From contig JADGPN010000015.1 in assembly GCA_017882465.1 (NCBI GenBank), positions 1-33,464 of the forward strand: a stretch of DNA of 33,464 bases, written 5' to 3'. Positions 1-33,464 of the stretch are shown piece after piece. The notes beneath the pieces are model-generated. The model saw only the letters and a program-made list of their open reading frames with translations. It made no database searches and had not been told where the DNA came from. Source of the DNA: Solirubrobacteraceae bacterium. GTDB lineage: Bacteria > Actinomycetota > Thermoleophilia > Solirubrobacterales > Solirubrobacteraceae. The position numbers were made by a program, and so were the translations under genes. Position 1 is the stretch's first letter; each line of letters starts with the position of its first letter.

Positions 1-1071
1 GTGACGGGCCCGGGGGAGGGCTTCGGCGACATGCCGCTCGAACGCGATCGGCACGAGCGTGTCCTGCCGGCCCCAGACGAACAGGGCATCGGGCTCGAGC
101 CCGGGCAGCCGAGTCCAGAAGCCCGCGTCGCCGTGAGGCGCCTCGAGGTAGATGTGGCGCGCGGCGGCGTAGAACGCGGCCCGGCCGGCGGGGGCGAGGT
201 AGGCCCGCAGGAACTCGTCCACACCCGCCGCGGTCCAGCCGTGGTCGGCGCTCGGGATCAGCCGGTGCACGATCGCCTCAACGACCGCCCGGGGGGCGAG
301 CTGGACCAAGCCCAGCTCCGGTCGCACGAGGCGCAGCGCCGGAGCCCAACGGCGGGGCCGGCGCCAGGCCAGCGAGGGCGCCAGCAGCGCCAGGCGATCG
401 ACGCGCGCGGGATCGCGCAGCCCGACCTCCAGGGCGATCCGCCCACCCAGGCTGTTGCCGATCAGGTTGGCGCTGTCGAGGTCGAGCGCATCCATCAGGT
501 TGATGACGGCGTCGGCGAAGAAGCCGGCGTTGTAGGGGGCGCCGATCGGCTTGTCGGAGTCGCCGAAGCCAGGGAGGTCGAAGGCGATGACCCGAAAGCG
601 GTCGGCGAGCGCGGCGACGGTGGGCAGGAACGAGCCCTTCGTCGCGCCGAGCCCATGGATCGCGAGCACGGGCGGCCCGGTACCCGCCTCCAGCGTGGAC
701 AGGCGCGCGCTGCGGGTGAGGATCATCCGGAATCGCAGCCGGCCCGGGTCCCGGATCCCGCTCGTGGCGGCGAGGAAGCCAACGCCGAGGTGGAGGTTGC
801 GGCGCACCTCCAAACGCCCGGACTGATACGCGCGCATGCCGCCGCGGGGGTCATCCGCGATCTCCGCCCAGGTCTCGGGGTCGGCCGTGAGCGACGCCTC
901 CGCACCGCCCTCCGCAGCAACGAGCCGAGCGCTCCCGCGCTCCAGCAGCGCATCGAAGCTGCTGCCTCCGGTGATGCTCAGGCGCACGTGCGCGCGGCCT
1001 CCGTGAGGCTCGAAGGCTCGGCGGTCGTAGCGGCCGACCAGCGCCTGGAAGGTGCGCGGCGGCGAGATCAT
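1..1071 (-). CDS. SCP2-like domain / alpha-beta hydrolase fusion, 3' end beyond window
   Basis: The gene runs off the left edge; 357 residues are visible from ATG 1071. Residues about 20-115 resemble an SCP2 sterol-carrier-like domain (a TADPETW...AYQSGRLEVR pattern), a fold that binds lipidic ligands. From about residue 135 a classical alpha/beta hydrolase follows, with the oxyanion turn AIHGLG, the nucleophile elbow GNSLGG and the acid-loop pattern WGRQDTLVP near the edge. The catalytic His should lie beyond the window. The start is supported by GGAG six bases upstream and an in-frame TGA just above it. A hydrolase acting on a lipid or hydrophobic ester presented by the SCP2 part is an inference; the substrate is unknown. 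The plus strand here carries a long open frame with no recognisable protein. Confidence 0.85.
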   Translation of the reverse strand, partial: MISPPRTFQALVGRYDRRAFEPHGGRAHVRLSITGGSSFDALLERGSARLVAAEGGAEASLTADPETWAEIADDPRGGMRAYQSGRLEVRRNLHLGVGFLAATSGIRDPGRLRFRMILTRSARLSTLEAGTGPPVLAIHGLGATKGSFLPTVAALADRFRVIAFDLPGFGDSDKPIGAPYNAGFFADAVINLMDALDLDSANLIGNSLGGRIALEVGLRDPARVDRLALLAPSLAWRRPRRWAPALRLVRPELGLVQLAPRAVVEAIVHRLIPSADHGWTAAGVDEFLRAYLAPAGRAAFYAAARHIYLEAPHGDAGFWTRLPGLEPDALFVWGRQDTLVPIAFERHVAEALPRARH

Positions 1072-1097
1072 CGTGGCTCCGGGTGCGCGTCAGACAT
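1068..1097 (-). other. nine-codon upstream ORF overlapping the hydrolase start
   Basis: ATG 1097 is preceded by a perfect GGAGG five bases away and reads MSDAHPEPR before TGA. The stop overlaps the hydrolase start as ATGA (1071-1068). This could be a leader peptide coupling translation to the hydrolase, or a coincidence. Its ribosome binding site looks stronger than that of the hydrolase itself. Confidence 0.3.
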
Positions 1098-1334
1098 CGG
1101 ATCCTCCGTTTTCTACTCGAACCCATCTCAGCGCGTAACCCGCCGTTCCCGTAGCGGGCATCCGCTGAAACTACGGTCGATACCCCAGACGCGCCGCATC
1201 TCGGACATCTGATGCGCCGCCAGGACTGCGGCCGAGGGCCTTCACTTCTGGCAGAACCCTCGCAGCAGAAGGAATGGATGCTCGCTCAACGAAGTCCGGA
1301 CTCGCGCATTCAGTTGACTGACGAGAGGAGTTCT

Positions 1335-1706
1335 ATGAAGGGCGTAGGAAGGGCAGTCTTCGTCGCCGTCCTGCTGTTGATCGCGGGGACACTGAACATC
1401 ATCTACGGCATCGCAGCGGTGGGCAACGCCCACTTCTTCGATCACACCCAGTTCGTGTTCTCGAGCCTTCATACGTGGGGCTGGATCACGATCATCATCG
1501 GCATCATTCAGCTCACCGCCGGGTTCTCACTGTTTGGCGGCGGTGGCTACGGCCGGTTCATCGGGATCGTGGCCGCCACGCTCGGGGCGCTCGAGTCGCT
1601 GCTGTCGATCGGCGGAACCCACCCGTGGTGGTCGTTGGCGATCTTCGCACTGTGCGTGTACATCCTGCACGGCCTGATCGTCTTCGGCGAGCCCGAGACC
1701 ACGTAG
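1335..1706 (+). CDS. DUF7144-family four-TM membrane protein
   Basis: This 123-residue protein is almost entirely hydrophobic, with four predicted membrane helices at roughly residues 6-28, 48-70, 75-95 and 100-118. The order of helices and the WGWITIIIGIIQLTAG segment match the actinobacterial DUF7144 family, whose function is unknown. ATG 1335 was chosen because AGGAG lies just upstream at 1326-1330 and the first helix starts immediately; longer in-frame starts add a polar tail without support. A very stable hairpin follows nine bases after the stop. It is probably monocistronic. Confidence 0.85.
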   Translation: MKGVGRAVFVAVLLLIAGTLNIIYGIAAVGNAHFFDHTQFVFSSLHTWGWITIIIGIIQLTAGFSLFGGGGYGRFIGIVAATLGALESLLSIGGTHPWWSLAIFALCVYILHGLIVFGEPETT

Positions 1707-1714
1707 ACCGGACG

Positions 1715-1750
1715 CCGTGGGAGCTTGGACTCAGGTCCAGGCTCCCACGG
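1715..1750 (+). terminator. 16-bp stem hairpin after DUF7144 gene
   Basis: Bases 1715-1730 pair with 1735-1750 around the tetraloop TCAG. Fifteen pairs are Watson-Crick and one is a T-G wobble. The stem lies nine bases after the stop codon. No U-tract follows, as is common in high-GC actinobacteria, so termination is inferred from position and stability. Confidence 0.7.
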
Positions 1751-1758
1751 TCAGTACT

Positions 1759-1784
1759 CATCCGGGTAAGGTTCCTCCCGGATG
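1759..1784 (+). promoter_or_regulatory. hairpin sequestering the SnoaL-like start codon
   Basis: CATCCGGG (1759-1766) pairs perfectly with CCCGGATG (1777-1784), and the last three bases are the ATG of the next gene. The ten-base loop contains AAGG, the only Shine-Dalgarno-like sequence. If it forms in mRNA, it would mask the start codon. Confidence 0.4.
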
Positions 1785-2177
1785 CACCCGTTCCGCGCCG
1801 CAGTCGAGTCCCGGGATCACGATCGCATCGTCGCGCTGCTGGCCGCGGACGTCGTCTTTCGAAGCCCCGTCGTGTTCCGGCCCTACCACGGCCGTGACAG
1901 CCTGGCGGCGATTCTGCTCGCCGTCATGCGCGTGTTCGAGGACTTCCGCTACGAGCGGGAGATCGGGGCTGACGGGGCCGCCGACCACGCGCTCGTGTTC
2001 CGGGCTCGGGTGGGAGATCGTGAGCTTGAGGGATGCGATTTCCTGCACACGGACGAGAGCGGGCTGATCGACGAGTTCTGTGTCATGGTCAGGCCACTGT
2101 CCGGCGCCCTGGCGCTCGCCGAGGCGATGAAGGCGGAGCTCGAGGCCGTCGAGCGCGAGCTCGGCGCCAAGACCTGA
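1782..2177 (+). CDS. SnoaL-like / NTF2-fold protein
   Basis: The 131-residue product has the size and layout of the SnoaL-like branch of the NTF2 superfamily. It has an N-terminal helical pair (FRAAVESRDHDRIVALLAADVVF), an acidic strand turn with SPV, and paired strands carrying FRARVGD and the conserved DEFCVMVRP end. Members are small cone-shaped pockets, either ligand-binding or isomerase-like; the ligand cannot be told from sequence. The C-terminal 25 residues form a charged helix beyond the core fold. The start lies inside a perfect 8-bp hairpin, so translation may depend on RNA structure. It lies on the same strand as its neighbours but is separated upstream by a strong hairpin, so it is likely its own transcript. 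Confidence 0.8.
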   Translation: MHPFRAAVESRDHDRIVALLAADVVFRSPVVFRPYHGRDSLAAILLAVMRVFEDFRYEREIGADGAADHALVFRARVGDRELEGCDFLHTDESGLIDEFCVMVRPLSGALALAEAMKAELEAVERELGAKT

Positions 2178-2276
2178 CACCGAATCATCCGGCCGCTCCG
2201 ATCCGCACCAGCGAGAACGGTTGCAGCTCGAACCTCGCCGCGGTGCTCCCGGTGCGGGCTCAGAGCGAGTCCACGT

Positions 2277-2282
2277 TAGGCT
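2277..2282 (+). promoter_or_regulatory. -10 box TAGGCT, leaderless start of the KANL3-like gene
   Basis: TAGGCT ends eight bases before ATG 2291, and no Shine-Dalgarno sequence precedes the ATG. This is the spacing of leaderless actinobacterial transcripts. No clear -35 element is seen. Confidence 0.4.
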
Positions 2283-2290
2283 CGGACTCG

Positions 2291-2899
2291 ATGCTCGAGC
2301 TCGAGACACCTCACGGTCCGGCCCGGGTGGAGCTGCACAGGGCCGACCAGCCGGCGGCGGCGCTCGTGCTCGGCCACGGCGCGGGGGGCGGCGTCGGCTC
2401 CCCGGACCTCGCGGCGGTCACCCGAGCTGCCGTGGCGCTGCGCATCAGCGTCGCGCTGGTGGAGCAGCCCTACCGGGTCGCCGGGCGGCGCTCCCCGGCC
2501 CCCGCGCGTCAGCTCGACGCGGCCTGGACGGCGGTCCTCGCGCGCCTGCGCGCCGAGGAGCTCGGCGGCCTGGCCGTGATCGCCGGCGGGCGCTCGTCGG
2601 GGGCACGGGTGGCCTGCCGGACCGCGACCGCCGTCGGCGCGGCTGCGGTGCTGTGCCTCGCCTTCCCCCTGCACCCGCCGGGCGGGGCCGATGACCCCGC
2701 CAGGAGCCGCCTGTCCGAGCTCGAGGCGGTACCGGTCCCCACGCTGGTGATCCAGGGCGATCACGATCCGTTCGGGCTGCCCCCTGCCGGTGCCGGCCGC
2801 ACGGTTGTCGTGGTCCCGGGAACTCACGGCCTGAGGAGCACCGCGGCGGTCGCGGCCGTCGCGTCCGACTGGCTCGCGGCTCGGGTGGCGGAGCTGTGA
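2291..2899 (+). CDS. KANL3/Tex30-like alpha/beta hydrolase
   Basis: The 202-residue protein is a compact alpha/beta hydrolase lacking a large lid. Visible elements are LVLGHGAGGG near residue 28 (oxyanion loop), the nucleophile elbow GGRSSGAR around residue 98, the acid strand VIQGDHDPFG near 158, and PGTHGLR near 177 carrying the likely catalytic His. This layout matches the small KANL3/Tex30-type (dienelactone-hydrolase-related) family; the substrate is unknown. ATG 2291 is preferred because it gives a full first strand and is preceded at eight bases by TAGGCT. The upstream in-frame extension reads through the end of the SnoaL-like gene region and has no supporting features. Confidence 0.82.
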   Translation: MLELETPHGPARVELHRADQPAAALVLGHGAGGGVGSPDLAAVTRAAVALRISVALVEQPYRVAGRRSPAPARQLDAAWTAVLARLRAEELGGLAVIAGGRSSGARVACRTATAVGAAAVLCLAFPLHPPGGADDPARSRLSELEAVPVPTLVIQGDHDPFGLPPAGAGRTVVVVPGTHGLRSTAAVAAVASDWLAARVAEL

Positions 2900-3055
2900 G
2901 CCGGCCGATGATCGCTGGATCAGGAGCTGCCCGCCGAGCCCCCATTCAGCGGATCAGCACACGATCCACGGTCATGGCGACAGCTCGCCTGACGGCGCGA
3001 GCTGGGAGCTCCACTTCGAGCTCACGTACACCAAGTTGAGCAGTGCAGTTGTGGG

Positions 3056-3061
3056 TAGGAT
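3056..3061 (+). promoter_or_regulatory. -10 box TAGGAT, leaderless start of aldo/keto reductase
   Basis: TAGGAT ends six bases before GTG 3068. TTGAGC at 3036-3041 could be a -35 element but the 14-bp spacer is short. There is no Shine-Dalgarno sequence, so transcription probably starts at or next to the GTG. Confidence 0.5.
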
Positions 3062-3067
3062 TGACGC

Positions 3068-3943
3068 GTGACTGCAGATACGCAGGTACTGGCCGGCAGG
3101 CCGGTGCGCCGGATCGGATTCGGCGCGATGCAGCTTCCCGGACCGCGGGTGTTCGGACCGCCGCGGGACCGAGATGCGGCGCTGGCCGTGCTGCGACGCG
3201 CGGTGCAGCTCGGGGTCAACCACATCGATACGGCGCAATACTATGGGCCGGACGTCGCCAACGAGCTGATCCACGCAGCGCTGCATCCGTACCCGGACGA
3301 TCTGGTGCTGGTCAGCAAGGTAGGCGGGCAGCGAGACGCCGAGGGCGGCTGGATCCCGGCGCAGCGGCCGGACGAGCTGCGCCAGGGGGTTGAGGACAAC
3401 CTGCGCTCACTCGCTGTCGAGCGCGTCGACGTGGTGAACCTGCGGGTGATGGGCGAGGAGGAGGGTGGGCCCGAGGCCAGGGTCCCGTTCGAGGACCAGC
3501 TGCAGATGATGGTCAAGCTGCGCGAGGAGGGCCTGATCGGAGGCATTGGCCTCAGCAACGTCACCATCGAGCAGACCCGTACCGCACTCGCTCGCACGGA
3601 CATCGCCTGCGTCCAGAACAACATGAGCCTGCTGCACCGGGACGACGAGCCGCTGCTCGAGCTCTGCCGGGAGCACGAGATCCCGTTCGTGCCCTTCTTC
3701 CCGCTGGGATCGGCGTTCCCCGGGATGCCGAAGGTGACCGAGCACCCTGAGGTGCGCGCGGTGGCCGATCGCCTCGGGGCCACGCCCGCCCAGGTCGGTC
3801 TCGCCTGGCTGCTGGAGCACAGCGCCAACGTGCTGCTGATCCCCGGCACCTCGTCGCTCGCGCACCTGGAGGAGAACCTCGCGGCCAGCGGCGTCGAGCT
3901 CGACGCCGCTGCCCGGAGCTCGCTGGACCAGCTGGCCGGTTAG
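3068..3943 (+). CDS. aldo/keto reductase family oxidoreductase
   Basis: This 291-residue protein is a TIM-barrel NAD(P)H-dependent oxidoreductase. The AKR signature is clear: IGFGAMQL in the first strand, HIDTAQYYG with Asp54 and Tyr59, and VSKVGG with Lys84. GLSNV and the cofactor-binding end LIPGTSS also fit. At the position of the usual catalytic His (LxLH), it has DVVNLRVM, with Arg126. Some actinobacterial AKRs share this NLR form, so it may be a subfamily trait rather than loss of activity. The GTG start fits a leaderless transcript and begins shortly before the first barrel strand. It converges on the minus-strand gene ending at 3956, with a gap of only 12 bases. Confidence 0.9.
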   Translation: MTADTQVLAGRPVRRIGFGAMQLPGPRVFGPPRDRDAALAVLRRAVQLGVNHIDTAQYYGPDVANELIHAALHPYPDDLVLVSKVGGQRDAEGGWIPAQRPDELRQGVEDNLRSLAVERVDVVNLRVMGEEEGGPEARVPFEDQLQMMVKLREEGLIGGIGLSNVTIEQTRTALARTDIACVQNNMSLLHRDDEPLLELCREHEIPFVPFFPLGSAFPGMPKVTEHPEVRAVADRLGATPAQVGLAWLLEHSANVLLIPGTSSLAHLEENLAASGVELDAAARSSLDQLAG

Positions 3944-3955
3944 GCACGACAGGCT

Positions 3956-4357
3956 CTAGGCCGCGCTCAGCGCCTTCTGCTTGATGTGGTCGAACTCGGC
4001 CTGGGTGATCGTGCCGTTATCGAGCAGTTCCTTGGCCTTGGCGATCTGCTCGGTCGGGTCGCTCTTCGTGGCTACCGACTGGACGTAGTCGTCGAATTGC
4101 GCCTGCGAGGACTGCTGTGCCTTGGCGCTGCGTTCGGCCATCCCCTTGTGCTCGGCGATCAGGTACACGAACACGCCGAGGTAGGGCAGCAGGATCACGA
4201 ATATGAACCACAGGACCTTCATCCCTCCGCCGATGTCGTGGCGACGGAAGAGGTCGGCGAAGATCGTGATCAGGATCCAGAACCAGATCACGAAGGCAAA
4301 GAAGACCAGGATTGTTCCCACGGCATCGAGGAACGGGTAACTGCTAGCGAGGACCAT
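3956..4357 (-). CDS. PLDc_N / SHOCT-domain membrane protein
   Basis: The 133-residue protein has two membrane helices (about residues 12-35 and 46-68), the second of the form VLWFIFVILLPYLGVFVYLI typical of the PLDc_N (phospholipase D N-terminal-like) domain. A polar linker follows, and residues about 100-130 form a SHOCT module (IAKAKELLDNGTITQAEFDHIKQKAL). SHOCT is a short helical oligomerisation element. No catalytic residues are present; a small membrane-anchored scaffold or stress protein is the usual context, but its role is unknown. ATG 4357 has AAGGAAG close upstream. The kinase gene lies upstream on the same strand, separated by a probable terminator. Confidence 0.85.
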   Translation of the reverse strand: MVLASSYPFLDAVGTILVFFAFVIWFWILITIFADLFRRHDIGGGMKVLWFIFVILLPYLGVFVYLIAEHKGMAERSAKAQQSSQAQFDDYVQSVATKSDPTEQIAKAKELLDNGTITQAEFDHIKQKALSAA

Positions 4358-4414
4358 ATTTCTTCCTTATTCGGTTGATCCTTAGGTTGGCGCGGGCATC
4401 GATCAGGGACAAGC

Positions 4415-4445
4415 GTGCACGCACGAGAGTCGGGTTCGTGCGCAC
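4415..4445 (-). terminator. hairpin downstream of kinase gene
   Basis: GCACGA (4421-4426) pairs with TCGTGC (4436-4441). GTGC (4415-4418) pairs with GCAC (4442-4445) across a two-base bulge, giving a ten-pair stem about 33 bases after the kinase stop. No U-tract follows. Termination is inferred. Confidence 0.4.
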
Positions 4446-4477
4446 CCCCCGGCCGTGTGAACGTCGCCTGGCCGGAC

Positions 4478-6469
4478 TCAGTAGTAGTCCTCGACCGTGA
4501 TCGACCAGCGCGCGGTGTCCGAGCCCGGCGCGACGGTGAGCTGAAAGATGCCCGGCCCGGTGGTGAAGACCCTGGTCTGAGAGCTGCCCTCGCTGAGGTC
4601 GAATTGGCTCGGGCTCGAACCGGCGCGGAGGTTCGAGACCTGGGCGCTGGGGCCCTGGCAGATGAAGATCAGGGTGCACGTCCCCTCGTAGCTCATGCTG
4701 TACACGATCTGCCAGCGCTGGCCACGGATGCGGAACGGCACCGAACGCCCGCCGGCGTCGCCGGCGAACGTGGTCAGCGTCCTCCAGCGCGGCGTCTCCG
4801 CGACCGAGAGCTCGACATCCGAGCGCGGCGGAACCAGCGTCCCCGCGCTCGGCGACTGTCGCGTCACCAGCCCGGCGGCGACGCCGGGCGCCGGCACCTG
4901 GATCACGCCCGTCCGCAACCCGAGTCGCTGCAGCGTGGCCCTGGCGTCGCCCGACGGGCGGCCCACGACCTGCGGCACCGTCACCGGCGCCGGCCCGGAG
5001 CTGAGCACGGCCCGCACCGCCGCGCCGTCGCTCACCCGGGCCCCGGGGCTGGGGTCCTGCGCCACGGCAAGACCGCGGCGCGCTTGGCTGTAGCGGTCGC
5101 TGAACACGGGGTGAAGGCTCAGCGGCCGGAGCTTGGCGGTGATCGCGGCTCTGCTCAGTCCCCGCAGGTCGGGCACCGTCACGCGGCCGCCGGCCGCCAC
5201 CAGGATCACCGCGGCCGCGACACCGCACACGACCATTAGAATGCCGGCGAGCGCGGCACGGCGCCGCCGTCGGGCGGACAGGTTCACGTTGCGCCGAGGC
5301 GCCATCGGCGGGGCGACACGAGTCGCGGCGGTCTTCTCGGCCGACCGCGCGAGGCATCTGGTCGCGGCCTCCTCCTCGCCGGGCCCGGACGAGCCGGGCT
5401 GCGGCGCGTGCACACCCGGTGCGGCCACGGGGGAATCCGCGGCCACCGGCGCATCGGGTGCCACGGACGCATCGGCTGCCACGGACGCATCGGCTGCCAC
5501 GGACGCATCGGCTGCCACGGACGCATCGGCAGCCACCGCTTCGCCGGCCGCGCTGAGCGTTGGCGCGAGCGTTGCCGTGGCCCCTGCCCGTGCGGAAGCT
5601 GACGCCGCTGCGGCGCTCCTCGCGCGCCCGGGGGCCGAGTTCGGCGGGCGCGTCTGCGCGCGCGCGAGGGCCTCGGCCACCGAGCCGGCGCCGGCGTACC
5701 GATCGGAGGGACTCTTGGCCAGTGAGCGCTCGACGATCGCGGCCAGTGCGCTCGGCGTGCTCGCGGGCAGCGGAGGCGGAGGATCGTGAAGATGCCGCAG
5801 GGCGAGCTCCACCGCGGAGCGCTCGCTGAACGGAGGGCGCCCGGCCAGCATCTCGTAGAGCACGATGCCGATCGCGTAGACGTCGGTGGCCGGGCTCGTG
5901 GGCTGGCCGCGAGCCTGCTCGGGCGCCATGTACCGCGGAGTGCCCACGATCGTGGCGCCGGCCCCGTCGGTGCTTCCCTCGGCGAGCCGGGCAACCCCGA
6001 AGTCGGCGACCTTGATCCGGCCGTCAGCGGAGAGCAGGACGTTGGCGGGCTTGATGTCCCGGTGCACGATGCGCTGCGCGTGCGCCGGGGCGAGCGCTCG
6101 GCACAGCTGCTCGGCGATCTCGCGCGCCTCCGAGGGCGGAATCGGGCCGCGGCGCAAACGGGCGGCGAGGCTCTCGCCGTCGACGAGCTCAGCCACGTAG
6201 TAGAGCCCTTCGTTCGCGTGGCCGACGTCGAAGATCTGCACGATCCCCGGGTCGTGGACGCGGGCCAGCAGCTGCGCCTCCCGCTCGAAGCTCCGCACCC
6301 ACACCGGATCCTCGGCCCACCATGGCTTGATCACCTTGATCGCCACCGGTCGATCAAGGCGACGGTCGCGGCCGCGATAGACGCGGCCGAACGTCCCTTC
6401 GCCGATCACGGCGTGAAGCTCGTAGCGCCCGTCGAGGGCGCGACCGGACAGATCAGGTGCGTGCGGCAT
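4478..6469 (-). CDS. Ser/Thr protein kinase with two PASTA domains
   Basis: Counting from ATG 6469 (663 residues), a Hanks-type kinase fills residues 16-275. It has the G-loop GEGTFGRVYRG, Lys45 (AIKVIK), HRDIKPAN with Asp138, DFGVARL with Asp156, and APEQ. A 150-residue low-complexity linker follows, including tandem VAADAS hexapeptides. One membrane helix lies at about 405-427. Two extracellular PASTA repeats follow (429-492 and 496-558), then an unassigned Cys-containing beta-rich domain (561-663). PASTA kinases of actinobacteria (PknB type) sense cell-wall muropeptides and phosphorylate cytoplasmic targets. In-frame ATGs at 6556 and 6514 would add 29 or 15 residues, but the chosen start gives the usual short lead into the kinase; none has a good Shine-Dalgarno site. 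Confidence 0.92.
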   Translation of the reverse strand: MPHAPDLSGRALDGRYELHAVIGEGTFGRVYRGRDRRLDRPVAIKVIKPWWAEDPVWVRSFEREAQLLARVHDPGIVQIFDVGHANEGLYYVAELVDGESLAARLRRGPIPPSEAREIAEQLCRALAPAHAQRIVHRDIKPANVLLSADGRIKVADFGVARLAEGSTDGAGATIVGTPRYMAPEQARGQPTSPATDVYAIGIVLYEMLAGRPPFSERSAVELALRHLHDPPPPLPASTPSALAAIVERSLAKSPSDRYAGAGSVAEALARAQTRPPNSAPGRARSAAAASASARAGATATLAPTLSAAGEAVAADASVAADASVAADASVAADASVAPDAPVAADSPVAAPGVHAPQPGSSGPGEEEAATRCLARSAEKTAATRVAPPMAPRRNVNLSARRRRRAALAGILMVVCGVAAAVILVAAGGRVTVPDLRGLSRAAITAKLRPLSLHPVFSDRYSQARRGLAVAQDPSPGARVSDGAAVRAVLSSGPAPVTVPQVVGRPSGDARATLQRLGLRTGVIQVPAPGVAAGLVTRQSPSAGTLVPPRSDVELSVAETPRWRTLTTFAGDAGGRSVPFRIRGQRWQIVYSMSYEGTCTLIFICQGPSAQVSNLRAGSSPSQFDLSEGSSQTRVFTTGPGIFQLTVAPGSDTARWSITVEDYY
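5451..5540. repeat. 18-bp tandem repeat, five copies, in the kinase linker
   Basis: Units start at 5451, 5469, 5487, 5505 and 5523. The middle three are identical; the first differs by one base and the last by several. On the minus strand each unit encodes six residues (VAADAS or a close variant), so copy-number change would keep the frame. Confidence 0.9.
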
Positions 6470-6557
6470 TGGAGGGATGTTTCGGGCGGTCCGGAGTCGG
6501 ATCCGATCCAACATGATCGCGAATAGGCGTCCTCTGTCTCGAAATGGCGAGAGCACG

Positions 6558-6758
6558 CGGGTCCCGGAGCTGGTGCCGATCCGCTCCGGACGGATGCTGG
6601 TCTCGCGTTCACGTTCTGCCGCGAGGTCCCGCGATTTCTACGGCCGCCAGCTGCGTGACTGGAAGGGCTCGGCGGAGATCGAGCAGAACGAGCGGGACTA
6701 CCGAGCGCTGACCGACGCGGTCGCCTCCGGGGCGATCACCGCTCAAACCGGCCTGTGA
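6558..6758 (+). pseudogene. collapsed DUF2252 gene remnant
   Basis: The open frame reads through three short blocks that each resemble a different part of DUF2252 proteins (normally about 400-450 residues). RVPELVPIRSGRMLVS (from 6558) matches the N-terminal region. DFYGRQLRDWKGSAEIE (about 6633-6683) matches the later conserved block. QNERDYRALTDAVASG (from 6684) matches the C-terminal tail. The blocks are joined directly, so more than 300 residues are missing through at least two internal deletions. The frame stays open and ends at TGA 6756-6758. The reading frame extends upstream to ATG 6477 without recognisable sequence and overlaps the kinase start region on the other strand. It is probably non-functional; matches are from memory of the family, not a search. 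Confidence 0.6.
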
Positions 6759-6828
6759 CAGACGCCTCGCTGCCGGGCGTCCGAGGTGCCTGGCGCGGCG
6801 GGCGGCGGCCCCCGGCCGCCCCAGGAGA

Positions 6829-6834
6829 TACGGT
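6829..6834 (+). promoter_or_regulatory. -10 box TACGGT, leaderless start of HipA-like kinase
   Basis: TACGGT ends six bases before ATG 6841. An AGGAG lies at 6823-6827, but its 13-base spacing is too long for efficient use. A leaderless start is preferred. Confidence 0.4.
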
Positions 6835-6840
6835 CCGCCG

Positions 6841-7608
6841 ATGGCGATTACCACCTCCCTGCGATCCGTCACAGCCACCCGCTACGTGACCCCACTGCGC
6901 GAGGGCGGTTCGCTCCCTGGGCTGGTCGAGGCCGACGACGATGGTCTCTACGTCACCAAGTTCCGTGGCGCCGGCCAGGGCCTGCGGGCGCTGGTCGCCG
7001 AGGTGATCGTCGGTGAGCTGGCGCGGCATCTGGGGCTGCTCGTACCGGAGCTGGTCACGGTCGAGATCGATCCGGCCCTCGGCGCGGCCGAGCCGGACCC
7101 GGAGATCCAGGAGCTGATCACCGCCAGTCGCGGACCCAACCTCGGCGTCGACTTCCTGCCCGCTGCGCTGCCCTACACGCCGGCGGGAGCCTGGGCTCCC
7201 GATTCGGCCCTGGCGGCGGACATCGTGTGGCTCGATGCGCTCACCACCAATGTCGACCGGACGCCGCGCAATCCGAACCTGCTGCTGTGGCACAGGCGGC
7301 TGTGGCTGATCGATCACGGCGCGGCGCTGTATCTGCAACATGGCGGCCTGGTTCCCTCCGAGCACGCCGAGCGGCCGTTTCCGCTGATCGCCGAGCACGT
7401 GTTGCTGCCTCGCGCGGGATCGATCCTGGAGGCGAACGAGCGGCTGGGGCCACGGGTGGATCGCGCGCTCCTGCGCACGGTCGCGGCGCTCGTGCCCAAG
7501 GACTGGTTCGCCGGCGACGACGCCGAGACGTACGTCGAGTACCTCGCCCGGCGCTCGAGTGCCGAGACGTTCGCAGAGGAGGCCGAGCGTGCCCGCCTCG
7601 ACGCGTAG
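6841..7608 (+). CDS. HipA family kinase
   Basis: The 255-residue protein matches the short HipA-type Ser/Thr kinase family. A GGSLPGLVEADDDGLYVTKF strand pair carries Lys40. The catalytic region is TTNVDRTPRNPN (Asp139, Asn144/146), and LIDHG (Asp158) stands in place of the DFG motif. It lacks the N-terminal subdomain of E. coli HipA, and there is no HipB-like DNA-binding antitoxin next to it. Instead its 3' end overlaps a DUF3037 gene by 20 bases, an arrangement I recall from many bacteria. Regulation of a target by phosphorylation is inferred from the fold; the substrate and any toxin role are unknown. Confidence 0.85.
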   Translation: MAITTSLRSVTATRYVTPLREGGSLPGLVEADDDGLYVTKFRGAGQGLRALVAEVIVGELARHLGLLVPELVTVEIDPALGAAEPDPEIQELITASRGPNLGVDFLPAALPYTPAGAWAPDSALAADIVWLDALTTNVDRTPRNPNLLLWHRRLWLIDHGAALYLQHGGLVPSEHAERPFPLIAEHVLLPRAGSILEANERLGPRVDRALLRTVAALVPKDWFAGDDAETYVEYLARRSSAETFAEEAERARLDA

Positions 7609-7993
7609 CCCGTTCGCCTACTCGATCGTCCGGGTCGTGCCGCGGGTCGAGCGCGGCGAGCGCTTCAACGCCGGGGTGGTTGTGTTCTGCCGCCAGCGTG
7701 ACTTCCTCGGCGCCCGAGTGGCGCTGGACGAGAAGCGGCTCGAGGCGCTGGCGCCGGGGTCGGATGCGAGCGAGGTGCGCTCGCATCTGGAGGCGGTGGT
7801 CCGGGTGGCCGACGGCGCCCCCGGCGCCGGGCCGATCGCGGCCCTGCCGCCGTCGGAGCGGTTCGGCTGGCTCGTGGCCCCATCGAGCACGATCATCCAG
7901 GCCTCCGAGGTGCACACCGGCCTGTGCGAGGACCCCGGGAAGACGCTTGAGAGCCTGTTCACCGAGCTCGTCGAGAGTCCGGCGCCGGACTGA
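7589..7993 (+). CDS. DUF3037 protein, partner of the HipA-like kinase
   Basis: The 134-residue product begins SPFAYSIVRVVPRVERGERFNAGVVVFC after a short lead. This is the diagnostic N-terminus of DUF3037 (a beta strand plus the E-x-FNAGVV motif), and it continues to FGWLVAPSSTIIQ. GTG 7589 is chosen because AGGAGG (7577-7582) sits six bases upstream; an ATG at 7559 would add ten unsupported residues. It overlaps the kinase gene by 20 bases, so the two are almost certainly translationally coupled. The function of DUF3037 is not established; the stable pairing suggests a kinase partner, substrate or antitoxin. Its 3' end overlaps the convergent glycosidase gene by 35 bases. Confidence 0.85.
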   Translation: MPASTRSPFAYSIVRVVPRVERGERFNAGVVVFCRQRDFLGARVALDEKRLEALAPGSDASEVRSHLEAVVRVADGAPGAGPIAALPPSERFGWLVAPSSTIIQASEVHTGLCEDPGKTLESLFTELVESPAPD

Positions 7994-9656
7994 GGGCTGA
8001 GCCCGGGCGCAGCGGCACGCTCAGCAGGGCGGCGCTGGCCCGGGGGATTGTGAGCTGGTAGCCCTGGCTGCCGGGCATGATCGACTCGGTCTGGGGCCGC
8101 CCCCGCCAGCGGCCGTCACGCCCGAGGCGCTGGCCGCCCAGGGTTTCCCCCGAGCGCGACGCCGGCGACGGCGCTAGCAGGCGCTCGACCACGGCGGGGC
8201 CGGTCGCCGGAAGACGAACGCGGGCGCTGACTGCCTGGTCGCCCTTGTTGAGCAGCAGCACGTGCAGAACATCACCGCGAACCCTCACCGCCCAGACCTT
8301 CAGGTGGGACGGGCCCGTCGCGTCCATTCTCACGTGCACCAGCTGCGCGTCCGGCCCCAGGGTGCGCGCGAACAGGATCATGCCGTACAGCAACGGCCGC
8401 GCCGTGAGGCCGGTCCGGCCGAGCGCGAAGGCGGCGTTGATGGCATCGGCGCGAACGTGGACGTTGACGCCGTCCACACCGGCTTGCAGGAGTTCGAACA
8501 GAGCGTCCGGCGCCCACAGGGCGGTGGCGAAGGCGTCGCTGACGCCGGGACGGCCGCCGCAGGTGACCGAGTTCAGCTCGGTCATGCGGAACAGAAGCCC
8601 GGCCCCGTGGGCGATCCGGACTGCGGCCGAGACCGTGCGGGCGATGCCCGCCGACGATCGTTCGCTGAGCACTCTCGCGATCGTCGGGTAGACCGTGGAC
8701 TTCCGGCTGACGCAGGCCGACAGCGGATACTGGTGCGCGCTCACCGTCCGCAGCCCGGGGTGGGCTCCGTCAATCAGGTTCGAGATCCAGTTCACGTCAA
8801 GGGCCGGGTTCGCCACCGCCGGTCCGATCAGCGGCACACCGGGCGCGACCTGTGCGACCGACTCGGCGTACGCGCGGAAGATCTGTGAGTAGATGCCGGG
8901 CGAGAGCCCGGTCGGAAGCAGGGTGGCCCCCAGCGTCGTTCGTGAAAGGGTGGCTAGCCAGAACCAGCGGCTGTAGATGTCGGGCTCGTTGCCGATCTCG
9001 AACGCGACGATGCTTCGGTGCGGAAGCTTGCTCTCGGCCGCATGGGCCCATTCCGCGGCTCGGATGGGTGATCCGGTGACCAGGTTCAGGTCGAGAATCA
9101 CCCGCACCCCGAGGCGTCGCACCAGCACCGCGGTGGGCCGCAGCCAGGCCGGAGTGAGCTTGAAGACCCAGTGCGGCATGTTGCGCCCCATCGGGTCCCA
9201 GAACGTGTGGTCGGCCGAATCGCCGCCGATGCGTACCACCAGCGGCCCGTCGCCCTGCACGTGCACGAGCGCGAGAGCCCGGTCGAACAGGGCCACGTGA
9301 CGCTCGAACTGCGGCAGCGCCCAGTACTCCGTCGAGATGCCCAGGAACGAGCGAGGAAGGCGAACGGTGGCGCTCTGGGCCACGATCGCGACCTGCACCT
9401 GCGATGGCTTCAGCGCCCGCGTCACGGAATGGCCCAGGTGCCCGCCGGCGGCTCGTCCTGCCCGCGCGTGTGCCTGGGCACCGGCGGCTCGTCCTGCCCG
9501 CGCGTGTGCCTGGGCGCCGGCGCGGGCGACCGCCCGCGTGGCCCCGTCGTGATTGGGGATGGGGAGGAGCCCGAGTGCGCCCGCGACGGCGGCGGCCGTG
9601 ACCACGATCGCCAGCGCGCGAAGGTCAAGCCCTCTGGAACCTGGCACCCGGAGCAT
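7959..9656 (-). CDS. exported GH79-like glycoside hydrolase
   Basis: This 565-residue protein has an uncleaved-anchor or signal-type N-terminal helix (about 12-32). A low-complexity Ala/Arg/His linker follows, containing a duplicated 12-residue unit. A TIM barrel follows from about residue 100. The GH-A clan residues are visible: the acid/base in FEIGNEPD (Glu224) and the nucleophile in RMTELNSVTCGG (Glu360). Barrel features such as VRIGGDSADHTFWDP and the C-terminal beta-sandwich (HVLLLNKGDQAVSARVRL) fit the GH79 beta-glucuronidase/heparanase-like family. The likely substrate is a glucuronic-acid-containing glycan outside the membrane, but specificity is an inference. ATG 9656 is preceded by TACTCT at eight bases. 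The end overlaps the DUF3037 gene antisense. Confidence 0.85.
   Translation of the reverse strand: MLRVPGSRGLDLRALAIVVTAAAVAGALGLLPIPNHDGATRAVARAGAQAHARAGRAAGAQAHARAGRAAGGHLGHSVTRALKPSQVQVAIVAQSATVRLPRSFLGISTEYWALPQFERHVALFDRALALVHVQGDGPLVVRIGGDSADHTFWDPMGRNMPHWVFKLTPAWLRPTAVLVRRLGVRVILDLNLVTGSPIRAAEWAHAAESKLPHRSIVAFEIGNEPDIYSRWFWLATLSRTTLGATLLPTGLSPGIYSQIFRAYAESVAQVAPGVPLIGPAVANPALDVNWISNLIDGAHPGLRTVSAHQYPLSACVSRKSTVYPTIARVLSERSSAGIARTVSAAVRIAHGAGLLFRMTELNSVTCGGRPGVSDAFATALWAPDALFELLQAGVDGVNVHVRADAINAAFALGRTGLTARPLLYGMILFARTLGPDAQLVHVRMDATGPSHLKVWAVRVRGDVLHVLLLNKGDQAVSARVRLPATGPAVVERLLAPSPASRSGETLGGQRLGRDGRWRGRPQTESIMPGSQGYQLTIPRASAALLSVPLRPGSALSPAPDSRRAR
9445..9516. repeat. 36-bp direct repeat, two copies, in GH79-like linker
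   Basis: Copies at 9445-9480 and 9481-9516 differ at one base and are followed by the start of a partial third copy. On the minus strand each encodes twelve residues (AGAQAHARAGRA). It looks like a recent in-frame slippage duplication between the membrane anchor and the catalytic barrel. Confidence 0.9.
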
Positions 9657-9664
9657 CAGCAGTC

Positions 9665-9670
9665 AGAGTA
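9665..9670 (-). promoter_or_regulatory. -10 box TACTCT of the GH79-like gene
   Basis: On the minus strand TACTCT ends eight bases before ATG 9656 and no Shine-Dalgarno sequence is present, consistent with a leaderless message. Confidence 0.4.
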
Positions 9671-9802
9671 GGCGAGCGCAAGGACGATTCACCCCTCTGA
9701 TCGGCGGTCCCTAACAGGTCTTAACCGCAATGGTCGGGAATCCCGCGTGAGGCCTCGCGCCAGCGCGGGATTGTGTCGGTCCAGGGTTTTCCGCGCGGGG
9801 CG

Positions 9803-9979
9803 CTACCGTGCGAGCAGCGCCAGGCGACGGCGGGCGGAGCGGCCCTTGAGCAGGCCACCGAGCGGCCCGCCGGACGCCGGCGGCGTGCGGCGCCGGACGG
9901 ATGCGCTGCGCCCGGTCGGCGGCGTGCGCCGCGGGGCTGAGGTGGGACCGGCGTACACGGGCGTCGGATGTCGTGTCAT
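9803..9979 (-). CDS. possible small basic hypothetical protein
   Basis: ATG 9979 opens a 58-residue frame rich in Arg, Pro and Ser. It contains an internal near-repeat (RRTPP twice) and a glycine-rich SGGPLGGLLKG turn before a basic tail. I do not recognise a family. There is no clear Shine-Dalgarno sequence or -10 box at the right distance. The repeated motif and a Gly-Leu segment unlike random GC-rich frames are the only arguments for it. Confidence 0.25.
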   Translation of the reverse strand: MTRHPTPVYAGPTSAPRRTPPTGRSASVRRRTPPASGGPLGGLLKGRSARRRLALLAR

Positions 9980-10083
9980 GCGATCCACTACACCGTGCCG
10001 CCGCCACGCCGGCCTAAGCCGAAGCGACGAGGAGTCGAAGAGTGCGCTGAGAGCGCTCTTACCGTCCGCCGGGCGGCGGGCGC

Positions 10084-10527
10084 TCAGCCGGCGATGCGGG
10101 CGAGCAGCGAGTGCAGCTGCTCGCGCTCGTCGGGATCGAGGTCCTCGAGCAGCTCTGCTTGCATGCTGTCGGCGATCCGCTCGGCGGCGCGAAGCGCCTC
10201 CCGGCCTGCGCCGGTGGCCCGAAGCGAATGCACGCGGCGGTCGGCGGAGTCGCGGCCACGCTCCACGTATCCGGCCCGCTCGAGCTCGTCGACCACCGCG
10301 ACCACCGTCGTGCGGTCGATCCGCAGCATCTCGCCCAGCGCGGCCTGGCTCAGCGGTCCCTGCTCGGCGATCACCGTGAGCGAGCCGAAGCTCTTCGGCG
10401 TCAGCGCCAGCGGAGACAGCGCGTCCTGGAACATGGCATGGGCGCGCAGGTGAGCCCGCGCCAGCAGGAACCCGGTCCAGCGCGCCGGCGCCGGTGTCGC
10501 AATTCTGGCTGGATCGGAAATCGTCAT
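10084..10527 (-). CDS. MarR family transcriptional regulator
   Basis: The 147-residue protein is a typical MarR winged-helix dimeric repressor. It has N-terminal dimerisation helices (about 15-40), then SQAALGEMLRIDRTTVVAVVDELERAGYVERGRDSADRRVHSLRATGAG, which is the HTH and the wing with the conserved D-x-R-D-R-R-type turn, then C-terminal dimerisation helices. It is divergent from a drug-efflux MFS gene. The 77-bp gap holds a perfect palindrome, so autoregulation and control of the pump by a small-molecule ligand is the expected role. ATG 10527 is the first start in the intergenic region; its Shine-Dalgarno is weak (GTAAAG). Confidence 0.92.
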   Translation of the reverse strand: MTISDPARIATPAPARWTGFLLARAHLRAHAMFQDALSPLALTPKSFGSLTVIAEQGPLSQAALGEMLRIDRTTVVAVVDELERAGYVERGRDSADRRVHSLRATGAGREALRAAERIADSMQAELLEDLDPDEREQLHSLLARIAG

Positions 10528-10531
10528 CTTT

Positions 10532-10544
10532 ACTGATCATCAGT
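10532..10544. promoter_or_regulatory. palindromic MarR operator candidate
   Basis: ACTGAT-C-ATCAGT is a perfect 6+1+6 inverted repeat in the marR/MFS intergenic region. On the minus strand it overlaps TACACT (10547-10542), a plausible -10 box for marR. On the plus side another TACACT (10563-10568) within GTGTACAC lies upstream of the MFS gene. Binding would be expected to block both promoters. Confidence 0.6.
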
Positions 10545-10604
10545 GTAGGGGATCGTCCGGTGTACACTCAGCTGACTGGACCCGAGAGCAAAGGGGAATC
10601 GGCA

Positions 10605-12158
10605 ATGGACCGTAAGTGGTGGACGCTCGTCACCGTGTGCCTCGGCACGTTCATGCTGCTGCTCGACGTCACCATCGTCAACGTCGCGCTGCCGAAGATC
10701 CAGGCCGGCTTGGGGTCCAGCTTCACCGATCTGCAGTGGGTCATCGACGCCTATGCGCTCACGCTCGCTGCGCTGCTGCTCACCTCCGGCTCGCTCGCCG
10801 ATCTGCTCGGGCGCCGGCGGATATTCGCGATCGGGCTGGTCATCTTCTCCGCGGCATCGCTGCTGTGCGGGACCGCGCAGTCGCCGCTGATGCTCACCGT
10901 CTCCCGTGGGGTGCAGGGGATCGGCGGAGCGATGATGTTCGCCACCTCTCTCGCCCTCCTCGGCTATGCCTATCGCGGCCGCGACCGCGGCGTCGCGTTC
11001 GGCGTTTGGGGAGCGGTCACCGGCGCCGCGGTGTCGGTCGGGCCGGTCGTCGGTGGGGCGCTCACCGACGCGCTCAGCTGGCGCTGGATCTTCCTCGTCA
11101 ACGTCCCGATCGGCGTGCTCGCGCTCGCGCTCACCCTGACCAAGGTGGAGGAGTCGCGCGACCCCCAGGGCGCCCGCCTCGACATCCCCGGGTTCGTCAC
11201 CTTCACCGGTGCGCTGGGCGCGCTCGTGTTCGCCCTGATCGAGTCGGGCCAGAAGGGCTGGGGCGGCACCCTCGTCGTCAGCTGCCTGATCGCGAGCGTG
11301 GCCCTGATCGCCGCGTTCGTGGTGATCGAGAGCCGTCGCCAGGCGCCCATGCTGGACCTGGGGCTGTTCCGCCGGCCCGCGTTCGGCGGCGCATCAGCGG
11401 TCGCCTTCGCGCTGTCTGCCTCGATCTTCGCCATGTTCCTGTACCTCACGCTCTACCTGCAGAACATCCTCGGACTCTCGCCCCTCGGCGCAGGACTGCG
11501 CCTGCTGACCCTCTCGGGCGCGATCCTGATCACCTCGTTCATCGCCGGCCGCCTGACCACGGTGGTGCCGGTGCGGTTGCTGATGGGCGCGGGACTCGCG
11601 CTGGTCGGGTTGAGCCTGCTGCTGATGCGCGGCCTGACCGTGACCTCTGAGTGGACTCATCTGCTGGCCGGGTTCATCGTCGGTGGAGTCGGCATCGGCC
11701 TCGTCAACCCTCCGCTCGCCTCGACCGCGATTGCCGTGGTCCCGCCTCGCCAGGCCGGGATGGGGTCCGGGATCAACACCACGTTCCGGCAGGTCGGCAT
11801 CGCGACCGGCATCGCCGCGCTCGGCTCGATCTTCACCAGTGAGGTCCGCACCCACGTGGCATCCGGACTCGACGCCGTTCACCAGGGTGGCGCGCACGCG
11901 CTCGCCACCGCGATCGCCAACGGCCAGGCCGCGCAGGCGATCGCCCACGTCCCGGCGCAGGCGCGCGCGGCCGTGGGCGAGGTGGCCCGCGCGAGCTTCG
12001 TGTCGGGCCTCAACGAGATCTTCCTCGTCGCGGCAATCGTCGCGCTGGCCGGCGCGGTGGCCGCGCTGACGCTGATTCGCTCGAGCGACTTCGTGGCCCA
12101 GACCGAGGGCCAGCCGGAGCAATCGTCGGCGGCAGCGGCGGAGCCCGTGCGGGCCTGA
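10605..12158 (+). CDS. DHA2-family MFS multidrug efflux transporter (EmrB/QacA type)
   Basis: The 517-residue protein has 14 predicted membrane helices, the hallmark of the DHA2 drug:H+ antiporters. Helix 1 carries LLLDVTIVNVALPKI (motif D1) and the loop after helix 2 has GSLADLLGRRRIF (motif A). Motif C-like Gly-rich helix 5 follows (GAVTGAAVSVGPVVGGALTD). ATG 10605 follows AAGGGG and starts directly before helix 1; the upstream extension has no support. It exports amphipathic compounds from the cytoplasm using proton influx; specificity is unknown. Divergence from the MarR gene indicates ligand-induced expression. It converges on the carbonic anhydrase gene with a 23-base gap. Confidence 0.92.
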   Translation: MDRKWWTLVTVCLGTFMLLLDVTIVNVALPKIQAGLGSSFTDLQWVIDAYALTLAALLLTSGSLADLLGRRRIFAIGLVIFSAASLLCGTAQSPLMLTVSRGVQGIGGAMMFATSLALLGYAYRGRDRGVAFGVWGAVTGAAVSVGPVVGGALTDALSWRWIFLVNVPIGVLALALTLTKVEESRDPQGARLDIPGFVTFTGALGALVFALIESGQKGWGGTLVVSCLIASVALIAAFVVIESRRQAPMLDLGLFRRPAFGGASAVAFALSASIFAMFLYLTLYLQNILGLSPLGAGLRLLTLSGAILITSFIAGRLTTVVPVRLLMGAGLALVGLSLLLMRGLTVTSEWTHLLAGFIVGGVGIGLVNPPLASTAIAVVPPRQAGMGSGINTTFRQVGIATGIAALGSIFTSEVRTHVASGLDAVHQGGAHALATAIANGQAAQAIAHVPAQARAAVGEVARASFVSGLNEIFLVAAIVALAGAVAALTLIRSSDFVAQTEGQPEQSSAAAAEPVRA

Positions 12159-12187
12159 TCGCCGACCGGGGTGATCGGGCGTCAGGC
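12153..12187. terminator. weak bidirectional stem between convergent genes
   Basis: GCCTGA (12153-12158) pairs with TCAGGC (12182-12187). The stem arms contain the stop codons of the convergent MFS and carbonic anhydrase genes. The 23-base interior is GC-rich. It is short, so a terminator role is tentative. Confidence 0.3.
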
Positions 12188-12682
12188 GGGCGTCTCGATC
12201 TCCCGCAGCCGGTGCGTGTCGGTGTCGTACACGAAGCCGCGAACGACATCGGTGTGCAGCAGGAAGTCCGATCGGCGCACGCGCAGGATCGATTGACGCA
12301 CATCCGCGTCGAGATCGGTGAACGACTCGATCGCGAACGCCGGTGCCACGCCGGTGGCCTCCTGGAGCTCGGCGCGGAAACCGTCGTCGCTGAGCGTCTG
12401 CATGCCGCAGTCGGTGTGGTGGATCAGGATCACCTCGCGCGTGCCGAGCCGTCGCTGCGAGACCGCCAGCGAGCGGATCACGTCATCGGTGATGACGCCG
12501 CCCGCGTTGCGCAGCACGTGCGCCTCGCCGTCCCGGAGTCCCAGCGCTTCGAACACGTTCAGCCGTGAATCCATGCAGGTGACGATGGCCAGCCGGCGGC
12601 TGGGCCGGACGTCGAGATGCCCGTTCGGCATCGACTCCGCAAACCCTCTGTTGTTGGCCAGGAGCTCGTCGATCGTGCCCAC
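12182..12682 (-). CDS. beta-class carbonic anhydrase (Rv1284-like)
   Basis: From GTG 12682 the protein has 166 residues. Zn ligands are Cys36 (in CMDSR, with the Asp38/Arg40 dyad), His89 and Cys92 (HHTDCG). The blocks VLRNAGGVITDDVIRSL and SQRRLGTREVILIHHTDCGM closely follow the short actinobacterial beta-CA subgroup exemplified by M. tuberculosis Rv1284. It interconverts CO2 and bicarbonate in the cytoplasm. The start is decided by TAATGT seven bases upstream (leaderless) and by matching the family N-terminus (TIDELLANN). ATG 12745 and GTG 12691 are longer in-frame alternatives, the former overlapping the OsmC gene. It lies 25 bases after the OsmC stop. Confidence 0.92.
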   Translation of the reverse strand: MGTIDELLANNRGFAESMPNGHLDVRPSRRLAIVTCMDSRLNVFEALGLRDGEAHVLRNAGGVITDDVIRSLAVSQRRLGTREVILIHHTDCGMQTLSDDGFRAELQEATGVAPAFAIESFTDLDADVRQSILRVRRSDFLLHTDVVRGFVYDTDTHRLREIETPA

Positions 12683-12689
12683 GCCGGGC

Positions 12690-12695
12690 ACATTA
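12690..12695 (-). promoter_or_regulatory. -10 box TAATGT of the carbonic anhydrase gene
   Basis: On the minus strand TAATGT is followed by seven bases and then GTG 12682. No Shine-Dalgarno sequence precedes any candidate start. This suggests an internal leaderless promoter in addition to read-through from the OsmC gene. Confidence 0.5.
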
Positions 12696-12707
12696 TCGTG
12701 GGCCGAT

Positions 12708-13139
12708 TCAGGCGGGTTGCCACGCCGCCGGCGCGACCGGGGCATCGATGACGATCCGCTCGTCGAAGCAGAAGCCGGCCTCGAGCGAGCGCCGCACGGG
12801 GCAGGTGTCGGCCACGCGACGGAGGCGCTCGGTCTGATCGGCCGTCAATCCGTCGGGGAGATGAAGCGTGACCTCAACCGTCCTCGGAGCGGATTCCGAG
12901 TCGTAGTCGACGTCGACGCTGACCTCGCCGATATCCCATTCCCGGCGCCTGGCGTAGAGCATGATCATGGTCGACACGCACGACGCGAGCGCGGCGGCGA
13001 GCAACTCATGCGGCGTCGGCGCCGTGTCGGCGCCACCGAGGGTCTCCGGCTCGTCGGTGATCATCGTGTGGCGTCCGTTGACGTCGATCTCGTGGCGCAG
13101 CGTGCCGCCGAGGGAGTGAGCGGTTGCGGTGAAGCTCAT
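12708..13139 (-). CDS. OsmC/Ohr family protein
   Basis: From ATG 13139 (143 residues) it shows the OsmC fold. The N-terminal strands (ATAHSLGGTLRHEIDVNG) come first, then the helix APTPHELLAAALASCVSTMIMLYARRR carrying Cys54. VEVTLHLPDGL follows, then DTCPVRRSLEAG carrying the second Cys113. The two Cys form the thiol-peroxidase pair that reduces organic hydroperoxides in this family. AAAGGA lies nine bases upstream of the start; a longer frame upstream is GC-driven. The upstream region contains an ACAA-N8-TTGT element also found near the ArsR remnant at 23.9 kb. Pairing with carbonic anhydrase suggests a stress-response transcript. Confidence 0.9.
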   Translation of the reverse strand: MSFTATAHSLGGTLRHEIDVNGRHTMITDEPETLGGADTAPTPHELLAAALASCVSTMIMLYARRREWDIGEVSVDVDYDSESAPRTVEVTLHLPDGLTADQTERLRRVADTCPVRRSLEAGFCFDERIVIDAPVAPAAWQPA

Positions 13140-13456
13140 GGCCGGTGTCCTTTCCCGATCCGGTCCGGTGGGGTTCCGGAGCCGGAACGAAGCGCGTACA
13201 ACTGTACGCTTGTGTATTGACCACTGTAGCGGGATGGCTGCGCCGGGAAATCGGGTTCGTCCAGCGGCAGCCGGCCCAGCTCCAAGAGCGCCGGCCGGCC
13301 GACGCCGCCGCGTAAACACCTCGATCACCCTCCGGAGCGTCCCGGGGTGCAGGCACCACTCGGACAAGCCAGCCGACACGGTTGCCGATCCGCCGCGCGT
13401 CGCGGGACACTACGCGGAGAGCCACACCCGCCGGTCTCCGACGAAGCGTCCAACCG
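13140..13456. other. 317-bp divergent intergenic region, OsmC / cydA
   Basis: Two overlapping palindromes sit at 13195-13214: CGTACA-AC-TGTACG (13195-13208) and ACAA-N8-TTGT within 13197-13214. TTGACC at 13217-13222 could be a -35 element toward cydA, but no good -10 follows. From about 13230 to 13456 the sequence is GC-rich with no recognised gene or site. Confidence 0.5.
13195..13214. promoter_or_regulatory. palindromic operator-like element upstream of OsmC gene
   Basis: The 18-mer at 13197-13214 (TACAACTGTACGCTTGTG) matches 16 of 18 bases of the one at 23874-23891, next to an ArsR-family remnant. Both contain ACAA-N8-TTGT. The OsmC copy also forms a perfect CGTACA/TGTACG inverted repeat, which overlaps TACAGT, a possible minus-strand -10 box (13206-13201). 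Confidence 0.45.
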
Positions 13457-14857
13457 ATGACCAACGATCTCGCCCGTTGGCAGTTCGCAACGACGAGCAT
13501 CTACCACTTTCTGTTCGTGCCGGTGACAATCGGGCTGGCGTTCCTGGTCGCGATCCTGCAGACGGCGTGGCATCGCAACGGGAACCCTGAGTACCGCCGC
13601 GTGACGCGCTTCTTCGGGACGCTCCTGCTGATCAACATTGCCGTCGGAGTCGTCACCGGGATCGTGCAGGAGTTCGAGTTCGGGATGAACTGGTCGAGCT
13701 ACTCGCGCTTCGTGGGCGATGTCTTCGGAGGTCCGCTGGCGATGGAGGGCCTGGCGGCATTCTTCCTCGAGTCGACCTTCCTCGGGCTGTGGCTGTTCGG
13801 CTGGGACAGGCTTCCCAAGCGCGTGCACCTCGCCTGCATCTGGCTGGTGGCGATCGGGGCGATGCTGTCGGCCGCGTTCATCATGGCTGCCAATTCGTGG
13901 ATGCAGCACCCGGTGGGCTACGTGCTGAACTCGAGTGGGCAGCCCGTGCTCAACGACATCGGCGCCCTGTTCACCAACCCGACGTTCACCTGGAGCTACG
14001 TCCACGTGCTGCTGGCGTCACTGATCACCGGGGCACTGGTGATGCTCTCGGTGTCGGCCTGGCATCTGCGCAAGGAGCGTGCGGTCGAGGCCTTCCGCCA
14101 CACGGCTTCGGTATCGCTGGCGGTGCTGATCCCGACCATTCTGCTGACGATGTTCGTCGGCAGCGAGCTGGGGGTGGTCGAGACCAAGTACCAGCCGATG
14201 AAGATCGCCGCCGCTGAGGGGCAATGGAACACCTGCCAGCCGTGCTCGTTCTCGCTGTTCCAGATCGGCGGCGGCAACAACGACCAGACGCCATCGCAGA
14301 TCATCGAGATTCCGCATCTGCTCTCGCTGCTGGCGACCAATTCCTGGAACGGCAAGGTGGTGGGCCTGAACCAGCTCCAGGCGCAGTACGTCAAGCAGTA
14401 CGGGCCCGGCAACTACGTGCCCGATGTGTTCATCCAGTATTGGTCGATGCGGATCATGGCGTACCTGGCCTCGCTGGTGGTGCTGCTGGCGCTGTGGGGC
14501 GGGTGGCTGATGCACCGGGGAAGCCTGGTGCGCTCGAAGTTGTTCCTGCGACTGTCGGTGTGGGCGGTGGTGACGCCCTTCCTGATGAACACTGCCGGTT
14601 GGATGCTGACCGAGAACGGCCGCCAGCCGTGGATCGTCCAGGGCCTGATGAAGACCGCCACCGCGAACTCCCCTTCGGTCACCTCGACCGACATCTGGAT
14701 CAGCCTGATCGTCTTCGTGCTGATCCATCTCGCGCTCGGCGCCGCCGACTTGTGGCTGATGCTGCGCTACTCACGTAAGGAGCTCGGCCAGGAGGACGAA
14801 CACGCCGGAGAACCCTCCGAACCGGGAGCCGCGGCCGTCCCGGTGCTGACCTATTGA
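13457..14857 (+). CDS. cydA: cytochrome bd ubiquinol oxidase subunit I
   Basis: This 466-residue CydA has the expected heme ligands: His17 in SIYHFLFVP (heme b595), His183 in YVHVLLAS and Met in YWSMRIMAY (b558). It also has GRQPW near the C-terminal helices. The quinol-binding loop is of the short form (YQPMKIAAAEGQW, Lys249 and Glu254). An unusual CxxC (Cys260, Cys263) follows immediately. With CydB it oxidises quinol and reduces O2 to water without pumping protons, and is favoured at low oxygen or under oxidative stress. ATG 13457 matches the family N-terminus (DLARWQFA); the upstream extension is unsupported. It is separated from cydB by 28 bases. Confidence 0.95.
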   Translation: MTNDLARWQFATTSIYHFLFVPVTIGLAFLVAILQTAWHRNGNPEYRRVTRFFGTLLLINIAVGVVTGIVQEFEFGMNWSSYSRFVGDVFGGPLAMEGLAAFFLESTFLGLWLFGWDRLPKRVHLACIWLVAIGAMLSAAFIMAANSWMQHPVGYVLNSSGQPVLNDIGALFTNPTFTWSYVHVLLASLITGALVMLSVSAWHLRKERAVEAFRHTASVSLAVLIPTILLTMFVGSELGVVETKYQPMKIAAAEGQWNTCQPCSFSLFQIGGGNNDQTPSQIIEIPHLLSLLATNSWNGKVVGLNQLQAQYVKQYGPGNYVPDVFIQYWSMRIMAYLASLVVLLALWGGWLMHRGSLVRSKLFLRLSVWAVVTPFLMNTAGWMLTENGRQPWIVQGLMKTATANSPSVTSTDIWISLIVFVLIHLALGAADLWLMLRYSRKELGQEDEHAGEPSEPGAAAVPVLTY

Positions 14858-14885
14858 TGGCCGCTCTCGCAAGGACCTCACTCTG

Positions 14886-15896
14886 ATGCAGCTGCACACG
14901 CTCTGGTTCATCATCATCGCGATCCTCTGGGTGGGGTTCTTCGTCCTGGAGGGATTCGACTTCGGGGTCGGCGCGCTGCACACGATCGTGGGCCGGACCG
15001 ACACCGAGCAGCGCGTCGCGCTGAATGCGATCGGCCCGTTCTGGGACGGCAACGAGGTGTGGCTGATCGTGGCCGGCGCGGGCATGTTCGCGGCCTTCCC
15101 CAACTGGTACGCGACCATGTTCTCCGCGCTCTACCTGGCCCTGCTGCTCGTGCTGGTGGCGCTGATGGCCCGCGGGGTGACGTTCGAGTTCCGGGGCAAG
15201 AGCGACGACCCGCGTTGGCGTCACGCCTGGACCTGGGGCATGACGCTGGGAAGCCTGCTGGTCCCGCTGCTGATCGGCGTCGGCCTGGGCGATCTCCTGA
15301 ACGGCCTGCCGATCAACCAGAGCCACGAGTACACAGGGAACTTCTTCGATCTGCTCACGCCCTACGGCCTGTGGACGGGTCTGACCCTGCTCGGACTGTG
15401 CCTGCTGCACGGCGCGACCTTCCTGGCCCTGAAGACGACCGACGAAGTGCGGGCCCGGGCCCATGCCGTGGCGCGGCCGCTGGGCTGGGCGGCGATCGTC
15501 CTGGTCGTCGGCTTCGTGATCTGGACGCGCGCGGTCACCGGGCACACGCAGGTGCCGGGACCGGTGGAGGTCCTGGCGGTGATCGCGGTCGTGTTCGCGG
15601 CGCGCTTGGCCGGCAGCGAGCGACACGAGGGGTGGGCGTTCACGGCCTCGGCGGTCGCGATCGCCGCCACCGTCGGCTCGATCTTCATCGACCTGTATCC
15701 CAACGTGATGGTGTCGAGCACGAAGGCGGCCTACAACCTGACCGTCAACAACGCGTCCTCAGGCTCCTACGCGCTGAAGGTGATGACGATCGTCACCGTG
15801 ATCTTCCTGCCGGTCGTGCTGGTCTATCAGGGCTGGTCGTTCCACGTCTTTCGCGCCCGGGTCAAGGCTCCACCGGCCCCGGCCGACGGCTCGTGA
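14886..15896 (+). CDS. cydB: cytochrome bd ubiquinol oxidase subunit II
   Basis: The 336-residue protein starts MQLHTLWFIIIAILWVGFFV and continues with the CydB signature LEGFDFGVGAL and GPFWDGNEVWLIVAGAGMFAAFP. It has eight or nine membrane helices. It is the structural partner of CydA and carries part of the proton path. AAGGA lies upstream of ATG 14886. The downstream cydCD genes usually needed for heme-oxidase assembly are absent here; the next gene is a convergent stress protein, so cydCD must be elsewhere if present. Confidence 0.95.
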   Translation: MQLHTLWFIIIAILWVGFFVLEGFDFGVGALHTIVGRTDTEQRVALNAIGPFWDGNEVWLIVAGAGMFAAFPNWYATMFSALYLALLLVLVALMARGVTFEFRGKSDDPRWRHAWTWGMTLGSLLVPLLIGVGLGDLLNGLPINQSHEYTGNFFDLLTPYGLWTGLTLLGLCLLHGATFLALKTTDEVRARAHAVARPLGWAAIVLVVGFVIWTRAVTGHTQVPGPVEVLAVIAVVFAARLAGSERHEGWAFTASAVAIAATVGSIFIDLYPNVMVSSTKAAYNLTVNNASSGSYALKVMTIVTVIFLPVVLVYQGWSFHVFRARVKAPPAPADGS

Positions 15897-15950
15897 GCGC
15901 CGCCCGTCCTCCCCGCACATTCGGTGCCGCGCCGACCCGCGCGGCCGCGC

Positions 15951-16403
15951 CTACCGGGCTGCTGCGCCGGGTACGACCAGCACCGGCCGCTCGGAGTGGT
16001 GCACGACGGCGTTCGAGAGGCTGCCGAGCAACGCTGACTGCACCGCGGTGGCCCCGCGCGTCCCGACGACGATGAACGCCACGTCCAGCTCAGCGGCCAC
16101 GTCGAGGATCGTCCGCCACAGGCTCGGTCCGCTACGCTGCACGCGCTTCTCCACCTCCAGGCCCAACCCACGCGCGAGTTCGTAGCCCTGCTGGGCGACC
16201 GCCTCCGCGCGCTCTGCGGAGAACCGCTCGAGCTCGGCCAGCGAGGGCGTATCGGGGGCCTCGACGAGGCCGAACGAGTCGGAGGCGGCGACGGGCGGAT
16301 TCCAGACGTGCAGCAGCGTCACGGGCTGGTGCCCCAGCGCCGCCCCGGCGACATCGATCGCGTGCTTGGCGCTCGCGGACCCGTCGTAGCAGAGCAGAAT
16401 CAT
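15951..16403 (-). CDS. universal stress protein (UspA family)
   Basis: The 150-residue protein is a single Usp domain. It begins MILLCYDGSASAKHAID (the first strand and the ATP-contacting Asp) and ends with the ATP-binding loop GTRGATAVQSALLGSLSNAVVHH followed by RPVLVVPG. Nucleotide-binding Usp proteins are induced by growth arrest, hypoxia or redox stress in actinobacteria. It is convergent with cydAB, which fits an oxygen-limitation neighbourhood but does not prove co-regulation. ATG 16403 is preceded at eight bases by TACAGT and lacks a Shine-Dalgarno sequence. Confidence 0.93.
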   Translation of the reverse strand: MILLCYDGSASAKHAIDVAGAALGHQPVTLLHVWNPPVAASDSFGLVEAPDTPSLAELERFSAERAEAVAQQGYELARGLGLEVEKRVQRSGPSLWRTILDVAAELDVAFIVVGTRGATAVQSALLGSLSNAVVHHSERPVLVVPGAAAR

Positions 16404-16411
16404 CGCGGTTG

Positions 16412-16417
16412 ACTGTA
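16412..16417 (-). promoter_or_regulatory. -10 box TACAGT of the universal stress protein gene
   Basis: On the minus strand TACAGT ends eight bases before ATG 16403. The absence of a Shine-Dalgarno sequence supports a leaderless transcript. Confidence 0.45.
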
Positions 16418-16455
16418 GACCACGGGATGTACGTAGTTCACCCCGATCTGAGTCC

Positions 16456-16692
16456 GTGCTCTGGCCGCTCGCGAGCCTGGGACTCGCCTGGCACGCTCAG
16501 CGGGTGCTCTCGAGAGCAAAGACTGCTGACGGTCGCCCCTTGTGCGCGCTGTGCGGTGAGGTGATCGGCGTCTTCGAACCGCTCATCCGCCACCTCGAGG
16601 GACGAGCGCACGAGACCTCGTTGGCCGCCCAGCCCGGCCTGGAGGTGGGGGCCGGCGATCTCTATCACCGGCCCTGCTTCGACCGCATCTAG
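16456..16692 (+). CDS. small zinc-ribbon-like hypothetical protein
   Basis: This 78-residue frame has CALCGEVIGVFEP near residue 30 and LYHRPCF at the C-terminus, giving a C-x2-C ... H-x2-C arrangement that could bind one zinc ion. Between them is a charged strand region with HLEGRAHETS. It resembles short actinobacterial hypothetical proteins with the same CxxCGE...YHRxC framework; function unknown. The start is uncertain: GTG 16456 gives the longest form, while GTG 16504 would start closer to the Cys motif. Neither has a good Shine-Dalgarno sequence. A membrane-type fragment on the other strand overlaps its 3' end. Confidence 0.6.
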   Translation: MLWPLASLGLAWHAQRVLSRAKTADGRPLCALCGEVIGVFEPLIRHLEGRAHETSLAAQPGLEVGAGDLYHRPCFDRI

Positions 16693-16912
16693 AGGCGGCC
16701 GGCCCTCGCTTCAGCGCCGCGGCGCCGAGCGCAGCGCACTGGGCGCGACGGCGCGTGGCAGCGATCGCGGTCGGAACCGCGATCAACGCCAGTGCCGGGC
16801 TCCTCGGCCCGCCGGTGATCGCGATTCCCACGGCGATGGCAAGATCGGACAGCGTGACGAAGATCGCGACTGTCGAGAGCTCGCGCACACCCGCGACCCC
16901 GGCTCGAGCCAC
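16690..16912 (-). pseudogene. fragment resembling the membrane sensor part of a GGDEF or histidine-kinase protein
   Basis: A minus-strand frame from GTG 16912 reads ELSTVAIFVTLSDLAIAVGI, then AITGGPRSPALALIAVPTAI. This is two membrane helices joined by the turn GGPRSP, typical of N-terminal membrane sensor regions of actinobacterial diguanylate cyclases and sensor kinases. Neither a GGDEF nor a kinase domain follows; the frame degenerates into Arg/Pro-rich sequence and overlaps the zinc-ribbon-like gene antisense. An in-frame TGA lies two codons upstream of the GTG. A decayed remnant is the best reading. The rest of the 474-bp interval 16693-17166 holds only the repeats at 17113-17145. Confidence 0.35.
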
Positions 16913-17112
16913 CGATCACCCGCGCGCGAGCCTCGTCGCTTGCACCGAGACAGGCCTCCGGTCGACGTCTCCATATGACTCGTATCGGCAACCGCGGCAC
17001 CCGACGGGACCGTCACCCTCCGTACGATCGAAGCGGGAGAACCACGGAATCCGGATCCAAGGCCCGGCGTCCTGCGCGGGCGGGAACCGCGTCAGTCCCT
17101 GGGTAAGCGGAG

Positions 17113-17145
17113 TCTCACCGGTCTCTTAGCGGATACTCAAGCCGG
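17113..17145 (+). promoter_or_regulatory. three 11-bp direct repeats upstream of the redox cluster
   Basis: Units TCTCACCGGTC, TCTTAGCGGAT and ACTCAAGCCGG lie head to tail. All share CT at positions 2-3 and A at 5; the first two also share CGG at 7-9. An 11-bp periodicity is the footprint of OmpR/PhoB-type response regulators. The site is 21 bp upstream of the first gene of the cluster. Confidence 0.35.
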
Positions 17146-17166
17146 CGTCCCAGACTTCCGGGTGCG

Positions 17167-17475
17167 ATGACGCCTCGCACCACCACCCGCGACCGCGGGC
17201 TCGCTCTGATCTCGCGCTTCAATCGCTGGCTGATCGCCGGCGCGGTGGCCGCGTCCGGGTTGATCTCGCTGACTGCCGCCCACGCCTTTCGCGGGCACCC
17301 CGTGAACGGAACCGCAGCGTCCTCGGGCGCCGGCGGAGCAACTGCGGCCGCGAGCAGCGCCCCCGCGCCGTCGCCGTCCGCCTCAGGTCAGGACGGCGGC
17401 AGCCTGCAGCAGCCCGCGCAGGCTCCGGCGCCGGCGCAATCCGCGCCGAGCCCGGTGGTCTCGGGGGGCTCGTGA
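17167..17475 (+). CDS. small exported or membrane-anchored Ala/Ser/Pro-rich protein
   Basis: The 102-residue protein has a basic N-terminus, one hydrophobic helix (about residues 20-40, WLIAGAVAASGLISLTAAHA) and then a low-complexity Ala/Gly/Ser/Pro/Gln tail to the end. The AHA site could be cut by signal peptidase I, or the helix may remain as an anchor. There is no lipobox and no recognisable domain. It is the first gene of a tight cluster, 25 bases before the heme protein gene, so a role at the membrane with that protein is inferred. Similar short anchored proteins precede ferric-reductase-like genes in other actinobacteria, as far as I recall. Confidence 0.7.
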   Translation: MTPRTTTRDRGLALISRFNRWLIAGAVAASGLISLTAAHAFRGHPVNGTAASSGAGGATAAASSAPAPSPSASGQDGGSLQQPAQAPAPAQSAPSPVVSGGS

Positions 17476-17500
17476 CGATGCCGAGCGACGGGGGTGACTC

Positions 17501-18616
17501 ATGATCACCGCCGCTGCCGCCTCACCCAGCGCGATGTGGTACCTCACCCGCGGGACGGGCGTGGTCGCACTCGTGCTGCTCACGCTTTCGGTGGCCCTCG
17601 GGGTCGCCAACGTGCGGCGCGTGCAGACGGCCGACATGCCGAGGTTCGTGTTCGGCGCAATTCATCGCAACGCGTCGCTGCTGGCGATCGTGTTCCTGGC
17701 GGTCCACATCGGGACCTCGCTGCTGGACGGCTTCGCGCCAATCCGGCTGCTCGACGTGATCGTGCCGTTCCGCTCGGCCTACCGGCCGTTGTGGCTCGGC
17801 TTCGGAACGCTGGCCTTCGATCTGCTGCTGGCGGTCACGATCACCAGCCTCCTGCGACGGCGGTTCGGCTATCGGGCGTGGCGAGCGACGCACTGGGCAG
17901 CCTACGCGTGCTGGCCCGTGGCTCTGTTGCACGGACTCGGAACGGGCAGTGACGCCAAGACGACCTGGATGCTGGCGATCACCGGCGTCTGCGTGATCGT
18001 GGTGATCGTCGCCGTGGTCGCCCGCGCCACCGATGGATGGCCGAACCACGCCGGTGCCCGCGCAACCGCTCTCGTCGCCTCGGCGATGGTCCCGCTGGGG
18101 CTGCTGGTGTGGCTCCCGAGCGGCCCGCTGGCCGCCGGCTGGGCCAAGCGGGCCGGCACCCCGAGCACGTTGCTCCCGAGCGCCACCGCGGCGGCCGCCG
18201 GCGGATCGGCAGCGGCGAGTGGCTCGGCATCGCCAGGTGCGAATGCGTCCCGGGTCTCGTTCACGGCGCCGGTCAGCGGAACCGTGAGCCAGGGGCAGAT
18301 CGAGGGCAACCGGTATCAGGTCCATCTCTCGCTCGCGATCGCCGGGCGGCATCTCAGCTCACTCGGGATCCGCATCATCGGTCAACCGGTCGACGGCGGC
18401 GGCGTGGCGATGACGACGAGCCGGGTGGACCTCGGCACGGGCCCCGATCCGACCCTCTACCGGGGCCGAGTAACTTCGCTCCAGGGGACGAACATCGCCG
18501 CGTCGGTGCGAGATGCGAGCGGCGCCGCGATCGCGCTGCTGGCGCGGCTGCAGATCGACACCGGGAATGGAACCGTCAGCGGCACGGTCACGGCGTCACC
18601 CGGAGGGGGTGGGTGA
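17501..18616 (+). CDS. ferric-reductase-like transmembrane bis-heme protein
   Basis: This 371-residue protein has about six N-terminal membrane helices (residues 15-215) resembling the ferric reductase-like (cytochrome b) domain. Two His pairs are spaced as expected for two b hemes across the membrane: His55 and His69 (GAIHRN...LAVHIG), and His131 and His144 (ATHWAAY...LLHGLG). There is no FAD or NAD domain. Instead a Ser/Ala-rich linker leads to an extracytoplasmic beta-rich domain (about 250-362) of unknown type. Electrons would therefore have to come from a separate cytoplasmic protein; the next gene, NuoF-like and overlapping by one base, is the natural candidate. The terminal acceptor outside the membrane is unknown. 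Confidence 0.82.
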   Translation: MITAAAASPSAMWYLTRGTGVVALVLLTLSVALGVANVRRVQTADMPRFVFGAIHRNASLLAIVFLAVHIGTSLLDGFAPIRLLDVIVPFRSAYRPLWLGFGTLAFDLLLAVTITSLLRRRFGYRAWRATHWAAYACWPVALLHGLGTGSDAKTTWMLAITGVCVIVVIVAVVARATDGWPNHAGARATALVASAMVPLGLLVWLPSGPLAAGWAKRAGTPSTLLPSATAAAAGGSAAASGSASPGANASRVSFTAPVSGTVSQGQIEGNRYQVHLSLAIAGRHLSSLGIRIIGQPVDGGGVAMTTSRVDLGTGPDPTLYRGRVTSLQGTNIAASVRDASGAAIALLARLQIDTGNGTVSGTVTASPGGGG

Positions 18617-19905
18617 TGGCGATCGCCACCGAGCAGGCGCTGCCGCGGATCTTGACCGGAATCGGCGAGGAGCCGATGGCCGAGCTCGAGTCGCATCTCG
18701 ACGTGCACGGGCCGCTTCCGGATCTCCGCAGGTGGTCCCCTGAGCAGATCATCTCCGTGGTCGAGCGGTCGGGGCTGCGCGGGCACGGAGGAGCCTCATT
18801 CCCGATGGCGACCAAGCTGCGCGCCGTGGCTTCCCGGCGCAAGCCCAAGATCCTGGTCGCCAACGGCACCGAGGGCGAGCCGGCGAGCAAGAAGGATCGC
18901 GTCCTCCTGCGCGAGCTGCCGCATCTCGTGCTGGATGGAGCCGCGATCGCGGCCCGCGCCGTCGGCGCAGGAGAGGCGGTCATCGCCGTCTCCGACGTCG
19001 ACGAGCGCAGCGCACGCAGCCTGGAGCTGGCCGTGGACGAGCGGCAGCACGCGGGGCTGCGGGGTGACCCTCAGTTTCAGCTCTTCGGAGCTCCCGAACG
19101 CTGGCTCACGGGTCAGGAATCGGCGCTCGTCAACGTGCTCAATGGCGGCCCCGGTAAACCCACCTTCGGGCCGCGGCCCTTCGAACGCGGCGTGCGACAG
19201 CGGCCGACGCTGGTGCAGAACGTGGAGACGCTCGCGCATCTGGCGCTGATCGCCCGTCACGGCGCTGATTGGTTTCGGCTGCTCGGCACCGACCGCGACC
19301 CCGGATCGGCGCTCGTCACCGTCGCCGGAGCCGTATCCGCCCCAGGGGTGTACGAGATCGAGCATGGCATGCCGCTCGAGGAGCTGCTGCAGACCGCGGA
19401 CGGACGCGAGCCGCTGTCCGCCGTGCTGCTCGGTGGGTACTTCGGGACCTGGCTTCCGGGCGCCCACATCCGCGGAGTGCGGCTTGCCGCCGAGCACCTC
19501 GCCGAGCACGGTGCGAGCCTCGGCGCCGGGGTGATCGTCGCGCTCGGGCAGTCGGCCTGCCCGGTGGCGGAGACGGCGCGGATCGCCGACTACTTCGCCG
19601 CGCAGAGCGCCGGTCAATGCGGGCCGTGCACGAACGGACTCGGTGCGGTCGCCGACACCGTCCAGCAGCTCGCCACCGGCACGGCTTCGGCCGGGGCTCG
19701 CGCGGAGCTCGCCCGCTGGGGCAAGGACATTAAGGGTCGCGGTGCCTGCCAGCATCCCGATGGCGCCGTGCGCTTCGTCTCGAGCGCCCTCAGGGTCTTC
19801 GCCGAGGATTTCGACGATCACGCCCGGCACGGCCCGTGCCCGCGCTGCTCGCACCCTCCTGTTCTCCCGGCCACCCCGATCCCGGCCTTTCCGGTCGCCC
19901 GGTAA
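18616..19905 (+). CDS. NuoF-like FMN / iron-sulfur oxidoreductase
   Basis: The 429-residue protein follows the NuoF/HoxF layout. The NADH/FMN region contains GLRGHGGASFP (about 53-63) and VANGTEGEPASKKDR (81-95). An SLBB beta-grasp part follows (TVAGAVSAPGVYEI, about 235-248). The C-terminal iron-sulfur domain carries Cys335, Cys338 and Cys378. The first Cys of the complex I N3 motif is Ala332 here (SAGQCGPC), while an extra CPRC lies at 408-411. It overlaps the heme protein stop (TGATG) and is followed three bases later by a ferredoxin. It probably moves electrons between NAD(P)H or ferredoxin and the membrane heme protein; direction and partner are inferred. Confidence 0.88.
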   Translation: MAIATEQALPRILTGIGEEPMAELESHLDVHGPLPDLRRWSPEQIISVVERSGLRGHGGASFPMATKLRAVASRRKPKILVANGTEGEPASKKDRVLLRELPHLVLDGAAIAARAVGAGEAVIAVSDVDERSARSLELAVDERQHAGLRGDPQFQLFGAPERWLTGQESALVNVLNGGPGKPTFGPRPFERGVRQRPTLVQNVETLAHLALIARHGADWFRLLGTDRDPGSALVTVAGAVSAPGVYEIEHGMPLEELLQTADGREPLSAVLLGGYFGTWLPGAHIRGVRLAAEHLAEHGASLGAGVIVALGQSACPVAETARIADYFAAQSAGQCGPCTNGLGAVADTVQQLATGTASAGARAELARWGKDIKGRGACQHPDGAVRFVSSALRVFAEDFDDHARHGPCPRCSHPPVLPATPIPAFPVAR

Positions 19906-19908
19906 GCG

Positions 19909-20109
19909 ATGCGCGTCGCCGTCGACCCGATCCAATGCGTGGCTCACGGGCTGTGCGCCGAGCTGCTCCCCGAGCGCATCCGCCTCGACGATTGGGGTTA
20001 CCCGATCCTGGACGGCGAGCCGGTGCCGCGGGAGCTGGTCGGGATCGCCCGGCGTGCCGCCGATGCGTGCCCTACATTGGCGCTGTTGCTCGAACCAGAC
20101 GGCAAGTGA
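19909..20109 (+). CDS. P450-type 3Fe-4S/4Fe-4S ferredoxin
   Basis: The 66-residue protein shows Cys10-x2-His13-x2-Cys16 (QCVAHGLC) and Cys54-Pro (DACPT). This is the single-cluster ferredoxin pattern in which the second Cys is replaced, here by His, as in many actinobacterial ferredoxins serving cytochrome P450s. The cluster is probably 3Fe-4S, or 4Fe-4S with His ligation. No P450 gene is present in the window. Its place three bases after the NuoF-like gene and overlapping the lipoprotein start (GTGA) suggests that it serves the redox cluster instead. Confidence 0.93.
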   Translation: MRVAVDPIQCVAHGLCAELLPERIRLDDWGYPILDGEPVPRELVGIARRAADACPTLALLLEPDGK

Positions 20110-21080
20110 GGCGACTGGCAGGGCCGGCCGTGGCGATGGCGGCGGCGCTGACGCTGGCGGGCTGCGGAGGGGGTGGCCAGGCAACGCCGGCCTCGGCCTC
20201 GGGACCCGCTGGCGGCGCTTCGACGAGCGCAACCGGTTCGGCCACTGTGCCGGTGCCCGCGCCGCCCCCGAAGCCGGTGCCGCCGCCGTACCCGAAGCTG
20301 CTCCCGGCCGCGCTGGGCTTGCCGCCGGCGCACTTCGTCCCGGCGGTTCTGGTGCGCGGCCAGACCGCGGTCTGGATCGCCAGCTCGGCCTCCGGGGTCG
20401 GGCTGCTGTCGTTCGACCAGGACCTCGTGAAGTTGGTGCTGCACGCGGGTTCCGTCGATCCGGGCGGCTCCGGCTGGCGCTGGGGACCGGCCGTGATCGG
20501 GTCCGAGCGCCGGCGCCTGGTGGCCGGGTTCAACGGGGGCTTCAAGTTCTCCACCGGAGCCGGCGGCTTCGTGTCCGGCCGCCGCGTCGCAGTCGCGCCC
20601 ACGGACGGCCTCGGCTCGATCGTCATCTACCAGGACGGTCACACCGACATCGGCGCCTGGCACCGTGGCCTGCCGGCCCCGGGCACGCCCGTCGTGTCCG
20701 TGCGCCAGAACCTCGGTTTGCTGATCGACCACGGCGCGCCGGCCTCCAACCTCGACTGCCTCAGCTGCTGGGGCGCGACTCTCGGCGGCGTGGTCGACCC
20801 CGCCCGCTCAGCGCTCGGCATCACGGCCCACGGGCGCCTGATCTGGGCCGGGGGCGAGCACCTGACGGTGGCGCACCTGGCCAACGCGCTGCTGGCCGCG
20901 AAGGTTCAGCGCGCCGTCCAGCTCGACATCAACCCGGCGTGGGTGGCGGGCTACCTGTATGGGCACCGCGGCGGCCACGGGCCGCTGGCGCCGGTGCCGG
21001 TGGCGCCCGGGCAGGTTGGGGTGTCGGGCTTCTTCCTGGTCCCGTACAGCCGTGACTTCTTCACGTTGATATCGCGGTGA
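20106..21080 (+). CDS. lipoprotein with phosphodiester glycosidase (NAGPA) domain
   Basis: From GTG 20106 (324 residues) the protein starts with a lipoprotein signal ending in LTLAGC, so Cys about 20 would be lipidated. A Ser/Ala/Pro linker runs to about residue 65. The rest matches the NAGPA-type phosphodiester glycosidase fold: WRWGPAVIGSERRRLVAGFNGGFKF, SVRQNLGLLIDHG, and LDINPAWVAGYLY. The family removes N-acetylglucosamine-1-phosphodiester in mammals; bacterial members are linked to exopolysaccharide but mostly untested. The GTG overlaps the ferredoxin stop, so co-translation is likely. Why an extracellular glycosidase-like protein ends an electron-transfer cluster is unclear. Confidence 0.85.
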   Translation: MRRLAGPAVAMAAALTLAGCGGGGQATPASASGPAGGASTSATGSATVPVPAPPPKPVPPPYPKLLPAALGLPPAHFVPAVLVRGQTAVWIASSASGVGLLSFDQDLVKLVLHAGSVDPGGSGWRWGPAVIGSERRRLVAGFNGGFKFSTGAGGFVSGRRVAVAPTDGLGSIVIYQDGHTDIGAWHRGLPAPGTPVVSVRQNLGLLIDHGAPASNLDCLSCWGATLGGVVDPARSALGITAHGRLIWAGGEHLTVAHLANALLAAKVQRAVQLDINPAWVAGYLYGHRGGHGPLAPVPVAPGQVGVSGFFLVPYSRDFFTLISR

Positions 21081-21195
21081 GGCGGCGCTCCCCGTTGTGC
21101 TCGCGGCGCTCACGGTCGTTCCTGGGGCACTGGTGCTTGACTGGAGTCAGGATGCTGGTGCCGCCGGCATGCGCGCCTCGAGGCAAGGAGAGAGA

Positions 21196-22431
21196 ATGAA
21201 CATCCAGCCTTCCCCGCGAGCCGAGGAGCTCCGCGAGCGCCTGCTGAGCTTCATGGAGGAGCACGTGGCTCCGGCCGAGACCGTGTGGCTCGAGCAGGTG
21301 CGCCAGGCGTCCGCCGCGGGCAGCCCGCATTGCCATCCGCGGGTGGTCGAGGAGCTCAAGCGGGAGGCCCGGGGCAGGGGTCTGTGGAATCTGTTCCTGC
21401 CCGACGATCAGCATGGTGCTGGGCTGACCAACGTCGAGTATGCGCCGCTGGCCGAGATCATGGGCCGCAGCCGGATCGCGTCCGAGGCCTGCAACTGCTC
21501 GGCGCCGGACACCGGCAACATGGAGGTGCTGCACCAGTTCGGCTCCGAGGAGCAGCAGGCGCGCTGGCTCGAGCCGCTGCTCGCCGGCGAGATCCGGTCG
21601 GGATTCGCGATGACCGAGCCCGATGTGGCCAGCTCGGATGCGACCAATATCGGCATGCGGGTCGAGCGCCGGGGCGATGAGTACGTGCTCAACGGCCGTA
21701 AGTGGTGGACCACCGGGGCGCTGCACCCGAACGCGCGCATCCTGATCGTGATGGGCAAGACCGACCCGGAGGCCTCGGTGTACCAGCAGCAGTCGATGGT
21801 TCTGGTGCCCCTCGACACGCCGGGAGTGACCGTCCTGCGCAGCGTGCCGGTGTTCGGGTACCACGATCCGGAGGGGCACGGCGAGCTGTCGTTCGAGGAC
21901 GCCCGGGTCCCGGCGTCGAACATCATCGCCGGGGAGGGGATGGGTTTCCTCATCGCCCAGGCGCGGCTCGGGCCGGGCCGGATCCATCACTGCATGCGCG
22001 CGCTCGGCGCCGCCGAGCGGGCGCTGGAGATGCTCTGCGACCGCGCCGACGAGCGGGAGACCTTTGGCCACCCGGTCTCGCACAACGCCAACATCCGCGA
22101 CTGGATCGCCGACAGCCGCATCGAGCTCGATATGGCGCGGCTGCTGGTGATGAAGACCGCGTGGCTGATGGACACCGTCGGCAACCGGCATGCCCGCATT
22201 GAGATCGCGGCGATCAAGGCGGCGGTTCCGAGCATCGCGCTCAAGGTGGTCGACCGCGCGATCCAGGTTCACGGCGGGGCCGGCGTCAGTGACGACTTCC
22301 CGCTGGCTTACATGTACGCGGGCCTGCGCACCCTGAGAATCGCCGATGGACCCGACGAGGTGCATCGCCTGTCCGTCGCCCGCCAAGAGCTCCGCCGCCA
22401 GCGCCAGCGCCGCGCCGATCAGGCCGAGTGA
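21196..22431 (+). CDS. acyl-CoA dehydrogenase
   Basis: The 411-residue protein is a full-length FAD-dependent acyl-CoA dehydrogenase. It has the N-terminal helical domain, the beta domain with GFAMTEPDVASSD and VLNGRKWWTTGA (FAD and substrate contacts), and a C-terminal helical domain with QVHGGAGVSDDFPLAYMYAGLRTLRIADGPDEVH. The sequence resembles the ACAD11/FadE-like group acting on long-chain or modified acyl-CoAs; exact chain length is unknown. ATG 21196 follows AAGGAG. It is separated by 115 bases from the lipoprotein gene and likely has its own promoter. It converges on the radical SAM gene with an 18-base gap. Confidence 0.95.
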   Translation: MNIQPSPRAEELRERLLSFMEEHVAPAETVWLEQVRQASAAGSPHCHPRVVEELKREARGRGLWNLFLPDDQHGAGLTNVEYAPLAEIMGRSRIASEACNCSAPDTGNMEVLHQFGSEEQQARWLEPLLAGEIRSGFAMTEPDVASSDATNIGMRVERRGDEYVLNGRKWWTTGALHPNARILIVMGKTDPEASVYQQQSMVLVPLDTPGVTVLRSVPVFGYHDPEGHGELSFEDARVPASNIIAGEGMGFLIAQARLGPGRIHHCMRALGAAERALEMLCDRADERETFGHPVSHNANIRDWIADSRIELDMARLLVMKTAWLMDTVGNRHARIEIAAIKAAVPSIALKVVDRAIQVHGGAGVSDDFPLAYMYAGLRTLRIADGPDEVHRLSVARQELRRQRQRRADQAE

Positions 22432-22449
22432 GCGTTGCCGGGTGCCGGG

Positions 22450-23811
22450 TCAGCCGGCCCCGTGGCAGCGCTTCCACTTTCGCCCGCTCCCGCACGGGCA
22501 GGGATCGTTGCGCCCGCGGGCGGCGTCGTCTGAGGCGTACGCGCGCATCAGCTCGGCCGGGGCCCGATCGGCCGCCAGCAGGGCCGCCATCGCGCGCATC
22601 GGTGCCTCGACGTGATGGAAGAAGAGCTTGTATCCGGGGCAGAGGTAATGCTGCCCCGGCTCGCCGTAGGGCGAGCTGGCGAAGCGGTCCTTGGGGCAGC
22701 CCCCGTGGCAGGCGAAGCGCACATCGCAGTCCAGGCAGTACTGGGTGAGCGTGTCGCGCTTGTCGGTTCCGAACGCCACCTGCTTCGAGGATGCGATCAG
22801 CTCCTGCATCGGGGTCTGGGTGATGTTGCCGAGCAGGTAGTCCGGCTCGACGAAGTGATCGCAGCAGTACAGGTCGCCGTTGTGCTCGAGCGCCAGCTGC
22901 AGGCCGCACGTCTCGGCGTGCACGCACATACCTCCGGGCTCGCCCACCCAGTTCGCCAGGGCGGTGTCGAACATCTGCACGTAGACCGTGCCGATGTCAC
23001 GGCGCACCCAGTCCTCGAACACGTCGATCAGGAAGCGGCCGTACTGCTCGGCGCCGATCGAGCGCTTGGTCACGAGGTTTCCGTGCTGCGTGTACAGCGG
23101 GCGCCCCTCGACGTGCCCGCCCCAGCCGGCGTCCGCGATCTCGATCGCCTCCGCCGTCGTCCGCTCGATGATGGGGATGAACTGGATGAAGGTGGCGCCG
23201 AGCTCGTCACGCAGAAAGCGGTAGACCCGGGTGCCATGATCGCCGTTGGCGGCGTGCAGGGTGGTCAGCACGTTCCACTCGACGTCGTGGTCCTTGAGGT
23301 AATTCAGACCGCGGATCACGCGATCGAAGGTGGGCTTGCCGCCCTTGCTGACCCGGTAGGTGTCATGGATCTCCCGCGGTCCGTCGATCGAGATGCCGAC
23401 CAGGAAGTCGTTCTGCTTCAAGAACGCCCCCCATTCGTCGTCGAGCAGAGTCCCGTTCGTCTGCAGCGTGTTCAGGATGCGCTGATCCGGACGGGCGTAC
23501 TGCCGCTGCAGCTCGATCGAGCGCCGGAAGAAGTCCAGGCCCATGATCGTGGGCTCGCCGCCCTGCCAGGCGACGATGACCTCAGGGGCCCGCTGATGGG
23601 CCTCGAGCAGCTGGCGGATGTAGTTCTCCTGCAGCTCCTGCGCCATCCGGAAGCGGCTGCCCGGATAGAGCATCTCTTTGGAGAGGAAGAAGCAGTACTC
23701 GCAGTCGAGGTTGCAGACCGCGCCCGTAGGCTTGGCCATCAGGTGAAACGCGAGCGGCGCCCCGGGCAGCGTCAGCACCGGGCCCGCTTCGAGGTCGGCA
23801 CTGATCCCCAT
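22450..23811 (-). CDS. anaerobic sulfatase-maturase-like radical SAM/SPASM protein with SEC-C tail
   Basis: From ATG 23811 (453 residues) the radical SAM cluster motif appears in VCNLDCEYCFF (C-x3-C-x2-C). SAM-binding GGEPT and a SPASM-type C-terminal region (CVHAETCGLQLALEHNGDLYCCDHF, then YCLDCDVRFACHGGCPKDR) bind two further 4Fe-4S clusters. This matches the anSME group that turns Cys or Ser into formylglycine in sulfatases. The last 20 residues are a SEC-C zinc motif (NDPCPCGSGRKWKRC). No sulfatase lies nearby, so the target is unknown and another peptide modification is possible. A longer frame upstream to 24027 lies antisense to the ArsR remnant and is rejected. Confidence 0.9.
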   Translation of the reverse strand: MGISADLEAGPVLTLPGAPLAFHLMAKPTGAVCNLDCEYCFFLSKEMLYPGSRFRMAQELQENYIRQLLEAHQRAPEVIVAWQGGEPTIMGLDFFRRSIELQRQYARPDQRILNTLQTNGTLLDDEWGAFLKQNDFLVGISIDGPREIHDTYRVSKGGKPTFDRVIRGLNYLKDHDVEWNVLTTLHAANGDHGTRVYRFLRDELGATFIQFIPIIERTTAEAIEIADAGWGGHVEGRPLYTQHGNLVTKRSIGAEQYGRFLIDVFEDWVRRDIGTVYVQMFDTALANWVGEPGGMCVHAETCGLQLALEHNGDLYCCDHFVEPDYLLGNITQTPMQELIASSKQVAFGTDKRDTLTQYCLDCDVRFACHGGCPKDRFASSPYGEPGQHYLCPGYKLFFHHVEAPMRAMAALLAADRAPAELMRAYASDDAARGRNDPCPCGSGRKWKRCHGAG

Positions 23812-23873
23812 CGGATCATGGTACCCGCGAGAATCTCCGTAGGCCTCACCCGGAGCGGATGAGACACAATCTA

Positions 23874-23891
23874 TACAACTGTGTGCTTGTG
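23874..23891. promoter_or_regulatory. ACAA-N8-TTGT element beside ArsR remnant
   Basis: TACAACTGTGTGCTTGTG matches the OsmC upstream element (13197-13214) at 16 of 18 bases. It lies just upstream of the ArsR fragment on the plus strand and about 60 bp upstream of the radical SAM start on the minus strand. On the minus strand TATAGA (23875-23870) partly overlaps it and may be a -10 box. Confidence 0.45.
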
Positions 23892-23907
23892 ATAGCCTTG
23901 AAGTCGT

Positions 23908-24012
23908 GCCCGCGTCCGCTACGCGATCGCCGACGAAGGTGTGTTCGAGCTCTGCGAACAGGTCTGCGGCGGTGTCCGTCGTCAGCTCGGCCAGCTCGAG
24001 GCACTGCTCCAG
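23908..24012 (+). pseudogene. C-terminal fragment of an ArsR-family repressor
   Basis: The plus strand reads ARVRYAIADEGVFELCEQVC, then GGVRRQLGQLEALL. This is the wing end and C-terminal dimerisation helix of ArsR/SmtB-type regulators with a CxxxC pair. The frame has an in-frame TGA at 23899-23901 and no helix-turn-helix upstream, so the DNA-binding half is gone. Beyond about 24012 the frame continues as the antisense of the ROK gene. It is a remnant, placed directly downstream of an operator-like palindrome that may have been its own site. Confidence 0.6.
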
Positions 24013-24078
24013 CCGGTCCCCCCGCACGTAGCGTGCGCCGCGGCCGGGCGACTCGACGCCGGAGGTGCACGCCGCGGA

Positions 24079-24969
24079 TCAGGCCGCGCGCGCTTCCAGC
24101 TCGGCGAGCGCGATCGCGCCCAGCACCCCGGCTCTGTCGCCCAGACCCGGCGCGACGAGGTAGCTGTCGATGCGGTCCCCGAGCAGCGGCGTGTCCAGGT
24201 AGCCCGCCACCAGCTCCCGCAGGCCGCGACGGACCATGGGCAGCAACGCGGGCCGCTCCATCACTCCGCCCCCGACGATGACTCGATGGGGCGAGGCCAC
24301 GCACACGATGCTGAGGATGCCGAGCGCAAGGTATTCGGCCTCGAGCCTCCAGGCCCGGTGCTCGCCGGGGAGCTCGGCCGGGGACATCTCCCAGCGCTCG
24401 CCCAATGCCGTCCCCGATGCGAGCCCTTCCCAGCAGTCGCCGTGCACCGGGCACGAGCCCCGGAACGGATCCTGGCGCGGGTCGTGGGGAATGCGCAGGT
24501 GACCGACCTCGGGATGCACGAGTCCTCGCAGCGGACGCCCCCCGATCACCAGGCCCGCCCCGATCCCGGTGCCGACGGTCAGGTAGCACAGGCTCTCGAC
24601 GCCGCGGCCCGCGCCCCAGCGATGCTCTCCGAGCGCGGCTGCGTTGACGTCGGTGTCGAACGCCACGGGCACCCCGATCCGGTCGCGCAGCACCGTGGCC
24701 ACCGCCGTTCGCCGCCAGCCCGGCTTGGGGGTCGTGGTCACGTGACCCCAGGTCGGAGAGCTCGGTTCGGCGTCGACGGGGCCGAATGAGCCGATGCCGA
24801 TCGCGGTGGGAGCGGGATGAGCGGCGAAGAAGCTGGCGATCCGCTCGAGCGTCTCCGGGGGCGAGGTGGTCGGGAACTGCTCGTACGCCAGGAGGTGGTC
24901 GGGTCCGCTGCCGAGGGCGCAGACGCACCATGTCCCGCCGGTCTCGACTCCCCCGTAGATCTTCTTCAC
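24079..24969 (-). CDS. ROK-family sugar kinase (fructokinase-like)
   Basis: The 296-residue protein carries the ROK signatures. YGGVETGGTWCVCALG binds ATP phosphate. FDTDVNAAALGEHRWGAG holds the catalytic Asp. GTGIGAGLVIGG and the zinc motif GHLRIPHDP...CPVHGDCWEGLASG follow. The CPxHGDCxEG form is that of bacterial fructokinases and related hexose kinases rather than NagC-type regulators; no DNA-binding domain is present. It would phosphorylate a hexose at the expense of ATP. GTG 24969 gives the standard N-terminus. It lies 14 bases after the two-TM protein gene and is probably transcribed with it and the SPFH gene. Confidence 0.92.
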   Translation of the reverse strand: MKKIYGGVETGGTWCVCALGSGPDHLLAYEQFPTTSPPETLERIASFFAAHPAPTAIGIGSFGPVDAEPSSPTWGHVTTTPKPGWRRTAVATVLRDRIGVPVAFDTDVNAAALGEHRWGAGRGVESLCYLTVGTGIGAGLVIGGRPLRGLVHPEVGHLRIPHDPRQDPFRGSCPVHGDCWEGLASGTALGERWEMSPAELPGEHRAWRLEAEYLALGILSIVCVASPHRVIVGGGVMERPALLPMVRRGLRELVAGYLDTPLLGDRIDSYLVAPGLGDRAGVLGAIALAELEARAA

Positions 24970-24983
24970 GCCGGCAATGATGG

Positions 24984-25745
24984 CTATTCGACCAGCGGAG
25001 GCTCGCGCAGCGACTTGTTGATGTGCTCAGACAGCGCGGTGGCGGCGGCCCGCTCGGCCAGCAGGCGCTGCTCGTCGTCCTGAGCGCTCAGCAGCGTGGC
25101 GGCGTACGCGCTCGACGCTGCGTCCCACAGCTCATGCAGGCGATCGGTCTCCAGACGCGCCTCCCGCCGCAAGCCCTCCACCGCGGCGGCGATCACCTCC
25201 GCCGAGGTGCCGCCGTCGTAGGTCTCCTCAGCGACCGTCTCGCGGGCGAAGGTGAACGTCCCGTGCCCGGTTAGGACGGGCTTGTGCAGGACGCGCTGCA
25301 CTCGAGTCGAGGCATCGTCGAGCACGCCGGTGGTGACGCTGAAGCGGGGATATGGCTGCACCGAGGCGAGCCATTCCCGGCGGCGAGCGTCGGCCGTGTG
25401 CTGCTGGCGCTCGTCGATGGTCACGCCCACGTACTCGGCGACGTGCACCCAGCCCCAGTGGGTGGCCACGAGCAGAAGCCCGATCACGGCCAGAATCACC
25501 GCCACCGCGCCGCCGCTGCCGAACAGGACCTGCCACCCGCCGTACAGGGTCATCGCCGCGCCCCCGAGCAGGGTCACCCCGGTGAGCGTCGAGCCCGCCG
25601 CGACGAGCCGGTCGTGCCGGTGGGTCACCGCGGGGGCCTCGTGGCGCTGCTCCGCGGCAGGCAGGTTGGCCAAGTCCTCGTCGAGCAGCCGCGGGTCCGC
25701 CGCCAGCCCGAGGAAGGCCACCATGCTCTGGCCGCCGTCAGCCAT
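24984..25745 (-). CDS. two-TM hypothetical protein between SPFH and ROK genes
   Basis: The 253-residue protein has a cytoplasmic N-terminal 45 residues and two adjacent membrane helices (about 50-70 and 75-97). A long soluble C-terminal part follows, with a helical, charged stretch (EVIAAAVEGLRREARLETDRLHELWDAASSAYAATLLSAQDDEQRLLAERAAA) likely to form coiled coils. I do not recognise a named family. Its position directly after an SPFH gene suggests a membrane-microdomain partner. The start is uncertain: ATG 25745 gives the full form and ATG 25724 (MVAFLGLAA) a shorter one. Confidence 0.7.
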   Translation of the reverse strand: MADGGQSMVAFLGLAADPRLLDEDLANLPAAEQRHEAPAVTHRHDRLVAAGSTLTGVTLLGGAAMTLYGGWQVLFGSGGAVAVILAVIGLLLVATHWGWVHVAEYVGVTIDERQQHTADARRREWLASVQPYPRFSVTTGVLDDASTRVQRVLHKPVLTGHGTFTFARETVAEETYDGGTSAEVIAAAVEGLRREARLETDRLHELWDAASSAYAATLLSAQDDEQRLLAERAAATALSEHINKSLREPPLVE

Positions 25746-25789
25746 CCTCTGAGTTCTCGCCCTGCTGCGCGGAGACCGCTCGACGCCCC

Positions 25790-26692
25790 CTAAGGCCGGG
25801 GCGCGGGGCGGGTGATCCCGTTGCCGGGGCGCGTCGCGGCGTCGGCGGCGAGATTGCTGGTGAGCATGCCCTCCTGGACCTGCTCCATCAGCGACCCGAC
25901 CGCGGCCGGCGAGTGCGGAAGCAGCAGCGTGGTCATGTTGCCGTTCTCGCCCACCGACCGGAGCGTGTCCATGTACTGGGTCAGCGCGACCAATCCCATC
26001 GCCTCCTTGGGATCGATGCCGCCCTCCGCGGAGATCAGGGACAGCGAGTCCTTGAGGCCCTGGGCGATCGCCCGCCGCTCGGCGGCCACGCCCTCGCCGT
26101 GCAGCCGCATCGACTCGGACTCCGCCTCGGCCTTCTTGATCCGCAGCGTCTTGTCGCCCTCGCCCTGAGCGGTGGCGGCCTCCTGGTTGCGGCGGGCGGC
26201 GTTGATGTTGTTCATCGCATCCTTGACCCGCTGATCGGGCTCGATGTTCGTGATCAGCGCCTTGATGATCTCGTAGCCGTAATCCGCCATCTGCGTCTGC
26301 AGCGTGTCCTGGATGTGCTTGGCGATCGTGTCCGCGTCCGCGTAGGCCTCGTCGAGGTCCATGGTCGGGATGTGGGACCGGACCACGTCGAAGGCGTAGG
26401 ACTTCATCTGCACCGCGGGGTCATCGAGCTTGTAGAACGCGTCCTTCACCTTCTCCTCGCTGGCTCCGACCATGTACTGGATGGCCAGCTTGACGACGAC
26501 GAACACGTTGTCCTGGGTCTTCGTCTCGATGTCGGCGTTGAGCTGCTCGACCTGCAGGCTCATCCGGCCGGCCACGGACTCGACGAACGGTGACTTGCGT
26601 TGCAGCCCAGGGCTGGCGACGCGGACGAATTTGCCGAAGCGCTCGACGATCGCGCGCTCCTGCTGCTCGACGGTGAAAAAGAAGAGGGGCAT
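25790..26692 (-). CDS. SPFH/band 7 domain protein
   Basis: The 300-residue protein is a stomatin/HIR-type SPFH protein. Its N-terminal MPLFFFTVEQQERAIVERFGKFVRVASPGL is the membrane-hugging start of the domain. The band 7 core follows (LQVEQLNADIETKTQDNVFVVVKLAIQYMV), then a long coiled coil (about 175-225, NAARRNQEAATAQGEG...AEAESESMRLHGEGVAAERRA) that drives ring assembly. Such proteins organise membrane microdomains. AAAGGA lies eight bases before ATG 26692. It heads a minus-strand run with the two-TM protein (44-base gap) and the ROK kinase. No NfeD-type protease partner is present. Confidence 0.92.
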   Translation of the reverse strand: MPLFFFTVEQQERAIVERFGKFVRVASPGLQRKSPFVESVAGRMSLQVEQLNADIETKTQDNVFVVVKLAIQYMVGASEEKVKDAFYKLDDPAVQMKSYAFDVVRSHIPTMDLDEAYADADTIAKHIQDTLQTQMADYGYEIIKALITNIEPDQRVKDAMNNINAARRNQEAATAQGEGDKTLRIKKAEAESESMRLHGEGVAAERRAIAQGLKDSLSLISAEGGIDPKEAMGLVALTQYMDTLRSVGENGNMTTLLLPHSPAAVGSLMEQVQEGMLTSNLAADAATRPGNGITRPAPRP

Positions 26693-26847
26693 GCATAGGT
26701 CCTTTCTGATGGACGATTCGCCCGCCGGCGCTCGTGCGAGCGAACACCGAGCTTAGACCCCTCGGGTCCAATCCTCGAAACGAACCGGTCGAGTGGTCCT
26801 GCCACCGGCTGTCGAACACGACCGGGCGAGATAGATTGAGCATTCTG

Positions 26848-28055
26848 ATGATGCTCGATCGTCTCACTGCCGAGGATGCCCTGGTCCTGGGTCGCGAGGC
26901 GGGCGCGGTCTGCGGCCACACCTGCAAGGTGCTGATTCTGCGGAGCGCCGGCGGCAGATCGCTGCCGGAGCTCGAGACGCTGCGCCGGCACATCGACGCT
27001 CGGCTCGACGCGGCGCCGCGGTTGCGTCAGCGCCTGGTGGCGACGCCGCTCAGAGTGGCAAACCCTGTGTGGCTGGACGATCCGGCCTTCGACGTCGCTC
27101 GTCACGTGACCCAGGTCCACACCGACGGGCCGGTGAGCCGAAACGGCCTGGAGGAGATCGTGGGCCGGCTGATGGCCCAGCGGCTGGACCGCGCTCATCC
27201 ACTCTGGCGCATCGATGTCGTGGAGCTGGACGACGAGTCGATGGCGCTCGTCTGGCGTGTCCACCACTGCATGGCCGACGGCACCACCTGCGTCCGGCTC
27301 GGCTCCGCCGTTCTGCACCCCGGGCGCCCCAGGACCGGCTCCGCGCCACCCGCGCGGTGATCAAGCGCGAGCTCGCCCGGGATGCGGAGCTGACGCCGCT
27401 CGCCGTGCCGATCGGACGCCGGCGCGACGTGGCCTTCGCGCAGGCGCCGTTGGCCGAGAGCAAGCTGGCCGGCAAGGCGATCGCCGAGTCCGTGACGCTG
27501 AACGACGTGGTGCTGGCGATCGTCGCCGGTGGTCTGCGGACGTGGCTCGAGCACGGGTCCGGGCCGACGGCGGGCATCCGGGTGAAGGTGCCGGTCAGCC
27601 TGCACGGCAGCGGCGAGGAGGAGGCTGTCGCGGCCAATCGGGACTCGTACTTCTTCGTCGATCTCCCGGTCGCCGAGCCAGACCCCGCCAAACGGGTGCT
27701 GGCGATCAGCCGAGAGACCAGGGAGCGCAAACTCGGCCACGACGCGGAGACGCTCTACCACTTGGGTCGCCATCCGGTCCTCGCTCATTGGGCGATGAGC
27801 CCGCGAGTCTTCACCTTCAACGTGTCCAACGTGCGCGGCCCCGCGGACGACGTCTATGTGTGCGGAGCCCGGGTGAGTGAGTTCTATTCACTGGCTGAGA
27901 TCGCTCAGCGCCATGCGCTTCGCGTGGCCGTCATCTCGGCCGCCGGCAGGCTGTCCTTCGGCCTGTGCTCGGATCGCGATGCGGTCAGGGACCTGGAGCT
28001 GCTGACCGATGGTCTGCGCCGCTCCAGGGACGAGCTATTGGCACTCGCGGCCTAA
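26848..28055 (+). pseudogene. WS/DGAT acyltransferase, split or frameshifted
   Basis: Two frames encode one wax-ester synthase/diacylglycerol acyltransferase. Frame one (26848-27360) starts MLDRLTAEDALVLG and holds the catalytic HHxxxDG (27262-27282). It loses homology after about 27320 and stops at TGA 27358-27360. Frame two resumes as VIKRELARDAELTPL and runs to TAA 28055 with LNDVVLAIVAGGLRTWL and FNVSNVRGP. Typical members have 50-70 more residues between these points, so an internal deletion plus a -1 shift is likely. A GTG (27357-27359) in frame two overlaps the stop as GTGA, so a coupled two-piece protein is possible. The enzyme joins acyl-CoA to a fatty alcohol or diacylglycerol. ATG 26848 follows TAGATT at ten bases; ATG 26851 is an equally likely start. 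Confidence 0.75.
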
Positions 28056-28058
28056 CCT
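28053..28058 (+). promoter_or_regulatory. -10 box TAACCT of the acyl-CoA synthetase gene
   Basis: TAACCT ends seven bases before GTG 28066 and its first three bases are the stop codon of the upstream acyltransferase frame. There is no Shine-Dalgarno sequence. An internal leaderless promoter is likely. Confidence 0.45.
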
Positions 28059-28065
28059 ACGTCCG

Positions 28066-29697
28066 GTGACCCCGATCGAGAACGAGTCCAGCATCGCCGC
28101 CGCCGTGGGGCACGCGCGGGCTCACGGCTTGGGTGATCTGCTGCGCCGGTCGGCCTTGCGGTATCCGGACAAGCTCGCGCTGGTGGCCGGGGAGGTGCGA
28201 TGGACGTACGCAGAGTTCGACCGAGCGGTGAATCGGACGGCGGCTTCGCTGGCCGCGCGCGGCGTCGTGAAGGGGGACCGGATCGCGCTGCTGTCGCACA
28301 ATTCGTGGCAGTTCGCGGTGATCAGCTTTGCCCTGGCCCGGCTCGCGGCGATCCTGGTGCCGATCAACTTCATGCTCGGCGCGGAGGAGGTCGCGTTCAT
28401 CCTCGGGCACTCGGGAGCGTCGGGGCTGATCGTTGAGGATGCGCTGCACCCGGTGGGCGAGCGGGCGCTCGCGCAGGCCGGGACGGTCGACGGCGTGCGC
28501 GGCTGGATCGCGCTCAGAGGCCAGCCCGCCGCGGGCGGCTGGGAGGACGCCGCGGGCTGGGCGCAGGACGGTGACGAGCAGCCGCCCGAGGTGCTGGTGG
28601 AGGATGAAGACCCGCTGCGGCTGATGTACACCAGCGGGACCGAGTCGCGCCCCAAGGGGGTGGTGCTTTCGAGTCGGTCGCTGATCGCGCAGTACGTGAG
28701 CTGCATCGTCGACGGTGGCATGGAAGCGGGCGACGTCGACCTGCATTCGCTGCCCTTCTATCACTGCGCCGCGCTGGACTGCTTCCTCGGTCCCGACGTG
28801 TATCTGGGCGCGACGAGCATCGTGCTGCCCGGTCCTGATCCGGCCGCGCTGCTGCGAGCGATCGAGTCCGAGCGGGTGACGAAGCTGTTCGCGCCGCCGA
28901 CGGTGTGGATCTCGCTGCTGCGCTCTCCCTCGATCGACACGACCGATCTGTCGTCGTTGCGCAAGGGCTACTACGGTGCCTCGGCGATGCCGGTCGAGGT
29001 GCTGCGCGAGCTGCAGCAGCGGCTGCCCGAGGTGCGGTTGTGGAACTTCTACGGGCAGACGGAAATGGCTCCCCTGGCGACGATCCTCCGGCCCGAGGAG
29101 CAGATCAGCCGAGCGGGCTCGGCCGGGCGCCCGGCGATCAACGTCGAGACGAAGCTGGTCGATGACCTCGGCAGCGAGGTCCCGGCGGGGACGATCGGTG
29201 AGATCGTGCATCGCAGCCCGCAGGCGGCGCTGGGCTATTGGAACGACGAAGCGAAGACGGCCGACGCGTTCCGGGACGGCTGGTTTCACTCCGGCGATCT
29301 CGGCCTGCTCGACGATGACGGCTATCTGTTCGTGGTCGACCGCAAGAAGGACATGATCAAGACCGGTGGCGAGAACGTCGCCAGTCTCGAGGTCGAGCAG
29401 GCCATCTACCTCATGCCCGAGGTCTCAGAGGTGGCGGTGTTCGCGATCGCCGACCCGAAGTGGGTCGAGGCCGTGACGGCTGCCGTGGTGGCCAAGGAAT
29501 CGGCGGCCATCAGCCCTGATCAGGTGATCGCCCACTGCCGATCCAGGCTCGCACCCTTCAAGGCTCCCAAGCACGTGGTCATCATCGACGGCCTGCCCAA
29601 GAACCCCAGCGGCAAGATCCTCAAGCGCGAGCTGCGCGAGCGCTACGCGCAGCTCGCGAGAGGCACAGCGGCTACTGGAGGCTCGCCAGCTCCCTGA
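28066..29697 (+). CDS. AMP-dependent acyl-CoA synthetase/ligase
   Basis: From GTG 28066 (543 residues) the ANL-superfamily motifs are complete. LMYTSGTESRPKGVVLSS is the ATP loop (A3), NFYGQTEM is A5, GWFHSGDLG is A7, DRKKDMIKTGGENVASLEVE is A8, and PKNPSGKILKREL is A10 with the adenylation Lys. It activates a carboxylic acid to acyl-AMP and then acyl-CoA. The pocket resembles fatty-acyl or long-chain ligases of the FadD type; chain length is unknown. It starts ten bases after the acyltransferase stop, so it may have supplied acyl-CoA to that enzyme. Its end overlaps the VOC gene on the other strand by 26 bases. Confidence 0.93.
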   Translation: MTPIENESSIAAAVGHARAHGLGDLLRRSALRYPDKLALVAGEVRWTYAEFDRAVNRTAASLAARGVVKGDRIALLSHNSWQFAVISFALARLAAILVPINFMLGAEEVAFILGHSGASGLIVEDALHPVGERALAQAGTVDGVRGWIALRGQPAAGGWEDAAGWAQDGDEQPPEVLVEDEDPLRLMYTSGTESRPKGVVLSSRSLIAQYVSCIVDGGMEAGDVDLHSLPFYHCAALDCFLGPDVYLGATSIVLPGPDPAALLRAIESERVTKLFAPPTVWISLLRSPSIDTTDLSSLRKGYYGASAMPVEVLRELQQRLPEVRLWNFYGQTEMAPLATILRPEEQISRAGSAGRPAINVETKLVDDLGSEVPAGTIGEIVHRSPQAALGYWNDEAKTADAFRDGWFHSGDLGLLDDDGYLFVVDRKKDMIKTGGENVASLEVEQAIYLMPEVSEVAVFAIADPKWVEAVTAAVVAKESAAISPDQVIAHCRSRLAPFKAPKHVVIIDGLPKNPSGKILKRELRERYAQLARGTAATGGSPAP

Positions 29698-30103
29698 CCT
29701 GGGTCAGGCGCAGGTGGTTTCCCGACGGGTCGCGGAAGCCGGAGTCGATGCCGTACGGGCGCTCCTCGGGCGGCTCGACGAACTCGACGCCCCGCGCCCG
29801 GAGCTCCTCGTACGCGGCCCGGCAGTCCTCGGTGGTGAGAAAGACCGTGCCGGCGAAGCCCTTCGCCATCAGGCCCCGCACCTGCTCGGCGGTGTCGGCA
29901 TCCATCACCGGCGGCCCCGGGATCGGCATCAGCACGATGGCGATGTCCGGCTGGCCGGCGGGCCCCACGGTGAGCCAGCGGAAGTCGCCCATCTCGGCCA
30001 GGGTCACGTCGGCGCGCACCTCCATCCCTAGCTTCTGGGTGTAGAACGCCAGCGCCTCGTCCTGGTCGTGCACCCACAGCTGGGTGCTGGCCATCCTGAT
30101 CAT
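29672..30103 (-). CDS. VOC (glyoxalase/bleomycin-resistance fold) protein
   Basis: The 143-residue protein has the paired beta-alpha-beta-beta-beta modules of the vicinal oxygen chelate fold: QLWVHDQDEALAFYTQKLGMEVRAD opens the first and VFLTTEDCRAAYEELRARGVEF the second. FRDPSGNHLRLTQ is the usual C-terminal strand with a metal-site candidate. Members are glyoxalases, dioxygenases or resistance proteins; the substrate is unknown. ATG 30103 overlaps the AraC stop as ATGA, so the two are translationally coupled and the regulator probably controls this gene. The 3' end overlaps the acyl-CoA synthetase gene antisense. Confidence 0.88.
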   Translation of the reverse strand: MIRMASTQLWVHDQDEALAFYTQKLGMEVRADVTLAEMGDFRWLTVGPAGQPDIAIVLMPIPGPPVMDADTAEQVRGLMAKGFAGTVFLTTEDCRAAYEELRARGVEFVEPPEERPYGIDSGFRDPSGNHLRLTQVRELASLQ

Positions 30104-30576
30104 CGTTGCCTCCTCGGTGGACTGGACTTCTCGGCGGCCACACTAGTCCCGCTTCCGATCTCTGGCTTCTCGAAACGTGCTGCGTTGGGGCGGCCGTACG
30201 CGCGTACGACGCAGGCGGGGACCAGGGCATGGCTGGTAGCGGGCGGAAAGCGGTCACGGTAGGCCGTGGGCGACATGCCATAGGTGTTTGTAAAGCTGGT
30301 CGTGAACGAGCCCAGGCTCTGCAGCCCGACAGACAGGCAGACGTCGGTGACCGAGCGGTCGGTGGTGCGCAGCAGCGCGGCGGCGCGCTCCAGACGCCGA
30401 GTGAGCAGATAGACATGGGGAGGCTCGCCGAATGCGCGGCGGAACTCGCGGCTGAAATGGGCGCGCGAGAGCCCGGCGGCGCGGGCCAGGTCATCCACGT
30501 TCAGCGGATCCGCATAGCGCGCGTCCACCAGGTCTCTTGCGCGCAGCAGGTGGCGAGCCGGCGGAACGAAGGCCAT
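30100..30576 (-). CDS. AraC family transcriptional regulator
   Basis: From ATG 30576 (158 residues) the protein is essentially a free-standing AraC-type DNA-binding domain. The first HTH is NVDDLARAAGLSRAHFSREFRRAFG and the second is SVTDVCLSVGLQSLGSFTTSFTNTYGMSPTAYR. A basic C-terminal tail of about 45 residues follows. There is no N-terminal ligand-binding domain. A longer frame to 30633 adds an Arg-rich lead that is less typical. It overlaps the VOC gene by four bases and is divergent from the small coiled-coil gene 142 bases away, so it may act on either. Confidence 0.9.
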   Translation of the reverse strand: MAFVPPARHLLRARDLVDARYADPLNVDDLARAAGLSRAHFSREFRRAFGEPPHVYLLTRRLERAAALLRTTDRSVTDVCLSVGLQSLGSFTTSFTNTYGMSPTAYRDRFPPATSHALVPACVVRAYGRPNAARFEKPEIGSGTSVAAEKSSPPRRQR

Positions 30577-30718
30577 GGCGCCAGTATTGCGTCGGCGATG
30601 GCGAGCGACAAATGCGCGACTCCGGGCGCTCATCGGGCCCTACTGTGGGTGGTAGGGTCGGCGTTGATCGTGCGCCGGCGCTGGGGCTGGTGCAAAGCAA
30701 CGAAATGGAGAGAGAGCG

Positions 30719-30952
30719 ATGACCACGCCGAGCGACCGAGAGGCCCTCCAGATCGCTCTCCGACAGGCCCGAGAGGGGATGGAGAGCACCGCCCATCAGC
30801 TTTCCGCACAGGCCGAGAGCCTGGCGCTGGAGGCGCGGGAGGCCGAGGATCGGATCGAGGCCGACCCCTACGCCCTGCATGCGCTGGTGGACCAGCTCGA
30901 GCAAGAGCTCCGCGCGCTCAACGAGGCGCAGCAGAAGCTGACCGCCGTCTAG
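30719..30952 (+). CDS. small helical coiled-coil hypothetical protein
   Basis: This 77-residue protein is strongly acidic and almost entirely helical, with heptad-like spacing of Leu and Ala (REALQIALRQAREGMESTAH, then LVDQLEQELRALNEAQQKL). No domain is recognised. ATG 30719 has GGAGAG upstream. Its end converges on the fatty-acid synthase gene, and a nested hairpin fills the gap. It could be a scaffold or phasin-like helper, but nothing in the sequence shows this. Confidence 0.7.
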   Translation: MTTPSDREALQIALRQAREGMESTAHQLSAQAESLALEAREAEDRIEADPYALHALVDQLEQELRALNEAQQKLTAV

Positions 30953-30972
30953 CGCTCCGTCAGGTCGATGAT

Positions 30973-31017
30973 CGCGAACCACTCCAGTCCGGACTGGTGC
31001 CCGCGGTGTGGTTCGCG
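30973..31017. terminator. nested bidirectional hairpin between convergent genes
   Basis: CGCGAACCAC (30973-30982) pairs perfectly with GTGGTTCGCG (31008-31017). The loop holds the 14-bp perfect palindrome CCAGTCCGGACTGG (30984-30997), which can form its own stem. It lies between the stops of two convergent genes and can fold on either strand. Confidence 0.65.
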
Positions 31018-31061
31018 CCGAGAGATGCGTTCATTCGATCGATGGGTGGGCTGATTCGTGT

Positions 31062-32267
31062 CTAGCCATTGCGCTCCGCCCGCACCTGGTAGACCGACGT
31101 GAAGCCGGTCTCGAATCCGATCCGGGCCGCTCTGAGGTAGAGGCGCCACACGCGCAGCCGCTGTGGGCCGACCAGAGCTCGCGCCTCGTCGAGGTGCGCA
31201 TCCAGACGCTGGGCCCAATGGGTCAGCGTGCGGGCGTAGTCGAGCTGGAAATCCTCCACGTGCCGGGTGACGAAGCCGGCTCGCTCGAGCGCCCCCAGCA
31301 CCACGGAGGGCTGAAGCGGCGCGGCGTCCGGCCATACGTACCGCTCGGAGAAGTCGCCGGCCTCGGTGTCGGTGTGGGAGAGGTAGGCGATCCCATGGTT
31401 GAGCAGCCGCCCACCGGGGGTGAGCAGCCGAGCCAGGGTCCGCGCATAGGCGTCGATCTGGTTCTCGCCGACGTGCTCGACCATCCCGATCGAGGCGATT
31501 GCGTCGAACTGCTGGTCGGGGAGCTCGCGGTAGTCCATGACGCGAAACTCGACTCGTTCCCCCACCCCGGCCGCCTCGGCGCGCTCGCGGGCCAGCCTGG
31601 CCTGCGGCTCCGACAGGGTGATCCCGAGCACGTTCACCCCGTGCCGGGTGGCCGCGTGAATCGCGAACGAGCCCCAGCCGCAGCCGACGTCGAGGACGCG
31701 ATCACCAGGCGTCAGCGCCAGCTTCGCGCAGACGAGATCGAGCTTCGCCTCCTGAGCCTCGTCGAGCGTCTCGGCGCCGGTCGAGAAGAACGCGCACGAG
31801 TAGGTCATGGAGCGGTCGAGGAACAGCGCGAAGAACTCGTTCGCCACGTCGTAGTGATGGCGCACGGCGCGGGCATCCCGCCCCGGCGTGTGCGGCCGAC
31901 CGCGCAGGATCAGCTCGGTGCTGGGCCGTCGCGGCGGCCGAACCAGACCGGCCGCGCGCACCCCGGCGGCGATCAGTCGCAGGCGCATGCCGAGGCCGAT
32001 CTCGGGTTCTGGCCATTCGTCCACCAGTTGCATCACCGCGTCGAGGTCGTCGACGTCGAGCAGGCCGGTCACATACGCGCGGCCGAGTCCGAGCTCACCC
32101 GGCGCTCGCAGCACGTGGGCGATTGCCCGTGGCGAGCGGACCAGGAAGGTAGGTCCGGTTCCGGTGCTCGAAGGCACCGTGGTCCCGTCCCAGAACGAGA
32201 CCTGAAACGGGCGGTCGGGGATCGCCTCGGCGATCGAGGCCCGCAGCAAAGCGGTGTTCGAGAGCAC
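31062..32267 (-). CDS. cyclopropane-fatty-acyl-phospholipid synthase family methyltransferase
   Basis: From GTG 32267 (401 residues) the protein has the N-terminal lipid-binding part of the family and a SAM-dependent methyltransferase core: HHYDVANEFFALFLDRSMTYSCAFF, VLDVGCGWGSFAIHAA (SAM loop), GITLSEPQ and SIGMVEHVGE. The C-terminal block FQLDYARTLTHWAQRLD is typical of CFA synthases. It transfers a methylene group from SAM to unsaturated acyl chains of phospholipids, or acts as a related mycolate-type methyltransferase. GTG 32267 is preferred because TAGGGT lies six bases upstream; GTG 32273 directly abuts that box. It is convergent with the small coiled-coil gene. Confidence 0.93.
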   Translation of the reverse strand: MLSNTALLRASIAEAIPDRPFQVSFWDGTTVPSSTGTGPTFLVRSPRAIAHVLRAPGELGLGRAYVTGLLDVDDLDAVMQLVDEWPEPEIGLGMRLRLIAAGVRAAGLVRPPRRPSTELILRGRPHTPGRDARAVRHHYDVANEFFALFLDRSMTYSCAFFSTGAETLDEAQEAKLDLVCAKLALTPGDRVLDVGCGWGSFAIHAATRHGVNVLGITLSEPQARLARERAEAAGVGERVEFRVMDYRELPDQQFDAIASIGMVEHVGENQIDAYARTLARLLTPGGRLLNHGIAYLSHTDTEAGDFSERYVWPDAAPLQPSVVLGALERAGFVTRHVEDFQLDYARTLTHWAQRLDAHLDEARALVGPQRLRVWRLYLRAARIGFETGFTSVYQVRAERNG

Positions 32268-32273
32268 TTCCAC

Positions 32274-32279
32274 ACCCTA
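32274..32279 (-). promoter_or_regulatory. -10 box TAGGGT of the cyclopropane synthase gene
   Basis: On the minus strand TAGGGT is followed by six bases and GTG 32267. The first in-frame GTG (32273) touches the box and would lie upstream of the expected transcript start, which argues for the second GTG. Confidence 0.45.
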
Positions 32280-32321
32280 CGCCACTGCCGAGTCGCGTCC
32301 TAGTACGCGAGCTCGCGGTGA

Positions 32322-32447
32322 AACCTGCTCGGTTTTGCCGGCGTCCTGCTGGTGGCCCTGGCCGCCCTGACGCCGGGCATGATCGGCCGGGCGGCGCGAC
32401 GGGAACGAGCACGCACCGAGGTCACCTACCAGGGAGCCGGCTCGTGA
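32322..32447 (+). pseudogene. C-terminal remnant of a membrane protein
   Basis: After a TGA at 32319-32321 a 41-codon frame reads LLGFAGVLLVALAALTPGMIG and a basic tail ending VTYQGAGS before TGA. This is a membrane helix followed by a positive-inside tail. There is no good start codon before the helix (the first GTG is inside it), so it looks like the tail of a lost gene. Confidence 0.25.
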
Positions 32448-32460
32448 GCGATCGGGTCGC

Positions 32461-33078
32461 TCACGGCGCGAGGCGCTGCACGACCCAGCGAGCGTCGTCA
32501 TCGCGCCGGTAGCGCAGGCGGTCGTGAAAGCGCCCCGGGCGCCGCTGCCAGAACTCGAAGCTGTCAGGCCGCACCCGGAAACCGCCCCAGGCCTCCGGCA
32601 GCGGAAGCTCGGAGCCTTCGTACCGCGCCGCGATCTCGACCATCCGCCGCTCGAGCACCTCCCGACTCCCAATGACCTGGCTCTGGGGGGAGGCCAGGGC
32701 GCTGAGCTGACTCTCGCGCGGGCGGGTGCGCACGTACTCGGCGGTCTCCTCGAGGGTGGTGCGCTCGGCCGCCCCCTTGATTCTGACCTGGCGCCCCAGC
32801 AGCTCCCAGTAGAACAGGAGCGCCGCGCGCGGGTTCGCCTCGAGCTCCCGAGCCTTGCGGCTCTCGTAGTTCGTATAGAAGACGAATCCCCGCTCGTCGA
32901 AGTGCTTCATCAGCACCATCCGCACCGACGGTTGCGCGTCGATCGACGCCGTGGCCACGGCCATCGCCTCGGGCGCCGGTACCCTGGCCGCCGTTGCGTC
33001 CCCAAACCAGGCGGCAAACTGGCGCACCGGATCGGGATCGACCTCCTGCTTGTGCAGCGCGGATGCGAACTCGGACAC
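32461..33078 (-). CDS. pdxH: pyridoxamine 5'-phosphate oxidase
   Basis: From GTG 33078 (205 residues) the enzyme matches PdxH. DPDPVRQFAAWF opens it, and RMVLMKHFDERGFVFYTNYESRKARELEANPRAALLFYW follows (FMN and PLP contacts). RVQ/GRQVRIKGAAERT and the signature WGGFRVRPDSFEFWQRRPGRFHDRLRYRR come later, with WVVQRLAP at the end. It oxidises pyridoxine or pyridoxamine phosphate to PLP with FMN and O2. The start is decided by CATAAT seven bases upstream and by the usual short lead before DPDP; ATG 33165 would add 29 Gly/Pro-rich residues. It is divergent from the right-edge gene. Confidence 0.95.
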   Translation of the reverse strand: MSEFASALHKQEVDPDPVRQFAAWFGDATAARVPAPEAMAVATASIDAQPSVRMVLMKHFDERGFVFYTNYESRKARELEANPRAALLFYWELLGRQVRIKGAAERTTLEETAEYVRTRPRESQLSALASPQSQVIGSREVLERRMVEIAARYEGSELPLPEAWGGFRVRPDSFEFWQRRPGRFHDRLRYRRDDDARWVVQRLAP

Positions 33079-33085
33079 CGGGGTG

Positions 33086-33091
33086 ATTATG
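33086..33091 (-). promoter_or_regulatory. -10 box CATAAT of pdxH
   Basis: On the minus strand CATAAT (five of six matches to TATAAT) is followed by seven bases and GTG 33078. There is no Shine-Dalgarno sequence. Confidence 0.45.
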
Positions 33092-33165
33092 ACGGGGTCG
33101 GCGGGCGCACATCCGGCCCCTGGGCGCACATCCATCCCCCGGAATTCTGATGCACCTGCAAGCAA

Positions 33166-33204
33166 TTGTTTGCCAATTAGCCAACAAACGGCTAATCTGT
33201 TAGC
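33166..33204 (+). promoter_or_regulatory. promoter with embedded inverted repeat upstream of the right-edge gene
   Basis: TTGCCA (33170-33175) and TAATCT (33193-33198) are separated by 17 bp, a near-consensus housekeeping promoter. The perfect inverted repeat ATTAGCC-N7-GGCTAAT (33176-33196) fills the spacer and enters the -10 box; GCTAA-N4-TTAGC (33191-33204) is a second one. This short stretch is much richer in A and T than the rest of the window. Confidence 0.6.
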
Positions 33205-33230
33205 ACCTGAAGTCTCACGAGGGAGCTGGA

Positions 33231-33464
33231 ATGGCGACTGCCCGCAGGACCACCAACAAGGACCTCCATCTGGCCGCTGAGCAGGTGCGCCAGCTGAACG
33301 GCCGTCTGGTCAAGGCCGGCAGGCGCGCCGGCACGCTCTATCTCGACAGCTACGACAAGCTGGTCGGAAACGTGACCAGCCTGCAGCAGAAGCTGGCCGA
33401 TCAGTCGCGGAACGAGGCGGTCCGGGCCGCGGTGACACTCGAGGTCGACGTGACGCGAAGGCTC
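33231..33464 (+). CDS. helical hypothetical protein, 3' end beyond window
   Basis: ATG 33231 opens a frame of 78 codons that continues past the right edge. GGGAG lies upstream (33221-33225). The visible part is basic at the start and then helical, with alternating charged and hydrophobic residues (DLHLAAEQVRQLNGRLVKAG, later LYLDSYDKLVGNVTSLQQKL). It resembles phasin or heparin-binding-type coiled-coil proteins of actinobacteria, but the family cannot be settled from the visible part. A strong promoter with an operator-like repeat suggests regulated, possibly high expression. It is divergent from pdxH. Confidence 0.7.
   Translation, partial: MATARRTTNKDLHLAAEQVRQLNGRLVKAGRRAGTLYLDSYDKLVGNVTSLQQKLADQSRNEAVRAAVTLEVDVTRRL

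What the first reader, a model, noticed from the sequence alone, without database searches (positions are those of the whole stretch)
17167..21080. Heme / NuoF-like / ferredoxin / lipoprotein gene cluster: candidate transmembrane electron-transfer system
Five plus-strand genes, the last four overlapping or 0-3 bases apart, encode a bis-heme membrane protein with no flavin domain, a NuoF-like flavo-iron-sulfur protein, a P450-type ferredoxin without a P450, and an NAGPA-domain lipoprotein. The parts suggest electrons moving from NAD(P)H through FMN, iron-sulfur and heme to an extracytoplasmic acceptor. The lipoprotein is an unexpected partner. I know of no characterised system with this gene set, though similar partial clusters occur in actinobacteria.
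Basis: partly seen in the sequence, partly recalled or inferred. Interest (0 to 1): 0.75.

Follow-up and report, generated by a model that had tools for sequence, protein, structure and literature searches.

The report
Flavin-tailed transmembrane electron relay
A soil actinobacterium carries a small gene cluster that probably moves electrons from NADH across the cell membrane, ending on a flavin that would be fixed to the very last residue of a floppy membrane-tethered peptide, an apparently new kind of electron carrier that recurs widely in Actinobacteria.

Summary
The five-gene cluster (17167-21080, +) is real. B (ferric-reductase-like, four invariant heme His), C (NuoF-like) and D (3-Cys ferredoxin) occur in order in 60 of 80 named loci. 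In 56 of 80 loci A precedes an ApbE flavin transferase and B. Homologs found by their N-terminus alone end [ST]G[GASQ][ST] in 67 of 70 cases (57 of 59 without the seeds; other ORFs 15 of 7,953). In an ApbE-centred census 69 of 100 ApbE genes follow a gene of this shape ending [ST]xxS, against 0 of 390 other gene starts. The known ApbE motif is DxxSGA[ST], FMN on the last residue. I conclude that A is a C-terminally flavinylated tether, a new substrate class, completing NADH to FMN to Fe-S to heme to flavin. The window copy lacks its own ApbE; the genome has three elsewhere. The NAGPA-fold lipoprotein is a recurrent neighbour (14 of 80 loci); its role is open. Flavinylation is untested.

The parts
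17167..17475 (+). Gene A: 102-aa single-span protein, basic N-terminus, hydrophobic segment (residues 22-40), 62-residue Ala/Pro/Ser-rich tail
   Evidence: no Pfam or NCBIfam match at E <= 1
17455..17472 (+). C-terminal VVSGGS of A: putative ApbE flavinylation site, FMN on the last Ser (inferred)
   Evidence: 67 of 70 homologs found by N-terminus alone end [ST]G[GASQ][ST]; 57 of 59 without the seeds; ApbE motif from PMC12052999
17501..18616 (+). Gene B: six-helix ferric-reductase/MsrQ-like bis-heme protein (His55, 69, 131, 144), C-terminal domain probably extracytoplasmic
   Evidence: PF01794; invariant His in 14 and 22 sequences; STEAP2 is the best fold match, E 2.3e-3
18248..18601 (+). C-terminal 8-stranded beta domain of B (residues 250-367); absent from the shorter B relatives
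   Evidence: model, block pLDDT 84-95 there, whole-model pTM 0.56; alignment
18616..19905 (+). Gene C: NuoF-like NAD(P)H dehydrogenase (FMN, SLBB and iron-sulfur domains) with 3 of the 4 N3 cysteines
19909..20109 (+). Gene D: ferredoxin with three Cys (CxxHxxC...CP)
20106..21080 (+). Gene E: NAGPA-fold lipoprotein (lipobox LAGC, 'LDIN' variant motif)

Best explanation
The cluster encodes a transmembrane electron relay. C oxidises NAD(P)H with FMN and passes electrons through its iron-sulfur centre and the ferredoxin D to the two hemes of B, which carry them across the membrane. The outer acceptor is A: a membrane-anchored disordered tether whose last residue (Ser) is flavinylated by an ApbE, so that a mobile flavin arm takes electrons from B and hands them to an envelope or extracellular acceptor. 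In most relatives the ApbE gene sits between A and B; in the window it is absent and one of three ApbEs elsewhere in the genome must act in trans. E is an envelope NAGPA-fold partner whose role is not resolved. Shown by computation: genes, domains, conserved heme His, conserved order, conserved C-terminus of A, A-ApbE linkage. Inferred: FMN on the Ser, orientation, direction of flow, final acceptor.
For: A-ApbE-B in 56 of 80 named loci, A-ApbE-B-C-D in 46. N-terminal-only HMM of A: 69 of 70 hits end in Ser/Thr, 67 of 70 fit [ST]G[GASQ][ST], control 15 of 7,953; without hits that are the seeds, 58 and 57 of 59. ApbE-centred census: 69 of 100 ApbE genes preceded by a TM+tail gene ending [ST]xxS (30 of 40, 39 of 60), 0 of 390 control gene starts. 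The known motif D-x-x-[ST]-G-A-[ST] carries FMN on its last residue, works at a C-terminus, and Asp to Ala has only minor effect (PMC12052999 passages). The own genome has 3 ApbEs, each behind such a gene, and no FMN_bind, NQR2_RnfD_RnfE or DUF2271 match. The last positions of A are nearly invariant while the linker is not. In L142 two B paralogs themselves end ATGGS and ATGAS. C keeps the FMN/NADH motifs.
Against: No flavinylation has been measured. The motif's Asp is absent in all 70 A proteins and Gly replaces Ala in most; other tails are TRTS, TTSQS, SRWS and the like. The ApbEs of these loci show no signal peptide by eye, whereas A's tail is predicted outside (more positive charge before the segment in 55 of 70, equal in 8, less in 7), so FMN would have to be added before export. 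The window copy has no ApbE beside it. 31 of 100 census ApbEs fail the rule: 4 for lack of upstream sequence, 5 end a few residues after such a motif (SGSSGG twice, TRTSGAI, TRASRTPG, TRVSG), two look by eye like FMN_bind genes (L220, L235), the rest show nothing usable. C-D-E order is rare (7 of 80).
Confidence: 0.66

Rival explanations
1. A's conserved C-terminus is a docking or sorting tail (for B or ApbE) and is not flavinylated; ApbE modifies another protein.
For: The tails lack the Asp and mostly the Ala of the canonical motif; many end TRTS, TTSQS or similar.
Against: The [ST]-x-x-S end with the would-be acceptor last is tied to ApbE (69 of 100 v 0 of 390), also in 10 of the 18 census loci with no B in the short stretch fetched and at C716 of the own genome. 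None of three known substrate families was found in that genome.
Confidence: 0.15
2. Same parts, but the flavin tail is on the cytoplasmic side and shuttles electrons between C/D and B.
For: The locus ApbEs look cytoplasmic (N-termini read by eye).
Against: Positive-inside rule in 55 of 70 A proteins; by my reading B's loops 1-2 and 3-4 are the basic ones, so its C-terminus, which carries the tail in L142, should be outside.
Confidence: 0.1
3. The relay runs inward: an envelope dehydrogenase reaction reduces the tail flavin and electrons flow through B and D to C, forming NADH or reduced ferredoxin.
For: NuoF-like proteins work either way in hydrogenases and formate dehydrogenases (general knowledge; such relatives appear); DprE1-like oxidase genes lie nearby in a few loci.
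Against: No shared electron donor gene was recognised among the labelled neighbours, though the neighbours were not annotated in full.
Confidence: 0.12
4. One reading: the lipoprotein E is the redox partner or terminal acceptor.
For: E overlaps D; NAGPA-like genes in 14 of 80 loci.
Against: E has a glycosidase-type fold and no cofactor motif that I could see; its CxxC is missing from many homologs; 66 of 80 loci show no NAGPA-like gene in the stretch held.
Confidence: 0.04

Closest known systems
MsrQ-like flavinylated systems of Actinobacteria (Meheust et al. 2021, PMC8238504, passages)
   Same: PF01794 bis-heme membrane protein; ApbE in the cluster (in relatives); NuoF-like PF10589 in 31 of their clusters
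   Different: Those typically carry an FMN_bind protein; here a C-terminal tail protein seems to take its place, plus ferredoxin D and, in the window, E and no local ApbE
ApbE substrates FMN_red with unstructured flavinylated C-terminal extension (Huang et al. 2024, PMC11334425, sections)
   Same: Flavinylation site on a disordered C-terminal stretch
   Different: There the flavin sits near a folded FMN_red domain; A has no recognised domain and the site would be the last residue
Flavin-tag (review PMC12052999, passages)
   Same: A C-terminal ApbE motif as short as seven residues is enough for FMN attachment
   Different: Engineered; A would be a natural counterpart
NuoF / Nqo1 of complex I (2fug chain 1)
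   Same: NADH/FMN and SLBB regions, E 1.6e-53
   Different: First N3 cysteine replaced in all 31 C proteins aligned; not in a complex I operon here
NAGPA (6pky) and DUF2233 (3ohg)
   Same: Predicted fold, FN.GF motif
   Different: 'LDIN..W' in place of LDGGGS (the latter recalled); sub-threshold in Pfam

Membership tests
MsrQ-like flavinylated system | PF01794 membrane protein | tested here: met
   35.7 bits, cut-off 28
MsrQ-like flavinylated system | ApbE or FMN_bind gene in the same cluster | tested here: not met
   The genome's three ApbE matches are not on the window's contig C112 and it has no FMN_bind match; ApbE met in 67 of 80 named relatives
MsrQ-like flavinylated system | NAD(P)H module (PF00175 or PF10589) | tested here: met
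   C has PF10589, 68.1 bits, cut-off 23.5
ApbE substrate | [ST]-G-A-[ST] with the acceptor last | tested here: inconclusive
   SGGS in the window, G in place of A; SGAS or SGAT in a few relatives
ApbE substrate | Asp at the start of the motif | tested here: not met
   Never Asp at that place in 70 A proteins
ApbE substrate | Covalent FMN | not testable with these tools
   needs co-expression and mass spectrometry
NuoF | FMN/NADH-binding glycine-rich and E.EP..KD motifs | tested here: met
NuoF | Four-Cys N3 cluster | tested here: not met
   first Cys is Ala in the window and no Cys in any of 31 C proteins aligned; also seen against Thermus Nqo1
P450-type (3Fe-4S) ferredoxin | CxxHxxC...CP | tested here: met
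   Cys 10, 16, 54
P450-type (3Fe-4S) ferredoxin | P450 partner | not tested
   no P450 gene was looked for in the genome
NAGPA phosphodiester glycosidase | Pfam PF09992 above cut-off | tested here: not met
   15.1 v 25 bits
NAGPA phosphodiester glycosidase | NAGPA fold | tested here: met
   6pky_B E 3.7e-11, prob 1.00, TM-score 0.43-0.48; model mean pLDDT 74.5

The most novel reading that the evidence does not exclude
Actinobacteria use a so far undescribed class of ApbE substrate: a single-span protein with a disordered tail and no folded flavin domain, flavinylated on its C-terminal Ser. It would serve as a swinging flavin arm for MsrQ-like transmembrane relays, and it is the main ApbE partner in this family. 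A further step, far less supported: the relay serves extracytoplasmic sugar redox chemistry (DprE1/DprE2-type arabinose epimerisation), to which NAGPA-like genes link it in some loci.
Probability: 0.66. Interest if true: 0.82.

Novelty: new variant of a known kind. Interest (0 to 1): 0.72.

Why it matters
The ApbE substrates described in the papers I saw carry the flavin on a folded domain or in a membrane subunit. A natural C-terminal flavin tail would widen that list, explain ApbE genes in genomes without the usual substrate domains, and give a genome-mining rule (TM + tail + [ST]xxS-COOH next to ApbE). The claim is cheap to test. It also makes the function of actinobacterial MsrQ-like/NuoF-like clusters addressable, and the DprE1/DprE2-like genes beside a few of them raise a testable link to cell-wall arabinose synthesis.

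Tried and rejected
Considered and dropped. (1) E as a lineage-specific accident: rejected, because NAGPA-like genes recur near B in 14 of 80 named loci, some titled Acidimicrobiaceae. (2) E as a redox protein because of its CxxC: weak, the pair is missing from many homologs. (3) B's C-terminal beta domain as the FMN carrier: I see no flavinylation-like motif in it, it has no Pfam hit, the model has no PDB match below E 0.001, and shorter B proteins lack it. (4) FMN_bind as hidden partner: no match in the own genome. (5) The loci of E's closer homologs as part of the arabinose locus: 1 of 20 held a UbiA gene and none a DprE gene (several of these stretches end at contig ends). (6) Promoter/terminator scan: uninformative. 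(7) tRNA and Rfam scans: nothing. (8) Literature: the listings showed no paper on a C-terminal-tail ApbE substrate; only an open-licence library was searched; subscription papers and bioRxiv are not held.

Weak points of my own counts. The 35 A-like ORFs and the 18 of 20 phylum loci were picked by eye. The N-terminal HMM was trained on 16 sequences chosen after I had seen their tails; 11 of its 70 hits are those seeds. Named and G loci overlap in part (the same contigs occur in both), so their counts must not be added. Census: the first 40 ApbE genes were hand-picked from the 51st printed row down; I then took the other 50 not-yet-fetched rows from 51 to the end of the printed list and 10 rows from the top 17. 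The printed list itself is truncated and sorted by score, and rows that I had already fetched were left out. Related genomes are not independent; no phylogenetic correction was made.
Full report
What is there. The window holds five plus-strand genes as described. A (17167-17475) is a 102-aa protein with one hydrophobic segment and a tail rich in Ala, Pro and Ser ending VVSGGS; it has no match in Pfam or NCBIfam. B (17501-18616) is a ferric-reductase-like protein with six predicted long helices. Its histidines 55, 69, 131 and 144 are invariant in 14 and in 22 sequences; the best fold match is STEAP2, E 2.3e-3, and its C-terminal 120 residues form an eight-stranded beta domain. C (18616-19905) is NuoF-like. 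D (19909-20109) is a small ferredoxin. E (20106-21080) is a lipoprotein whose NAGPA match is below Pfam's cut-off, but whose predicted fold finds NAGPA first (TM-scores 0.43-0.58, so the resemblance is clear but loose). The window is contig C112 of a 5.5-Mb, 94.95% complete genome; most of the closest named relatives are titled Solirubrobacterales MAGs.

Conservation. B was found in 107 of 146 genomes of the same family at E <= 0.001, paralogs of other types included. A scan of named genomes kept 80 loci (the tool's maximum, of 405 confirmed candidates), titled Solirubrobacterales, Thermoleophilia, Acidimicrobiia, Catenulispora, Actinocrinis, Actinospica, Streptosporangiaceae, Frankiaceae, and also Chloroflexi and Acidobacteria (MAGs). 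HMM labels on six-frame ORFs: B in 79, ApbE in 67, NuoF-like in 65, ferredoxin in 64, response regulator in 51, histidine kinase in 48, DUF4405 in 40, NAGPA-like in 14 of 80. Order of labels on the plus strand, unlabelled genes ignored: B-C-D 60 of 80; A-ApbE-B 56; A-ApbE-B-C-D 46; A directly before B 14; C-D-E 7; A-ApbE-B-C-D-E 5. The gene between A and B is ApbE (PF02424, 137.9 bits in one member; another matches FMN transferases of solved structure, best 1vrm, E 2e-19). In an even sample of 198 genomes of the phylum, 26 carry a B of this kind at E <= 1e-25. Of these I fetched 20 loci (19 outside the family); ApbE lies beside B in 18 and a NuoF-like gene in 5, so the NuoF-like partner is the less general part.

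Gene A is the key. In the first 41 sources (window and L048-L087) I saw 35 A-like ORFs, picked by eye; all 35 end in Ser, 31 as [ST][GQ][GA]S and 4 as TRxS. For a test free of the tail I built an HMM from about 50 N-terminal residues of 16 of them. In the 80 named loci it finds 70 ORFs at E <= 1e-3 in 68 loci; 69 end in Ser or Thr and 67 fit [ST]G[GASQ][ST]. Of 7,953 other ORFs in the same loci 15 fit, and several of those are further A or B tails (L132, L141, L142, L175, L190). The three exceptions end VTRVS, VTSGS and SGGSLP. Eleven of the 70 are seeds; of the other 59, 58 end in Ser or Thr and 57 fit. With the SGGSLP case left out, the last residue is Ser in 69 of 69, position -3 Gly in 67, position -4 Ser in 65 and Thr in 4, whereas the linker varies freely. 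Tails have a median of 84 residues, 79% Pro, Ala, Ser, Thr, Gly or Gln. The net positive charge before the hydrophobic segment exceeds that after it in 55 of 70 (equal in 8), which predicts the tail outside.

The known ApbE motif is D-x-x-[S/T]-G-A-[S/T], with FMN on the last residue; it works at a protein terminus, and changing the Asp has minor effects (review PMC12052999, passages read). The A tails match its end, with Gly usual for Ala and the Asp absent. L175 ends VTSGAT, the canonical four residues.

ApbE-centred census. To avoid selecting on B, I listed ApbE genes in 146 family genomes (117 have one) and fetched 40 whose upstream sequence I had not seen. With a fixed rule (a hydrophobic segment, a tail of 25-200 residues with at least 65% P/A/S/T/G/Q/V/E, stop codon within -420..+25 of the ApbE match, C-terminus [ST]xxS) 30 of 40 pass; of 390 other gene starts in the window and G loci, 25 have a segment plus tail and 0 pass. 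Because those 40 were hand-picked, I then took the 50 other not-yet-fetched rows from the 51st printed row to the end, and 10 from the top of the list: 31 of 50 and 8 of 10 pass. In all 69 of 100. Of the 31 that fail, 4 have under 200 bases of upstream sequence (L258, L261, L270, L274); L229 and L264 end SGSSGG, and L279, L280 and L285 have TRxS one to four residues before the end; L314 ends VVSGGS but misses the hydropathy threshold; L308 ends SDWS and misses thresholds; L220 and L235 look like FMN_bind genes by eye. The others show nothing of the kind. Two of the 69 end SRWS (L306, L307) and may be a different group. In the phylum sample 18 of 20 loci show, by eye, a similar ORF; 14 end in Ser and 4 in Ser-His or Ser-His-Pro. 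The window's own genome has three ApbE genes; each follows such a gene, ending VVSGGS (C566), PVTRTS (C527) and SVTTQQS (C716). The genome has no match to FMN_bind, NQR2_RnfD_RnfE or DUF2271; other substrate families were not searched. In L142 two tandem B paralogs carry a tail of their own ending ATGGS and ATGAS, which places the tail at B's C-terminus, outside by my reading of the charge of B's loops.

How it probably works. C keeps the glycine-rich FMN loop and the NADH-side motif of NuoF but lacks the first of the four cysteines of cluster N3 in all 31 C proteins aligned (also against Thermus Nqo1), so its iron-sulfur centre is altered. Electrons would pass NAD(P)H to FMN to Fe-S (C) to D to the two hemes of B and to the flavin on A's tail. 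The window cluster has no ApbE between A and B; one of the other three must act in trans, most simply that of C566, whose own A has the same VVSGGS end. What is inferred and not shown: the FMN bond, side of the membrane, direction, final acceptor. A real difficulty is that the ApbEs of these loci show no signal peptide (27 full-length N-termini plus one truncated, read by eye; no predictor was run), while the tail is predicted outside; FMN would then be added before export.

The lipoprotein. NAGPA-like genes lie in 14 of 80 named B loci; in 7 one is the next labelled gene after D, in 6 of them within a few bases or overlapping and in L157 about 0.9 kb on. The window genome has only 3 such genes in 5.5 Mb, so this is more than chance. 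The window's E and that of L150 (66% identical) are the lipoprotein type; those of L157, L162, L173, L175, L179 and L185 are a longer type with an N-terminal hydrophobic segment. Both have D-I-N invariant in the aligned set. In L124, L137, L169, L173 and L179 the NAGPA-like gene adjoins UbiA, DprE1-like and DprE2-like genes. Representatives from three of these places and from L080 were named with NCBIfam: decaprenyl-phosphate phosphoribosyltransferase (294 and 254 bits, cut-off 207), DprE1 (408 and 447, below the cut-off of 500) and DprE2 (254 and 228, cut-off 250). The own genome has a DprE1-like gene (46% identity) about 1.7 kb from a NAGPA paralog on C643. Against a simple story, the loci of E's closer homologs rarely show this (1 of 20 with UbiA). 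NAGPA-type enzymes cleave sugar-1-phosphodiesters (general knowledge), and polyprenyl-phospho-arabinose is one; that is a lead only.

Known and new. Meheust et al. 2021 described MsrQ-like flavinylated clusters broadly conserved in Actinobacteria, 31 with a NuoF-like protein, typically with an FMN_bind gene (PMC8238504, passages). Huang et al. 2024 found flavinylated Flavodoxin_4 and FMN_red proteins, the latter with sites on an unstructured C-terminal extension (PMC11334425, passages, abstract and sections 5, 6, 7 and 15). I saw no description of a substrate without a folded domain in the listings. I therefore rate the system as a new variant of a known kind, with a probably new class of ApbE substrate.

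Noticed in passing
L124, L137, L169, L173, L179; L080, L081: UbiA, DprE1-like and DprE2-like genes with a NAGPA-like gene lie beside the heme/ApbE clusters in several lineages and in different orientations (L080 is cut before the DprE2 position), hinting at a link between envelope electron transfer and arabinose-lipid synthesis.
   Followed up: partly
18616-19905 and relatives: All 31 NuoF-like C proteins aligned lack the first of the four N3 cysteines.
   Followed up: partly
L142:5980-6993 and 7115-7873: Tandem B paralogs with an A-like tail fused to their C-terminus (ATGGS, ATGAS), next to a third copy with the beta domain instead.
   Followed up: partly
L196, L197, L200, L201, L203, L206, L234, L241, L250: A second small membrane gene ending in acidic residues (DD, SDD, DE) lies before the tail gene in several loci and may be another part of the system.
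   Followed up: no
L211 (G000:C716:26000-37000): ApbE with a tail gene (SVTTQQS) but no B nearby; a reductase-like gene lies on the other strand. Possibly a different client for a flavin tail.
   Followed up: partly
L306, L307, L308: ApbE genes preceded by ORFs ending SRWS or SDWS, perhaps a different tail group.
   Followed up: no
L063:6993-9149: B reads as a 718-aa ORF with no separate C labelled, either a B-C fusion or a frameshift.
   Followed up: no
window 22450-24027 (-): Anaerobic sulfatase-maturase-type radical SAM protein (TIGR03942, 481 bits, cut-off 349) beside the cluster.
   Followed up: no
window 13382-15896 (+): Cytochrome bd oxidase subunits I and II, ending about 1.3 kb upstream of the cluster.
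   Followed up: no
named loci L111-L190: A response regulator (51 of 80) and a histidine kinase (48 of 80) often accompany the cluster; these HMMs were not run on the window itself.
   Followed up: partly
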